Shown: positions 1 through 59,010 of the stretch, piece by piece | Layout: every line of letters starts with the position of its first letter | Position numbering within the stretch: position 1 is the stretch's first letter | Origin: a candidate division WOR-3 bacterium | GTDB lineage: Bacteria > Hydrothermota > Tepidihabitantia > SM23-42 | DNA length: 59,010 nt | Reading direction: 5' to 3' | NCBI GenBank assembly: GCA_029858255.1 | Contig: JAOUFJ010000015.1 | Coordinates: 1-59,010 of the forward strand | Notes under the pieces: model-generated | Databases searched by the model: none | Told to the model about the DNA's origin: nothing | What the model saw: only the letters and a program-made list of their open reading frames with translations | Position numbers and translations under genes: made by a program

Positions 1-2
1 TC

Positions 3-359
3 AAGGAAGTCAGAAAATTCCTGGGTAAATCTGTTGAGACAGTGATCGCGAAGCGCGGCATCTCGAGGGCAGCGGCGCAATGCCGTCATCCGCAAGATGT
101 CCAGAAAGAGATCTCATTAAAAGCCGCCCGTGCAATTCAAAAGGCAAAGAAGATCAAACCCTTTAAATTCAGATCGCCGATCCGGGCGGAAATCGACCTC
201 GCGAGTTCGCTCGTTGCCGACGCAGTGGAGTTGATACCCGGGGTCAAGAGAATGGACGGAAGAAAGGTTCTGTTCACAGTAAAGAATATCCTGGAGTTCT
301 ACCACATGCTGCGGCTTGTATGTAGTCTCGGCATGTACGTGAACTTGGTAGAAAAATAA
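3..359 (+). CDS. D-aminopeptidase (M55, DppA family), 3' fragment
   Basis: The frame is open from the window edge and ends in TAA at 357-359, so only the C-terminal part (about 118 residues) is present. The readable segment (KFLGKSVETVIAKRGISRAA, later AARAIQKAKKIKPFKF and ELIPGVKRMDGRKVLFT) has the pattern of the C-terminal domain of M55 zinc D-aminopeptidases, which release N-terminal D-amino acids from peptides and are linked to peptidoglycan peptide recycling. The zinc-binding N-terminal half lies outside the window. The internal GTG at 42 is not a credible start because the conserved reading continues upstream of it. Family assignment rests on the C-terminal pattern only. Confidence 0.75.
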   Translation, partial: KEVRKFLGKSVETVIAKRGISRAAAQCRHPQDVQKEISLKAARAIQKAKKIKPFKFRSPIRAEIDLASSLVADAVELIPGVKRMDGRKVLFTVKNILEFYHMLRLVCSLGMYVNLVEK

Positions 360-361
360 GC

Positions 362-514
362 CCCGGGGACAGGCATACACTTTTTACACTTTTTCTGCTT
401 CGCAGATCGACTTTCCGATTCTATCATTAAAGAAATACACGAAAAATAAGGAAATCTGGTCCCGCAAGCGGGTCAATTATCAAAAATTAATAAAAGTGTA
501 TGCCTGTCCCCGGG
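362..514. mobile_element. MITE-like element with 23-bp perfect terminal inverted repeats
   Basis: Positions 362-384 and 492-514 are perfect 23-bp inverted copies (CCCGGGGACAGGCATACACT followed by TTT) around about 107 bp of non-coding DNA. A 26-nt stretch of the left arm (368-393) recurs unchanged at 15494-15519. No transposase is encoded. Arms of this kind resemble the ends moved in trans by REP-associated Y1 (IS200/IS605-like) transposases, but that link is inference. The right arm touches the stop codon of the neighbouring leftward gene, so the element may also serve as its transcription terminator. Confidence 0.65.
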
Positions 515-1734
515 TTAGAAGAGGCTCATCTGGGATTCGGTCGGCTTTTCTTCTTCGAATATTCTAACCGTGCCGAATTCACCGTCATAACCCGGTTTTA
601 TTATTAGATCACCGCGCCGCGTCTTGTCGACACCGAGCGCGATCCGTTCCTGCGCATTGTTCTGCAATTCCCCGACCGGCACGTTGAGCAGTATCTCGAA
701 TTCGTTGCCAAAGATACCGCACAGCCGGCGGTACTCGTTCTTCACGCCGACCGTATCCCGACCAACACCCATTGCCTCGGCAATGATCTCTTCAAGGGGA
801 ATGAGATTCTTATATGGTACGGCATTCTCCGGAACAAATCCTTCATCGCGATCGCCCAGGGTCTCGACGCGGTGGAGAACTCCGATCGTGAGGCTGCGCG
901 AACACACCGGACACAGATTGTTGTTGAACCGGGATTCGCGCGGTGACAGGCGCACATCACACTTCCGGTGGCCGTCATAATGGTATTTACCCTCTTCGGG
1001 ATAGAATTCGATCGTGTAGAGAAATATCTCGCGGTCTTTGTTCTTGAGCACATCACGAAGCTCGAAGTAATTCAATTCTTTGCTGAAGACGTTCACTTCC
1101 CGACCCAAACGCGTCGGTGAGTGGGCATCCGAATTCGATATCAAGGTATAGTCATCAAGGACCGAAAGACGCCAGTTCATCGACGGGTCTGAAGATAATC
1201 CGGTTTCCACTGCGAAGATCCGGTCCTTCAATTCCCCGAAGCATTCATCGATCGAATCAAAGCCGGAATTCGAGCCGAACAGCGAGAACCACGGCGTCCA
1301 GATATGTGCCGGCACGAGAAAAATGTCCGGGGATATATCGAGCAGCGCTTTGAGCATATCATAGGTGTCAAGTGACAATATGGGCCTGCCGTCAGATGCC
1401 AGTTTTCCGTACCGGCCGACATACGTGGTGATCTTTTCGACCGTCTCAAAATCAGGTGCGAAGATTATATTATGCAGCCGGCGGAGTTTCCCGTCCCTCG
1501 TATATATATTATTCACCTCAACGTTCAATACGAATTTCACACCATCATATTCATAAACGCCGTCGCGTTGTTTCAGATATTTTTTCAGTTCTTTCACCCA
1601 CTCCGGATGCGTGAAATCTGCCGTTCCGACCATGCCGATGCCTTTAAGTTTCGCGTATTCGGCGATCTTCGGAATGATCATCTCCTTTGATGTTGCGCGC
1701 GAATAGCGCGAATGTATGTGCAGATCCGCTATCA

Positions 1735-1738
<4 letters not shown>
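515..1738 (-). CDS. Endonuclease Q-family PHP-domain protein
   Basis: A 407-residue protein that begins MMIADLHIHSRYS, the HxH motif that opens a PHP metallo-phosphoesterase domain. The tail has a four-cysteine-type zinc-binding segment (CDVRLSPRES, then CPVCSRSL) typical of EndoQ. EndoQ nicks DNA 5' of deaminated bases (uracil, hypoxanthine, xanthine) and is best known from Thermococcales and some bacteria. The start overlaps the stop of the upstream methyltransferase gene by 4 nt (ATGA), so it is the third gene of a guaB-led operon. An immediate second ATG at 1735 is an equal start candidate. The family call is from overall pattern; DNA-cleavage activity is not shown by the sequence. Confidence 0.8.
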
Positions 1739-3964
<2,226 letters not shown>

Positions 3965-4021
3965 GGAAAAAAGCAAAACAGAGATTCACGCCTTGGGGCG
4001 CGGCAACGTATCATCCAGCTG

Positions 4022-4148
4022 TGGGGTCAGGTCTTGACTATTGACAAAAGTAGCCCAATGTCTGAAACACTCATCAAATCGTCCGTATAGTACACCTTAG
4101 CTCAACAACGCTGTACCCAGATTTGTCAATAGTCAAGACCTGACCCCA
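4022..4148. mobile_element. MITE-like element with 27-bp perfect terminal inverted repeats
   Basis: Arms at 4022-4048 (begins TGGGGTCAGGTCTTGACTAT) and 4122-4148 are perfect inverted 27-mers around 73 bp of non-coding DNA. The GGGGTCAGGTCTTGAC type of end is of the kind found around REP-associated Y1 transposases; here no transposase is present, so it would be a non-autonomous copy. It differs in sequence from the element at 362-514, so two element families coexist. Confidence 0.65.
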
Positions 4149-4160
4149 TAACCCAATCAA

Positions 4161-4185
4161 AGTGGAACAACCTGGTTGTTCCACT
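4161..4185. terminator. 12-bp perfect palindrome, possible terminator
   Basis: AGTGGAACAACC (4161-4172), a 1-nt centre and GGTTGTTCCACT (4174-4185) form a strong hairpin that overlaps the stop codon of the leftward lipoprotein gene. On the minus strand it is followed only by TTTGATTGGG, so termination is plausible but the T tract is weak. Confidence 0.45.
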
Positions 4186-4564
4186 ACGGGACGAACCAGA
4201 GCCCTGAAACCTCCTTGTTTGTGTTGTAAACGACCTTGACATTCACCTTCCCTTTCTCGAATTCGCAGGTCACGTAGGCAACGTCATATCCCTGCTCCTT
4301 TTTCTGGTTGACTTCGGCGATCTTTTGGAACGGGCCGACCTGCAGCTCCAGGGATTGCCATGCTTCGGCGATCTTATCCTCCGGCATTGCGCCCTTCATG
4401 GTTCCGTCGAATGTCGCGAAAACTCCGGCGTAGTTGCCGCTGGCGAGCATCTCGACGAACTGCCTGCCCGGACCCGTGATGTCTGGCGCTCCGGCTTGCT
4501 GACCCTGGTCACAGGCAAGAAAACATGCAACGAGTAGCACAATAAAAGCAATCGACAATTTCAT
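4184..4564 (-). CDS. Small lipoprotein, DUF3887-like
   Basis: A 126-residue lipoprotein. The N-terminus MKLSIAFIVLLVACFLAC is a type II signal peptide with the lipobox FLAC (Cys18). The mature part (GRQFVEMLASGNYAGVFATF, KIAEAWQSLELQVGPFQK) resembles DUF3887-type domains, an NTF2-like fold in which the small domain precedes an enzymatic or adaptor partner in many envelope proteins. Here it stands alone. It has its own promoter about 130 nt upstream and a good ribosome site (AGGTAGGATG context). Function unknown. Confidence 0.7.
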   Translation of the reverse strand: MKLSIAFIVLLVACFLACDQGQQAGAPDITGPGRQFVEMLASGNYAGVFATFDGTMKGAMPEDKIAEAWQSLELQVGPFQKIAEVNQKKEQGYDVAYVTCEFEKGKVNVKVVYNTNKEVSGLWFVP

Positions 4565-4698
4565 CCTACCTCCTTTTCTTTTTTCGCGACAAAAACTTCA
4601 AAGAAAATATCCTGCATGATCTTGAAAATGGTTTTTCTCAATGATTGAATTGCATTATGTCGTTGTGTGTTCTCTCGGGTCATTTCGCTTTTCTTTTC

Positions 4699-4727
4699 AT
4701 TATAATATGCATATCAAAATATGTCAA
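4699..4727 (-). promoter_or_regulatory. Sigma70-type promoter of the DUF3887-like lipoprotein gene
   Basis: Minus-strand TTGACA (4727-4722), a 17-bp spacer and TATAAT (4704-4699). It predicts a 5' untranslated region of about 128 nt. Confidence 0.65.
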
Positions 4728-4763
4728 CACTGCAGGTAGGGTAAATCAAATGCAACTTGGTGA

Positions 4764-4791
4764 TTGACAGACACGGGATCAAACATATAAT
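4764..4791 (+). promoter_or_regulatory. Sigma70-type promoter for 4841-7044
   Basis: TTGACA (4764-4769), 16-bp spacer, TATAAT (4786-4791). Start near 4798 gives a leader of about 43 nt containing AGGAGG before ATG 4841. Confidence 0.75.
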
Positions 4792-4840
4792 TTATTGCTC
4801 GATTTCAGTAGAGTTTGTGAATATAATGTAGGAGGTTATT

Positions 4841-5851
4841 ATGTACGTTAAAATAAGACCCGCCATCCCAATGATCTCATTGCTGATTTTAATTCTTGTG
4901 ATCATCAACTGCAAGCATGAATACCCACCTTTTGACGAATATGAAGTGGTTGGCTTTGTGCCAGTTGATTCAGTGACGTATGGTATGCTCTTCGCCAATG
5001 GTGAACGCCTCTTTGCCTTATACGATACTACATTTAACTACAATCCGGGTCCGTTGCTGCGGGAATACAGTCTCCAGGACCCAACAAATCCAACGCTGCA
5101 GAACGTTGAATTGCTCTACCTTCCACCTTCTTTGATTTTCAGAAAGCATCAAGACAGCCTTGTATTCTATAGGATGTCATATTACGATTTGTTAATATTG
5201 AATCTCAATACACTTGAGACTCATAGCCTGTATCTTGGATATAACGTGCAGGACATTGTCCACCGAGAGCATTTTCTCTTTGTCAGCACGTACGATGGAT
5301 TACGTGTACTGGATATATCAAACCTACCTGACTATGTCGAGGTCTTCAACGATTCAATATATCGTTACGGCGCTTTTCTCACCTTGAGAGACACGATATT
5401 ACTCGACATGTATGAATCCAATGACCACTACCGGGCCAAGATGTGGAATATAAAAAATGCGGAAAACCCCCAGATCATCTTTGAGGGTGAGTTGCCCGGC
5501 GTGTATTATCTGGCATACGGTCCAGCAATGACCGAACAGTACATAATCATTTTTGACCACTACGCCGTTCATCGCTACCGCCATGACACGTATGACACGT
5601 TGATTTACGAAGACATGCTCTACATCGACCAGAGCTATAGTAGTCCAAAAACCTCAGACTCGCTCATATATCTGCTCTACCAAGGAAACCGTATAGGTAT
5701 AATACAAATGGACGATTTCGACGCCGAGCAGATCACGATCAGCGGAGATTACTGGAATTATCAAATGCTATCCTTCGAGATATTCGAAGAAACTATCTAT
5801 GTTCTAGTGAGAAGACAGGGCATCCATATCCTACAGAGGAGGGCATCATGA
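4841..5851 (+). CDS. Lipoprotein with LVIVP-like beta-propeller repeats
   Basis: A 336-residue protein with an N-terminal hydrophobic segment ending in the lipobox VIINC (Cys near residue 24). The rest is rich in beta-strand repeats such as FLFVSTYDGLRVLDISNLPDY and DILYLLYQGNRIGIIQM-type strands, which recall LVIVP-repeat propellers. AGGAGG lies 6 nt before the ATG. The stop overlaps the next start (ATGA), so it is made together with the following beta-barrel-like protein and may be its surface or periplasmic partner. No enzymatic motif is visible. Confidence 0.7.
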   Translation: MYVKIRPAIPMISLLILILVIINCKHEYPPFDEYEVVGFVPVDSVTYGMLFANGERLFALYDTTFNYNPGPLLREYSLQDPTNPTLQNVELLYLPPSLIFRKHQDSLVFYRMSYYDLLILNLNTLETHSLYLGYNVQDIVHREHFLFVSTYDGLRVLDISNLPDYVEVFNDSIYRYGAFLTLRDTILLDMYESNDHYRAKMWNIKNAENPQIIFEGELPGVYYLAYGPAMTEQYIIIFDHYAVHRYRHDTYDTLIYEDMLYIDQSYSSPKTSDSLIYLLYQGNRIGIIQMDDFDAEQITISGDYWNYQMLSFEIFEETIYVLVRRQGIHILQRRAS

Positions 5852-7044
5852 AAAGAGCGATCTTTATTACGCTCATCCTGTTCTGTAGTATGCAAGCGAT
5901 CGAGTATTCCCACCGTATCATTGCGCTGGGCACAGATCTTGCCGATCTCGTTCCTGATTACGAAACCGATCTATACCGGAATCCGCAGATCTTAGATAGA
6001 ACCCTTGCCGGCATATCCTACAAGCCGGGGTATTCATACAGATACTGGATTTTTCCTTACCCTCCTTTTTACATATATGTATTTCCGACGCCGATTTCAC
6101 TGAATCTTTTGACAAACAATCTCGGCATTATGGGTGAGTACTGGTTCGATTACAGCCACGATTTGGAGCCAGATGCGTACGGATGGCTGTCTTCTACCTT
6201 TCAGGCGTACCGGGTCCAGGACCTGTGGATGTCACGGATCAAGAAGACGGTCATCAACATCTATAATGATCTCGATTACTCGAAAATCGAATCAACCAAT
6301 TCAACGAATGCAACTTCGACAGACCGCGATCTCGAATACATAATAGGAACACAGACCGCGTTCAACGTCAGAAAAAACCTGACTCTGGACATAAAGATCG
6401 GATTCGGGTTTTACGAGCACAAGAGTGAGCTTAGCGATTACGCATTCTATAATCAGCGTGTCAATCTCGGGCTGGCGCGTATCGGGCTATTCTGTAGAAA
6501 GGTGACGGCGTCCAATGATTTCTCTTCGTGGTACTTTGATGTCGGCAGTCCTCTGTCCAATACCGAAATCGACTCGATACCGTATTCACTGTATTCTTCT
6601 GTGTTCGAAGACGAGCACGTGTTCATGCTGGCAGCAAAGACACTGGTCTGGCGCTTGGGTTTTGCCAGAGCGATACCAGTCACGCGCACCGGCATGCTCG
6701 TCATCGGATTGAAGAACGCCTTCCTCATACAGAGCACCGGGAATGTCGCAGCCGGAACGGGGCTGCGCGGTATACAGAACACAATATCCTTGCCGTTAGG
6801 CATGGAACATTTAATCGGTACTGTAACTCTCCGCTTTGGTGCAAAGTTCTTCTACGATTTCAGACATAACCGTGAAGCGAGCGAAGATTCTGTCGCGGTA
6901 CAGAATATCAGCCACGATCTCAATTACGACTATTCGTTCGGTTTCGGCTGGAAACCGCACAAGAAACTCACGCTCGACCTGTACAATACCGGAGACCTCG
7001 GGTATTTGCAGAACTGGGCTGTCTATTTGAAATACGAATTTTAG
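5848..7044 (+). CDS. Putative outer-membrane beta-barrel protein
   Basis: A 398-residue protein with a cleavable signal peptide (MKRAIFITLILFCSMQAIEYS). It has many alternating-residue strands and ends in LKYEF, the terminal aromatic residue used by outer-membrane barrel proteins for BAM recognition. It shares a 4-nt overlap with the upstream propeller lipoprotein. I see no recognised family; a barrel is inferred from composition, strand periodicity and the terminal Phe. Confidence 0.6.
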   Translation: MKRAIFITLILFCSMQAIEYSHRIIALGTDLADLVPDYETDLYRNPQILDRTLAGISYKPGYSYRYWIFPYPPFYIYVFPTPISLNLLTNNLGIMGEYWFDYSHDLEPDAYGWLSSTFQAYRVQDLWMSRIKKTVINIYNDLDYSKIESTNSTNATSTDRDLEYIIGTQTAFNVRKNLTLDIKIGFGFYEHKSELSDYAFYNQRVNLGLARIGLFCRKVTASNDFSSWYFDVGSPLSNTEIDSIPYSLYSSVFEDEHVFMLAAKTLVWRLGFARAIPVTRTGMLVIGLKNAFLIQSTGNVAAGTGLRGIQNTISLPLGMEHLIGTVTLRFGAKFFYDFRHNREASEDSVAVQNISHDLNYDYSFGFGWKPHKKLTLDLYNTGDLGYLQNWAVYLKYEF

Positions 7045-7205
7045 AAAATACTGAAGAATATTTAATATACCGGTAGTACAGAAACGGCAAACAACAGCGG
7101 TAGAAACGGCACATTAATTCAAGTAAAAAATTTAGAGTATGTCATACATGTCGAAATGCCGACATGTTGTAGGCATGCTGTATTGGAATCACCCGCCCTT
7201 ATTTA

Positions 7206-7233
7206 TTGACAATCACTGGTTTCCGATTAGAAT
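7206..7233 (+). promoter_or_regulatory. Sigma70-type promoter for the DUF362 operon
   Basis: TTGACA (7206-7211), 16-bp spacer, TAGAAT (7228-7233). Start near 7240 gives a 13-nt leader with GGGGG before ATG 7253, which supports that ATG over upstream in-frame candidates. Confidence 0.7.
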
Positions 7234-7252
7234 ATGTGTCCATGGGGGTTTC

Positions 7253-8572
7253 ATGAAGGATATTACAAGACGAGATTTCATAAAATATTGTGGTGTCGGC
7301 GCACTCGGGCTGGTGTTGAAGCCGAATCTGATCTACGGCAGGACACCAGGCGGTCAGCGTGCGAGTGATGTAATACAGTGCTTTGATGAAAACGCTACTA
7401 GCGGCAGTACGATCAACGAGCCAATCGTCCAAACGATGATGGACGCTTCGATAAAACAACTGACCGGGATCACTGACGTCGGCGAGGCCTGGAAATCGGT
7501 TTTCCCGGGCATCACCGAGAACAGCGTCATCAGCATCAAAGTAAATGCTATAAATGAATACTTGCCGACCCATCCTGAGTTCGTAAACTGCATTATCAAC
7601 GGCCTCATCAAGATGCAGTTCGGAAGCCAGTTCTTCAAGAGAAATAACGTAATAATTTGGGACTGCACGAACTATGACCTTACCGAGGGCGGTTACACAA
7701 TTTATGACGGCAGCGACCCGAATACGGCACGTTGTTTCGGCACGAACCATTCAGGGCTCGGCTACAATTATTCAATGCCCTTCAACGTTGACGGCGTGAC
7801 CAGTTACGCCAGCCGCATACTGACTGACATGACCGATTATCTGATCAATGCCGCGGTCCTGAAAGACCATAACGGCGCACAAGTGACCCTGACCATGAAG
7901 AATCATTACGGCTCGGTCAATAATCCCGGGTCATTACATAACGGCGTGTCCTACACCTGCGATCCCGATATCGCGGCACTCAATCAGCAAATACGCGATG
8001 TTATTGTTCCCAATAATATCCAGAAGATATTCATCATAGACGGCCTTTACGCCAAAATCTACTGGGGGCCAAATGGCCCTCCCAACTTTATTCCCAACAA
8101 AATGCTAATGAGTTTTGATACAGTAGCTTGCGACTGGCAGGGACAGATCCTGATAAATGAGATAAGAAGCAGCCAACAGTGGCCCACGATTTCCGCTCCT
8201 CATATTCTAACTGCAGAATCATACCCGTATAATCTCGGCACGACCGACGTCAACCTCATCGAGATCAACAATCCTTCCGGCACACAAGAACTGAAAGAAC
8301 ATACGCCGTTCAACGGTACGGTAAAAATTACACCCAATCCTTTCCGCGGGAGAACGACGATAAAGTTCTCTGCGGCTACAGCAGCACCAGTGCATATCGA
8401 CTTGATCGACCCTGCCGGCCGTGTCACTGACAGGATCTTCGCCGGTAACCTGCCTTCGGGCGATCATCGGATCGATTATATAATGAAGAAAAAAATCGCC
8501 GCCGGGAACTATTTCATCAGGATCTATAACAACAGCGGCAGTTCCCTCAAAAAAGTTACTATCTTCAATTAG
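7253..8572 (+). CDS. Tat-exported DUF362 protein with C-terminal Por/T9SS-type sorting domain
   Basis: From ATG 7253 the protein has 439 residues. It begins with a twin-arginine signal (DITRRDFIKYCGVGALGLV). The central region is DUF362-like, a domain often found with iron-sulfur proteins. The last 80 residues (ITPNPFRGRTTIKF, PAGRVTDRIFAGNLPSGDH, AAGNYFIRIYN) match the type IX/Por secretion C-terminal domain pattern. A Tat signal plus a sorting domain on one chain is unusual, since T9SS cargo normally crosses the inner membrane by Sec. The longer frame from 7139 is not used because the promoter lies inside it. Substrate and role are unknown. Confidence 0.75.
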   Translation: MKDITRRDFIKYCGVGALGLVLKPNLIYGRTPGGQRASDVIQCFDENATSGSTINEPIVQTMMDASIKQLTGITDVGEAWKSVFPGITENSVISIKVNAINEYLPTHPEFVNCIINGLIKMQFGSQFFKRNNVIIWDCTNYDLTEGGYTIYDGSDPNTARCFGTNHSGLGYNYSMPFNVDGVTSYASRILTDMTDYLINAAVLKDHNGAQVTLTMKNHYGSVNNPGSLHNGVSYTCDPDIAALNQQIRDVIVPNNIQKIFIIDGLYAKIYWGPNGPPNFIPNKMLMSFDTVACDWQGQILINEIRSSQQWPTISAPHILTAESYPYNLGTTDVNLIEINNPSGTQELKEHTPFNGTVKITPNPFRGRTTIKFSAATAAPVHIDLIDPAGRVTDRIFAGNLPSGDHRIDYIMKKKIAAGNYFIRIYNNSGSSLKKVTIFN

Positions 8573-8580
8573 GAGGTAAC

Positions 8581-9141
8581 ATGAAGAAATTTATGCCTTT
8601 ACTTATTTCATTATCACTTTTGCTCTTATGCACGCAAGAAGAAGGTCCCACCATGATCGACGTCGTGGATTTAATACCACAGAATGACGAGATCAGTGGC
8701 TGGACAAGAGACGGCGCCATGGAGGTCGCGGAGAACGAGACACAACTTTACGCCCTGATCAACGGCGAAGGCGTTGTCTACCTCGATAATGGTTTTGTTA
8801 AATGTGCATTCCAGGAATTCGTGGGTGACGTTCTGGGCAGTCAACGCAGCCTTCTGCTCCGTGCTTTTGACATGGGCGACACCCTCAATGCATACGCTGT
8901 GTATCATGACAGCCGCATTGAAACCGGCGTCGAAGTACCCTGGACCGAAACCGGGCACGCGGGCATTGAGGCGCGAATTGAATCAACCATCCTGTATCAC
9001 AAAATTGAATTCTGGGAAAAAAGATTCCACATTGAAATCACCATAGACGATGGATCACCAGAGGCGCTCAACTTCGCCAAACTGTTCGCCCTCAACGTCT
9101 CAGATGCAATCAAAAGGACGACCGGCGATCCGGAGGATTAG
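8581..9141 (+). CDS. Lipoprotein, DUF6599-like
   Basis: A 186-residue protein beginning MKKFMPLLISLSLLLLCTQEE, a lipoprotein-like signal with Cys17. The mature part (SGWTRDGAMEVAENETQLYALINGE, then a compact alpha/beta tail) follows the pattern of DUF6599 proteins, which start from a gly-trp segment and an Asn-Gly-Glu region. AGGAGG precedes the ATG by 4-5 nt. It sits between two DUF362 genes and upstream of a polyferredoxin, a grouping that suggests one membrane redox function. No catalytic residues are recognisable. Confidence 0.65.
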   Translation: MKKFMPLLISLSLLLLCTQEEGPTMIDVVDLIPQNDEISGWTRDGAMEVAENETQLYALINGEGVVYLDNGFVKCAFQEFVGDVLGSQRSLLLRAFDMGDTLNAYAVYHDSRIETGVEVPWTETGHAGIEARIESTILYHKIEFWEKRFHIEITIDDGSPEALNFAKLFALNVSDAIKRTTGDPED

Positions 9142-9142
9142 C

Positions 9143-10054
9143 ATGGACAAGATCACGCGCAGGGAATTCATCAAGATCGGTGCCGGCGCGGCGCTCGTCA
9201 CCCTGCTGCCAAAATCACTGATCCATGCCGAGAAGAAAAACATGCCGGTCATCGGTGTTGCCGAAGGCGATAACTCAAAGCTGGTCAAGGCGGCGGTAGA
9301 TCTCGTTGGCGGGATCGACAAATTCATGAAACCGGGTGATGTCGTCTGCATAAAGCCCAACCTTTCTTTTGCCTCGAACATCGACTGCGGAGCAACCACT
9401 GACCCGGATATAGTAAAACAGATGGTCCAGCTGTGCCTGGATGCCGGCGCATCAAGGATCATCGTTCTCGACCACACGATCCACGAGGCAACGCTCTGCG
9501 TGGAACGCAGCCGCATCGAAGAGGCGATCATCGATAAGAAGGTCAGCCTCGTGACCCTACAGCAAGAACGCCAGTATGCAGAAGTTGACGTTCCAAATGG
9601 CAAGGAACTGAACAAGATCCAGGTTGCCAAGGCAATACAGAATGCCAATCTGCTCGTCAACATGCCGACGGCAAAGTCGCACTCAGCGACCGGCGTGAGT
9701 CTTGGCCTGAAAGGCCTAATGGGGCTGATATGGGACCGTGGTTATCTCCACCGTGTGAACATTGACCGGGCAATTGCCGAACTGGGCACCGTGATCAAGC
9801 CTGACCTCACCGTGGTCGACGCAACACGCGCCCTTACAACCGGCGGACCAGGCGGACCGGGCAAAACGGTCGTTCTCAATAAGGTAGTTGCGGGCATCGA
9901 CCCAGTCGCGGTTGATTCTTACACCGTCGGACTTGCCCAGTGGTACAAGAAATCCTGGACCGGAAAACAGGTAAAGCATATTCGGGCTGCTGCCGATCTT
10001 GGGCTCGGTGAAATCGATACCGCGAACATGCAGATCAAGCAAGCCAAAGTCTAA
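9143..10054 (+). CDS. Tat-exported DUF362 protein
   Basis: From ATG 9143, one nucleotide after the preceding stop, the protein has 303 residues. It opens with a Tat signal (KITRREFIKIGAGAALVTLL) and continues with a typical DUF362 domain (PGDVVCIKPNLSFAS, DAGASRIIVLDHT, LLVNMPTAKSHSATGVSLGL). GGAGG 5-9 nt upstream supports this start. It is paralogous in domain but shorter than the protein at 7253-8572 and lacks the sorting domain, so the two should end in different places: periplasm here, cell surface there. The biochemical role of DUF362 is unsettled. Confidence 0.8.
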   Translation: MDKITRREFIKIGAGAALVTLLPKSLIHAEKKNMPVIGVAEGDNSKLVKAAVDLVGGIDKFMKPGDVVCIKPNLSFASNIDCGATTDPDIVKQMVQLCLDAGASRIIVLDHTIHEATLCVERSRIEEAIIDKKVSLVTLQQERQYAEVDVPNGKELNKIQVAKAIQNANLLVNMPTAKSHSATGVSLGLKGLMGLIWDRGYLHRVNIDRAIAELGTVIKPDLTVVDATRALTTGGPGGPGKTVVLNKVVAGIDPVAVDSYTVGLAQWYKKSWTGKQVKHIRAAADLGLGEIDTANMQIKQAKV

Positions 10055-10080
10055 CCGGCGAGGACAGAACCCAGAGGCAG

Positions 10081-11586
10081 GTGAAACTGCGGATAAAGAG
10101 AGCACGGATAATCCGGTGGACAATTCAGATACTCTTTCTTGGCTTGTTCATCGCCGCTTTCATTCAAACCCGCTACAGCGTACCAGTAACTTTTCAAAAT
10201 CTCTTCTTTAAGTTCGACCCTTTAATTCTCTTAGTCGTCAGCATCGCATACCGCACGTTCATTACCGCGGCCATTTTGTCTTTGCTGATCGTCGCGGCGA
10301 CAATATTTTTCGGCCGTTTCTTCTGCGGATTTGTATGCCCGCTCGGCACGACGATTGATATTTTCGATGTTTTCGTCAAAAAGCGGAAAAAAACAGAACC
10401 GTTATTGCGGAACGGCAAATATCTCACCTTGATCTTTTTGTTGATTGCCGCAGGACTCGGGATTTCATTCCTCCACTTCCTCGATCCTCTCGCGATCTTC
10501 GAAAGAACATTGACACTGGTTTTCTATCCAGCGGCCATGTACATCTCCAGCATTTTTAATATCGGAGTAAGAACCTTCTACACTGAATCAGCGATCGCTG
10601 TGGCGCTGTTCTCTTTAATTCTCGGTCTGAATTTTATCAACCGGAGATTCTGGTGCCGCAATGCCTGTCCGCTGGGCGGCTTGCTTGCTCTATTATCAAA
10701 GTCCGCGGTCTTCAAGTTTTCGTTTGCCGAAGGCTGCACAGAGTGCGGAATATGCGAAAAGGTCTGCCCGACGGATGCCATTTCCATCGAGAAGATGAAA
10801 GTTGATTCCGGTGAATGCATAGACTGCCTCAGATGCTTGTATGAATGTCCGCAGAATGTTTTGGAGTACAAGATTTCACTAGCACCCTCGTATCTCGACC
10901 TTAGCCGTCGACAATTGATCGGCGCCCTGGGCGCCAGCATTATCGTCGCTCCGCTCGCCAACTCGCTGTTGCATAGAAGACTCTCGGGACGGCTGATCCG
11001 TCCTCCAGGATCGATCCCGGAACCCGATTTCCTCGACACATGCATACACTGCGGCAAGTGCATGAAGGTATGTCCGACGAACGGCCTGCAGCCGTGTATA
11101 CTGGAAGCAGGTGTGAACGGGCTCTGGACACCAAGACTCGCTGCCCGGATCGGCGGATGTGAAAAGAACTGTAATATGTGCGGGCAAATATGCCCCACCT
11201 CGGCGATCAGAAACCTCTCGCCGGAAGAGAAAACCTATGCCAAGATGGGAACGGCGGTCATCGACCGTGCGCGGTGCATTGCCTGGGAGCAGGACCGGGT
11301 TTGCCTGATCTGTGACGAAGCCTGCCCCTATGCTGCCATCAGTTCGCTCAGCGAAACGGTCCGCAATACGACACTGCTCAGGCCTTTCATAGACGAACAG
11401 ATTTGTACGGGATGCGGACTTTGCGAGGCGCGCTGCCCGATCGAAGGACGTGCCGCTATCGAGGTCTACTCCATTGGCGAAGAGCGCATGCGGCGCGGCT
11501 CCTACATCACGGAGGAAAAAATCAGACTGCGCGCGTGTGAGGAGAAGGAAGAAGACTTACCGTCCGGCTTCATCATCGACAATTGA
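10081..11586 (+). CDS. Membrane polyferredoxin, NapH-like plus NapG/MauM-like fusion
   Basis: A 501-residue protein from GTG 10081 (AGAGG upstream). The N-terminal half has several membrane segments and the NapH-type motifs GRFFCGFVCPLGT and FWCRNACPLGG, then two CxxCxxCxxxCP clusters (CTECGICEKVCP, CIDCLRCLYECP). A second twin-arginine-like signal, LSRRQLIGALGASIIVAPLA, lies near residue 273. It is followed by further clusters (CIHCGKCMKVCP, CNMCGQICP, CLICDEACP, CTGCGLCEARCP) like soluble NapG/MauM ferredoxins. This looks like a quinol-linked membrane electron-transfer protein fused to its periplasmic ferredoxin. It follows DUF362 genes and overlaps the next gene by 4 nt. Confidence 0.85.
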   Translation: MKLRIKRARIIRWTIQILFLGLFIAAFIQTRYSVPVTFQNLFFKFDPLILLVVSIAYRTFITAAILSLLIVAATIFFGRFFCGFVCPLGTTIDIFDVFVKKRKKTEPLLRNGKYLTLIFLLIAAGLGISFLHFLDPLAIFERTLTLVFYPAAMYISSIFNIGVRTFYTESAIAVALFSLILGLNFINRRFWCRNACPLGGLLALLSKSAVFKFSFAEGCTECGICEKVCPTDAISIEKMKVDSGECIDCLRCLYECPQNVLEYKISLAPSYLDLSRRQLIGALGASIIVAPLANSLLHRRLSGRLIRPPGSIPEPDFLDTCIHCGKCMKVCPTNGLQPCILEAGVNGLWTPRLAARIGGCEKNCNMCGQICPTSAIRNLSPEEKTYAKMGTAVIDRARCIAWEQDRVCLICDEACPYAAISSLSETVRNTTLLRPFIDEQICTGCGLCEARCPIEGRAAIEVYSIGEERMRRGSYITEEKIRLRACEEKEEDLPSGFIIDN

Positions 11587-14500
11587 TACCCGTCCTCTTA
11601 TTTCTCCTCGGTTTTTCACAAAAGCAGATCGCAAACAATCCCATAATACTTGACGGCATTGAAAGCCGATACGCATCGGAATACATCCTTACGACGACTC
11701 CGCTTGGTATCTACAATTTTGACCGGAGTTCAAGGACATGGAAGAGCATCACGACAGCCCATGGTCTGCCTGACAACGAAGTCCATATTGTTGGTCTCGA
11801 TCAGGGGATTCTCTGGGTCGCAACAGGAAAAGGACTGGCTTCGGCTGACATCCGGCTGAATGACTGGATCACATATGAAATGCCCGGCACCGTGAAAGGC
11901 CTATCCTTCGACGAGAGTTACGCCTGGGTCACGGGTGATTTCGGATTGAAAAGATTCGATAAGTATGCGGAAATCTGGGAGGGCATCGATGACACACCGG
12001 CCGAGGATATACTCTTTGACAAGAATTTTCTGTGGATCGCCACAGCGCACGCCATTCTCAGGTACAATCGTGAATTCGAGAGGATCGAAGAAATGTATGC
12101 GGCACCCAAACATGAATATTACTACATCATCGACACCAAATCGAGAATCTGGTTCCTGGCCGAGGAAAATTTCGTAGCATATGAGAAAAGCACGGAAGCA
12201 TGGACAGAGTATGCTTCAATGAGAGTGGACGATTACGCAACTCTTGATGATTCTCTTTTCGTGGTCAGCGATAAACGGGTTCTTCTATATAACCCGACCA
12301 CCAACAGCTGGGGAACACTGATCGAAGTAGAAGGACTTGGCAATATAAACGGCATATCCATCAGCCCGAAGACATCGAATAAAATTTCATTCGCCACAGA
12401 CCAGGGATTGCTGCTGTATGACCTGGTCGAGAAAACGCAGGTCGTGCATAACCGCACCAACGGCATGTTCAATGATACGATAGCCGATGTTTACGAAGCA
12501 CCCGGTTACCTCTTCGCGATCGGTCCACGCAGCATACAATATTATGATAAGAGTACCGGTATCTGGCAGATCGAAGAGTTGATCCCGGTTGAGGGCATCA
12601 GTGCAAAAATTCTGAGCTATGACGAAGCCGGGTTGCATCTAAACGCGATCGATGACATTGATGTACGGCTGCAGGGCAGGGCATACTACTCGGTTTTTGG
12701 AACCATCAGGGACAGCCTGGAATGGAATGACTACTCGACGATAAATCTGCGCCTGATCGGCCAGCATGCGAGCAACCGCATGATATCTATTTATTATGAT
12801 GATACAGACAAGGAAGATACACTGTATGGTTTCGGTTACCGTGGCCTCGAAACCGATTTTCTCTACCGCGCAAACGGAGGCTTCATCGAATCCGAGTACT
12901 ACGAATTCAATCTGGTACCCGAATTCTCAACATTCGGAGCAAATGCAAGATTACGCCACAGTGCGCACAGCCTGATGGTACAGGGAGGACAGCTGAGATC
13001 CAGTCATCAAAATGATTTTTTCTACGGACGCTCGTTCGAACGCGATACCACCATACAGGATATTCATTATTCCAGGAACACGTTCTATAGAATACCCCAG
13101 GGAAATACCGTAACACGCAACGGGACGGACACGATATTCGTGGATGACCGCCTGCAGGAAACGAACTCGATCGCCACCAGAGCAGGATACACTATCGCGG
13201 GCATCACCGGTGATTTTGACCCTCTAATTAATGGCTTCGATTACTTCATTGATTACGAGAACGGTATCCTGCAGCTCCTCCGTCCGGTAGGTGATGATTT
13301 TGTGGTCGTCCTCAAGGCTGACGGACAGGAGATCATCATACAATCCGATCTGATACGTGACAACGTGCTCTTGAATGTATACGCGCTCGGGCCGGACATA
13401 GTACCGGGTTCTCTGGAACTCAGTATATTCGATACCCTGGGTGCAGCGCATCCTCTTAGCGAATTCGGGATCGATAACAACGGCGACGGCCTGGTCGACG
13501 CGGAGTTCATCAGTTACCGGCTCGGCTATCTGATGTTCCCGCAGGAACGGCCGTTCCCGGACGAGGTCTACGACCAGCAGCTGAACGTGTATACAATTGA
13601 TTACAGGTTCCTGACCCAGTCGGTCTTCTATTCACTAAGCAGACAGCCGGTAATGATAGGTAGCGAAAAGGTTTTTGTGGACGGCGAGCAGGTGACAAGG
13701 AATTATCATTACAGCATTGACTACACTTCAGGTACAGTCCTTTTCCTTAGCGACGACGTGGTTTCTGATTTCAGCGAGGTCGAGATACAATATGTGGCCG
13801 TGGAAAGAACACGTTCTGATCCGTTCTACTCGGTGCAGCCGAACATCAAGATCGGCGATAATATCAACATCGCGCCGGGTTACAGTGCGATCGATGAAGA
13901 GGAAATATTTCACCTTTCCGGCAAGTACCAGAACGGTTCGGCAAAAAATTCGATCGCTGTCGTGCCCCAGGTTGCAGTCAATGAAGATAAGGAATATGCC
14001 CAGGACTATCTGCTGGTCGCCAACTACCAGGCGCTGACGCTGAATGCAAACTATCGCGGTTTCTCGGAAGGATTCGAATCGTTCGGATTGAGCGAAAAGC
14101 GCTACGGGAATATGGAACACAGCGGCGCGGTTTCGCTCGGTATAGAACCGGTCAACTATGTACGTTTCAACACCAGCGTGAAAAAAGAATGGCTCACAGA
14201 TTCACTCGACAATTCAAACGAAACCGAATTCATTTCCGGAAGGATAGAGTATTTGAATCCGAGTCTGCCGAACGGATTTTTACTCGCTGCCCGGAATAAA
14301 CTGCCGGATTATGAAAAGGTCCGTCTTCAATGCAACGCGAATTACAACTTCCAGATGGCCGAGAACAAGGTTCGTCTGACTTCGTCGATCTATAATGATC
14401 TCCTCCATTTCAGTGACGACAGCCAGAAAGAAATACTCGGATACACCGTTAACACCAACATCGCACTGAGTTTTCCGGTAAGGGTGGACATCTATGTGCA

Positions 14501-15422
14501 CGGCGTAGACCGTTACGCAGAAGAATATCGGGAAAAGGATGAAAATGAGATCCGTCTCGCCCTGAATATCGACGTGATACCCGGGCTGTACTACACTGGC
14601 AATTATCAACAAAAGAAGGAAACCTTCTTCCTGCCGGCGTCCAAGGACATGTCGGTGCGGAGTTATATGTATAACGACCTCAACATCGCGCCGGGCAGCT
14701 GGTATTCACCTCTGAGCATTATCAATTTCACACTGGGTACCGGCCAGAATTTTGAAGAGTATCTGGGCAATGTTCCGCTCAGCCGCAAGCTGCCGCTGTT
14801 CCTGGTCGGACCGGTCGAGAATGACATTGCCACGCTTTCTGATCTGAGTAATGCCTACGCAAAGATATATTTCAAGCCGCTATCCAATCTCAATCTGCAA
14901 CTCAAGCGAACTTTAAACCGCAGCGGTACCGCGCGCTACGACACGCCCGTCCTTCGCCGTGGATATGCCGACGAAATAAGGGCAGAATATGAACAGGCGC
15001 GAATCGGATTTGTAACGGTTGTCTTTAACCGTGCAGAAAACCGGTTCTATCCTGTGCAGATCACCACGAACACCTACCTCGAATGGATAAGATCCTGGAC
15101 CGCGCAATTGAGGACAAAATTCAGTGCCAATCACAGAATAGATAAGGATGATTATCAAACCGCTCAAGCCGAAGATTCAGAATCCACCGTAAGAATGGAA
15201 ACGCTCTGGAGGTTCGGCCGCAGGTCATATGTCAACTTGAGCATCGGCGCAAGGAGACAATATCGATTCGCGAGCGGACTCAGCAATTCAATTCTACCCG
15301 GGTGCAGTGTATACCTTAACATGATCGAATTCCTGTATATGCAGTTAGATTATGAAGCGAACGTGCTTATCCACGGGCAAACAACCCATTTACTGTCGGC
15401 AAAGATAATGGGATCGTTCTAA
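11583..15422 (+). CDS. Very large exported propeller plus beta-barrel protein
   Basis: A 1279-residue protein translated from TTG 11583, whose TG lies inside the TGA stop of the preceding gene, so translation is coupled. The start gives a signal peptide (IPVLLFLLGFSQKQ). Residues from about 30 to 350 contain two-component-regulator-type propeller repeats (ILWVATGKGL, FLWIATAHAILRYN). The middle has an Asp/Asn-rich calcium-type loop (DNNGDGLVD near residue 632). The C-terminal half is strand-rich, mentions repeated two-residue periodicity and ends in GSF, as in outer-membrane barrels. Overall it looks like an outer-membrane protein with a large exported sensor or binding part. No family of known function is recognised. 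Confidence 0.65.
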   Translation: MIPVLLFLLGFSQKQIANNPIILDGIESRYASEYILTTTPLGIYNFDRSSRTWKSITTAHGLPDNEVHIVGLDQGILWVATGKGLASADIRLNDWITYEMPGTVKGLSFDESYAWVTGDFGLKRFDKYAEIWEGIDDTPAEDILFDKNFLWIATAHAILRYNREFERIEEMYAAPKHEYYYIIDTKSRIWFLAEENFVAYEKSTEAWTEYASMRVDDYATLDDSLFVVSDKRVLLYNPTTNSWGTLIEVEGLGNINGISISPKTSNKISFATDQGLLLYDLVEKTQVVHNRTNGMFNDTIADVYEAPGYLFAIGPRSIQYYDKSTGIWQIEELIPVEGISAKILSYDEAGLHLNAIDDIDVRLQGRAYYSVFGTIRDSLEWNDYSTINLRLIGQHASNRMISIYYDDTDKEDTLYGFGYRGLETDFLYRANGGFIESEYYEFNLVPEFSTFGANARLRHSAHSLMVQGGQLRSSHQNDFFYGRSFERDTTIQDIHYSRNTFYRIPQGNTVTRNGTDTIFVDDRLQETNSIATRAGYTIAGITGDFDPLINGFDYFIDYENGILQLLRPVGDDFVVVLKADGQEIIIQSDLIRDNVLLNVYALGPDIVPGSLELSIFDTLGAAHPLSEFGIDNNGDGLVDAEFISYRLGYLMFPQERPFPDEVYDQQLNVYTIDYRFLTQSVFYSLSRQPVMIGSEKVFVDGEQVTRNYHYSIDYTSGTVLFLSDDVVSDFSEVEIQYVAVERTRSDPFYSVQPNIKIGDNINIAPGYSAIDEEEIFHLSGKYQNGSAKNSIAVVPQVAVNEDKEYAQDYLLVANYQALTLNANYRGFSEGFESFGLSEKRYGNMEHSGAVSLGIEPVNYVRFNTSVKKEWLTDSLDNSNETEFISGRIEYLNPSLPNGFLLAARNKLPDYEKVRLQCNANYNFQMAENKVRLTSSIYNDLLHFSDDSQKEILGYTVNTNIALSFPVRVDIYVHGVDRYAEEYREKDENEIRLALNIDVIPGLYYTGNYQQKKETFFLPASKDMSVRSYMYNDLNIAPGSWYSPLSIINFTLGTGQNFEEYLGNVPLSRKLPLFLVGPVENDIATLSDLSNAYAKIYFKPLSNLNLQLKRTLNRSGTARYDTPVLRRGYADEIRAEYEQARIGFVTVVFNRAENRFYPVQITTNTYLEWIRSWTAQLRTKFSANHRIDKDDYQTAQAEDSESTVRMETLWRFGRRSYVNLSIGARRQYRFASGLSNSILPGCSVYLNMIEFLYMQLDYEANVLIHGQTTHLLSAKIMGSF

Positions 15423-15914
15423 CACAGAAAACTCGTTTGGCTCGCTAACACCGTTAGTTTCGTTATTTTCGTTAGATCCATTCAACATACGGCGACAGGC
15501 ATACACTTTTTACACTTTTGTACATCAAAGGCTCGTTTAGATCGTTATTATCGTTACTTCCGTTACTTCCGTTGAATCCATTAACGCCACCCGTGTGAAA
15601 TTCGCATTTCGATACGAACTCTCCGAAGAACTCAATGCGGCATCAGAATTCAGATCCTGCTGGCCGTAGGTTTCAAACGCAGAGAGATAATATCCCCGTT
15701 CTGTTTGGGGAGTGAAACTATGGAATATCAAGTGGCGACTATCTATTATCGTTGTTTCAGCGATACTAACGAAAATAGCGGGATTAACGATAATAGCGAA
15801 ATTGTCGATATTGACGGGACTAACGAAAGCAACGATCTGAGGGGTTCTGTTTTCGGTCATCCTTGACAGTATAAATATAATAACTATAATTACGCAATAA
15901 ATACAGGAGGTTTT
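15423..15914. repeat. Intergenic region built of inverted 9-nt degenerate repeat arrays
   Basis: About 490 bp hold no convincing gene. A left array of 9-nt units (CGTTANTNN; 15433-15480 and 15532-15585) and a right array of the complementary units (NNTAACGNN; 15761-15837) face each other. The left array is interrupted by a 26-nt sequence (15494-15519) identical to the arm of the element at 362-514. The centre (about 15590-15755) shows no recognised feature. The pal promoter lies at the right edge. Confidence 0.6.
15863..15890 (+). promoter_or_regulatory. Sigma70-type promoter of the tol-pal operon
   Basis: TTGACA (15863-15868), 16-bp spacer, TATAAT (15885-15890). Start near 15897; AGGAGG at 15905-15910 precedes ATG 15915. 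Confidence 0.75.
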
Positions 15915-16382
15915 ATGCGTTACGTAAAACTGGGTTTGCCTATATTGCTGGCTTTGTTGATGCTCTTAGGGTGCCCAAAGAAACAAGTAGTACAGCCTAC
16001 CGAGGAAGTGATCGTGGAAGAAATTCCCGAGGAAATAATCATCGAGGAACCGGCTCGACCGCCATTCGAGATGCAGCGTATTTTCTTCGACTTTGACAAA
16101 TCGGATATCCGGGTTGATGCCGCAGGGGCATTGAAGCAAAACGCTCAAATGATGGATCTCTATCCCGAGGCGAACATAACCATCGAAGGGCATTGCTGTG
16201 AAATCGGCACCGCCGAATACAACCTCGCCCTGGGTGAGAGACGCGCAAAGGCAGCGTTCGAATATCTGGTAATGCTTGGCATCGATCCCGGACGCATGTC
16301 TACGGTCAGCTACGGTGAAGAAAAACCGCTCGATCCCACGGTTCTCGAACAGAACCGAAGATGTGAATTCAGAAGAAATTAG
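15915..16382 (+). CDS. pal: Peptidoglycan-associated lipoprotein
   Basis: A 155-residue OmpA-family lipoprotein that binds peptidoglycan and, with the Tol proteins, keeps the outer membrane attached during division. The signal peptide ends in LMLLGC (Cys near 20). A short acidic linker (EEVIVEEIPEEIIIEE) leads to the OmpA C-terminal domain: FDFDKSDIRVDAAG, GHCCEIGTAEYNLALGERRA and the Arg of ENRRCEF. The usual GHCDERGT motif reads GHCCEIGT, so the Asp position of the peptidoglycan-binding site is Cys here, which is odd. It is the first gene of the operon rather than the last, as it is in enterobacteria. Confidence 0.9.
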   Translation: MRYVKLGLPILLALLMLLGCPKKQVVQPTEEVIVEEIPEEIIIEEPARPPFEMQRIFFDFDKSDIRVDAAGALKQNAQMMDLYPEANITIEGHCCEIGTAEYNLALGERRAKAAFEYLVMLGIDPGRMSTVSYGEEKPLDPTVLEQNRRCEFRRN

Positions 16383-16407
16383 CGGACATTCACTACAATC
16401 TCAAAAA

Positions 16408-17124
16408 ATGCGTAAAAGAATATTAAGAGTCGCTTACATATTGCCCATGCTCGTGCTGGTAATCCTCACCAGCACGAGCTGCTTAAGCAGCCAACGGTTC
16501 CGCAATTATGGCTGGCAACTCGACAGCCTGCGATACTACACGCGAAAAATAGACAGCCTCATTGCCGTACAGGGAGATGAAATCGCACAGCTGCGCACCG
16601 ACCTCTTCGTGAAGACGAACGAGCTGAGTCAGAAATTCGACATGCTGAATTCACGGCTGGGTGAGTCGGAAACACAGATAAGCCAGTTATCCAGCAAGAT
16701 TGGGCCAACCCAGCGAGCGGTCGCTGATTCCGACGCCATTGCGCAGGTGAGCCCGGAGATCCGCACGCTTTACGAATCCGCCTACAAGCATTATATCAAA
16801 GGAAACTATCAGGAAGCGATCGACGGATTCCTGGCATACCAGCAAGCAGCGCAGGATGGTCCGCTTGTGGATAACGCGCTGTACTGGATCGGCGAGTCGC
16901 ATGCTGCTTTGGGCCAACTCCAGAAAGCGGTAAACACGTTCCAGGAACTGGTCAACAAATATCCGAAAAGCGGGCGCGTGCCGACCGCGTTCTACCGAAT
17001 GGGTATCATATATGAGGAAGGGAAGGACCTGAAGACAGCCCGCTTCTATTATAACCAGGTGATCAAGAACTTCCCCAACTCACCCGAGGCAGCTCTCGCA
17101 AGGAGCAAACTACAACAACCATGA
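16408..17124 (+). CDS. cpoB: Tol-Pal periplasmic coordinator with TPR repeats
   Basis: From ATG 16408 the protein has 238 residues. It begins with a lipoprotein-like signal ending TSTSC, differing from E. coli CpoB, which is a soluble periplasmic protein. A coiled-coil segment (RKIDSLIAVQGDEIAQLRTD) is followed by three TPR-like repeats (YKHYIKGNYQEAIDGF, LYWIGESHAALGQLQKAV, RMGIIYEEGKDLKTARFYYN). CpoB/YbgF links Tol-Pal to peptidoglycan synthesis. The frame is open back to 16276 inside pal, but a start there would lack a signal peptide. Its stop overlaps the tolQ start. Confidence 0.8.
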   Translation: MRKRILRVAYILPMLVLVILTSTSCLSSQRFRNYGWQLDSLRYYTRKIDSLIAVQGDEIAQLRTDLFVKTNELSQKFDMLNSRLGESETQISQLSSKIGPTQRAVADSDAIAQVSPEIRTLYESAYKHYIKGNYQEAIDGFLAYQQAAQDGPLVDNALYWIGESHAALGQLQKAVNTFQELVNKYPKSGRVPTAFYRMGIIYEEGKDLKTARFYYNQVIKNFPNSPEAALARSKLQQP

Positions 17125-17825
17125 ACATATTCAGGATCTTCTTAGAATCCAGCATCGCCGCCCAGATCATAATGATCATTCTCTTGATTTTCTCTGTCTG
17201 GTCATGGGGCATATTCCTCAAGAAAATGTTCGAATTCGGAGGCGTGAAGCGGCGCACGAAGAGGTTCATGTCCAATTACAATTTTCACAAAAACACAAAA
17301 GAATGGGGAAACTTCGGTTTCCAACTGACCGACAATCCATACGGAAGAGTCCTTGCCAGCGGGCTTGAAGAATACAAAAAACTGAAAGTACAGGTAAGCG
17401 CGCGTCTGATGAATCAGCAAGAGCATAAAAAGGAACGTGGCTTTATTAATGAACTCGCCGACAACGTTCAAATGGCCATGGAAAGGACAAAGATCGGAGA
17501 GACCGCGCAGCTAGAAACATCCCTTCCGACCCTGAGCACCTTTGTCAGCGTCAGCCCGTTCCTAGGCCTCCTGGGCACAGTTTGGGGTATCATGGAAGCC
17601 TTTCTGGAGATCCGCGCCCGGGGCTCGGCGCACATCACCATTGTCGCGCCTGGCATTTCCGACGCGCTGATCACAACTGTATACGGGCTCCTCGTGGCAA
17701 TTCCGGCGCTCATCTTCTACAATATGTTCAGAAGCCGGGTCAACAGTTACAGCAGTGACCTCGAGAAATTCATCAACGAAATCTACGCCAACCTGCGCAA
17801 AGAACTGCTAACACTTTCACAATGA
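17121..17825 (+). CDS. tolQ: TolQ/ExbB-type proton channel subunit
   Basis: A 234-residue inner-membrane protein of the MotA/TolQ/ExbB family. It has an N-terminal transmembrane helix, a cytoplasmic region, and the conserved C-terminal pair of helices (PTLSTFVSVSPFLGLLGTVWGIMEAF and ISDALITTVYGLLVAIPALI). With TolR it forms the proton-driven motor that energises TolA. It overlaps cpoB and tolR by 4 nt each (ATGA), which argues for tightly coupled synthesis. Assignment to Tol rather than Exb rests on the neighbouring tolA, tolB and pal genes. Confidence 0.9.
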   Translation: MNIFRIFLESSIAAQIIMIILLIFSVWSWGIFLKKMFEFGGVKRRTKRFMSNYNFHKNTKEWGNFGFQLTDNPYGRVLASGLEEYKKLKVQVSARLMNQQEHKKERGFINELADNVQMAMERTKIGETAQLETSLPTLSTFVSVSPFLGLLGTVWGIMEAFLEIRARGSAHITIVAPGISDALITTVYGLLVAIPALIFYNMFRSRVNSYSSDLEKFINEIYANLRKELLTLSQ

Positions 17826-18217
17826 ACAACAAGGGATTGATTTCCGAGATCAACATCACCTCCCTTGCCGACGTCAGTATCACGCTGCTTGTAATCTTCA
17901 TCATCACCGCGCCAATGATGACCCCGGGGATCGACGTCAATCTGCCCCGCACCGATGCTTCCCTGCCTCACGATGAAGAAGGAGTCACGGTTTCGATCAA
18001 CAAAGCGCTCGAAATATTCGTCGATAACGAGCGAGTGCAAGTAGACAACTTCGAAGGGAAGATCCACCAGATACTGAACAGCAAACCGCCCGGCATCATC
18101 ATCTACCTGCGCGCCGACAAAGAAGTCGACTACGGCTTCGTCGTCGAAATAGTTGGCAGACTGCGCAAGGCGGGCGTCAAAGAACTAGGACTTGTTGCCG
18201 AAATACCGCAGGGATGA
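17822..18217 (+). CDS. tolR: TolR/ExbD-type motor subunit
   Basis: A 131-residue protein with one N-terminal membrane helix, SLADVSITLLVIFIITAPMM, that carries the single membrane Asp used for proton transfer in TolR/ExbD. The periplasmic part (ISINKALEIFVDNERVQ-like strands, IIIYLRADKEVDYGFVVEIV) matches the ExbD fold. It overlaps tolQ and tolA by 4 nt. The periplasmic peptidoglycan-binding role of TolR is known for the family but cannot be read from this sequence. Confidence 0.9.
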   Translation: MNNKGLISEINITSLADVSITLLVIFIITAPMMTPGIDVNLPRTDASLPHDEEGVTVSINKALEIFVDNERVQVDNFEGKIHQILNSKPPGIIIYLRADKEVDYGFVVEIVGRLRKAGVKELGLVAEIPQG

Positions 18218-18834
18218 ACCGCTTCCACATTTTGTCCGTCGTGCTTCACATTCTGATCTTCGCGGCGATCTTTATTTCGGGCCGTGCCCATTTTAGGCCG
18301 ATACCCCAACTCGAAGTCTATAAAGTCAGTCTTGCCCCTCTACCCCAGCCGAAAGTAATCGCTCCCGAAGAGGTTCCAGAGGAAAAGGAAGAAGTTATAC
18401 AAGAAGAGAAGCAGGAAGAGAAAGCGCCGCCAAAGGAAGAAGAGAAAAAACCCCAACCTGCTAAGAAGCCTGTCGAAGAAAAAGCCAAGGAAGTGGTCAA
18501 AAAAGGATTGCCAGACATAAAACCGAAGATCTATACTGGGAGCGGACGGGGCTTTACCTATTCATATTACCTGAATATCCTGCTCAACAAGATAAGCAAG
18601 AACTGGCATAACCCGTTCCGCGACCAGGATGTCATCTTGAAGAGCATAGTGTACTTTGAGGTCGATAAGAACGGCAACATATACAGCATTCGTATAGAAG
18701 AAGATTCCGGCAATGACATATACAACGAAACGGCCATGCGCGCCGTTGTCGTCACGAAATCGCTGCCACCCCTGCCCGATGAATTTGCAGATGACTACCT
18801 GAAAGTACATCTGGAATTTCTGACCGCAAAGTGA
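18214..18834 (+). CDS. tolA: TolA/TonB-like energy transducer
   Basis: A 206-residue protein with an N-terminal membrane anchor (MNRFHILSVVLHILIFAAIF), a Pro/Glu/Lys-rich periplasmic linker (residues about 48-105) and a C-terminal TonB_C/TolA domain (YYLNILLNKISKNWHNPF, TAMRAVVVTKSLPPLPDEF). It is about half as long as E. coli TolA, which has a long helical middle domain; here the linker is short and TonB-like. Context between tolR and tolB makes the Tol role most likely. A dual function as TonB for the receptors at 55.9 kb cannot be excluded. Confidence 0.82.
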   Translation: MNRFHILSVVLHILIFAAIFISGRAHFRPIPQLEVYKVSLAPLPQPKVIAPEEVPEEKEEVIQEEKQEEKAPPKEEEKKPQPAKKPVEEKAKEVVKKGLPDIKPKIYTGSGRGFTYSYYLNILLNKISKNWHNPFRDQDVILKSIVYFEVDKNGNIYSIRIEEDSGNDIYNETAMRAVVVTKSLPPLPDEFADDYLKVHLEFLTAK

Positions 18835-20060
18835 AAAATTTACTCCTCTCAGTACTGCTTGTCGCCGAAGTGGCACTTGCGCAGGACGTTTATCTTCGAT
18901 TGACCGACCACGGCGGCGGCAAGATCAATCTTGTCGTCGAACCATTCACATCAAAGGAATCGCCGTCACGCGACGAAACCGCGCGGCAGGTAACAGTCGT
19001 CGAGGACGTTCTCAAGAAAGACCTCGAATATTCACTGTACTTCGACATCTTCACCGATACTACATTTCTGGCAGAAAACGCCGAGGGAGTAATACTGAAG
19101 GCCGCGTCCGAAAAAGACAAAATCAATGTTCGGCTCGAGGATTTTGATTCCCGTGAGAAAATTGGAGAGCGGACATATGAGGTCGAAACCGATGGGAGAC
19201 AAACAGCCCACCGCATAGCCGACGATGTGATCAACATCTTGACCGGAGAGAAAGGTATTTGCAGAACAAGGGTTCTCTTTTCATACAAGACAACTGCCGG
19301 CAAGGAGATCGGTCTGATCGATTACGACGGGTTCAATTTCACGCATGTCACGAGTAACGGCAACATCAACCTTTTCCCTTCATGGGCTTCAGATGGCAAG
19401 CGCATGCTTTTTTCAACCTACACCGAAGACCGTTTGAAGATCTATATCTATGATTTCACAGAGAAAAAAATGACTTCCCTGTCTTCTTTCAAGGGGCTGA
19501 ATTTTGCTCCCTGCTGGTCCCCCGATGGTACGAAGATATGCATGAGTTTATCAAAAGACGGCAATGCGGAATTGTATCTGCTCGACCTCAACACAAGAAA
19601 AATGAACCGCCTGACGAACAACTCGGCGATCGACACTTCACCCACTTTTTCACCGAACAGCCGGGAGATCGCCTTCGTGTCCGACCGTTCTGGCAACCCT
19701 CAGGTCTATGTAATGGACACCCACGGAGGCAATGTCCGGCGTCTCACGTATCATGGTAATTATAACACATCGCCGGCCTGGTCGCCGCGCGGTGATATTA
19801 TCGCCTATGTTTCCAGGGAAAAGGATAATTCTCAACAAATCTACGTTACCGACCCAACGGACTTCAGCCCGTTTCGGCTAACGTATCTGGGCAATAGCGA
19901 AGAACCGGGGTGGTCCCCGGACGGTCTTCACATCGTCTTCACATCCAACCGAACCGGCCGGTATGAATTGTATACGATGAACTGGGACGGTTCGCGACTG
20001 CGTAAACTGACGAACGGTATTACGGCCAACGCACCGGACTGGTCTCCGATCTCTGAATAA
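18831..20060 (+). CDS. tolB: Tol-Pal periplasmic beta-propeller protein
   Basis: A 409-residue protein starting at GTG 18831, which overlaps the tolA stop (GTGA). A signal peptide (KNLLLSVLLVAEVALAQ) is followed by the TolB N-terminal alpha/beta domain and then a six-bladed WD40-like propeller. The blades repeat PSWASDGKRMLFST, PCWSPDGTKICMSL, PTFSPNSREIAFVSDRSG, PAWSPRGDIIAYVS and PGWSPDGLHIVFTSNRTG. TolB binds Pal and TolA in the periplasm. The gene ends 4 nt before a convergent stop, with no obvious terminator. Confidence 0.93.
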   Translation: MKNLLLSVLLVAEVALAQDVYLRLTDHGGGKINLVVEPFTSKESPSRDETARQVTVVEDVLKKDLEYSLYFDIFTDTTFLAENAEGVILKAASEKDKINVRLEDFDSREKIGERTYEVETDGRQTAHRIADDVINILTGEKGICRTRVLFSYKTTAGKEIGLIDYDGFNFTHVTSNGNINLFPSWASDGKRMLFSTYTEDRLKIYIYDFTEKKMTSLSSFKGLNFAPCWSPDGTKICMSLSKDGNAELYLLDLNTRKMNRLTNNSAIDTSPTFSPNSREIAFVSDRSGNPQVYVMDTHGGNVRRLTYHGNYNTSPAWSPRGDIIAYVSREKDNSQQIYVTDPTDFSPFRLTYLGNSEEPGWSPDGLHIVFTSNRTGRYELYTMNWDGSRLRKLTNGITANAPDWSPISE

Positions 20061-20064
20061 CCGG

Positions 20065-20523
20065 TCAATATCCCTGACGCAGGGTATCGTACTCAGAGAC
20101 ATTACGAATGAGATGAAACCCGTCTCTGAATTCAATATAGAATAGACAACTCCCGATCGAGAATTCATCCCAGTAGTATATTACGATATATTCCCCGGTA
20201 TCCATAACAGTATCACCTATCAGGTCAACGACATACGAATCCATACCACTGCCAACCTGAATACTGTCGCGCGCCAGCTCTTCCGTGCCTCGGTACAAAA
20301 CATTCATTATTTCAAAAGATCGCTCAAAAGGTTCGACAAAGTCAACCTGCATTCTTACACCGATCAGATAACCACTATTATTATACCAACCGAGGACAGG
20401 TCTGGAGGAATATATCGGCGGCGGCGTCATAAAATCATCGCCACCGGGATCGTAGGGATTCATCCGCTCACGGCAGCCGATCGCAAGTAAGAGTAGTGCC
20501 AATATTAGTTTTGCACGCATCAT
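20065..20523 (-). CDS. Hypothetical lipoprotein
   Basis: A 152-residue protein with the signal peptide MMRAKLILALLLLAIGC and a mature start RERMNPYDPGGDD, a type of NPYDPG opening common among small lipoproteins of WOR-3-like genomes (from general familiarity). The rest is predicted beta-rich with no known motif. It is the second gene of a leftward pair, six nucleotides after the preceding stop region. Confidence 0.6.
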   Translation of the reverse strand: MMRAKLILALLLLAIGCRERMNPYDPGGDDFMTPPPIYSSRPVLGWYNNSGYLIGVRMQVDFVEPFERSFEIMNVLYRGTEELARDSIQVGSGMDSYVVDLIGDTVMDTGEYIVIYYWDEFSIGSCLFYIEFRDGFHLIRNVSEYDTLRQGY

Positions 20524-20528
20524 TCCTC

Positions 20529-20936
20529 CTACAGGTCCCTCTTTATACCAACCACCATCTTCGAATTACCAGCGTACCGCAAGTCAAGCATCGGCAATAA
20601 ATGCGATGATTGATACAGCTTCGATCTTTTGATCTGATAGTATATCGCACGCGCGATGAAAACTACAGCACCAACACCAAAAGCATTCCTGATGTTGTCG
20701 TACCGCTGTACTTTATCCCACGATTCAATGGCTGAGCTCATGCTTTCGCTCGACTGGTATTCAGCATATGCATCATTCGCTCTAACATGAAAAATCGCTA
20801 TGCCGCCAATGCATGCAGCACCGACCAGTGTACTGACCAGCACCTTACGGGAGTAGCTACTACTCATCCGGGGGATATCAATACTACTATCCGGCGTAGT
20901 AGAAACAAGGGTCAACACAAGCAAAACATATGTCAT
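20529..20936 (-). CDS. Hypothetical membrane protein
   Basis: A 135-residue protein with an N-terminal signal or membrane segment (MTYVLLVLTLVSTT), two further hydrophobic stretches (VLVSTLVGAACIGGIAIFHV and NAFGVGAVVFIARAIYY) and a basic tail. A strong AGGAGG lies 6-11 nt before the ATG. It resembles the small DUF5683-type envelope proteins in layout, but I cannot assign a family. It is co-transcribed with the following lipoprotein gene. Confidence 0.55.
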   Translation of the reverse strand: MTYVLLVLTLVSTTPDSSIDIPRMSSSYSRKVLVSTLVGAACIGGIAIFHVRANDAYAEYQSSESMSSAIESWDKVQRYDNIRNAFGVGAVVFIARAIYYQIKRSKLYQSSHLLPMLDLRYAGNSKMVVGIKRDL

Positions 20937-21039
20937 TATGCCACCTCCTGCTGATCTTCATTGAAAGATTCTCCTGAGATACAAAACAGACGAACATTTG
21001 ATCCATGATACATTCATTACTCGCTGAAGTTCTGCCATG

Positions 21040-21067
21040 ATTATAACCTCGCGGCACTCTGTGTCAA
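21040..21067 (-). promoter_or_regulatory. Sigma70-type promoter for 20936-20065
   Basis: Minus-strand TTGACA (21067-21062), 16-bp spacer, TATAAT (21045-21040). Start near 21033 gives a leader of about 97 nt. Confidence 0.7.
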
Positions 21068-21132
21068 TATGATCGAGATTTACGAAGCGGAGGGCAAAGG
21101 AAATGAAAAAATTATCGCGCTGCCGAGTGCTA

Positions 21133-21160
21133 TTGACTTGGCTTTCGTTCTGGATAACCT
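21133..21160 (+). promoter_or_regulatory. Weak promoter candidate of the MFS gene
   Basis: TTGACT (21133-21138), 16-bp spacer, TAACCT (21155-21160). The -10 is poor, so this is tentative. Confidence 0.35.
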
Positions 21161-21199
21161 TAAAAGTCATGTTGTTAGCGGATAGTACACAATTGAAAA

Positions 21200-22450
21200 A
21201 TGTTTAGTCTTCTACGGAAAAAGGGGATCCTTTTTTTGGGACTATCGAATACGATTTCCCAACTCGGGGACCGTCTTACCCACATGGTCATTATAACTTT
21301 GATCGGCATCATGTTCCCGGGACGTATTTCCGCATTCAGCGAATTCTCTATCACTTTTTCGCTTCCGATCGTGATTCTCTCGCCATTCGCCGGCGTCATT
21401 GTCGATCACTGGAACAGGCAGACAATAATGTTTCGCTGCCATTTAATCCAAGCCATTCTTATTTTCATAACACCGTTTTTCATCATGTTGACGCACAGCA
21501 TGGCCCCGGTCTGGATACTGGTCGTTCTTTTCTTCTCCCTCGATCTTTTCAACAACACCTCGAAGAACAGCGTCATTCCTGATCTGGTCAGTTATGATCA
21601 ATTGGTACCGGCGAATTCTGTAATCATCACGCTGGCACGGGTCGCGACTTTCATCGGCATGGTCGGCGGTGGATATCTCATCCGGTGGGTAGGCTGGCAA
21701 GTCGGTTTCTTCATTGATGCATCGGCCCACATGATCGCTGGTGCGCTCGTTCTGGGCATGGGGGCGAGGAGTATGTTCGCGCCGGTCAGGAAGGTCGATT
21801 TTTCCTTATCGAAAGAGTTGAAGAAGTCACTTAATACTTTCCTGCTCGACCTCAAAGAACTCCTCATATTGCTGTACAGGGACCGAATGGTCGTGCTCGT
21901 GATGATATCGGTCTTCGTGCTACCATTTGTCTCCGCCGTTGCTTACACAGTTCTTATTTTTCTTGTGCAGCAGGAGTTCGGCATGGGCACACCCGGTGTC
22001 GGGCTGCTCGGCGGTATCATCGGAGTTGGCATGCTCTGCGGTGCCATAATGATCGGTTATTTCGGACGCTATGTCAGCCGAGGCTTAATACTAATATACA
22101 GCATTGCCGTACTCATGCTTTCGTTTTTCGTCGGCCCCTTCTTTATCACTCCGGTATATCTGTACATAATGTCATTTCTCGTTGGTATTGTGTACTCATT
22201 TATAGGCATTTCTCAGGACACGATCCTTCAGGAAGATGTTGTCAAAGGCATTCGCGGACGCATATTCGCAACAAAGGAATTCATTGCAAATCTTACTTTC
22301 GTCATATGGGCAGTATTGATCGGAGTAATATCTTCAATGCTTGGGCCATTCATGATCATCCGGTTTGTCAGTTTCGTGTTACTTGTTATTCTGGCGTTCT
22401 CGATCATCATTTACCGCTCCATCCCCCATGAGGTAAGATCCAGGTTGTAG
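21200..22450 (+). CDS. MFS-type transporter (MFS_3/enterobactin-exporter-like)
   Basis: A 416-residue inner-membrane protein with about twelve hydrophobic helices. The N-terminal half shows the MFS motif A region as GVIVDHWNRQTIMFR between helices 2 and 3 and FNNTSKNSVIPDLVS after helix 4, a pattern of MFS_3 / EntS-like exporters. No Shine-Dalgarno sequence is seen before ATG 21200. A nikR gene follows 43 nt downstream, but nothing in the sequence says the carrier handles nickel. Substrate unknown. Confidence 0.8.
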   Translation: MFSLLRKKGILFLGLSNTISQLGDRLTHMVIITLIGIMFPGRISAFSEFSITFSLPIVILSPFAGVIVDHWNRQTIMFRCHLIQAILIFITPFFIMLTHSMAPVWILVVLFFSLDLFNNTSKNSVIPDLVSYDQLVPANSVIITLARVATFIGMVGGGYLIRWVGWQVGFFIDASAHMIAGALVLGMGARSMFAPVRKVDFSLSKELKKSLNTFLLDLKELLILLYRDRMVVLVMISVFVLPFVSAVAYTVLIFLVQQEFGMGTPGVGLLGGIIGVGMLCGAIMIGYFGRYVSRGLILIYSIAVLMLSFFVGPFFITPVYLYIMSFLVGIVYSFIGISQDTILQEDVVKGIRGRIFATKEFIANLTFVIWAVLIGVISSMLGPFMIIRFVSFVLLVILAFSIIIYRSIPHEVRSRL

Positions 22451-22472
22451 TATACGATTGCATGTCTACAAT
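22445..22472 (+). promoter_or_regulatory. Promoter candidate of nikR
   Basis: TTGTAG (22445-22450), 16-bp spacer, TACAAT (22467-22472); it overlaps the stop codon of the MFS gene. The -35 is imperfect. No clear inverted operator could be made out. Confidence 0.45.
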
Positions 22473-22492
22473 AATATAAGGAAAGGATTCAA

Positions 22493-22912
22493 ATGATCGA
22501 TGCAATAAGATTTGGCGTCTCGATGAGCAGGGAATTGCTCAAGAATTTTGACCAACTCATCAAAGACATGGGGTACCGGAACCGGTCTGAGGCAATACGG
22601 GATCTGATCCGGGAGCGTCTCGTGCAGCAAGAGTGGCAGCATACAAATCAGGAAACGGTCGGGACGATCACCATCGTCTACAGTCATGACGTTCACGAAT
22701 TGACCGAAATATTAACTGCCCTTCAACATAAATACCATAAACAGATAATCTCGACGATGCACATTCATCTCGACAAGCACAACTGCCTGGAGGTGCTCGT
22801 GGTAAGAGGCAGGGGACAGGAGATCAAGAAGATAGCCGACCGCCTGCTGAGCACCAAAGGCGTAAAGCATGGCAAGCTGACGACAACGACGACAGGACGA
22901 TCACTTGCATAA
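22493..22912 (+). CDS. nikR: NikR-type nickel-responsive regulator
   Basis: A 139-residue ribbon-helix-helix repressor. The N-terminal DNA-binding part is RFGVSMSRELLKNFDQLI and GYRNRSEAIRDLIRERL. The C-terminal ACT-like domain carries the nickel ligands: TMHIHLDKHNCLEV supplies the His-x-His pair and the Cys, and a further His is in YSHDVHELTE. In other bacteria NikR represses nickel uptake when nickel is plentiful. No nickel importer, hydrogenase or urease gene is in this window, so its targets lie elsewhere. AAGGAAAGG precedes the ATG. Confidence 0.9.
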   Translation: MIDAIRFGVSMSRELLKNFDQLIKDMGYRNRSEAIRDLIRERLVQQEWQHTNQETVGTITIVYSHDVHELTEILTALQHKYHKQIISTMHIHLDKHNCLEVLVVRGRGQEIKKIADRLLSTKGVKHGKLTTTTTGRSLA

Positions 22913-23176
22913 AAACGGGTCATAGGTTATTTTTTGTAGCTGCCCGTATCGTTTGGTTCGTTAATCTCGCTAATTCCGTTAGTCCCGCTGTAACGACATT
23001 TCGAAAAGATCTCGTATTCGTGTACGTTCCAGTGGTACAGGATGCTACCGGAGTTCATATCCAGTATCGAGAATCGAGCATCAAGCATCCAACGGGAATA
23101 ACGAGATTAACGCAATTAACGGCATTTTTTTGTGCCTACGCTTGACAGGGTCGTGGTGTTCGCTATAATTGACCAT
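22913..23176. repeat. Intergenic region with inverted 9-nt arrays and a 7-nt array
   Basis: A left array of CGTTANTNN-like units (22945-22995) faces a right array of NNTAACGNN units (23091-23124). Between them a 7-nt degenerate array (23058-23090, minus-strand GATNCTN) is seen. The architecture matches the region 15423-15914. No gene is present. The tRNA-Pro promoter is at the right end. Confidence 0.55.
23142..23169 (+). promoter_or_regulatory. Sigma70-type promoter of tRNA-Pro
   Basis: Perfect TTGACA (23142-23147), 16-bp spacer, perfect TATAAT (23164-23169). The start falls near 23176, next to the mature tRNA 5' end at 23177. Confidence 0.8.
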
Positions 23177-23251
23177 CGGGGCGTGGCGCAGCTGGTTTAG
23201 CGCGCCAGCTTGGGGTGCTGGAGGTCGTCGGTTCAAATCCGATCGCCCCGA
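23177..23251 (+). tRNA. tRNA-Pro (anticodon GGG)
   Basis: A 75-nt cloverleaf: acceptor CGGGGCG pairs with CGCCCCG (23244-23250), D stem GCGC/GCGC, anticodon stem CCAGC/GCTGG with loop TTGGGGT (anticodon GGG, reading CCC/CCU), and T arm GTCGG-TTCAAAT-CCGAT. The discriminator is A and no CCA is encoded. Confidence 0.95.
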
Positions 23252-23260
23252 TCTTCCTCC

Positions 23261-23292
23261 AAATGCAAAATACGAAATTCGCAATTCGAAAT
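23261..23292. repeat. Short AT-rich low-complexity repeat (TTCG-rich family)
   Basis: AAATGCAAAATACGAAATTCGCAATTCGAAATG-type sequence. The same word set (ATTCGAAA, TTTCGTGCTTCG) returns at 37931-37996 and 42731-42856, always between genes. Confidence 0.4.
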
Positions 23293-23295
23293 GTC

Positions 23296-24462
23296 TTAAA
23301 TCTCTCCTGCCTTCTTCAACCCGTACTTGGCAAATATCGGGCCGACCAGTTCATATATCACCGTAGTCGCGGTGATCGTCGTGAAGATGACATCGCCGTA
23401 CTCCGGATACAACGCCTTGGCGCTCAATGCAACGCCGAGCGCCACTCCGGCCTGCGGTACCAGCCCCCAGGCGAGGTACTTGCTGATGTTCTCTCCGGCC
23501 TTCGATATGTAAGACCCGAGTCTCACGCCAATGAATTTGCCAAAGACCCTGAATATAATATATAGCACTCCCATGATGCCGACCTTCGGCAAAAGATGAA
23601 TCTCAAGATTTGCACCAACCAGAACAAAAAATCCCAGAAAGAAGACCATATCGATGTCTCTCAATTTTTCAAAGAACAATTCATTGTTTCTGACGATGTT
23701 AGCAACGACCAGGCCAAAAGCGATATTGGTTAAAAGCGGGGAAAGTCTCAGGGTCATGGATAAACCCACTGCCAACAGTATGAAACCAATGACAATGACA
23801 AGCACTTCCTCCACCGTCATTATGAAACGGGATAGTAGATTGAGAGCGAAACCCAGTACTGCGCCGAGTATCAAGGCCGCGCATATCTCAAAAATGGCCT
23901 CGAGGAGTACAACGGAGTTGAAAACTCCAAGCCTCAAGGCATTTGCCGTCGTTATCGCCAGGGCTGAGAATATCAGACACCAGGCATCATCAATTGCCAC
24001 CACTTTCAAAAGCATTTCGGTAACCGGCCCGCTGGCCCGATACTCCCGGATCACCATCACGGTTGCGGCGGGTGCAGTCGCTGCGGCAGCCGCTCCCAAA
24101 ACGAAAGCCGGATGTATGGGAAGGTTATTCAAAGAATGATAGGCGATCATTACCAGTGTAACAAGGATCCAGGCAAACGCAGCTTCGAGTACAGAGATCC
24201 ATATCACCGGTTTACCGGCTGCTCTGATACCTTCTATCCTGAAATTCGCACCGAGGGTGAAAGCGATAATACCCAGCACAAAATTCGAAACGAAATCGGA
24301 TGCATCCATGATCTTGACTGGAATGAGATTCAACAAACGGGGACCGATAAGGATCCCGACCAGAAGATATGCGGTAACGGCAGGGAAACTAATGCGGCGC
24401 AGAAGCTTTGCACCCAAATACGCACATATGATAATGAGGGCAATGCCCAGTATACTATTCAG
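23296..24462 (-). CDS. Cation:proton antiporter (CPA2-like), second tandem copy, CTG start
   Basis: A monovalent cation/proton antiporter of the Na_H_Exchanger family with about twelve membrane helices, including TVMVIREYRASG and VAIDDAWCLIFSALAI, which holds the conserved Asp pair. The usual start codons give TTG 24417, which would delete the first helix. Translation can be extended to CTG 24462 (LNSILGIALIIICAYLGAKLL). This aligns residue for residue with the paralogue's start at 25633 (MNSLLSAGLILLLGFVGARLL), and both starts overlap the upstream stop by 8 nt. I therefore take CTG as the start. The ion used is unknown. Confidence 0.8.
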   Translation of the reverse strand: MNSILGIALIIICAYLGAKLLRRISFPAVTAYLLVGILIGPRLLNLIPVKIMDASDFVSNFVLGIIAFTLGANFRIEGIRAAGKPVIWISVLEAAFAWILVTLVMIAYHSLNNLPIHPAFVLGAAAAATAPAATVMVIREYRASGPVTEMLLKVVAIDDAWCLIFSALAITTANALRLGVFNSVVLLEAIFEICAALILGAVLGFALNLLSRFIMTVEEVLVIVIGFILLAVGLSMTLRLSPLLTNIAFGLVVANIVRNNELFFEKLRDIDMVFFLGFFVLVGANLEIHLLPKVGIMGVLYIIFRVFGKFIGVRLGSYISKAGENISKYLAWGLVPQAGVALGVALSAKALYPEYGDVIFTTITATTVIYELVGPIFAKYGLKKAGEI

Positions 24463-25633
24463 ATGGCAAAATCTCCCCGGCTTTTATAAGGCTGTATTTC
24501 GTCAACAAAGGGCCGATCAGTTCGAATATCACCGAGGTTGCAGCTATGATGGTGAAAATATAACCTCCAAAATCCGGAAAGGTTACCTTGGCGACAAGAC
24601 CGATACCCAATGCTACACCAGCCTGTGGTGCCAGGCTGAGGCCGAGCCAGTGCTCAACACTCTTTGGCGCGTTGCTTATCCTCGCGCCGAGTTTGGCACC
24701 ATAGACCTTTCCTATCGTACGGAATACTATATAAAGAATGCCGGCAAGTCCCATTTTATATAGTATTGCAAAATCAAGATGGGCGCCGGACATGATGAAG
24801 AATGCAAGATAAAGAGGAGTGTCGACCGAGCGCAGGACTTCGAAGAACCTGTAATTCTCACGGGCGATATTGACCATGACCAAGCCCATCATCATTGCCG
24901 ACAATAGCACCGACACCTCCAGGGCGATGGACAAACCGACATCCAGGAACAATAGGCCGAGCGTATAGACCAGCAGTTCTTCTCTCGTCCTTACATACTT
25001 GCTCAATCTGGAAGAAAGATATCCGAGCACACCACCAAGCACCAGAGCGCCGAATATTTCACCCAAACCGGCAAACACGATCGACAGCTGAAACACGTCG
25101 GCGCGCATTGCATTACCCACCGCAATTGCCATGGCGGCAAAAATAAGACACCAGGCATCGTCGATAGCAACCACTTTGAGCAGCAACTCAGTGAGTATAC
25201 CGCTTGCCCGGTACTCGCGGATAACCAACACCGTGGCAGCGGGTGCAGTGGCCGACGCGGCTGCACCCAGGACAATAGCAGGGTATATGGGCATCTTGAT
25301 GCTGATGAAGTACACAATCAGGGCAGTCGAGACGAGTAACCAGGCTGCCAGGGCGGCGCTCAGTGAAATCCACATGACCTGTCTCATACCCTGGCGCAAT
25401 TTGTCAATACGGAAATTCTCACCCAGACTGAAGGCGATCAGCCCCAGAACAAGATTCGAAAAGAACTCTGAGGCGGCAAAGATCTCTACCGTGACGAGGT
25501 TAAGCAACTGGGGGCCGATCAGGATGCCTACTATCAGAAAGGCGGTTACGCTTGGCAGGCGCACCAATTTCAGGAGGCGCGCGCCGACAAATCCCAACAG
25601 TAGAATCAGACCGGCGCTGAGTAGGCTATTCAC
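24455..25633 (-). CDS. Cation:proton antiporter (CPA2-like), first tandem copy
   Basis: A 392-residue membrane protein of the same family as the next gene, with similar motifs (PAVLGAAASATAPAATV-like helix, VIREYRASGILTE, VAIDDAWCLIFAAMAI). It starts at GTG 25633, overlapping the CBS-protein stop by 8 nt, so the three genes form one operon. The C-terminal residues PSE with the TAG stop and the following start resemble the preceding NSE-TAG junction, suggesting tandem duplication of the whole unit. A regulatory CBS protein just upstream hints at nucleotide-sensitive transport (inference). Confidence 0.85.
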   Translation of the reverse strand: MNSLLSAGLILLLGFVGARLLKLVRLPSVTAFLIVGILIGPQLLNLVTVEIFAASEFFSNLVLGLIAFSLGENFRIDKLRQGMRQVMWISLSAALAAWLLVSTALIVYFISIKMPIYPAIVLGAAASATAPAATVLVIREYRASGILTELLLKVVAIDDAWCLIFAAMAIAVGNAMRADVFQLSIVFAGLGEIFGALVLGGVLGYLSSRLSKYVRTREELLVYTLGLLFLDVGLSIALEVSVLLSAMMMGLVMVNIARENYRFFEVLRSVDTPLYLAFFIMSGAHLDFAILYKMGLAGILYIVFRTIGKVYGAKLGARISNAPKSVEHWLGLSLAPQAGVALGIGLVAKVTFPDFGGYIFTIIAATSVIFELIGPLLTKYSLIKAGEILPSE

Positions 25634-26120
25634 TGTTCAAGATTTCGTGTTCTTTTAATATGAAGACAAGAATATCGAGCAAAGACAATACGCCCACCAA
25701 CTTCTTGTCTGCGACTACGGGTAGCGTCTCGATGTTATGAAGTCTCATGAGCCGTCGCGCCTCGCGTACTGTTCTATCCTCAGTGATAGACACATAGTTC
25801 GTGTTGATGATGTCGGCAACCAGAATTAGCGTACCCATTTCGGGAGAGAGTTCGAGATTCAAATCTTCATCATCGACTTTCTCGACAAAAGGCATTCTTT
25901 CCACTATTTCGCTGACCGATCCTGAAAAAGGACGGAATATGCTCAGAATTCCGCGGTAGTTCACTATTCCTAATAGCGTCCTGTCCTCATCGACAACCGG
26001 GAGCATGTAGTGATTAGTCTTTCGCATGAATTCAATCAATTGCTTCAGATTTGTCGAAGGGCTAACCGTAGGTGCATCACGCCTCATTACTGATGCGACC
26101 GATAGTTTTTCAATGTCCAT
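25626..26120 (-). CDS. CBS-domain pair protein
   Basis: A 164-residue protein made of two CBS domains (VASVMRRDAPTVSPSTNL ... LPVVDEDRTLLGIV, and TNYVSITEDRTVREARRLMR ... LPVVADKKLVGVLSLLDIL). CBS pairs bind adenine nucleotides or related ligands and regulate enzymes and transporters. The ATG at 26120 lies 6 nt past the -10 box, so the mRNA should be leaderless. It leads a three-gene operon with the two antiporters, making a role in their control likely. Ligand unknown. Confidence 0.85.
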   Translation of the reverse strand: MDIEKLSVASVMRRDAPTVSPSTNLKQLIEFMRKTNHYMLPVVDEDRTLLGIVNYRGILSIFRPFSGSVSEIVERMPFVEKVDDEDLNLELSPEMGTLILVADIINTNYVSITEDRTVREARRLMRLHNIETLPVVADKKLVGVLSLLDILVFILKEHEILNSE

Positions 26121-26126
26121 ACTGGA

Positions 26127-26154
26127 ATTATATAGAATATCTAATACTTTGCAA
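26127..26154 (-). promoter_or_regulatory. Promoter of the CBS-antiporter operon (leaderless)
   Basis: Minus-strand TTGCAA (26154-26149), 16-bp spacer, TATAAT (26132-26127). Predicted start near 26120, the A of the start codon. Confidence 0.65.
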
Positions 26155-26182
26155 CACTGAATATACTACTGGCTCACTGAAT

Positions 26183-27577
26183 TCAGGCCGCGACAACCTT
26201 GTTGCGCCCACTCATTTTGCCTTCGTACATCGCCTTGTCCGCCTTGCCGATGAGCTCGTCGCGCGTCTTGGCATCTTCGGGGTAAGCGGCAACACCAAGC
26301 GTCACCGTGATACTGAATTTCTTGTTGCCGAATGCGTAGAACGGTTCGCGGCCGATCACCACCCTGATCCTCTCGGCAATAATCAATGCGGTTCTCTTAT
26401 CCGTGTTTGGCAAGAGAACGATATACTCGTCACCACCGTAGCGCACGATCACGTCATTCTTGCGGATAACCCTGGTCATTCTTTCACCGACAATTTTCAG
26501 GGTCTCGCTGCCAACAAGATGACCGAAATTGTCATCGACCAGCTTGAAAAAGTCGATATCCAAAAATATCAAGGAAATCCTTCCGCTTGCGTCTTTCCTC
26601 TCGATCAGAAAATTATCCAGGAATTGATTGCAGTACCGGGTGTTATACAATTGAGTGAGATCGTCGACCAGGCTCGCCTGTTCCATTTTTCTGTACAGGT
26701 TCGCCTTCTCGAGCGCTATGGTCAAATGCGCAACAACATTTTCGAATATTTCGAAATCGTCCTGCGTAAAAGATTCGCCGCCTATTTTGTTGACGACCTC
26801 CACGACCCCGATGATCCGATCACGGCTCCTCATTGGCACACAAAGCACCGACTTTGTGGTGAACTTTGTTTGCTGGTCGACCCCTGAGTAGAACCGGGGG
26901 TCTTTCGACACATCGGGAACCATCAACGACGCGCCGTACCGGGAGACCCAGCCGGCAACACCCTGCCCAATTTTCAATCTCATTCCCAGAAGTTTCTTCC
27001 CGGCTTTTCCCGAGGCCGCCTCAAAAACCAATTCTTTTGTTTTCTCATTGATCATAAGAACCGACCAACCTTCCGCGTTTATCAGATCCGCGGCTTTTGC
27101 CATGATAGTATTAAGAATCTCTTTGGGCTTGAGCGATGAATTGATCGCCTGAACCACCTCATTGAGTGTCTGCAATACCTGAACCTTTCGCTGCAGAGAC
27201 ATCACGGTCTTGCGGTTGTATATAATCTCATTTCTCCGTTGAATGGCTTTTTCCAAAACTTTCTGCAGGAAATCGATCCTATAGGGGCGAAGGAGCAATC
27301 CCGCCACGCCGGCAAAAATCGCTTTCTCCAAATTCATTACCGCACTTCGGTCGGCGACAAGTATGACAGGCACTTCCTCGTGCTGTTTCCTTAACTGATC
27401 GAGTATTGTCAATGCTGATACATCAAGTATACATATGTCACACTTCTTCTTCCGTACAATCTTACGCAACTCGCCTATGTTCGATACTGTAGTATTGCTC
27501 AATCCGAGTTGGTGAAGATGTCTGGAGAGAGTCGTAAGTCTAAGGCGGTCCGGATCGAAGACTAATGCTTCCATCAA
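26183..27577 (-). CDS. Diguanylate cyclase with receiver-like and GAF domains
   Basis: A 464-residue protein. Residues about 1-115 look like a response-regulator receiver (CDICILDVSALT, VPVILVADRSA, LLLRPYRIDFL). Residues about 145-290 form a GAF domain (TIMAKAADLINAEGWSVLMI, GQGVAGWVSRYGASLMVPDV). Residues about 300-460 form a GGDEF domain with the active motif GGDEY and an upstream RKND (RxxD) inhibitory site five residues before it, so it should make c-di-GMP under feedback. It overlaps the upstream cyclase-like gene by 4 nt and closes the ruvX-led operon. Confidence 0.9.
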   Translation of the reverse strand: MMEALVFDPDRLRLTTLSRHLHQLGLSNTTVSNIGELRKIVRKKKCDICILDVSALTILDQLRKQHEEVPVILVADRSAVMNLEKAIFAGVAGLLLRPYRIDFLQKVLEKAIQRRNEIIYNRKTVMSLQRKVQVLQTLNEVVQAINSSLKPKEILNTIMAKAADLINAEGWSVLMINEKTKELVFEAASGKAGKKLLGMRLKIGQGVAGWVSRYGASLMVPDVSKDPRFYSGVDQQTKFTTKSVLCVPMRSRDRIIGVVEVVNKIGGESFTQDDFEIFENVVAHLTIALEKANLYRKMEQASLVDDLTQLYNTRYCNQFLDNFLIERKDASGRISLIFLDIDFFKLVDDNFGHLVGSETLKIVGERMTRVIRKNDVIVRYGGDEYIVLLPNTDKRTALIIAERIRVVIGREPFYAFGNKKFSITVTLGVAAYPEDAKTRDELIGKADKAMYEGKMSGRNKVVAA

Positions 27578-29841
27578 AGAGTCAAGACTTCATATAACAT
27601 CTTAATTCTCTTGTTATCTGTATCATAGATGTTGTTGCGATCATCAATAATAAAATCGTCGATACGCGCATCCACTATCGCCTTATTCTTGTTCAACTCG
27701 CCAAGCAAATGCGCACCCTTCGGCACAACCGACACTTTGAGATCAGAGAAATTGTAGCCATGTGTCGTATCACGGAACTCCCGAAGGAGTTTACAGTATT
27801 TCTCATAATCATTCTCTTCGATCGGATACTCGAAGTTATCTGCATTAAGGACAAGGTTAACTAAAGTGGGAAGATCACATATGATAACAGACCGTCCCGG
27901 TTGTCTTTCTCTCGAATACAGATTGGCATCGGCCAGAATCGGCCCAACCAGATCGGGGTCCCCGTACGAATTCGGCGCGAAGATAACATCCTGATCAGGT
28001 ACTCCCGAAGCGATGCCGACGCCGATCCGGAAGAGGCTCTTGAACTCAGGCGGCAGCAGAGCATACGTAATACCATCCAGTTCAAGAGTTCGCTCGGCGA
28101 CATCCGCAAACCATTCCCGGTAATGCACGAAGTTCGCCCGGATAAATTCCTCTGCCCTCTGTACGATATCGCGAGCGCACAGGACCGCACGCTTTGCCGC
28201 ATCCGCGGCAGGAATTATATCACATTCACCGCCTGAACATATTGAATAACGGAGCTTGGTTCCCTTCCCGGTCACCGATTCGGTGTACAGATAATTGTAG
28301 AGAGAGCCTGAATTCTCGGAAAACCAGACCAGCCCACCGTCACCCGTGTCCTTGAGCAGAAAGCCATCATACCTCTTAACAACCTGTGCCATCTCTTTGG
28401 CGAATTTGTGTTTTATTCGCTGTTCCTTAACAGCATCGTTCAATTTGATGCCCATGTAGGAGGAACCTCTTATGTCGTATACCAATATCGTGACGCATTT
28501 TCGGTATTTACCCGCGTATTCTATAATCTCCCGCGGCTTTTCAGCAACCTTTCCTCCGAGCTCCAGAACATTCTTCCCGGTCAGGAAAACGGTCTTCAGG
28601 TTTGCCAGGTCACTGGTCACCCTCGGCGCCTCATTCTCATCTGGTGGTAAGCAGCTGACGAGATTCAAGAAACATTGTCCGACATGATCAGGTATGATCG
28701 TTTTCTTCATGAACGAATTGTAAGCATCGAGGAGCATATCTATTTCCAATTCAACCGAGATAATACCGCGCTTCTCGAATTTCTTGAGCATGGAAACGCT
28801 CCGACTCTTCTTGCGGTAGATTTCCTCCAACTCCTGTGTCACGGATTTTGTGAAGTTTCTATGTTCATCCTTTGTCAGCGGTCCAAATCTATGCATAAAG
28901 ATATACTCGCTGAAGATTTCGTATACCGGTTTCGTGACATCCAACAATCGTGTTTCCGCATAATGCTTGAGATTCTCTTCCTGCTGGAGGTTATCGAGTA
29001 TTTCTTTCTTCTTCCGCTGATAATCCTTGAGGTGATATATGTTACCTAGAAACAAACGGTCCAACCTCGAGAAGAGATTGGAGACTTTCTGAGTTATCAC
29101 GTTGGTGTCGGCATCCTGGGACACATCCTTATCGACGATCTCGTGCAACCCTTGATTTGTTTCAAGGAAGAGTCCTTCGAGTTGTTCTTTTATCCGGAAT
29201 GAATACAGGTCAATTGTCTTGAGTTCCTCCTCTGATTTGCTTCTGACATCACGGAGAATGACCGAGAGCTTCCTGATCAACTTGGCAAGGGATGTTGCCG
29301 ACAGGTAATTAAGATAGATTGCCGGTATTTTCTCGGCAGCATCTTTCATGCCGGTAATCCCAAGACGCTCCACGTCAGAGAGTAGATCGGGCAGAAGAGT
29401 TTCGACACGCGCCCCGATGATGCTCTTGTGCACGGCCAAGAATATATCGTGCGCAAGTGAAACCTCGCGCATATCCTTGGTGTATTCGTTTATCTGCTTC
29501 CTATTGGTTGCCTGCTCGATTATTGCCACCACTTCCTTCGGACATTTTTCGATCAACGCCTCGGGGATGGGCATACCTCTCTTCTTATGTCCTATGAACA
29601 GTGGCAGTTCAAAACCTTCATATTCGTTGATCTTGTGCCCCAGTTCGAGTATAAAATTGCGGCGATTCTGGAAGACTTTGATCGGTGCCTTTGACATTCC
29701 CAGACATGCTAAACCTTGTTCGATCGCCGAAAGACTCTCAGTGTATCTTTGCTCACCGACAAATCTCTGCCCGACCATGGCGAAGTAGTTGCTCTGCTCT
29801 TCCATGTAATCCTGAAGGTTGCTGACCTTATGCGTGTTCAT
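27574..29841 (-). CDS. Large nucleotidyl-cyclase-like protein, copy 2
   Basis: A 755-residue protein. The first 450 residues are mostly helical with no recognised domain. A class III cyclase-like domain starts near residue 448: VYDIRGSS carries the first metal Asp (456) and LKDTGDGGLVWF carries the second (501) with the purine-reading Lys position filled. The 45-residue separation fits class III cyclases. Further on, FRIGVGIASG matches the family, but the usual D-x-x-G-x-x-V-N-x-A-x-R block reads DLVGPILADANLYSR. It is paralogous to the next upstream gene and overlaps both neighbours by 4 nt. Activity and product (cAMP or cGMP) are unproven. Confidence 0.75.
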   Translation of the reverse strand: MNTHKVSNLQDYMEEQSNYFAMVGQRFVGEQRYTESLSAIEQGLACLGMSKAPIKVFQNRRNFILELGHKINEYEGFELPLFIGHKKRGMPIPEALIEKCPKEVVAIIEQATNRKQINEYTKDMREVSLAHDIFLAVHKSIIGARVETLLPDLLSDVERLGITGMKDAAEKIPAIYLNYLSATSLAKLIRKLSVILRDVRSKSEEELKTIDLYSFRIKEQLEGLFLETNQGLHEIVDKDVSQDADTNVITQKVSNLFSRLDRLFLGNIYHLKDYQRKKKEILDNLQQEENLKHYAETRLLDVTKPVYEIFSEYIFMHRFGPLTKDEHRNFTKSVTQELEEIYRKKSRSVSMLKKFEKRGIISVELEIDMLLDAYNSFMKKTIIPDHVGQCFLNLVSCLPPDENEAPRVTSDLANLKTVFLTGKNVLELGGKVAEKPREIIEYAGKYRKCVTILVYDIRGSSYMGIKLNDAVKEQRIKHKFAKEMAQVVKRYDGFLLKDTGDGGLVWFSENSGSLYNYLYTESVTGKGTKLRYSICSGGECDIIPAADAAKRAVLCARDIVQRAEEFIRANFVHYREWFADVAERTLELDGITYALLPPEFKSLFRIGVGIASGVPDQDVIFAPNSYGDPDLVGPILADANLYSRERQPGRSVIICDLPTLVNLVLNADNFEYPIEENDYEKYCKLLREFRDTTHGYNFSDLKVSVVPKGAHLLGELNKNKAIVDARIDDFIIDDRNNIYDTDNKRIKMLYEVLTL

Positions 29842-32255
29842 CTGGAGATCTCCGTATGAATCTCGAAGAGCAATTTAGACCGCTCCACTTTTTCAAGCTG
29901 AATATCAGTACTTTCGTCGATTACGATATCGCTGTCGTCGAGTACAATTTTCAGGTTATCTGTATCCGCCATCTCCCGTCCGAATTTGGCCGCGAATATT
30001 TTGTGCAGATCAAAGATAAAACCCTTACGCGTTGCCCGTTGCCTGATCCAGTATTCCAATCCCTGTTGTATATTCAACTGTACCGGATCGATACGCAAAC
30101 CCGCTTCGCTCAAGAATGAAAAACGCTCAACATTCAGCAGAATGTTGTATACTGTTGCATCGTCACAGATAACAGTCGACTTGCCTTTTGCTTTGACTGC
30201 GGAATACAGATTCGCCTCCCGGACAAGCATCCCGGTCAAATCGTACTCACCAAAAGCATTCTTTTCTAGATATAGCTCACGCGGATAATGACCCGAGGCG
30301 ATACCGATCCCTACCTGAAAGATTGCCTGATATGATGGTGGCAACGTAGCGTAAGTCGCTCCCTCAAAATCAATTTCGCGTTCTTCCGCTTCACGGAACC
30401 AATCATGATATCGATGTAGGTTCCTCTGGACAAAAAGCTTGGCTTCCTGGACCATTTCAATAGCACAGCGGACTGCGGGCAGCATGCTGCCGGACTCAGG
30501 TTTCAAGGTTTTCTCATCCTTTATGTCATAGTGGTTTTTCGCAAAGAAGATCACACCACCATCGCCGGTATCCTTTACGGGAATGCCTCCGTACTTTTCG
30601 GCGACGTAAAGCATCGATTCCTGGAAGAGATTCCTGATCGCGCTTTCCTTCTCGGCATTCTTTAATTTTGCACCCATAAATGTCGAGCCTCTTATGTCAT
30701 ATACTAATACAGATACGAGGTTTTTATAGCGCTCAACGTTGACATCAGAAACAGGCCCCTCGGACGGCACAATGTTCACATCCTTTTCAATCATCGAAAC
30801 CCGACCGGACAGCGCTTCCTCGCCGAGGTAACGGATTCCCTCGGCGGTCATCATGTCAGAGAGCTTGGGGTAATAATCAACCAACTCTTCCAACAGGATA
30901 CACTTCACAAGCGGCGTGATGATTTCATCAACGATTTTCGCGAACTTACCGATTATTAGCTGGCTATCATATTTCTCCTTGAGCAGTGCAGGGGTTCTGT
31001 ACTGATTCATCAATTGCTGAGCGGCCTCGTCACTTCTCAGATCGTTCAACGCGTCCCTGATTATGAGCTGAAGCTGATCCTCTCCAATTTTCTCATTTCT
31101 GTGCAGCACCTGCATAATATACGGATCCCATTCGTTCTTCACGACCAGCCCGCTAATATCAGCGGGCTTGTAGCGCATGATCTCCTTGAGATTGTTCTCC
31201 CTGTCGAGGCACTCCTGATACTCCCATTTCAATATCTTCAGATCGTAGGCATTACCGATCACCGAACGGTGCAACCTCTTCACCATGTTCTCAATGGCTT
31301 CTTCAGTGGAGAAATCCTCGGCGAGATTGATTAAACTATCGCTCATGATGTTCGTCGTTTCGCTTATCTTTCTCCGGATATTCTGCATTTTTTCGCTGAT
31401 ACTCCGTTTCTTTTCCGTGATATCCGCCATCAACCTGCGACCGCGCATCTGTAGCGCATCGATGATGAGCGTGAGCGCGCTATCGTCGGGAAAGAAAAAC
31501 CGGGATTTGAATATTTCACCTATCGATTTCTTATTGAAGGACGGTAGTTTGCCCAATGCATCCACGATATTTTTCGTTTCATCTGTGTAATAGTAGCGGA
31601 CCAGTCCCTTCATTATGGCACTGAATACCGGTTCGGGCAAACCCTTTTTCATGAAGCTCGGGTTCAGGACTTTCATCATATCAAAGTAACTGGTCTTCGG
31701 CACGAAAGGTACGTGTTCATATGAATCGATTATTATGTTGTCGACGACCACGGTTCGCTTGGTAAGTGAGTTTCTTATATAGTTGAACAGTTGATTGACG
31801 ACAGCCCCGAACCTTTCCGACACAGCAATTTTGGTTTCGGCGGATTCGGCGAGCAGCTTGCGCGTAAGGATATCACGAAGCAACTTCCGATTGGCGATCT
31901 CGAATACTACAACATTAGAACTAACGCCCTGAACAAAATCCTGATAAATGTTGAAAATATGTTTGCTATATCTTTCGAAAAAATGTTCCCACTGATCTAT
32001 CTGTGATTCATCCTCGAGAAACTTTATGTAATTAGAGACAAAATCACCCTGGAGGGTAAAAATCCTTCTTCCCAGATACACAAGTTCTTTGCCATTATTA
32101 CTCTCTAGTTTCTCGATGAAAGGATCGCGTCTCGTGATCCGCTTGAGCACAGAGAAGTATCGCGTGAAATTTGCGTTATCGCGATACGTAGCATGCAGTT
32201 TTTCGTAGTATGGAGTTTCGTGAATTACTCTATCCTCTATTCCTTTATCGATCAT
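29838..32255 (-). CDS. Large nucleotidyl-cyclase-like protein, copy 1
   Basis: An 805-residue paralogue of the following gene. The N-terminal 510 residues are predominantly helical, probably with coiled-coil parts (KKRSISEKMQNIRRKISETT). The cyclase-like domain shows VYDIRGSTF with metal Asp520 and VKDTGDGGVIFF with Asp565, again 45 residues apart, then FQVGIGIASG. The downstream block reads DLTGMLVREANLYSAVKAKG, lacking an Arg four residues after the Asn, whereas copy 2 has one. This may make copy 1 a regulatory partner in a heterodimer (inference). It follows mltG with a 4-nt overlap. No membrane segment is apparent. Confidence 0.75.
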   Translation of the reverse strand: MIDKGIEDRVIHETPYYEKLHATYRDNANFTRYFSVLKRITRRDPFIEKLESNNGKELVYLGRRIFTLQGDFVSNYIKFLEDESQIDQWEHFFERYSKHIFNIYQDFVQGVSSNVVVFEIANRKLLRDILTRKLLAESAETKIAVSERFGAVVNQLFNYIRNSLTKRTVVVDNIIIDSYEHVPFVPKTSYFDMMKVLNPSFMKKGLPEPVFSAIMKGLVRYYYTDETKNIVDALGKLPSFNKKSIGEIFKSRFFFPDDSALTLIIDALQMRGRRLMADITEKKRSISEKMQNIRRKISETTNIMSDSLINLAEDFSTEEAIENMVKRLHRSVIGNAYDLKILKWEYQECLDRENNLKEIMRYKPADISGLVVKNEWDPYIMQVLHRNEKIGEDQLQLIIRDALNDLRSDEAAQQLMNQYRTPALLKEKYDSQLIIGKFAKIVDEIITPLVKCILLEELVDYYPKLSDMMTAEGIRYLGEEALSGRVSMIEKDVNIVPSEGPVSDVNVERYKNLVSVLVYDIRGSTFMGAKLKNAEKESAIRNLFQESMLYVAEKYGGIPVKDTGDGGVIFFAKNHYDIKDEKTLKPESGSMLPAVRCAIEMVQEAKLFVQRNLHRYHDWFREAEEREIDFEGATYATLPPSYQAIFQVGIGIASGHYPRELYLEKNAFGEYDLTGMLVREANLYSAVKAKGKSTVICDDATVYNILLNVERFSFLSEAGLRIDPVQLNIQQGLEYWIRQRATRKGFIFDLHKIFAAKFGREMADTDNLKIVLDDSDIVIDESTDIQLEKVERSKLLFEIHTEISR

Positions 32256-33208
32256 TGGTACCGGTCCTTTGCGAGGGCGTGTTCCCGATAAGTCCGGGAA
32301 AAATGATGCCGTCCATCACCCCTTGCCACGAAGTAAAGGTAATCAACATCGGCTGGCGTTATTGCTGCCTTTATTGAACTCTCACCCGGCGAGCATATCG
32401 GCCCTGGAGGCAGTCCAAGATGCAGATATGTATTGTATGGTGAGCTAATTTTGAGGTCTTGGTCGGTTAGTTTCTGTTTGGAAACGGGATTTTCGGCCGT
32501 TTTCAAAATGTAAAAGATCGTCGCGCACGACTCCAGCGGCCTGTTTGAATTCAGACGGTTCAAAAACACACGGGCGATGATCGGCCTCTCCTCTTCATAT
32601 TTTGCTTCCCTTTCCACAATCGACGCCAGAATAACGGCCCGGTGCAAAGAATCAGCACTTTTGAGCCCGTATTTCGGAACCCGGCGCAGAAAGTTGCGAA
32701 CCATCATCGTGATCACCGCTTCCTCGCTCTGCATGACGCTGAGAGAATAGGTATCAGGGAAAAGATAACCCTCAAGCGACCTCATGTTCAATCCGAGCGC
32801 ATCGATCAGGCTGTCATCGCTGCACAATTGGATGAACCGTGTATAATCAACCAATCCGTGATCAGCGAGGATCTGTCCGGTTTCGCGTATTGTCGAGCCC
32901 TCTGGTATCGTGACGATTATCTCAGATCTTCCACCACTCCTGAGCTGGTTGATCAAATATAGAGGATTTTTGTACTTGTACAGTTCGTAGGTGCCCGCTT
33001 TTAGCTGTCTCTCCTGTCCCGAAACTTTCAACCAGAACAAGAATTCGTCTACGTTCCGGACAATATTTTGATCTGCGAGGAAGACCGCGATCTCCCGCGC
33101 GCTCGCATTGTCCGGGATCGTAACTTCGGTCCGTCCCAGGGTCAAGGGCTGCCACCAAGCCACGAGAATCAACAATACGAGTGTAAATATCAGCAATCTC
33201 TTGTTCAT
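32252..33208 (-). CDS. mltG: Endolytic peptidoglycan transglycosylase
   Basis: A 318-residue membrane-anchored YceG-like protein. An N-terminal membrane helix (RLLIFTLVLLILVAWW) precedes a LysM-like region (VTIPEGSTIRETGQIL) and the catalytic domain, where AVILASIVEREAKY contains the catalytic Glu (199) and NRPLESCATIFYIL and YNTYLHLGLPPGPICSPG are family signatures. MltG cuts nascent glycan strands and sets their length. It overlaps ruvX and the cyclase-like gene by 4 nt each. The ruvX-mltG pairing is common in bacteria; the cyclase genes behind it are not. Confidence 0.93.
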   Translation of the reverse strand: MNKRLLIFTLVLLILVAWWQPLTLGRTEVTIPDNASAREIAVFLADQNIVRNVDEFLFWLKVSGQERQLKAGTYELYKYKNPLYLINQLRSGGRSEIIVTIPEGSTIRETGQILADHGLVDYTRFIQLCSDDSLIDALGLNMRSLEGYLFPDTYSLSVMQSEEAVITMMVRNFLRRVPKYGLKSADSLHRAVILASIVEREAKYEEERPIIARVFLNRLNSNRPLESCATIFYILKTAENPVSKQKLTDQDLKISSPYNTYLHLGLPPGPICSPGESSIKAAITPADVDYLYFVARGDGRHHFSRTYREHALAKDRYQ

Positions 33209-33615
33209 GACCGCCTTGTGAGCAGGTATTCTTCAAGCATGAGCGAAGCAGCAACGCGGTCGATGTCCCCTTTCTTCATGCTCAATCCGGCCTCTTTGAA
33301 TTTGTTAACCGCATATTTGCTCAGATAGCGTTCGTCCCATTTTTCAACGTCGATATCGAGCTGGCGCTTTAGCCTCTTTATGAAACGTTCGATCTGACGG
33401 CTGATCTCTGTAGGCTCGCCACGCATCGAGACTGGATTTCCCACAATTATCAGACCTACGTTGTTTTCATCTACGATACACTTAAGTCGTTTTATTAAAT
33501 CAGCAACCGACTTCGGTTTTATCGTCAACAGCGGTTGGGGTATTGTGCACAACGGATCGGTAATGGCCACGCCGACCCTTTTCTGACCGTAATCGATTGC
33601 CATAATTCTCGTCAT
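33205..33615 (-). CDS. ruvX: RuvX/YqgF-family Holliday-junction resolvase or pre-16S rRNA nuclease
   Basis: A 136-residue RNase H-fold protein. The first strand reads IMAIDYGQKRVGVAITDP with the catalytic Asp, the second LIIVGNPVSMRGEPTE with the following EISRQIERF, and the last acidic site is in KGDIDRVAASLMLEEYL. YqgF proteins process the 5' end of 16S rRNA; a Holliday-junction role is also proposed. It is the first gene of the operon with mltG, two cyclase-like genes and a GGDEF gene. The start lies 10 nt after the -10 box, so the leader is at most about 4 nt. Confidence 0.92.
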   Translation of the reverse strand: MTRIMAIDYGQKRVGVAITDPLCTIPQPLLTIKPKSVADLIKRLKCIVDENNVGLIIVGNPVSMRGEPTEISRQIERFIKRLKRQLDIDVEKWDERYLSKYAVNKFKEAGLSMKKGDIDRVAASLMLEEYLLTRRS

Positions 33616-33625
33616 GTTTTCACAA

Positions 33626-33653
33626 ATTATACCGATATATTTATTTCTGTCAA
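33626..33653 (-). promoter_or_regulatory. Sigma70-type promoter of ruvX operon (near-leaderless)
   Basis: Minus-strand TTGACA (33653-33648), 16-bp spacer, TATAAT (33631-33626). Start near 33619, about 4 nt before ATG 33615. Confidence 0.75.
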
Positions 33654-33659
33654 TATTTA

Positions 33660-33687
33660 TTGACTTTGAACACTATATTTGTAGAAT
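33660..33687 (+). promoter_or_regulatory. Sigma70-type promoter of ubiA operon (leaderless)
   Basis: TTGACT (33660-33665), 16-bp spacer, TAGAAT (33682-33687). Start near 33694, on the GTG at 33693. Its -35 lies 6 bp from the divergent ruvX -35. Confidence 0.65.
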
Positions 33688-33692
33688 ATGTT

Positions 33693-34505
33693 GTGGCATA
33701 TTTACGCATTATTCGTCCGGTGAACTGTATCATTACTTCCATATCTGTACTGGTCGGTGGGTGGATAGCAAAAGAAATCTTCCTGTCGGGCAATCTAGTC
33801 ATAGCCGCGCTCATCGGTTTTGCCGTATGCGCCTTTGGCAACCTCATAAACGACATCAAAGACATAGAAATAGACCGAATCAACAATCCAACGCGCCCCC
33901 TTCCATCGGGCAAAGTGAAGAAGAATTTTATCTGGCTCATGGCGTTCGCATCCATGATTGGCTCGGCGATAGCCTCTTTTTTTCTGGGGACAATTCCATT
34001 TCTGGTCGTAATTGCGGCGATTATTCTGCTCATCTTCTATTCCGTATATCTGAAGAAAACCGTCTTCGGCAATATCACCGTGGCTTTAATTGCGGGACTC
34101 AGTTTCATTTTTGGAGGGGTTGTAGCCAATAATATTCTGTCTATTGTCCCCGCGATATTTTCAATATTGATCCATATGCCGCGCGAAATCCTGAAGGATG
34201 TGATCGATATGAAGGGCGACAGAATGACCGGCGCCGTTACGCTTCCGATCCTGGTAGGCCCCATGCAGGCGTACAACATCAGCGCCATCTTCCTGAGCGT
34301 CTTGTGTCTGATGCTTCCCATACCGTACATCACCGGTATACTTGACGCGACATATATCATCATCATCCTTGCCGGAGCATACCCTCTGCTTATCTATATC
34401 ATATGGCGGCTTCTGAAAAAACCACCCGCCAGCGCATTGCACCTCATCAGCAATCTCATCAAAGCATCTATGATCGTGGGATTGCTGGCAATGATCATTT
34501 CATGA
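33693..34505 (+). CDS. UbiA-family prenyltransferase, geranylgeranylglycerol-phosphate geranylgeranyltransferase-like
   Basis: A membrane prenyltransferase with eight or so helices. The first Asp-rich motif is FGNLINDIKDIEIDRINNPTRPLPSG and the second is PREILKDVIDMKGDRMTGAVTLPI, the exact type of archaeal digeranylgeranylglyceryl-phosphate synthase, which adds the second geranylgeranyl chain in archaeal ether lipids. FCB-group bacteria are reported to carry such genes. The frame reaches TTG 33660, but that TTG is part of the -35 box, so I use GTG 33693, giving MAYLRIIRPVNC and 270 residues. It overlaps uppP by 4 nt. A menaquinone or heme role is the alternative. Confidence 0.8.
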   Translation: MAYLRIIRPVNCIITSISVLVGGWIAKEIFLSGNLVIAALIGFAVCAFGNLINDIKDIEIDRINNPTRPLPSGKVKKNFIWLMAFASMIGSAIASFFLGTIPFLVVIAAIILLIFYSVYLKKTVFGNITVALIAGLSFIFGGVVANNILSIVPAIFSILIHMPREILKDVIDMKGDRMTGAVTLPILVGPMQAYNISAIFLSVLCLMLPIPYITGILDATYIIIILAGAYPLLIYIIWRLLKKPPASALHLISNLIKASMIVGLLAMIIS

Positions 34506-35254
34506 TCAAAACGGTAATATTGGGAATCGTTCAGGGACTTACCGAGTTTCTGCCTGTTTCGAGCTCTGGACATCTTGCCATTTTAGAGAATATGCTCGGT
34601 ATCACCGAACCGATGACCATTGCGGTATTTCTGCATTTCGGCACTTTCATTGCTATCATCGTCTTTTTCTTCAAACCACTCAGAGAACTTGTTCAAGGAA
34701 TCCTCACCGGCGACCGCGAGAGTATCTCTTATGCCGGTAAAATTATCGTCGGCACCATCCCGATTGTGGCTGCCGGGATATTCTTCAGATCATGGGTTGC
34801 CGGAGCTTTCAATAACACGAATGTTGTTGCCGTCCTGCTTGGTGTAACAGGTGCGGTTGTACTACTAACTGGTGTAGTAACTAAGAAACAAAAGCAAGTA
34901 ACCATGACCTCGGCGATATGGATCGGTATTGGCCAGATGCTCGCGATTCTACCGGGCATATCCAGGTCGGGAATGACGATTTCGGCCGGGATGTTTTCGG
35001 GAACAGCTCCGGAGCGCGCCTTCCGTTTTTCTTTTCTTCTGGCCATCCCGGCGATTCTCGGCGCCAACCTCTTCGAATTGAGAAACGTATCGGACATCAC
35101 CAACCTGCCCGAATTAATGATCGGCACGCTTTGCAGTTTTGTTAGCGGGCTAGCAGCCTTGTCGGTTCTACGGCGCACAGTATACAGGAGATTTCATCTC
35201 TTCGGCATTTATTGCCTGATTATTAGTGTAACACTACTGATATTTCAACCATGA
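34502..35254 (+). CDS. uppP: Undecaprenyl-diphosphate phosphatase
   Basis: A 250-residue membrane protein of the BacA/UppP family that recycles undecaprenyl diphosphate for peptidoglycan and other glycan synthesis. The signatures are GLTEFLPVSSSGHLAIL near the N-terminus and LPGISRSGMTISAGMF. ATG 34502 overlaps the ubiA stop (ATGA); the longer frame from 34403 runs inside ubiA and is not used. Its pairing with a polyprenyl transferase makes an isoprenoid-lipid operon. The stop overlaps the following peptidase start by 4 nt. Confidence 0.94.
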   Translation: MIKTVILGIVQGLTEFLPVSSSGHLAILENMLGITEPMTIAVFLHFGTFIAIIVFFFKPLRELVQGILTGDRESISYAGKIIVGTIPIVAAGIFFRSWVAGAFNNTNVVAVLLGVTGAVVLLTGVVTKKQKQVTMTSAIWIGIGQMLAILPGISRSGMTISAGMFSGTAPERAFRFSFLLAIPAILGANLFELRNVSDITNLPELMIGTLCSFVSGLAALSVLRRTVYRRFHLFGIYCLIISVTLLIFQP

Positions 35255-37194
35255 GAATATATCAAATAGTAACATTTTTCATTGTTTTAACGACCATGAT
35301 CCGCGGTGATGTCAACCGCTACCGAAAAGACAACCTGCTGCTGGAGAACATACCGGAAATACCGATCCAGGTTGTTTCCCGTCTGCAGCCCTACCAGAAC
35401 GTCCGGGCCGCGTCATTCCAGGACTGGCTGCCGCAGGATGCAGGGATTTTAATAAGAACAAGATTTGGCGAGTCAAGCCAGATCCATGTTGTAGAGTCGC
35501 CCGGAGGCATGCGCCGTCAAATTACCTTCTTCGACGAACCGGTCGATGAATGCAGGGTATGTCCTGATCCAAGAAAAACGGTACTGCTCTTTACCAAAGA
35601 TTCGGCCGGTAATGAGGTTCATCAAATATATGAACATAACTACGCAACCGGCTCCTACAAAATGTTGAGCGACGGAGAAACAAAGAATAATTCTGTAGTA
35701 TGGTCGAGGAAGGGCGACATCTTCGCTTTTCGCTCCGATAAACGCAACCGGCGAGACTATGATATCTATCTTGGGGACCTGCGCGGCAAACAGAGTTTCC
35801 GGTGCATCCTCAAGGAAGGAGGCTATTGGTACCCCGTTGAATTTTCACCTGACGACCGCAAGCTGCTGGTCAAGAAATACGTATCCTCGGACGAGTCGTA
35901 CTACTACATAATCGATTTGAAGAATCAAAAGGCAACACCAATATGCAGTGATACGAACAAGATCGCCTACGGAGCCGCCCGCTGGTCGCCCGACATGCGG
36001 GGAATATACGTTGTCTCGGATAAGTTCAGCGACTTCCGACAACTGTTATACCTTGATCTACAAAAAGGGGATTTCGAAATACTGACAAAGCAGATCGCCT
36101 GGGATGTCGGTGAGGTCGAAATATCCCCGGCAGGGACCGATCTTGCCTTCACCGGTAACGAGAAAGGTTTCAGCAGGCTATATCTTATGGACATGAGAAC
36201 CCGCGCCCTCAGCCGCGTGAGCCTGCCGGATGCGCAGATATATAATCTGACGTTCAAGCCCAACGGCGACGAACTCGCGATCACTCTGAACAGGCCGACC
36301 CAACCCGGTGATGTGTACACACTGAATCTAAGAACGAAGAAATTTCTGCGGTGGACATGCAGCGAGGTCGGCGGGCTGGATACGCTATCGTTCGTGTCAC
36401 CGAGACTGATATACTACGAAACATTTGACAGCGTCCAGGGGCAGCCCCGTACCATTCCCGCCTACTACTACGAACCGAAAAAATTCAAGCCACCGTATCC
36501 CGTATTGATCGAATGCCACGGAGGCCCGGCCGTGCAGAAAAAACCGTATTTTTCGTATTTGTTCCAGTTCTTCCTCAATGATATGGGCATCGCGGTTATC
36601 GCGCCAAACGTTCGCGGCTCGACCGGCTACGGACGGGAATACATGATGCTCGACGACGGCTACAACAGAGAAAACTCGGTGAAGGACATCGGCGCCCTAC
36701 TCGACTGGATAAAGGAACAGCCGCAACTCGACCGCCGGCGTGTCGCCATCAGCGGCGCTTCATACGGCGGGTACATGGCACTCGCGGCAATGGTTCACTA
36801 CGGTGACCGATTGACATGCGGGGTCGACATTCTCGGCATCAGTAATTTTGTCACGTTCCTTGAAAATACCGGCAAATACCGCCAGGACCTGCGCCGTGAG
36901 GAATACGGCGATGAGCGCGATCCAAAAATGCACGATTTCCTCTCCCGCATATCGCCGCTAACCAACGCAAACCTTATAAAGAAACCCATGTTCATCGTAC
37001 AGGGGCTCAACGACCCAAGAGTACCGGTCTCCGAGGCCGAGCAGATCGTCCAGGCAATGCGCAAGAATAATGTTGAAGTCTGGTATCTGCTGGCTGAGGA
37101 TGAGGGGCACGGTTTTGGTAAAAAATCGAACCGGAATTTTTTCCAGCAGGCAATGACCTTGTTCCTGGAAAAGTATTTGATAAAGAAGAAATAA
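35251..37194 (+). CDS. Prolyl oligopeptidase-family (S9) serine peptidase
   Basis: A 647-residue enzyme. An N-terminal signal-like segment (IYQIVTFFIVLTTMIRG) suggests export. Residues about 60-400 form a WD40/PD40-like propeller (VVWSRKGDIFAFRSDK, ARWSPDMRGIYVVSD, LTFKPNGDELAIT). The C-terminal alpha/beta-hydrolase holds the triad: GASYGGYMAL (Ser504), GLNDPRVPV (Asp588) and DEGHGFGK (His620). These are acylaminoacyl or dipeptidyl-peptidase-like oligopeptidases. It is translated with uppP through a 4-nt overlap but has no obvious metabolic link to it. Confidence 0.92.
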   Translation: MRIYQIVTFFIVLTTMIRGDVNRYRKDNLLLENIPEIPIQVVSRLQPYQNVRAASFQDWLPQDAGILIRTRFGESSQIHVVESPGGMRRQITFFDEPVDECRVCPDPRKTVLLFTKDSAGNEVHQIYEHNYATGSYKMLSDGETKNNSVVWSRKGDIFAFRSDKRNRRDYDIYLGDLRGKQSFRCILKEGGYWYPVEFSPDDRKLLVKKYVSSDESYYYIIDLKNQKATPICSDTNKIAYGAARWSPDMRGIYVVSDKFSDFRQLLYLDLQKGDFEILTKQIAWDVGEVEISPAGTDLAFTGNEKGFSRLYLMDMRTRALSRVSLPDAQIYNLTFKPNGDELAITLNRPTQPGDVYTLNLRTKKFLRWTCSEVGGLDTLSFVSPRLIYYETFDSVQGQPRTIPAYYYEPKKFKPPYPVLIECHGGPAVQKKPYFSYLFQFFLNDMGIAVIAPNVRGSTGYGREYMMLDDGYNRENSVKDIGALLDWIKEQPQLDRRRVAISGASYGGYMALAAMVHYGDRLTCGVDILGISNFVTFLENTGKYRQDLRREEYGDERDPKMHDFLSRISPLTNANLIKKPMFIVQGLNDPRVPVSEAEQIVQAMRKNNVEVWYLLAEDEGHGFGKKSNRNFFQQAMTLFLEKYLIKKK

Positions 37195-37325
37195 CGCGCC
37201 AAATGGCTCAAAAAGGATGAAGAAGGCTACAATAGGCACACAATGGCGCATCAGATAAGCCATCATCGCCCCCTGGAGCCTTCTATCTATGAGCCCTTTT
37301 TCAACCTTTTCATTAAGGAGGTTTT

Positions 37326-37802
37326 ATGAAAATTCTGGTTGGTTATTATTCACGCAGCGGCAACACAAAAAAGATGGCCGAGGCGATCGCCAGAGGTATC
37401 GCGGACGAAGGCATGGCATGCGACGTGAAACAGATCTCCGATATCAGCGTTGACGAACTGCTGCACTATGAAGGGCTCATCTTTGGCTCGCCGACCTACT
37501 ACGGTCAGATGGCAGCCGAGTTGAAAAAGCTGTTTGATGACAGCGTAAAACACCACGGCAAACTGACCGGCAAAGTCGGTGGTGCTTTCACTTCGAGCGG
37601 CATGATGGGCGGTGGCGGAGAGACTACGATTTTCAGCATCTTCGAAGCCTTGCTCATCCACGGCATGATCATTGCCGGTGATGCTAAAATACAGCACTAC
37701 GGACCGCTTGCTGTTGGCGCACCGGACAAAGAAGCCGACAAGACTTGCACGAAATACGGCAAAAAGATCGCCGTGCTGACTAAGAAACTCTTCGGCAACT
37801 AA
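37326..37802 (+). CDS. Flavodoxin/WrbA-like flavoprotein
   Basis: A 158-residue flavodoxin-like protein. The FMN phosphate-binding loop is YYSRSGNTKKMAEAI; LIFGSPTYYGQMAAELK and GGAFTSSGMMGGGGETT fit NAD(P)H:quinone oxidoreductase (WrbA-like) proteins and differ from low-potential electron-carrier flavodoxins. TAAGGAGGTTTT before ATG 37326 is a strong ribosome site. It stands alone between a peptidase and its own terminator. Electron partner unknown. Confidence 0.88.
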   Translation: MKILVGYYSRSGNTKKMAEAIARGIADEGMACDVKQISDISVDELLHYEGLIFGSPTYYGQMAAELKKLFDDSVKHHGKLTGKVGGAFTSSGMMGGGGETTIFSIFEALLIHGMIIAGDAKIQHYGPLAVGAPDKEADKTCTKYGKKIAVLTKKLFGN

Positions 37803-37877
37803 ATCGCTGACTCAGCAAACTTGATGCTGTTCCCGGTGTGTAACAGTATCTTTCCATTTATCAGCAGTTTGACGAAA

Positions 37878-37930
37878 ACCTCTCCTGAGAGAGGCTATAA
37901 GCGGAATACAATTCCGCATTTTACTTTATT
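37878..37930 (+). terminator. Rho-independent terminator after the flavodoxin gene
   Basis: GCGGAAT (37901-37907), loop ACA, ATTCCGC (37911-37917), then ATTTTACTTTATTT. A second hairpin CCTCTC-CTGA-GAGAGG lies just before it (37879-37894). Confidence 0.75.
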
Positions 37931-37996
37931 TCAATTTCGGTAATAGGGTTTCGATATTGTTTCGTGCTTCGTATTTCGGATTTCGTGCTTATCTTT
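37931..37996. repeat. TTTCG-rich low-complexity repeat
   Basis: Repeated TTTCG words (TTTCGGTAATAGGGTTTCG, TTTCGTGCTTCGTATTTCGG). Related in word content to 42731-42856 and 23261-23292. No coding signal. Confidence 0.4.
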
Positions 37997-38012
37997 TGTC
38001 GTGTCCGTCTGC

Positions 38013-38040
38013 TTGACGTTGTGCAATTTCTGGATATAAT
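38013..38040 (+). promoter_or_regulatory. Promoter of the tdh-kbl operon (short leader)
   Basis: TTGACG (38013-38018), 16-bp spacer, TATAAT (38035-38040). Start near 38047 leaves about 9 nt before ATG 38056. Confidence 0.72.
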
Positions 38041-38055
38041 AGGCCGGGAGTCTAA

Positions 38056-39096
38056 ATGCCAAAAATGAAGGCCGTAGTAAAGATAAAACGCGCACCGGGT
38101 GCCGAAATCATCGACATAGACGTACCGACACCCGGCCCTGATGATGTTCTGGTAAAGGTCCTGGCAACTTCGATATGCGGGACTGATCTGCATATCTATG
38201 AGTGGAACGAGTGGGCGCAGGGCCGGATCAAGAACATACCTCAAGTCATGGGGCATGAACTTTGCGGCGAAATCGTGCAGACAGGCAAGAACGTAAAGAA
38301 TTTGAAGAAAGGCGATAACATATCAGCGGAGACCCATATTGCCTGCGGGCACTGCTATCTGTGCCATACCGGCAACGCCCATATCTGCGTCAACGGCCGC
38401 ATATTCGGGGTCGACATTAACGGTGTATTCGCGGAATACGCGGTAGTACCCGCACCGAATGCGTGGATCCTGGACAATCGTATTCACAAAGACTTCGCGT
38501 CGGTAATGGAGCCGCTCGGCAATGCGGTGCATACGGTACTGGCCGGCGAGATCACCGGCAATACTGTTCTCATCACCGGATGCGGCCCGATCGGACTCAT
38601 GAGCATCGCGGTGTCACGGGTTTGCGGCGCCACAAAGATAATCGCAACAGAAATAAATGACTTCCGCATCGGCCTCGCCCAAAAAGTCGGCGCCGATGTC
38701 GTACTCAACCCCAGGAAAGACAAAGTCGTTTCGAGAGTTCTCGAAGAAACGGATGGACTCGGCGTTGATGTCGTTTTAGAAATGTCCGGTAATCCAACGG
38801 CAATCATCGACGCATTCGGAGCTTTGAGACCTGGTGGGCGCTACTCGATCCTCGGTATACCCGACAAACCAATGGAAATAGATGTCGGCAAACACATTGT
38901 ATTCAAGTATGCTACAGTGCAGGGCATTAACGGCCGGCTGATGTTCTCCACCTGGCACAAGACAGCAAGATTCTTAAGTTCTGGCCGGCTCGATCTCCAA
39001 CCCATCATAACTCATCGATTGCGCCTCGATGAATATGAGAAAGGAATGGAATTGATGAGGCAGGGTAATTGCGGCAAGATACTGCTATATCCATAG
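38056..39096 (+). CDS. tdh: L-threonine 3-dehydrogenase
   Basis: A 346-residue zinc alcohol dehydrogenase-type enzyme that oxidises L-threonine to 2-amino-3-oxobutyrate with NAD+. ICGTDLHIYEWNEWAQ contains the catalytic Cys and the TDH-specific segment. The structural-zinc cysteines are in CGHCYLCHTGNAHIC. The nucleotide fold is VLITGCGPIGLMSIAV. Placement in the same operon as glycine C-acetyltransferase supports the TDH call. The remaining operon genes are carrier-protein and AMP-ligase genes, which are not part of the usual tdh-kbl pair. Confidence 0.94.
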   Translation: MPKMKAVVKIKRAPGAEIIDIDVPTPGPDDVLVKVLATSICGTDLHIYEWNEWAQGRIKNIPQVMGHELCGEIVQTGKNVKNLKKGDNISAETHIACGHCYLCHTGNAHICVNGRIFGVDINGVFAEYAVVPAPNAWILDNRIHKDFASVMEPLGNAVHTVLAGEITGNTVLITGCGPIGLMSIAVSRVCGATKIIATEINDFRIGLAQKVGADVVLNPRKDKVVSRVLEETDGLGVDVVLEMSGNPTAIIDAFGALRPGGRYSILGIPDKPMEIDVGKHIVFKYATVQGINGRLMFSTWHKTARFLSSGRLDLQPIITHRLRLDEYEKGMELMRQGNCGKILLYP

Positions 39097-39108
39097 TCTG
39101 GCACCAAT

Positions 39109-39474
39109 ATGATTAAGGGTTTGGGCATTGATATTTCGGCGATCGAACGATTCAATATTCTTGAAAACAGGGCAGAATTCCAAAAGGATGTCTTCACGCC
39201 TGATGAACTTAATATCGTCCGAAGCACAGTAGATAATGATAGTACGTTCGCTCTTCTTTTTTCAATAAAGGAAGCGTTTCTAAAAGCCCTCCGCTGCGGA
39301 CTCCATTTTGGATATTTCTGGCGGAACATTGATATCAGTCCTCGCCTGGAGGTCAAAACCTCTGGTCGGGTAAAAAATATTGTCAAAGGGAAATCTGTCA
39401 GGCAATTCCACATTTCCGCGGCAAAAACGAAAAGATATGCGGTGGGCATTATTGTATTGGAATCCGACGATTAA
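39109..39474 (+). CDS. acpS: Holo-acyl-carrier-protein synthase
   Basis: A 121-residue phosphopantetheinyl transferase of AcpS type. The magnesium-binding Asp is in IKGLGIDISAIERF and the Glu in LFSIKEAFLKAL. It moves phosphopantetheine from CoA to the serine of acyl carrier proteins. It lies 12 nt after tdh, inside the operon and two genes before a small acyl carrier protein, its most likely substrate. Whether this is the cell's only AcpS cannot be known from one window. Confidence 0.85.
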   Translation: MIKGLGIDISAIERFNILENRAEFQKDVFTPDELNIVRSTVDNDSTFALLFSIKEAFLKALRCGLHFGYFWRNIDISPRLEVKTSGRVKNIVKGKSVRQFHISAAKTKRYAVGIIVLESDD

Positions 39475-39491
39475 TTGCAGGAGGTGCCTTA

Positions 39492-41192
39492 ATGAGTAAC
39501 ATCGGTTCCTACGACGAACGATATTCAAAATTTGACTGGAAGATATCAATTGACGAACTTGAGTATGGCAAGAATGGTATGTATAATATCGGTTACTACT
39601 GCAGCGATCGTATCGTGGAAAAAGGATTTGGTGACAGAATCGCCTTGATATGGCAGGGGTTCAAAGGCGATGTCAAAGAATTCACCTACAATGATATCCG
39701 AGTCTACAGTAACGTTATTGCAAAATTCCTGAAGGACAATGGTGTCAAGAGCGGAGACCGTGTCTGTATTTTCATGGATCGCATTCCCGAACTATACATA
39801 ACCTTCGTCGGTATTCTCAAAATGGGCGGAATAATCCAACCGCTTTTCTCGGCTTTCGGCGAAGAAGCGCTTTTTACTCGGCTTGATGATGCAAAGACCA
39901 AGGCGATCATCACCACCAGGAAGCATGCCGGCAAGGTGCGGAGAATCAGGGAAAGGCTTCCGGCGCTCGAGAAAGTGATCGTCGTCGATGCCGAAGGGCA
40001 AAATCTGAAGCCGGGCGAAATCGCCTTCAACATGGAAACATCAAAACCCGTGGACAGTTTCGAGAGCGAAAAAGTAGGTCCGGAAGCACCGTCGGTCCTC
40101 CATTACACCTCGGGCACGACTGGAAAACCAAAAGGTGCGTTGCACGTGCACTCTTCGATCATTGCCCAGTATCTGACTGCAAAATGGGTCCTCGATATCA
40201 CAACCGATGATATCTACTGGTGCACCGCAGACCCCGGTTGGGTCACCGGCACAAGCTACGGCATAATCGGCCCTTGGGCGTGCGGCGTAACCCAGACCGT
40301 GCTTGATTCAGGATTCAGCACGGAGAAATGGTACCAGTTCATTGAAAAGCACAAAATCACCGTGTGGTATACAGCTCCTACCGCCATACGCCTTCTGATG
40401 AAAGACGGCACGAACCTCGTTCAAAAGTACGATATCAGCTGTCTCAGGCATCTCATCAGCGTCGGCGAACCCCTCAATGCTGAGGGTGTCATCTGGTCGG
40501 AAAAGGCGTTCGGCAAACCCTTCCATGATTCCTACTGGCAGACCGAAACCGGCTCTATCGTCATCACCAATTACCCGGGAATGAAGGTCAAACCGGGATC
40601 CATGGGCAAACCCTTCCCGGGAATCACTGCTACGGTTCTTGACCAAAAAACATTCGAACCGATCAAGACGCCCGGCAAGGTTGGACTCATCGCACTCAAA
40701 CCAGGCTGGCCCTCAATGTTCCGGGCTTACTGGGAAAATAAGGAAATGTATGAGAGCAAATTCAAGAACGGCTGGTACATTTGCGGCGACCGCTCGAGCA
40801 TCGATGGTGATGGTTACTTCTGGTTCGTAGGACGTGATGATGATGTAATAAATACGGGCGGGCACCTCGTTGGGCCTTTCGAGATCGAATCGGCGCTTCT
40901 CGAACATGAAGCTGTCGCCGAATCAGCCGCAGTCGGAAAACCGGATGCGGTCAACATGGAAGTGGTAAAGGCATTTGTCGCGCTTAAACCGGGATACGAG
41001 GCGAATGCCGATCTGGAACTCAGCATCATGAATTTTATTCGCAAGAAATTGTCTCCCCTGGCAATGCCACAAGAGATCGAATTTGTCGAATCTCTGCCTA
41101 AAACGCGAAGCGGCAAGATCATGCGCCGCTTGCTCCGGGCAAAGGAATGGGGACAAGAAATCGGTGACGTATCAACGTTGGAGAATGACTGA
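39492..41192 (+). CDS. AMP-forming acetyl/acyl-CoA ligase
   Basis: A 566-residue ANL-superfamily ligase most like acetyl-CoA synthetase. Residues HYTSGTTGKPKGALHVH are the P-loop; DIYWCTADPGWVTGTSYGI is acetate-ligase-like; SYWQTETGSI is motif A5; GYFWFVGRDDDVIN is A8; and RSGKIMRRLLRA holds the catalytic Lys. It activates a carboxylate as acyl-AMP and transfers it to CoA or, in some members, to a carrier protein. AGGAGG precedes the ATG. With acpS upstream and an acyl carrier protein downstream the acceptor may be the carrier (inference). Confidence 0.88.
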   Translation: MSNIGSYDERYSKFDWKISIDELEYGKNGMYNIGYYCSDRIVEKGFGDRIALIWQGFKGDVKEFTYNDIRVYSNVIAKFLKDNGVKSGDRVCIFMDRIPELYITFVGILKMGGIIQPLFSAFGEEALFTRLDDAKTKAIITTRKHAGKVRRIRERLPALEKVIVVDAEGQNLKPGEIAFNMETSKPVDSFESEKVGPEAPSVLHYTSGTTGKPKGALHVHSSIIAQYLTAKWVLDITTDDIYWCTADPGWVTGTSYGIIGPWACGVTQTVLDSGFSTEKWYQFIEKHKITVWYTAPTAIRLLMKDGTNLVQKYDISCLRHLISVGEPLNAEGVIWSEKAFGKPFHDSYWQTETGSIVITNYPGMKVKPGSMGKPFPGITATVLDQKTFEPIKTPGKVGLIALKPGWPSMFRAYWENKEMYESKFKNGWYICGDRSSIDGDGYFWFVGRDDDVINTGGHLVGPFEIESALLEHEAVAESAAVGKPDAVNMEVVKAFVALKPGYEANADLELSIMNFIRKKLSPLAMPQEIEFVESLPKTRSGKIMRRLLRAKEWGQEIGDVSTLEND

Positions 41193-41210
41193 ACAAAATA
41201 AGGAGGTCCC

Positions 41211-41465
41211 ATGACCGAAGACATTAAGAATTTGATAATAGAGTATGTTAAGAAAGAATATCTGGAAGAAGATGCGGAAGAAGAAGTCAATGAGAACACG
41301 CCACTAATATCGAGCGGTATTGTCGATTCGTTCTCAATGGTTTCACTTAAAACATTCCTTGAGAAAAAATTCAATATTAAAATCCCGGACGAAAAAGCAA
41401 CCCCCGAAGCCTTCGACACCGTGAACAACATAATGAATTTACTCAAGGAATTCAACGTTACATAG
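41211..41465 (+). CDS. Acyl carrier protein
   Basis: An 84-residue acyl carrier protein. The phosphopantetheine site is VDSFSM (Ser40), preceded by ISSGI and followed by the acidic recognition helix. The Asp-Ser pair and the Ile/Val positions fit single-domain carriers, but the sequence context is GIVDSF, unlike fatty-acid-synthase ACPs with a GADSL motif; it belongs to the group found in specialised pathways. AAGGAGGTCCC precedes the ATG. It lies between the AMP-ligase and kbl. Confidence 0.88.
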
Positions 41466-41475
41466 GAGGTTAGTG

Positions 41476-42723
41476 ATGGCCTACAGCGAAAAGGCAAGAG
41501 GTTACTACGCGACCGAATTGACCGGCATAAAAGAAGCAGGCACCTTCAAAGAGGAAAGATTCATTGAATCGCCTCAGGCCGCAAACATCAAAGTGGAATT
41601 TCCCGCCGGCTCGCCACCAAAAGAAGTCCTTAACTTCTGTGCAAACAACTACCTTGGATTATCGAGTCATCCTGAAGTGGTGACCGCAGCACATGATGGT
41701 CTCAAAGAACGGGGTTACGGTATGTCGTCGGTGCGTTTCATCTGCGGCACTCAGGATATTCACCGAGAGCTGGAAGAGAAATTGACAAAATTCCTGGGCA
41801 CCGAAGACACTATCCTATTTCCGTCATGCATGGATGCCAATGCCGGTGTGTTCGATGTCGTACTGGATAAAGAAGACGCCATGATCGCTGACCGTCTCGT
41901 TCATGCCTCGATCGTCGACGGGATGAGGCTCTGCAAGGCGCAATTGTTCAATTACAAACATTCTAACATGGAACACCTCGAGGAGAAATTGAAGGAAACC
42001 CAGGACTGTCGCTTCAGGATGGTGATCACTGATGGTGTCTTCTCAATGGACGGCGATATTGCCAAACTGGATGAGATATGCGACCTTGCCGAGAAATACG
42101 ACGCTATGGTTCTCGTCGATGATTCCCATGCTAGTGGATTCATGGGTAAAACCGGGCGCGGCACTCACGAACACTGCGGCGTACTCGGACGCATCGACAT
42201 CATCACGACCACCCTGGGCAAGGCACTGGGTGGTGCGTCAGGCGGATGTGTGAGCGGACGCAAAGAGATAGTGGACCTCTGCCGACAGCGTGCTCGCCCT
42301 TATCTCTTTTCGAATACGGTACCGCCGGTCATTGTCGCCGCTGCCAGTAAGGTACTCGACATCATCAGTAAGACGACGGACCGACGCGATAAGCTCGAGG
42401 AAAACACGGTATTCTTCAGAGAAAAAATGACTGCCGCGGGTTTTGATATTAAAGAAGGCGTACATCCCATAGTACCGATCATGCTGTACAATGCAAAACT
42501 CGCTCAGGACATCGCAAGCGATATGTATAATGAAGGCATCTACGTCATCGGCTTCTCGTTTCCGGTCGTGCCCAAGGGCCAGTCACGCATAAGAGTACAG
42601 ATCTCCGCCGGTCATGACCGGGAGCATATTGAGCGTGCGATCGCAGCATTCACAAAGATCGGCGAGAAATACAAGATACTGGGCAAAAAGAAGAACGAGA
42701 TCATCGAGATGTACGGGCTCTAG
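41476..42723 (+). CDS. kbl: Glycine C-acetyltransferase (2-amino-3-ketobutyrate CoA ligase)
   Basis: A 415-residue PLP enzyme of the alpha-oxoamine synthase family. [48 protein letters not shown] and [12 protein letters not shown] (PLP Lys249) are close to E. coli Kbl, which cleaves 2-amino-3-oxobutyrate with CoA into glycine and acetyl-CoA. ATG 41476 is preceded by AGGAGG at a normal distance; the GTG 41473 just before it is less likely. It completes the tdh pathway. Its carrier-protein neighbours raise the chance that acetyl-ACP, not only acetyl-CoA, is used or made. Confidence 0.93.
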
Positions 42724-42730
42724 CAAATGC

Positions 42731-42856
42731 TAATCTCTAAATACGAAACTCTACACAAATTCGAATTTCAAATTTCCAAAATTCGAAACAGGTTTTGGTC
42801 ATTTCCGTTTGGTACTTTGAGATTGTCTAGAATTTCGTGCTTCGAATTTAGGATTC
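42731..42856. repeat. AT-rich TTCGAAA-type low-complexity repeat
   Basis: Words TTCGAATTTCAAATTTCC, AAATTCGAAACAGG and TTTCGTGCTTCGAATTTAGG recur in this gap. Similar words are at 23261-23292 and 37931-37996. No promoter of good quality is visible. Confidence 0.4.
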
Positions 42857-42859
42857 TTC

Positions 42860-43986
42860 ATGAATAATACGTCAGATGTTATCGTGATCGGCGGTGGTAT
42901 CATTGGCTGCGCCACTGGCTACTACTTAGCAAAGAAAGGGCTGAAAGTCAACCTGCTTGAAAGAGAGTACCTGACCTCAGGTTCTACCGGCCGCTGCATC
43001 GGAGGGATCAGACAGCAATTCTCAACTCCCCTCAGCATCAAAGTCGCGATGGAATCGATGAAAAAATTCACCGCGATGAATGATGACCTGAAGCAGGATG
43101 TTGAATTCCATCAAGGTGGATATCTATTTCTTGCGCACAGCGAAGAAAAAAAGCAAACATACATGAAGCTCATTGAAATCCAGAGGAATATGGGACTCGA
43201 TGTCAGCTTCATTGGCGTTCCGGAGATCGAAAAGCTGGTACCGGGTATCGATGCAACAGATCTTTTGGGTGGTGCATACTGTTCAAGCGATGCACAGGCC
43301 AATCCATTTCTGATCATTGATGGCTACGCAAGAAAGATAAAGGAAAAAGGTAATGTCTTCACGCACAAGGAAGTCACGCAAATAAATACCCAAAATGGAA
43401 AAGTCGTTTCGGTCAGCACGCGTGACAATGAGGATTACAATGCGCCGATCGTGGTCAATGCTGCCGGTCCTTCTGCCCGGGACATCGCCGGAATGGCCAA
43501 CATCGACATACCAATCTATCCAGAACGCCATGAAGCAATGATCACCGAGCAGATGGAAAGATTCTTCGACATGATGATTGTCGATTACCGGCCGGACGGA
43601 TGCTACTTCAATCAGAAATGGCCACATGGAAGCATCATTGGATGCTACACGCCGGTACCGAACGTCCCCGGATATGACCTGGGCACCTCTTTTGAATTCG
43701 CCAGGGAAATGGGACGCCGGATGGCTCGCCTCATACCCAGATTGAATGACATAAAGATCATACGGCATTGGTCGGGCAGTTATGAAATCACTCCGGACGG
43801 TAATCCGATTCTTGATAAATCCGACATAGACGGTTTCTGGATCGTGGGCGGGATGTGTGGCCATGGATTCATGCTGGGCCCCGAAATCGCCTGGCTTGCT
43901 GCCGAGTACATCACCGAAGGCAAACCGCCTTATGACATCTCTGAATTTGCCTTGCATCGTGATTTCACAGGTAAAGAGGTGATGAA

Positions 43987-43990
<4 letters not shown>
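42860..43990 (+). CDS. FAD-dependent amino-acid/amine oxidoreductase (DadA/glycine-oxidase-like)
   Basis: A 376-residue flavoprotein. The dinucleotide fold is VIVIGGGIIGCATGYYLAKKG, followed by SGSTGRCIGGIRQQFS, and the C-terminal FAD-binding end is WIVGGMCGHGFMLGPEIAWLAAEY. The pattern fits the DAO family (sarcosine oxidase beta, glycine oxidase, proline dehydrogenase beta-like). It follows kbl by 137 nt and overlaps tgt by 4 nt. Because kbl makes glycine, glycine or a related amine is a reasonable substrate, but that is inference. Confidence 0.87.
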
Positions 43991-45095
<1,105 letters not shown>

Positions 45096-45194
45096 ACCGA
45101 CAAACATTATTGATTGACTCGACTTATTCTGCACCATCTGTAGCACCAGAACCATGTAGATACGTGTTTGTACAATAATTTCTGAACATTGCTC

Positions 45195-45222
45195 TTGACA
45201 CAAAATGAATTATATATATAAT
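45195..45222 (+). promoter_or_regulatory. Sigma70-type promoter of the pil operon
   Basis: TTGACA (45195-45200), 16-bp spacer, TATAAT (45217-45222). Start near 45229 with AAGGAG before ATG 45252. Confidence 0.78.
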
Positions 45223-45251
45223 TACACAATTAAATGTGAAAAGGAGCTAAC

Positions 45252-46292
45252 ATGTTCGGGAGAAAGAAAAAAGTACTTGGTCTTGATATTGGGTCAAGCC
45301 AAACAAAAATAGTTGAGCTTAGCGCAGGTAAGAGTAAGAAGTTATTGAATTTTGGGATATCCAAGGTCTTGCCTGACGCTATAGTTGAAGGTGAAATAAT
45401 CGATCGGGAGGCAGTTTTAGACTCCGTCAGAACATTAATTGAAACGAAGGGCTTCTCCACAAAAGACGTTGTCCTGGGTATCGCCGGAAGAGACGTCATA
45501 ATCAAGAGAATTACCATGGACCGAATGAGTGAAGCAGACACGCGGGAACAGATCAAATGGGAGGCCGAGCAGTATGTACCCTTTGACATAAACGAAGTAT
45601 CGCTTGATTTCGATGTTGTGAACCCAAACTTCGGAGATAATCAACAGGAAGTCATCCTTGTCGCCGCGAAAAACGAGCTCATCAACAACCTTACGTCTCT
45701 GTTGAAAGACCTTAATCTAACGCCGATCATCATCGACACCACCGCTTTTGCCATTCAGCATGTCTATGAGCATAGCTATGAAGTAGTCACCGACGAGATA
45801 ATCTGCCTCATCCACCTCGGCGCGGGAATGACCGTGATCAATGTCATAAAAGGCGGCTCGAGTCTCTCGGCGCGTGATGTCTACTACGGCGTGAATGCAT
45901 ACATAAGCAAGCTCCAGAAGGAAGTTGGATTCAATTATGAAGATGCTGCGAATGCAGCCAAGGGTACTGTCCCGCCGGGCGTGTCTCAGGATTCAATCCA
46001 GGGAGTCTTCGAATCTTTTGTGAGTGACCTTGGCACCCACATCGAGAGAAGTCTGCAATTTCTCTCGACGGTTACCGGAGAGGAAAAGGTAAGCCGTATG
46101 TACATCTCGGGCGGAGGTTCTTTAATACCGACCCTTACTGATTATCTGAAGAGGCGCTTCGGAATACCGATCGAGACACTCAATCCCTTCAAGAACATCA
46201 TTTATGACCCAAATATTTTTGTACCTATGGGCGCGGATGCAGCTGGGCCGATCCTGGCTCAAGCTGTTGGTCTAGCATTAAGGGGGGAATAA
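45252..46292 (+). CDS. pilM: Type IV pilus assembly protein PilM
   Basis: A 346-residue actin-like cytoplasmic protein (VLGLDIGSSQTKIVEL; ITMDRMSEADTREQIKWEAEQYVPFD; LIHLGAGMTVINVI; MYISGGGSLIPTLTDYL). PilM binds the N-terminal tail of PilN and couples the pilus ATPase to the inner-membrane alignment complex. It is the first of five pil genes and abuts pilN (stop and start share 1 nt at 46292). Confidence 0.93.
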   Translation: MFGRKKKVLGLDIGSSQTKIVELSAGKSKKLLNFGISKVLPDAIVEGEIIDREAVLDSVRTLIETKGFSTKDVVLGIAGRDVIIKRITMDRMSEADTREQIKWEAEQYVPFDINEVSLDFDVVNPNFGDNQQEVILVAAKNELINNLTSLLKDLNLTPIIIDTTAFAIQHVYEHSYEVVTDEIICLIHLGAGMTVINVIKGGSSLSARDVYYGVNAYISKLQKEVGFNYEDAANAAKGTVPPGVSQDSIQGVFESFVSDLGTHIERSLQFLSTVTGEEKVSRMYISGGGSLIPTLTDYLKRRFGIPIETLNPFKNIIYDPNIFVPMGADAAGPILAQAVGLALRGE

Positions 46293-46891
46293 TGATCAAA
46301 ATTAATCTGGCCCCAATTACAAAGAAAGGCCGTGCTCCTAAAGCAAGGGCACCGAGAGCTCCACGTCCAGGAATAAAGATACCACCCATTCAGACCGCGA
46401 TCGTGTACATCGCAGGCATAGTGATCGTCGCACTCATCGTTATCGTTCTGCTTGTAAGCCAAAACATACAAATGCGTAACTTCAACTCCAATATCAATCA
46501 ACTGAATGCCAAACTCGACGAATTGAAGATATACAAAGCAGCGGTCGACAGCCTCGAGACGCGAGAAAGGGAACTTGCGGCGCTTATCGCACCGATAAAA
46601 CAACTTAACAGAAACAGGTTTTTCATCGCGCACATCCTTGATGAAATCTCGGAACGTGTACCGGATTTCACCTGGATCACAATGCTCAACGCGGATTCTA
46701 CTAACCTGGACATAAAAGGGATCGCTGCCTCAAATCTGCTTGTTGCCGATTTTATGAACCGACTTGAAGAATCACCTTACATATATAACGTTGACCTGTC
46801 CGTTCTCGAGAAGAAGGTAATCGAAAAACAAGAAATGATGGAATTCACCTTGACGGCAAACGTCGGTTTTGACTCGGTGGTCAGGAGGTAA
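46292..46891 (+). CDS. pilN: Type IV pilus alignment protein PilN
   Basis: A 199-residue membrane protein. The N-terminal tail IKINLAPITKKG matches the PilM-binding INLLP-type motif, and a basic stretch (APKARAPRAPRPG) leads to one membrane helix (AIVYIAGIVIVALIVIVLL). A coiled-coil (NSNINQLNAKLDELKIYKAA) and a ferredoxin-like periplasmic domain follow. It aligns with PilO in the inner-membrane complex. The Arg/Pro-rich N-terminus is longer than usual. Confidence 0.88.
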   Translation: MIKINLAPITKKGRAPKARAPRAPRPGIKIPPIQTAIVYIAGIVIVALIVIVLLVSQNIQMRNFNSNINQLNAKLDELKIYKAAVDSLETRERELAALIAPIKQLNRNRFFIAHILDEISERVPDFTWITMLNADSTNLDIKGIAASNLLVADFMNRLEESPYIYNVDLSVLEKKVIEKQEMMEFTLTANVGFDSVVRR

Positions 46892-46893
46892 GA

Positions 46894-47466
46894 ATGAAAC
46901 CTAGAGAACGAAAAACGCAACAAATGGTGATCTTTCTAATCATCCTCGTGGTGATACTCATTCTATTCTTCCGATTCCCCTACAAGACGAACAGTGACAA
47001 GGTGGATGTGCTGAAATCGAGACGCGACTCACTGCAGATTGAAGTCCAGAAGGCAGAAGCGGCAAAGATCCGGTTGCCCGAGCTTCAGGAAAAAATCGCA
47101 CGGCTTGAGGTTGAATGGGAGCGAGCAAAAGAGATGTTACCAAAAGAAAAGGAAATACCTTCGCTCATACAACAGATATCAAATTCCGGAGCGAAGGCCG
47201 GTGTGAGTTTTCTTCTATTCAAACCGAGCACCGTGGTTCAGAAAATAAACTATTCCGAAATCCCGGTTCAGATCAGGGTCACTTGTGGCTACCATCAGCT
47301 GGGTAAATTCCTATCCAATGTCGGTAACCTCGCAAGAATCGTAAATGTTCCATCGATAAAAATAACGGCGGGCAAAGATCGTGCCGTCGAAGCAGAGTTG
47401 AGAACACAGACTTATACTGTGGCAAAGGGAAAGGGGGTGCAAAGTGGTGTCCCAAGTCGTCGGTAG
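46894..47466 (+). CDS. pilO: Type IV pilus alignment protein PilO
   Basis: A 190-residue protein with a membrane helix (MVIFLIILVVILILFFRF), a coiled coil (SLQIEVQKAEAAKIRLPELQEKI) and a periplasmic domain (IPSLIQQISNSGAKAGVSF, VTCGYHQLGKFLSNVGNLA). The last part is the PilO-type repeat. AGGAGG lies just before the ATG, and the 3' end overlaps pilP by 23 nt. With PilN it bridges PilM to PilP/PilQ. Confidence 0.9.
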   Translation: MKPRERKTQQMVIFLIILVVILILFFRFPYKTNSDKVDVLKSRRDSLQIEVQKAEAAKIRLPELQEKIARLEVEWERAKEMLPKEKEIPSLIQQISNSGAKAGVSFLLFKPSTVVQKINYSEIPVQIRVTCGYHQLGKFLSNVGNLARIVNVPSIKITAGKDRAVEAELRTQTYTVAKGKGVQSGVPSRR

Positions 47467-47848
47467 CCTTCTATTTGTGATGTTGATCAATCAAACGCCA
47501 ACAACACCACCAGCAGATACGTTATTCCCTGTTGAGAAGTGGCAATATAACGTTAAAGGGAGACGTGATCCATTTGTGCCTCTAGTAGGCACTGACTTAT
47601 CCCCAGGCGGTAAGGCAAGTCACCTGAGCGTTGAGAATCTTACCCTCATTGGAATTCTGTGGGGCGAACGCGGGTATTATGCTCTGGTAAAAGATGGTGT
47701 GAATCAAGGATATATTCTCAAGAGAGGTGACCGTGTTGTCGGCGGAAAAGTCTCGGAGATTGTTCGTGATGGAGTGATATTCGAGCTGACACAAGCTGGG
47801 GTTGTAACCAAATATGAACTGAGACTTCAAGAAAAGGAAAGGAGGTAA
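47444..47848 (+). CDS. pilP: PilP-like pilus protein
   Basis: A 134-residue protein from GTG 47444 inside the 3' end of pilO. A short hydrophobic N-terminus (SQVVGSLLFVMLINQTP) could be a signal peptide. GRRDPFVPLV and LTLIGILWGERGYYALVKDG, then YILKRGDRVVGGKVSEI, match the PilP beta-domain that docks onto the secretin. It lacks a clear lipobox Cys, unlike PilP of Pseudomonas. It precedes pilQ by 3 nt. Confidence 0.85.
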   Translation: MVSQVVGSLLFVMLINQTPTTPPADTLFPVEKWQYNVKGRRDPFVPLVGTDLSPGGKASHLSVENLTLIGILWGERGYYALVKDGVNQGYILKRGDRVVGGKVSEIVRDGVIFELTQAGVVTKYELRLQEKERR

Positions 47849-47851
47849 AAA

Positions 47852-49453
47852 ATGAGGAACGCAGTTGTCCTCGCTTTATTAATTTCCCTGGCCAGTGGTG
47901 CCGTAATTAGCGATATAGTCATAACCCCAGAAGATGTTAATACCAAGATTATTATTAGGTCTGATGCACCATTTGTTGCCAATTCCTTTGCCCTAAAGGA
48001 TCCATCGAGGATAGTGATCGATTGCTCAGGAGCATCGAGCCCGCTAGTCGGTAACAAATTCGCAGTGAACCGAGGCGGTATCAAACAAATGTCCGTCACC
48101 GGCTTCACCGAACAGCCAGATCTGGTTCGCGTGGTCACGACCCTGGATCAAGATTATTCCTTCCTGACATCCACTGAAGGTGATGACTTCGTACTCACAC
48201 TGCTCTCGGGTGCAATGAACCCATTTACGGATTGGCACGCAGGTGTAGCTTCTCCTGCCCCGGCAATGCCAGGTGAAGAGGCCCAGCCTCCTATCCTGCC
48301 AACACCCAAGCCAACCGCTACGGTAACCGGGCGTCCGATATCATGCGATTTCGAAGATGCGGATATTCTGACCATACTGCGCGCTTTGTCTGAATACGCT
48401 GGTGTGAATATCGTTGCCGGTAAGGATGTTTCCGGTACGGTAACCGTCAGGCTACATAACGTTCCGTGGCGTAAGGCGCTCGAAATCATCCTTCGTGCAT
48501 CAGGCTACGCTTACCGTGAAGATCCTGGCGTCATCCGTGTTGACACCGCCGAAAATCTCGACAAGCAGGACTATGATCTTCCGGTCAGCGCAAAAATCTA
48601 CAAGCTGGAATTTGCCGACCCGACCAGAATGCTCGACAAGATCACGGCTATGCTTTCCCCGAAAGGCAAGGCGAATGTCGACACACGTACGAATTCCATC
48701 GTGGTAACCGAGGTTGCTCCAATACATGATCGTATCACGCAGCTTGTAAAACTGTTAGATACGCCAACGCCGCAGGTCGAGATCATGGTGAGAGTCGTAG
48801 ACATGGATGCAACTATAACAAGGTCGTTAGGAATAGATTGGACGCTACGAGGACTTGAGAGCAGAATTCTACGGGCTGACGTGCAAGCCAACCCCCAACC
48901 ACAGGTGGCGGGTTTTGGAATCTTCAACATCGGTACGGTTCCGTCATTCGCACAGGTCTCCGCAACGATCAACATGCTCGAGGAAACCGGTAGGGCTCAA
49001 ACCGTATCGGCTCCCCGTGTTTCCGCTATCGACAACGAAGCCGCATCGATCCTCGGTGGTCAGCGATTCGGTATCCCGACGCTTGATATCTCGGGCAACA
49101 CTGTGATCCAGTTCTATGAAGTCGGTACGAAGCTCGAAGTGGTGCCGCACATAAATTCTCTGGAAGAAATCACCATGGATATCCATGCAGAGGTCAGTGA
49201 ACTCGACCGTGCTTCGGCACTTGCCGGACGGCCGATAATCACAACTTCTGAAGCCGAATCCAAGGTCCTCGTTGCGGACGGTAACACAGTCGTAATCGGT
49301 GGTTTCATAAGACGAAGAGAAACAAAGCAAATACGCGGTATTCCGATACTGAAAAGCATACCCATACTAGGAGCATTGTTCAGAGAAACGACCTCGGCAG
49401 TTGAAGACCGCGAACTGCTTATCTTCATTACGCCGACGATCATCAGGGGCTGA
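47852..49453 (+). CDS. pilQ: Type IV pilus secretin PilQ
   Basis: A 533-residue outer-membrane secretin. After a signal peptide (VVLALLISLASGAVIS) come one AMIN-type domain (IRSDAPFVANSFALKDPSRIVID), a Pro-rich linker near residues 130-155, an STN/N0 domain (ISCDFEDADILTILRALSEY), an N1 domain (TNSIVVTEVAPIHDRITQLV) and the C-terminal secretin core (APRVSAIDNEAASILGGQRF, GNTVVIGGFIRRRETKQI, LLIFITPTIIRG). It forms the pore through which the pilus or DNA-uptake fibre passes. The single AMIN domain is a short layout compared with proteobacterial PilQ. dprA lies about 2.7 kb downstream. Confidence 0.94.
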   Translation: MRNAVVLALLISLASGAVISDIVITPEDVNTKIIIRSDAPFVANSFALKDPSRIVIDCSGASSPLVGNKFAVNRGGIKQMSVTGFTEQPDLVRVVTTLDQDYSFLTSTEGDDFVLTLLSGAMNPFTDWHAGVASPAPAMPGEEAQPPILPTPKPTATVTGRPISCDFEDADILTILRALSEYAGVNIVAGKDVSGTVTVRLHNVPWRKALEIILRASGYAYREDPGVIRVDTAENLDKQDYDLPVSAKIYKLEFADPTRMLDKITAMLSPKGKANVDTRTNSIVVTEVAPIHDRITQLVKLLDTPTPQVEIMVRVVDMDATITRSLGIDWTLRGLESRILRADVQANPQPQVAGFGIFNIGTVPSFAQVSATINMLEETGRAQTVSAPRVSAIDNEAASILGGQRFGIPTLDISGNTVIQFYEVGTKLEVVPHINSLEEITMDIHAEVSELDRASALAGRPIITTSEAESKVLVADGNTVVIGGFIRRRETKQIRGIPILKSIPILGALFRETTSAVEDRELLIFITPTIIRG

Positions 49454-49454
49454 T

Positions 49455-49490
49455 CTAAAAGATAATTATTGTTTTAGAAAACAATTATTA
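49455..49490. other. Alternative hairpins between pilQ and rsmD
   Basis: ATTGTTTT (49468-49475) pairs with AAAACAAT (49478-49485), extended by four more pairs after one mismatch. A competing pairing CTAAAA (49455-49460) / TTTTAG (49472-49477) uses the same left arm. Could be a weak terminator or attenuator; no test is possible by eye. Confidence 0.35.
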
Positions 49491-49497
49491 ATCTTTG

Positions 49498-50034
49498 ATG
49501 CGCATTGTAGGAGGGGCGTGTAAGAGACGCTCATTAAAGGTACCCAAAAAAGGCGTAAGACCAACCAAGGGTATTGTTCGTGGTGCGATATTCAATATTC
49601 TCGGCGAACTGAATATGAATGCTGAAGTTCTCGATGTTTTTGCCGGCAGCGGTGCGCTGGGCATTGAGGCGATCTCGCGTGGAGCAAGGCATTGTGTTTT
49701 CGTGGAAAAACACCCACGCCACCTGCGGACGAATGTCAGTAATCTTCTATCCAGAAGCCAAGCACGAATTATCGCTGAAGATTTTCGCCGGGCTTTACGC
49801 AGACTCAAGAACCTACAATTCGGTGTGATTTTCGCCGATCCTCCTTACAACAGGAACTACGTGCAGCTCACGTTAGAAGAAATCGCTGGTTACGACCTAC
49901 TGGCGCGCGGCGGAATGATCGTCATCGAACATTCACCATTAGAGGAATTTACCATACCTGATACTCTGGAAATGGTCAAAGAGAAAAAATATGGCGATAC
50001 TGCTGTATCATTCATTATTCACAGAAAACACTGA
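49498..50034 (+). CDS. rsmD: 16S rRNA (guanine966-N2)-methyltransferase
   Basis: A 178-residue methyltransferase. MRIVGGACKRRSLKVP and RPTKGIVRGAIFNIL are the RsmD N-terminal signature; VLDVFAGSGALGIEAISRGA is SAM motif I; and FADPPYNRNYV is the catalytic DPPY motif. ATG 49498 is a better start than the in-frame TTG 49495. It is followed 7 nt later by coaD, and the rsmD-coaD order is widespread in bacteria. Confidence 0.94.
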   Translation: MRIVGGACKRRSLKVPKKGVRPTKGIVRGAIFNILGELNMNAEVLDVFAGSGALGIEAISRGARHCVFVEKHPRHLRTNVSNLLSRSQARIIAEDFRRALRRLKNLQFGVIFADPPYNRNYVQLTLEEIAGYDLLARGGMIVIEHSPLEEFTIPDTLEMVKEKKYGDTAVSFIIHRKH

Positions 50035-50040
50035 AATCAT

Positions 50041-50520
50041 ATGAATAAAGCGATATACGCAGGGACCTTTGATCCGATCACCTACGGTCATATCGACGTG
50101 ATATCTCGGGCAACCAAGCTCTTTGAGCATGTCGTGGTCGGAGTGAGCGCTGGCCCGAAGACCACACTCTTTACGCACCGGGAAAGAACGCAACTGGTCC
50201 GCGAGGTATTCAAGGATGCAAGCAAGATCGAGGTCGTCGGATTCTCATCACTGCTGGTTGAATTCGCAAGGGGTATCGGAGCACAAGCTATCATACGCGG
50301 CATGCGCGCCGTTTCCGATTTCGACTACGAGTTACAGCTAACACTCATGAATCGGAATTTGGCACCAAAGATCGAGACCATTTTTTTGATGCCATCGGAG
50401 AAGTACATCTTTGTCAGCTCATCCCTGGCCAAGGAAATCGCTGGACTGAAGGGCGACATTTCAACACTAGTTCCTCCATTGGTGGCAAAGGCTTTGCAGA
50501 AGAAAATTTTCAAAAAGTAG
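50041..50520 (+). CDS. coaD: Phosphopantetheine adenylyltransferase
   Basis: A 159-residue nucleotidyltransferase of CoA synthesis. The opening KAIYAGTFDPITYGHIDVI holds the HxGH-like motif as YGHID; RGMRAVSDFDYELQLTLMNR and the C-terminal KYIFVSSSLAKEIAGL fit CoaD. It joins 4'-phosphopantetheine and ATP to dephospho-CoA. It lies directly after rsmD. Confidence 0.95.
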   Translation: MNKAIYAGTFDPITYGHIDVISRATKLFEHVVVGVSAGPKTTLFTHRERTQLVREVFKDASKIEVVGFSSLLVEFARGIGAQAIIRGMRAVSDFDYELQLTLMNRNLAPKIETIFLMPSEKYIFVSSSLAKEIAGLKGDISTLVPPLVAKALQKKIFKK

Positions 50521-50546
50521 CCTCTTCACGTCGTACCGTAGGATTT

Positions 50547-50574
50547 CTATACCATGCATTCTTTTGCAGTATAG
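50547..50574 (+). terminator. Weak terminator-like hairpin after coaD
   Basis: CTATAC (50547-50552) pairs with GTATAG (50569-50574), with inner TGCA pairs and a loop TTCTTT. No strong T tract follows, so the call is tentative. Confidence 0.35.
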
Positions 50575-50624
50575 AGTACACTTTCATTTCCGCATAAAAA
50601 TCATTGTATGATCATGGGGCGCCG

Positions 50625-50652
50625 TTGACTTCACGACCATATTCGTTATACT
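50625..50652 (+). promoter_or_regulatory. Promoter of obgE (leaderless)
   Basis: TTGACT (50625-50630), 16-bp spacer, TATACT (50647-50652). Predicted start near 50659, one base before ATG 50660. Confidence 0.7.
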
Positions 50653-50659
50653 TGATGGC

Positions 50660-51610
50660 ATGAAATTCATCGATGAAGCAACTATTTTTGTTGCGTCAGG
50701 AGCGGGTGGCAATGGCTGTGTATCATTCCGCCGAGAAAAATATGTGCCCAGGGGTGGCCCTGATGGCGGCAATGGTGGCGACGGAGGCTCGGTATTTCTG
50801 ATCGGCAATAAGAAACTCGCAACGTTGTATGACCTCAAGCTACGACCGCACTACCGCGCCGGCCGGGGGCAACATGGCAAAGGGAAAAACATGCACGGTA
50901 GAACAGGCGATGATATCTGTATTCAGGTACCGCTTGGCGTCGCGGTATTTGACGACGGCAAGCTGATCGGCGAAATAGTAGAAGCAGGTCAGAGACTCGT
51001 CGTCGCCCGTGGTGGTGGTGGAGGCCGTGGCAATGCGCACTTTGTCACATCCACTAACAGAGCGCCAAGGAAATCACAGGAAGGACACCCCGGGGATAAG
51101 AAGGTATTGAAGATCGTGCTCAAGATCATTTCCGACATTGGCATTGTCGGCCTGCCAAATGCCGGCAAGTCAACACTCTTGAAAGCCATGACCAATGCAA
51201 GACCAAAGATCGATAACTATCCGTTCACGACGCTCAATCCAAACCTGGGCGTCTTGCGAGACAACATGAAAAATATCGTTATCGCCGATATGCCGGGAAT
51301 AATTGAAGGCGCGCATCAAGGCAAGGGAATCGGGCTGCAATTCCTGAGACATATCGAAAGAACGCATTTGTTGATCCTGGTGGTTGACGCATCAGGAACA
51401 AACCCGATCGACCAATATCAATCACTGCTGAATGAATTCAAACAGTATGATCCGCAATTGCTGCATAAACCACGCATCGTGGTTTTCAACAAGATCGACC
51501 TGCTTGACCGCATACCCGTTGTACGACTGAAGGAGAACATATTCTTCGTCTCTGCACTGAAAGGAACGGGCGTTAACCGCCTCATTGATTACCTTAGAAA
51601 TGAGAATTAA
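50660..51610 (+). CDS. obgE: Obg-family GTPase
   Basis: A 316-residue GTPase involved in 50S ribosome maturation. The glycine-rich Obg fold fills residues 1-150 (FVASGAGGNGCVSFRREKYV, GGPDGGNGGDGGSVF). The G domain has GLPNAGKST (G1), DMPGIIEG (G3), NKIDLLD (G4) and SALKGTG (G5). The C-terminal OCT domain of longer Obg proteins is absent, giving a two-domain form. Downstream the HEAT-repeat gene overlaps by 11 nt. No Shine-Dalgarno sequence is found before the start, in line with the leaderless promoter prediction. Confidence 0.94.
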   Translation: MKFIDEATIFVASGAGGNGCVSFRREKYVPRGGPDGGNGGDGGSVFLIGNKKLATLYDLKLRPHYRAGRGQHGKGKNMHGRTGDDICIQVPLGVAVFDDGKLIGEIVEAGQRLVVARGGGGGRGNAHFVTSTNRAPRKSQEGHPGDKKVLKIVLKIISDIGIVGLPNAGKSTLLKAMTNARPKIDNYPFTTLNPNLGVLRDNMKNIVIADMPGIIEGAHQGKGIGLQFLRHIERTHLLILVVDASGTNPIDQYQSLLNEFKQYDPQLLHKPRIVVFNKIDLLDRIPVVRLKENIFFVSALKGTGVNRLIDYLRNEN

Positions 51611-52136
51611 ACTGAAACAGGACAAGGACTCCGTCCTCAACATATTAAAATCTAACGATATAGAAAAAAAACTTAAATTGCTCGACCGGATCGACGGCGT
51701 TGATTCAAGAGAAGGTATAAAGATCCTGATGAAAATGCTGGAAGACCAGTCCTGGTCCATGCGCGAACGAGCAGCTCGTAAACTTGTATCATACGGCTCG
51801 AGAGTTTCATCACGCCTGCAGCGCCTTCTTAAAAAAGGCTACTGGTATACCCGCGCATCTGCATGCCTCGCGCTCGGTGAGATCGGTGATCTGCGCACGC
51901 TGGAACCCGTCATCAGGGTATTTCTCGATGACGAAAATCCCACAGTGATAAAAGAAGCAAGTGGCGCGCTGGCGAAGTTCGCTCGCAAGAAACCGGGTAA
52001 ATTCACGGAAAAGCTTTTGATTATCGAGCTCCAACCCAGTGAGTTACGAACCGTTCTTTTCACGCTGGAACGAACTGACATTGAATTGTACGGTGAGATC
52101 AAAGAACGGATCATGGATGAAAGACGAGACATTTGA
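51600..52136 (+). CDS. HEAT-repeat protein
   Basis: A 178-residue, mostly alpha-helical protein with PBS-lyase-type HEAT repeats (MLEDQSWSMRERAARKLVSYG, YWYTRASACLALGEIGDLRTLE, FLDDENPTVIKEASGALAKF). Such repeats bind proteins. ATG 51600 overlaps the obgE end, and the 3' end overlaps dprA by 20 nt, so it is part of an obgE-HEAT-dprA operon. No partner is recognisable from the sequence. Confidence 0.78.
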   Translation: MRIKLKQDKDSVLNILKSNDIEKKLKLLDRIDGVDSREGIKILMKMLEDQSWSMRERAARKLVSYGSRVSSRLQRLLKKGYWYTRASACLALGEIGDLRTLEPVIRVFLDDENPTVIKEASGALAKFARKKPGKFTEKLLIIELQPSELRTVLFTLERTDIELYGEIKERIMDERRDI

Positions 52137-53199
52137 GCTACTTCATCTTCTCTCGATAGACGCGCTGAAGGTAAAGGATCTGCATGAGCTGATCGATAAT
52201 TTTGGTTCATGTAGAGAAGTCGTTTGCGCATCCAGAGAAGATTTGCTCGGTATTGTCGGAGAAAAGGCCGCGGCAGCGATTAAGTCATTCGCCATTTCTG
52301 ACACGCTGCTCAGAAAGAAGCGCAAACTGGCGGAGATGACCGTCAATATCACACCGTACTATGCTCCGGAATATCCCGAATGGCTGACTCTGATCGATCG
52401 CTTCCCTCCGATACTTTTCATACGGGGCAACATTGTTCCCGGGGACGAACTTTCCATAGCCGTGATCGGCACGAGAGGGGCAACCGTATACGGCAAGGAA
52501 ATCGCCCGTAAGTTTGCCGCCGAATTCGCTCTTGCCGGAGTAACCGTGGTCAGCGGTATGGCGCGTGGTATCGATACCGAAGCCCACCGCGGTGCCCTGC
52601 AGAACAAAGGGCGTACAATAGCTGTTTTGGGATGTGGTGTTGACACATGCTACCCGCCAGAAAACAAGACGTTAATGACCGAGATAGTCGCATCTGGAGC
52701 GGTCATTTCCGAATTCGACATTGGAACGCCGCCCCTCGCGCACAACTTTCCAAGACGCAACCGGATCGTCTCTGGTCTGGCAAAAGCCGTGGTCGCGATA
52801 GAGGCAAAGGAAAAATCGGGTGTCATGAATACGGTAAAATGGGCACTCGAACAGAATAAGGAAGTCTTTGCGGTTCCCGGTAACATATTCGCAAAGACCT
52901 CACGCGGTACGAACCGTTTGATAAAAGAAGGAGCAACACCAGCAACATCACCGGATGAGGTATTGGAATATCTCGGCGTAAAAAAAACGGAACGGGAAAT
53001 GGCAACGCAAAATATCTCTCTTGATCAAGACGAGAATATTATATGGGAAGCTCTCTCCTGTGAGCCAATTTTTCTCGATGCACTCGCTGAAAAGCTCGAC
53101 CAGCCTACAAGCAGCATTTTGAATATTCTGCTGAAACTCGAGATCAAGGGTTATGTAAAACAACTGCCGGGCATGTCATTCGTCAGGAAGTTTGAATAG
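52117..53199 (+). CDS. dprA: DNA-protecting protein DprA
   Basis: A 360-residue Rossmann-fold protein that binds incoming single-stranded DNA and loads RecA during natural transformation. AVIGTRGATVYGKEIARKFA, VVSGMARGIDTEAHRGAL, TIAVLGCGVDTCYPPEN and FPRRNRIVSGLAKAV are the DprA signatures. The C-terminal winged-helix part (ILDALAEKLDQPTSSILNILLKLEIKGYV) is present. ATG 52117 is used; the longer frame from 52039 lies inside the HEAT gene. It sits 3 kb after the pilus secretin, in keeping with competence. Confidence 0.93.
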   Translation: MKDETFELLHLLSIDALKVKDLHELIDNFGSCREVVCASREDLLGIVGEKAAAAIKSFAISDTLLRKKRKLAEMTVNITPYYAPEYPEWLTLIDRFPPILFIRGNIVPGDELSIAVIGTRGATVYGKEIARKFAAEFALAGVTVVSGMARGIDTEAHRGALQNKGRTIAVLGCGVDTCYPPENKTLMTEIVASGAVISEFDIGTPPLAHNFPRRNRIVSGLAKAVVAIEAKEKSGVMNTVKWALEQNKEVFAVPGNIFAKTSRGTNRLIKEGATPATSPDEVLEYLGVKKTEREMATQNISLDQDENIIWEALSCEPIFLDALAEKLDQPTSSILNILLKLEIKGYVKQLPGMSFVRKFE

Positions 53200-53249
53200 A
53201 CTGCCTCAACACACATTTTCAATATAGTCACATCAAAATACAAAAAAAT

Positions 53250-54503
53250 CTACGTTCCCATTTTCCATGATGACAAATACCGGCGCTGTTCAGGTGTAAG
53301 CCTGTCAATCTTTATGCCCATCGATTTCAACTTAATACTTGCTATTTCCTGGTCTATTTTAACGGGCAGGCAATATACCCGCTGATCAAGGTCCGGCCGG
53401 TTCAAGATATACTCAACCGCAAATGCCTGATTTGCGAAAGACATATCCATCACCATGGCGGGATGACCCTCTGCCGCCGCGAGATTGACCAACCTTCCTT
53501 CGGCGAGCAAATATATTCTTCTGCCATTTTTCAATGTATATTCTTCGCACGAGTTCCTTATTGTCCGCTTGCGCGCAGCAATCTTTTTCAGCGCTTGCTT
53601 GTCTATTTCCACATCGAAGTGTCCGGAATTCGCGACAATCGCACCGTCTTTCATTCCCAACATGTGCTCTTTTCTGATCACATTGATGTCCCCGGTTACA
53701 GTAATAAAGATATCGCCTGACCTGGCAGCCTCGGACATAGGCAGAACCGTGTAACCATCCATACGAGCTTCGAGGGCCTTCACCGCATCCACTTCGGTCA
53801 CGATGACCTGGGCGCCCATACCCTTGGCACGCAGCGCAAGACCGCGGCCGCACCAACCATAACCAGCAACCACGAAGTTACTGCCGCTGATTAGAATATT
53901 CGTCGCGCGCAGGATACCGTCGATCGTCGACTGGCCGGTGCCATAACGATTGTCAAATAAGTGCTTGGTGAGTGAATCATTGACGGCGATGATTGGAAAT
54001 TGAAGAACATTGTCTCTTTCCATCTGTTTCAGACGTACCACGCCGGTTGTGGTCTCCTCGGTACCACCGAGTATTCCGCGCTGTTTCTTTTTGTGGACCG
54101 TTGAAATGAGATCAGCGCCGTCATCGATCAGTACTTCGGGTTTTCGTGCAAGTACCTTGTTCATGTTCGAATAATACTCTTTACGGGAGTCACCTCGACA
54201 AGCATAGACACTTATGTTTTCCTTTACCAGTGCAGCCGCAACGTCGTCCTGTGTAGATAAAGGATTAGAAGCACACAACGCCACCTCGGCACCGCCATCC
54301 CTTAGCGTCCTCATTAGATTTGCCGTCTCGCTGGTCACGTGCAGGCAGCAACCGATGCGCCGGTTCCTGAGTGCCCTGGATTTTTTCATTCTCGCGCGTA
54401 TCAACCCCAGTACCGGCATCTTGGCATCCGCCCAGTCGATCCGTTTCTGACCTTCCGGAGCCAGATTCTCATCACTGATATTATGACTCACCATTCTTCT
54501 CAT
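53250..54503 (-). CDS. ahcY: Adenosylhomocysteinase
   Basis: A 417-residue NAD-dependent enzyme that splits S-adenosylhomocysteine into adenosine and homocysteine. [16 protein letters not shown] is the substrate-domain signature, [15 protein letters not shown] follows, and [21 protein letters not shown] is the NAD-binding loop. It lacks the eukaryote-type insertion, giving the short archaeal/thermophile-like form. The start overlaps the metK stop by 4 nt (ATGA), so methyl-cycle enzymes are translated together. Confidence 0.95.
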
Positions 54504-55645
54504 TGTCCACCCACCTCACGTTTTATCGCTTCAGCCATGTCACATAATTCCCAGTTAAAACCTTCTTCCTCACGACCGAAATGCCCGTAGCAGGCGGTTC
54601 GGCGGTATATCGGCCGCCGCAGATTGAGTTTGTCGATCATGCCCTGCGGTGTAAAATCGAATAGTTTGCGGATGATGGTTATGATCACTGCCTCGTCAAC
54701 CGAGGATGTTCCGAACGTGTTCACCGATATTGAAGTCGGTTCAGCCACACCAATGGCATACGACATCGAAACCTCGACTTTCCTGCAAATTCCCGAAGCA
54801 ACGATATTCTTTGCGACATATCGAGCCATGTAGGCAGCAGAGCGATCAACCTTGGTCGGATCTTTCCCGGAAAAACAACCGCCCCCATGGTGACCGATAC
54901 CGCCGTACGTATCGACCATTATCTTCCGTCCGGTCACTCCCGTATCACCCTGTGGACCACCCACTACAAAACGCCCGGTTGGATTTATCATTATTTTTGT
55001 CTTATCATCTATGAGTTCTCCGGGAATGACATCTCCGATCACTAACTTCTTTATGTCCGTGTGCAGTTTTTCGTTACTGACGTCGGGGTGGTGCTGAGCC
55101 GACAGGATTATCGTGTCGATCCTGAATGGCTTGTCGTTCTTGTATTGGACCGTAACCTGTGACTTACCATCCGGTTGCAAGTAAGCGACCACGTTCGTCT
55201 TTCTTATCTCGGTAAGCCTTCGTACGAGGTCGTGCGCAGTTGCAATGGGCATGGGCATGAGCTGCGGTGTTTCATCGGTCGCATACCCATACATCATACC
55301 CTGATCACCTGCGCCGCCGATATTTACGCCCATGGCGATATCGCTCGACTGCTCCTGGATCGCCGATATGACCGCGCACGTGTTTGCGTCAATGCCCATA
55401 TCAGAATCTGTATATCCTATTTCGTAGAGAAGCGCGCGTACAATATCTGGTATGTCCACATAACAGTTTGTTGAAATCTCACCGGCGACAAAGATCATGC
55501 CCCGGGTCGCCAGAGTCTCACACGCAACACGGCCAAATGGGTCTTTCTCCAGAATCGCATCTAGGATCGCGTCTGAAACCTGGTCACAGATCTTGTCTGG
55601 ATGTCCTTCAGTAACTGATTCAGAGGTAATAAAGTAATTTTCCAT
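54500..55645 (-). CDS. metK: S-adenosylmethionine synthetase
   Basis: A 381-residue enzyme making SAM from methionine and [39 protein letters not shown] and [18 protein letters not shown] are the three family signatures. An AAGGAG site lies 5-10 nt before the ATG. The promoter predicts a leader of only about 11 nt, so no SAM riboswitch can be present. It is followed by ahcY. Confidence 0.96.
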
Positions 55646-55662
55646 TTTACTCCTTTTCTCGA

Positions 55663-55690
55663 ATTATAGACAAATCGTCCATAAAATCAA
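55663..55690 (-). promoter_or_regulatory. Promoter of metK-ahcY
   Basis: Minus-strand TTGATT (55690-55685), 16-bp spacer, TATAAT (55668-55663). Start near 55656. Confidence 0.68.
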
Positions 55691-55956
55691 GGTTCTGTCC
55701 GCAGCCGACAATCAAAGAACCAGGCGCCCCAGGATGCACATCGATAGATATACGTGCAATTCAGCCGTGCAGGTCAAATCAACCAATGCATTGACAAATA
55801 ACCGTTTTCGGTTAACTTCATCAATCGTACATTAGAACGCCTTTCGTTGATGTACCGTGGATACACTCAAATCTGTGAGAAAGGATGTGAGAAGCTTTTG
55901 ACACTGTCCAATATCATATTCTGGACAAATGTTCGATTAAACTAAGGGGGAGATAA
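55691..55956. promoter_or_regulatory. Intergenic region before the TonB-dependent receptor, with a promoter candidate
   Basis: The region holds no gene. TTGACA (55791-55796), 16-bp spacer and TAACTT (55813-55818) form a candidate promoter giving a leader of about 130 nt. A second TTGACA at 55898 has no -10 at the right distance. AAGGGGGAG precedes ATG 55957. Confidence 0.45.
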
Positions 55957-58479
55957 ATGATCTACTTATGTGTTGGCGTGGTCTTTCTTACCAGTATCGG
56001 AGGTAAGATACAAGGCACGGTGACCGATGGGATGAGCGGTGAACCAATACAAAGTGCAAATGTTTTGGTTCTCGAAACAGAAATCGGCGCGGCCACCGAT
56101 GCCAGTGGTGATTTCTTCATTCTCAATGTCGCGCCGGGCAGATATGTCGTTGAAGTTTCATGCCTTGGCTACGGTACTAAACGCATCGAAAACGTTATCG
56201 TGCAACATGATGAAACCGCAAGGCTGAGCGTAGTCCTCGAGCCAACGACGATCGAAATCTCGCCCGTAACCGTAACGAGTGAACGGCCGGCAGTATCAAA
56301 AGAAATGGTCGGTACCACATATCTTGTCCGGAAAGAAGATATTTCTTCGCTTCCGGTCGATTACACTGTCGACCTGATCGCTTTTCAAGCTTCCGTCGCC
56401 CGCCGGGATACAGCATTGCACGTCCGAGGTGGACGTGCCACCGAAGTTCAGTACATGATCGATAATGTTTCCATCATTGACCCACAAACAGGAGACGTGG
56501 CGATAAATCTCACAAAGGGTATTATTGATGAGGTCATCTTCCTGCCTGGAGGATTCAATGCCGAATACGGACGCGCCATGTCTGGTATCATCAACATGAT
56601 CACCTCGCACCCGGCTGATTACTTCAGCTCGCGAGTCAGGGGCAAGACCGAACGCATCATGTCAGATAAAGAGGATTTCGGCTACGAGAATGTGCAGACA
56701 TCCCTCCATCTGCCACTGAACCGCCGGCTGAAGGGCTACTTCGCGCTCGACATCATGCACACCGATGATTGGGACCCCCGCCTGGAAATTCTTCCCCACA
56801 AGAACCGCGATGACTATTCTCTGTACGGCAAGTGGCTGTACGACGCGTCAGCAAAACTGAAACTGGCTTTAAGTGGCGCCATGTCGCGCAGCCAGTTCGA
56901 CCGGTATGAAACCCTGTGGAAATTCCATCTCGACCACTACCGTTCTGACCTGGAAAAAGGCAATCTCCAAACCCTGAATTTGAGTTACCTTCCCGATACC
57001 CGAAAATTCTTTCAACTGACACTCAGCCATCTCCATTTTCATAAAACTTATGGGGTCCGAGAAGACTTAGATTATGGTACTTTCGAAGACTTCGTATTCC
57101 AGCCATACAGTTCGCTGGAGTGGCTGAGATCAAGCATGGATAACCCGTACGGTGCCTACGTCTGGAAACCATACTGCGCAGGTGATTATCCTGAATTCGG
57201 TGACAAGACTTCGAATGTCATAAAGACAACACTCAACACCGATCTGCAGGTCCACCGATACCATCAGATGAAAGCAGGATGCGAATATGTCCTGCAGGAT
57301 TTCAGCAGCCTTACTTATTTCATAAGCGACAGCTCAAGCCAGCTTCTGGATGAATATGATTATCAGCCAACTGAGTATTCATTGTACGTCCAGGATAATA
57401 TCGATTTCAAGGGCGTTTATGCTAAGCTGGGCTGCCGCTATGACTACTTCTCCAGCGATATCGAAGGCGTCGAGCCGAAGCATTACATATCCCCGCGAAT
57501 CGGGTTGTCTTTCGAGGTAACTGAAAAGTTCATCTTTCGCGCGAATCTCGGTCAATATGCACAACCGCCTTTGTACGATTACATGTACAGCTACTACAGC
57601 CTCCTGCCACTGCCTTCTTATCTCTTCGGATACGTTCCGATCATCGGCAATCCTGAACTGACACCAGAGAAAACGGTAAGCTACGAACTCGGTCTCCAGG
57701 GTGAGATCAGCACGAATCTAAGCACCACGGTCAACGCTTTCTACAAAGATGTCACCGACCTCATCGGCACACGGCAAGTGCGTTTGCTCCCGTTACATCA
57801 TGAGTATTTTCAGTATGTGAATATCGAATACGCCAACATCAAAGGCATTGAAACAATTCTCGAGGTGAATCAAGGACCCTTTACAGGCAAGGTTTCCTAT
57901 ACCCTTTCATGGGCAAAAGGAACAAGCTCCTACGCTGCGGAATTCGGTGATACCATCTATGAAAGGCCAGCCAGTGATTATTATCTCGATTTTGATCAAA
58001 GGCACCGATTGTTTGTCCAGGGAACATTTCGCCTTCCTATGACGTCGCAGCTCCATGTGTTTGGTTACTTCGGTAACGGGTTTCCCTATACACCTCCTGA
58101 CCCCGAAGGAAAATATGAAGAAAAGAATTACGAAAGGCTCCCAATTCAGAGGCAGATAGATTGTTTGTTGTCCAAGACCTTCACGCTTGCGGGCGCGGCG
58201 TTGAGTCTTGATCTTGAGATCATCAATCTCCTGAATCACCAGTATGAAATCACACCCCACTACCCGCAAATAAGAGAACCCCATCTATCCGACTTCGATG
58301 ATTACATCACATTCCACAGCGATTACTACAACCCGGCAGCCGATGCGAATCACGACGGTATGATTTCACCATACGAGGATTACTGGTCCTACGTGGCGAT
58401 AAGGGAAGCCACAGATGATATTATCTACGCCACCAGCGCGCCGAGAAGGGTGAGGATTGGCGTTTCGGTAAATTATTGA
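55957..58479 (+). CDS. TonB-dependent receptor with N-terminal carboxypeptidase-regulatory-like domain
   Basis: An 840-residue outer-membrane receptor. A signal peptide (IYLCVGVVFLTSIGG) precedes a CarboxypepD_reg-like domain (GKIQGTVTDGMSGEPIQSAN). The plug contains VTVTSERPAVSKEMVG, LHVRGGRATEVQYMIDNVS and PGGFNAEYGRAMSGIINMI. The barrel ends RIGVSVNY. Near residue 796 an EF-hand-type loop (DANHDGMISPYE) sits in what should be an extracellular loop. The substrate is unknown. It is the first of two tandem paralogues. Confidence 0.9.
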   Translation: MIYLCVGVVFLTSIGGKIQGTVTDGMSGEPIQSANVLVLETEIGAATDASGDFFILNVAPGRYVVEVSCLGYGTKRIENVIVQHDETARLSVVLEPTTIEISPVTVTSERPAVSKEMVGTTYLVRKEDISSLPVDYTVDLIAFQASVARRDTALHVRGGRATEVQYMIDNVSIIDPQTGDVAINLTKGIIDEVIFLPGGFNAEYGRAMSGIINMITSHPADYFSSRVRGKTERIMSDKEDFGYENVQTSLHLPLNRRLKGYFALDIMHTDDWDPRLEILPHKNRDDYSLYGKWLYDASAKLKLALSGAMSRSQFDRYETLWKFHLDHYRSDLEKGNLQTLNLSYLPDTRKFFQLTLSHLHFHKTYGVREDLDYGTFEDFVFQPYSSLEWLRSSMDNPYGAYVWKPYCAGDYPEFGDKTSNVIKTTLNTDLQVHRYHQMKAGCEYVLQDFSSLTYFISDSSSQLLDEYDYQPTEYSLYVQDNIDFKGVYAKLGCRYDYFSSDIEGVEPKHYISPRIGLSFEVTEKFIFRANLGQYAQPPLYDYMYSYYSLLPLPSYLFGYVPIIGNPELTPEKTVSYELGLQGEISTNLSTTVNAFYKDVTDLIGTRQVRLLPLHHEYFQYVNIEYANIKGIETILEVNQGPFTGKVSYTLSWAKGTSSYAAEFGDTIYERPASDYYLDFDQRHRLFVQGTFRLPMTSQLHVFGYFGNGFPYTPPDPEGKYEEKNYERLPIQRQIDCLLSKTFTLAGAALSLDLEIINLLNHQYEITPHYPQIREPHLSDFDDYITFHSDYYNPAADANHDGMISPYEDYWSYVAIREATDDIIYATSAPRRVRIGVSVNY

Positions 58480-58540
58480 TGAGTAGTGATGTAGTTTTTT
58501 GAAAACTGATTGGTCGTGCATGTAGTGCGGGAGGTTTGAG

Positions 58541-59010
58541 ATGAATTGTTTATTTATGGCGATCGTCCTTTTCAGCAGTGTTACCGGCAAGATCCAGGGC
58601 AGGGTAGTTGACGACAAAACCAATGAGCCAATCGCATATGCCAACGTCACCGTGCTCGACACCGAACTGGGCGCGGCAACCGATGACGGCGGCTATTTCT
58701 TCATCCTCAACGTGCCCACCGGTAGATACACCGTAGAAGTATCCTTCATCGGCTACCAGACAAAGAATATTGCGAACCTGATCGTCGAGTATGATAAAAC
58801 CGTCCGCCTCGAGGTCAGCCTGGCGCCTTCGGCCATAGAGCTTTCACCGGTCACCGTGACCAGTGAAAGGCCGGCCGTCTCAAAAGACATGGTCGGCACC
58901 ACTTATCTCATTCGCAAGACCGAACTCCCTTATTTGCCGGTCGATTATACGATCGAGCTGGTTGCATTCCAGGCGGCGGTTGCCCGAACCGACACGGCGC
59001 TTCATGTGCG
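58541..59010 (+). CDS. TonB-dependent receptor, N-terminal fragment (paralogue)
   Basis: Starts at ATG 58541 after GGGAGG and runs off the window, leaving about 156 residues. MNCLFMAIVLFSSVTGKIQG is a signal and regulatory-domain start. The following YANVTVLDTELGAATDDGGY and VTVTSERPAVSKDMVGTTYL are very close to the protein at 55957, so the two are recent duplicates in the N-terminal part. The barrel and substrate-binding loops cannot be compared here. Confidence 0.85.
   Translation, partial: MNCLFMAIVLFSSVTGKIQGRVVDDKTNEPIAYANVTVLDTELGAATDDGGYFFILNVPTGRYTVEVSFIGYQTKNIANLIVEYDKTVRLEVSLAPSAIELSPVTVTSERPAVSKDMVGTTYLIRKTELPYLPVDYTIELVAFQAAVARTDTALHV

Follow-up and report, generated by a model that had tools for sequence, protein, structure and literature searches.

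We see about even chances that a degenerate, purine-nucleotide-binding class III cyclase regulates a Hypr-type cGAMP synthase, both being encoded in a chain of five genes on the reverse strand of the window (i.e., the whole stretch of 59,010 nucleotides of WOR-3 DNA analysed here). The genes of the chain are:

33205..33615, reverse strand: ruvX (YqgF), ordinary (Pfam PF03652, E 4.4e-34)
32252..33208, reverse strand: mltG (YceG/MltG), ordinary, with one N-terminal membrane helix (Pfam PF02618, E 1.2e-81)
29838..32255, reverse strand: B805, helical N-terminal half and predicted class III cyclase-like domain, clade 2 (AF2, Foldseek, tree)
27574..29841, reverse strand: A755, helical N-terminal half and predicted class III cyclase-like domain, clade 1, adjoining the GGDEF gene (AF2, Foldseek)
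26183..27577, reverse strand: Hypr-type REC-GAF-GGDEF protein, predicted to make 3',3'-cGAMP (or a mixed dinucleotide) (Pfam, GacA match, signature, tree)

The Pfam domains RuvX, YceG/MltG and Response_reg-GAF-GGDEF were found in the respective proteins, and MltG is the sole protein of the chain with a membrane helix (hydropathy maximum of 2.12 at residue 6). The 4-nt overlaps between adjacent open reading frames (ORFs) described in the earlier note are real, with the qualification that the GGDEF gene overlaps by 4 nt only when translation begins at TTG; starting at the ATG codon that follows (TGATG) shortens the overlap to 1 nt and is a better fit to the 463-aa orthologues. The entire chain recurs in three families (f1, f2 and f3) belonging to the host's own class and is therefore not a chance arrangement; the pairing with mltG extends beyond one genome, and the chain is kept in the host lineage (WOR-3/Stahlbacteria).

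Structure prediction and profile comparison both indicate that A755 and B805 end in a divergent class III cyclase fold, as had been proposed. Searches of the full-length proteins against Pfam, NCBIfam and PDB sequences gave no significant cyclase match and returned coiled-coil noise alone; more specifically, Pfam reported nothing on A755 and an unrelated sub-threshold ATP-synt_D alone on B805 (E 0.012), and the cyclase-like domains of the family score below detection by Pfam Guanylate_cyc. AF2 models were obtained for A755 (pLDDT 85.5, pTM 0.72) and B805 (pLDDT 82.9). In Foldseek, the C-terminus of A755 matched CyaC (E 1.2e-5) and Ma1120 (TM up to 0.81), and that of B805 matched Cya2, CyaB and Ma1120 (E 4e-6 to 3e-5). 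A profile of the cyclase-like domain recovered CyaB at E 3.8e-5, and its alignment by hhalign with canonical cyclases of the same phylum reached 97.2% (E 3.3e-11). The N-terminal halves of both proteins are helical in the models, with two long helices in A755 (197-240 and 246-297). Sequence searches found no known domain in them and there was no fold match among the PDB matches listed, in agreement with their earlier description as lacking a recognised domain.

The residues of the two cyclase-like domains were placed as follows:

27835..28521, reverse strand: A755 cyclase-like domain, with metal D456 and D501, K497, purine D630, A637 (Asn position) and L641 (catalytic-Arg position)
30057..30743, reverse strand: B805 cyclase-like domain, with metal D520 and D565, K561, D672, R679 (Asn position) and L683 (catalytic-Arg position)

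Both metal Asp pairs, each with a Lys four residues before the second Asp (K497 and K561), lie where the earlier note had put them, and the metal Asps, this Lys and the purine Asp are invariant in 54 of 54 homologues. The catalytic (transition-state) Arg position holds Arg in none of the 54 and is hydrophobic in nearly all family members; canonical cyclases of the same phylum have Arg there in 19 of 19 cases. The transition-state Asn is retained by 13/54 homologues; A755 has Ala at that position and B805 has Arg. This register, on which hhalign and three MAFFT methods agree, places Ala637/Arg679 at the catalytic Asn position and Leu641/Leu683 at that of the catalytic Arg. The DLxG(x)5ANLYS block, previously taken as the replacement of the usual catalytic motif, is present in both proteins but had been aligned about one helical turn off. 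Reading ANLYS as VNLAS with a three-residue insertion is ruled out by the same four alignments and by members retaining the canonical G-x-x-V-N-x-A. ANLYS itself is variable (Asn640 in 27/54 homologues), and the Arg following it is present in only 6/54. An active/inactive pair had been suggested from the presence of this Arg in one copy; since the catalytic positions fall at 637/679 and 641/683, Arg644 of A755 does not correspond to the transition-state Arg, both copies depart from the canonical pattern, and the argument fails.

The class III cyclases CyaC, CyaB, Ma1120 and Rv1900c have in common with A755 and B805, in register, the fold, the two metal Asps, the Lys and the purine Asp, whereas the A755/B805 family lacks the transition-state Arg and mostly the Asn, and has additional residues around a conserved aromatic segment (F566, Y574, W577, F578). 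DUF2652 proteins are also divergent class III-like proteins without the Asn, but they keep the catalytic Arg and consist of a single small domain, differing in both respects from the A755/B805 family (PMC4886424); DUF2652 is absent among the Pfam families listed for A1 members. Judged from sequence, A755, B805 and their homologues would make up one class III cyclase family in which the catalytic residues were lost and the nucleotide site was kept.

The GGDEF protein of the chain has as its best PDB match the Hypr enzyme GacA (6d9m, E 4.2e-36). Its diagnostic positions are:

26423..26437, reverse strand: GGDEY motif
26507..26509, reverse strand: codon of Ser357, the specificity position (D344 in PleD, S347 in GacA)
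26534..26536, reverse strand: codon of Asp348, replacing the conserved base-contacting Asn (N339 in GacA)
26639..26641, reverse strand: codon of Thr313, the cross-dimer position (Arg in canonical diguanylate cyclases, Tyr in GacA)

According to the Hypr rules, Ser at the specificity position, exclusive use of GGDE[F/Y] and a non-Arg cross-dimer residue favour cGAMP (PMC6456294, PMC9140294). All 22 GGDEF partners of the cyclase-like family lack the guanine-selecting Asp (12 Ser, 9 Gly, 1 Ala), none has the cross-dimer Arg, and all have GGDE[F/Y], not GGEEF. Among unlinked GGDEFs of ten genomes, the specificity Asp is present in 56 of 59 scorable domains. In a tree in which GacA is the sole outside Hypr sequence, the partners form one clade with it (support 97/96), to the exclusion of PleD and of the canonical GGDEFs encoded in their own genomes. 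Like GacA (GSU1658/Gmet_1914) and Bd0367, the host GGDEF protein combines the specificity Ser, GGDE[F/Y] and a non-Arg cross-dimer residue with an N-terminal receiver domain (PMC6456294, PMC9140294). Unlike in these enzymes, Asn339 of GacA corresponds to Asp in the host's class (and in UBP2/Edwardsbacteria; the remaining partners have Asn), Gly and Ala variants occur in other lineages, and the partners, which belong to candidate phyla, are genetically paired with a cyclase-like protein. Two of these differences count against the Hypr reading: 10 of the 22 have Gly or Ala instead of Ser/Thr at the specificity position, and the Asn-to-Asp change is no known Hypr feature.

The c-di-GMP label first given to the GGDEF protein is accordingly doubtful and, going by its signature, the protein probably differs from an ordinary diguanylate cyclase. 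If it were one, Ser, Gly and Ala would be neutral and the module would feed c-di-GMP, which we regard as possible but rather unlikely. The protein does carry an I-site RxxD, and the host genome encodes other GGDEFs and two MshEN domains. MshEN is a fold known to bind c-di-GMP. Furthermore, a D-to-S change in GSU3350, a canonical GGDEF-motif enzyme, left a pure diguanylate cyclase (PMC6456294). However, three separate Hypr features come together in all 22 partners, the partners cluster with GacA, canonical GGDEFs of the same genomes retain the Asp, and no PilZ domain turned up in the host genome.

The pairing of the cyclase-like and GGDEF genes reaches across several phyla. Among the 45 A-type genes with enough downstream sequence to score, 38 have this GGDEF gene directly downstream on the same strand, in WOR-3, Hydrothermus, UBP2 and Edwardsbacteria records whose upstream operons vary. 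Two observations count against the pair: seven A-type genes have no adjoining GGDEF gene (family f11, L097 and L106), and clade-2 copies are mostly alone, so the cyclase-like protein cannot act only via a GGDEF partner.

Alternatively, A755 and B805 might form an active heterodimeric nucleotidyl cyclase with one working composite site, in which A755 would supply the metals and Arg679 of B805 would stand in for the canonical Arg, located a helical turn further on. In mammalian adenylyl cyclase, one of two composite sites works. The two genes are adjacent in f1-f3, Arg at the Asn position occurs in clade-2 members and not in A755's clade, the metal and purine residues are invariant, and the helix with 637/641 is predicted in the A755 model. 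We nevertheless judge an active heterodimer unlikely: copies of either clade also occur without a neighbour from the other, a hydrophobic residue fills the true Arg position in almost every member, and the publications consulted describe no active cyclase with such an Arg swap.

A wall-linked relay, in which MltG would work at the septum together with the two cyclases and a diguanylate cyclase, has the tight gene overlaps of f1-f3 and one TA06 record with mltG preceding a clade-2 copy (L102) in its favour, but is highly improbable and is not indicated, since mltG adjoins the cyclase-like gene only in one class and that record, most other lineages have the latter gene in unrelated operons (pyr genes including pyrBC, tldD, creatininase, pilT-like or ribosomal genes), and only MltG has a membrane helix. 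Across lineages there is no support for mltG as a functional partner; it looks like a lineage-specific passenger, and ruvX and mltG are housekeeping genes that happen to share the operon in the host lineage. Plasmid spread was also considered and rejected, with no match in PLSDB.

In the regulatory pair that we favour, the conserved unit would be a large soluble protein with a C-terminal degenerate cyclase domain (A755) and a Hypr-type GGDEF enzyme, with B805 a tandem paralogue of A755 in the host lineage. From the retained and lost residues, the gene pairing and the GacA grouping we infer nucleotide binding, inactivity, contact and product: most likely, the cyclase-like domains bind Mg-ATP or some other purine nucleotide, do not cyclise it efficiently, and serve as a nucleotide-sensing subunit. 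The long N-terminal helical region would relay the bound state to the REC/GAF part of the GGDEF partner, whose product would then be 3',3'-cGAMP, perhaps among other cyclic dinucleotides. More tentatively, and with rather low confidence, this may be an undescribed second-messenger system, in which a retired class III cyclase serves as dedicated purine-nucleotide sensor (or partner half-site) of a Hypr-clade GGDEF whose Gly/Ala and Asn-to-Asp variants make cyclic dinucleotides with base preferences unseen in GGDEF proteins.

According to PMC9140294, Hypr GGDEFs make up about 0.17% of GGDEF domains; they had been considered to stem from ancestral deltaproteobacteria (PMC6456294). Here, GGDEFs that group with GacA are distributed across candidate phyla, with a single recurrent partner protein that may be an input for Hypr enzymes. 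GacA does not depend on its receiver Asp. The natural Asp/Ser/Gly/Ala series at the specificity position also offers material for studying base choice. No cGAMP or c-di-GMP-I type riboswitch was found in the host genome, which counts against the pair. Across the phylum, c-di-GMP-I type riboswitches were found in 6 of 147 genomes, all six with the cyclase-like family; four of these genomes represent one family, and the four riboswitches scanned are of the c-di-GMP-I-GGC type.

The class III cyclase-like domains that the earlier note had proposed for A755 and B805, the 755- and 805-residue proteins of the window, were borne out by structure matches and by profile-profile comparison. AF2 models of both proteins (pLDDT 85.5 for A755 and 82.9 for B805) had class III cyclases as their top 50 PDB matches. 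A domain-only profile search retrieved CyaB (E 3.8e-5) and Ma1120 (E 2.5e-3), and comparison of the domain profile with that of 19 canonical cyclases of the phylum gave 97.2% (E 3.3e-11). The metal Asp pair previously claimed for A755 (D456/D501) was likewise recovered in one register by hhalign and three MAFFT methods, which also agree on K497 and D630 as purine residues, 637 as the Asn position and 641 as the Arg position; these side-chain positions were read from aligned sequences together with secondary-structure prediction. Asn and Arg occupy the latter two positions in 19/19 canonical cyclases of the phylum. Across the A755/B805 family the Arg position is never Arg, and the Asn position holds Arg (21), Asn (13), Ala (9), Ser (6), Asp (4) or Gly (1). 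The register is fixed because several distant lineages retain a readable G-x-x-[VI]-N-x-A at the Asn-position stretch.

The domain tree resolves two clades. Clade 1 holds A755 and most GGDEF-linked copies, with Asn, Ala, Ser, Asp or Gly at the Asn position; clade 2, with Arg there, holds B805 and copies mostly standing alone, such as one between rplQ and valS. A755 and B805 share 28% identity across ~526 residues and are the only family members in the window genome, a 2.72 Mb draft that includes the window contig and whose closest named relatives are WOR-3/Stahlbacteria MAGs. The window reads as follows.

Minus strand: ruvX, mltG, B805, A755 and the REC-GAF-GGDEF gene (26183-27577), five genes with overlapping ends
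23296-26120: a pair of Na/H exchanger genes plus one gene with a CBS domain after the GGDEF gene, kept beside it in much of f1 (f numbers, families of genomes), at times inverted
11583-15422: ORF of 1279 aa without a Pfam match at E 1e-5

For the GGDEF gene the probable start is ATG at 27574 (TGATG) rather than a TTG; this choice agrees better with its orthologues of 463 aa. The mltG link of the earlier note held in part: the order ruvX-mltG-B-A-GGDEF is maintained in f1-f3, and elsewhere the place upstream is taken by pyrR-pyrB-pyrC-like genes, by tldD, by a creatininase gene, by T2SSE/PilT-like genes or by the rpsK-rpsD-rpoA-rplQ operon. The recurrent feature is the pairing of a clade-1 gene with a GGDEF gene, not mltG. 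A GGDEF gene immediately follows 38/45 clade-1 genes with enough downstream sequence (including L100 and L116, whose GGDEF ORFs were called too long at the start). About ten families plus UBP2/Edwardsbacteria share the pairing, which is missing in f11, L097 and L106; locus counts are not phylogenetically independent.

In the PDB, the GGDEF partner matched best to GacA from G. metallireducens, a Hypr (cGAMP-making) GGDEF (6d9m, E 4.2e-36), and PleD ranked below it. All 22 partners have GGDE[F/Y]; the specificity position (PleD D344) is Ser in 12, Gly in 9 and Ala in 1, and the cross-dimer position, Arg in canonical DGCs, is Thr, Ser, Ile or Ala. In published work, Ser at the specificity position with GGDE[F/Y] goes with promiscuous use of ATP and GTP and with synthesis of cGAMP, and a cross-dimer residue other than Arg goes with cGAMP as main product (PMC6456294; PMC9140294). 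Partners and GacA, the only outside Hypr sequence included in the tree, formed one group (97/96), separate from PleD and from the same genomes' canonical GGDEFs. By Pfam, 22/22 partners have GGDEF and 20/22 have GAF; 11/22 match a receiver domain and the other 11 do not. Residues 1-110 of the window protein form a degenerate-looking receiver domain, in which Asp-Pro replaces the acidic pair and Arg the conserved Lys.

Scorable GGDEF domains unlinked to the family, from ten genomes (one without a GGDEF match; G106 and G112 counted for part of their matches), had Asp in 56, Asn in one and Ser in two at the specificity position. The two Ser domains look like orthologues, in f11 and f12. A second GGDEF family in f11 and f12, unlinked to a cyclase-like gene (L178, G061:C13:131158-131631; L203, G067:C29:832-1308), has Ser at the specificity and Gln at the cross-dimer position; L178 was placed outside the GacA group.

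The cyclase-like family is present in 53/147 genomes of the phylum. Two peptide patterns run against 84,980 species genomes, a search that detects only members bearing these motifs, gave 63 loci, spread over records of WOR-3/Stahlbacteria, TA06, Hydrothermus, UBP2 and Edwardsbacteria and a few under doubtful labels such as 'Acetofilamentum'; a search of plasmids for the family gave no match. The A755 gene is truncated to 392-396 aa in two genomes of the genus (L095, L135) and divided into two ORFs at L094; in genome G002 its pieces lie far apart on the chromosome, possibly by rearrangement or assembly error.

Beyond the observed fold, residue pattern, pairing, signature and grouping, we infer that the cyclase-like domain would bind a purine nucleotide and metal, may cyclise the nucleotide poorly, and could act through the helical region to control the GGDEF partner, whose predicted product is cGAMP. 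The window genome has four matches to canonical class III cyclases, three cNMP-binding domains, eight GGDEFs and two MshEN domains, and a search there for PilZ found none; on this inventory, no receptor is assigned to the product. Four c-di-GMP-I-GGC riboswitches (RF03167; L167, L168, L169, L170) were observed, and the cyclase-like family is present in 6/6 phylum genomes with a c-di-GMP-I type match. The L167 riboswitch lies upstream of a gene for a PAS/HisKA-type protein and that of L168 upstream of a C25 peptidase gene.
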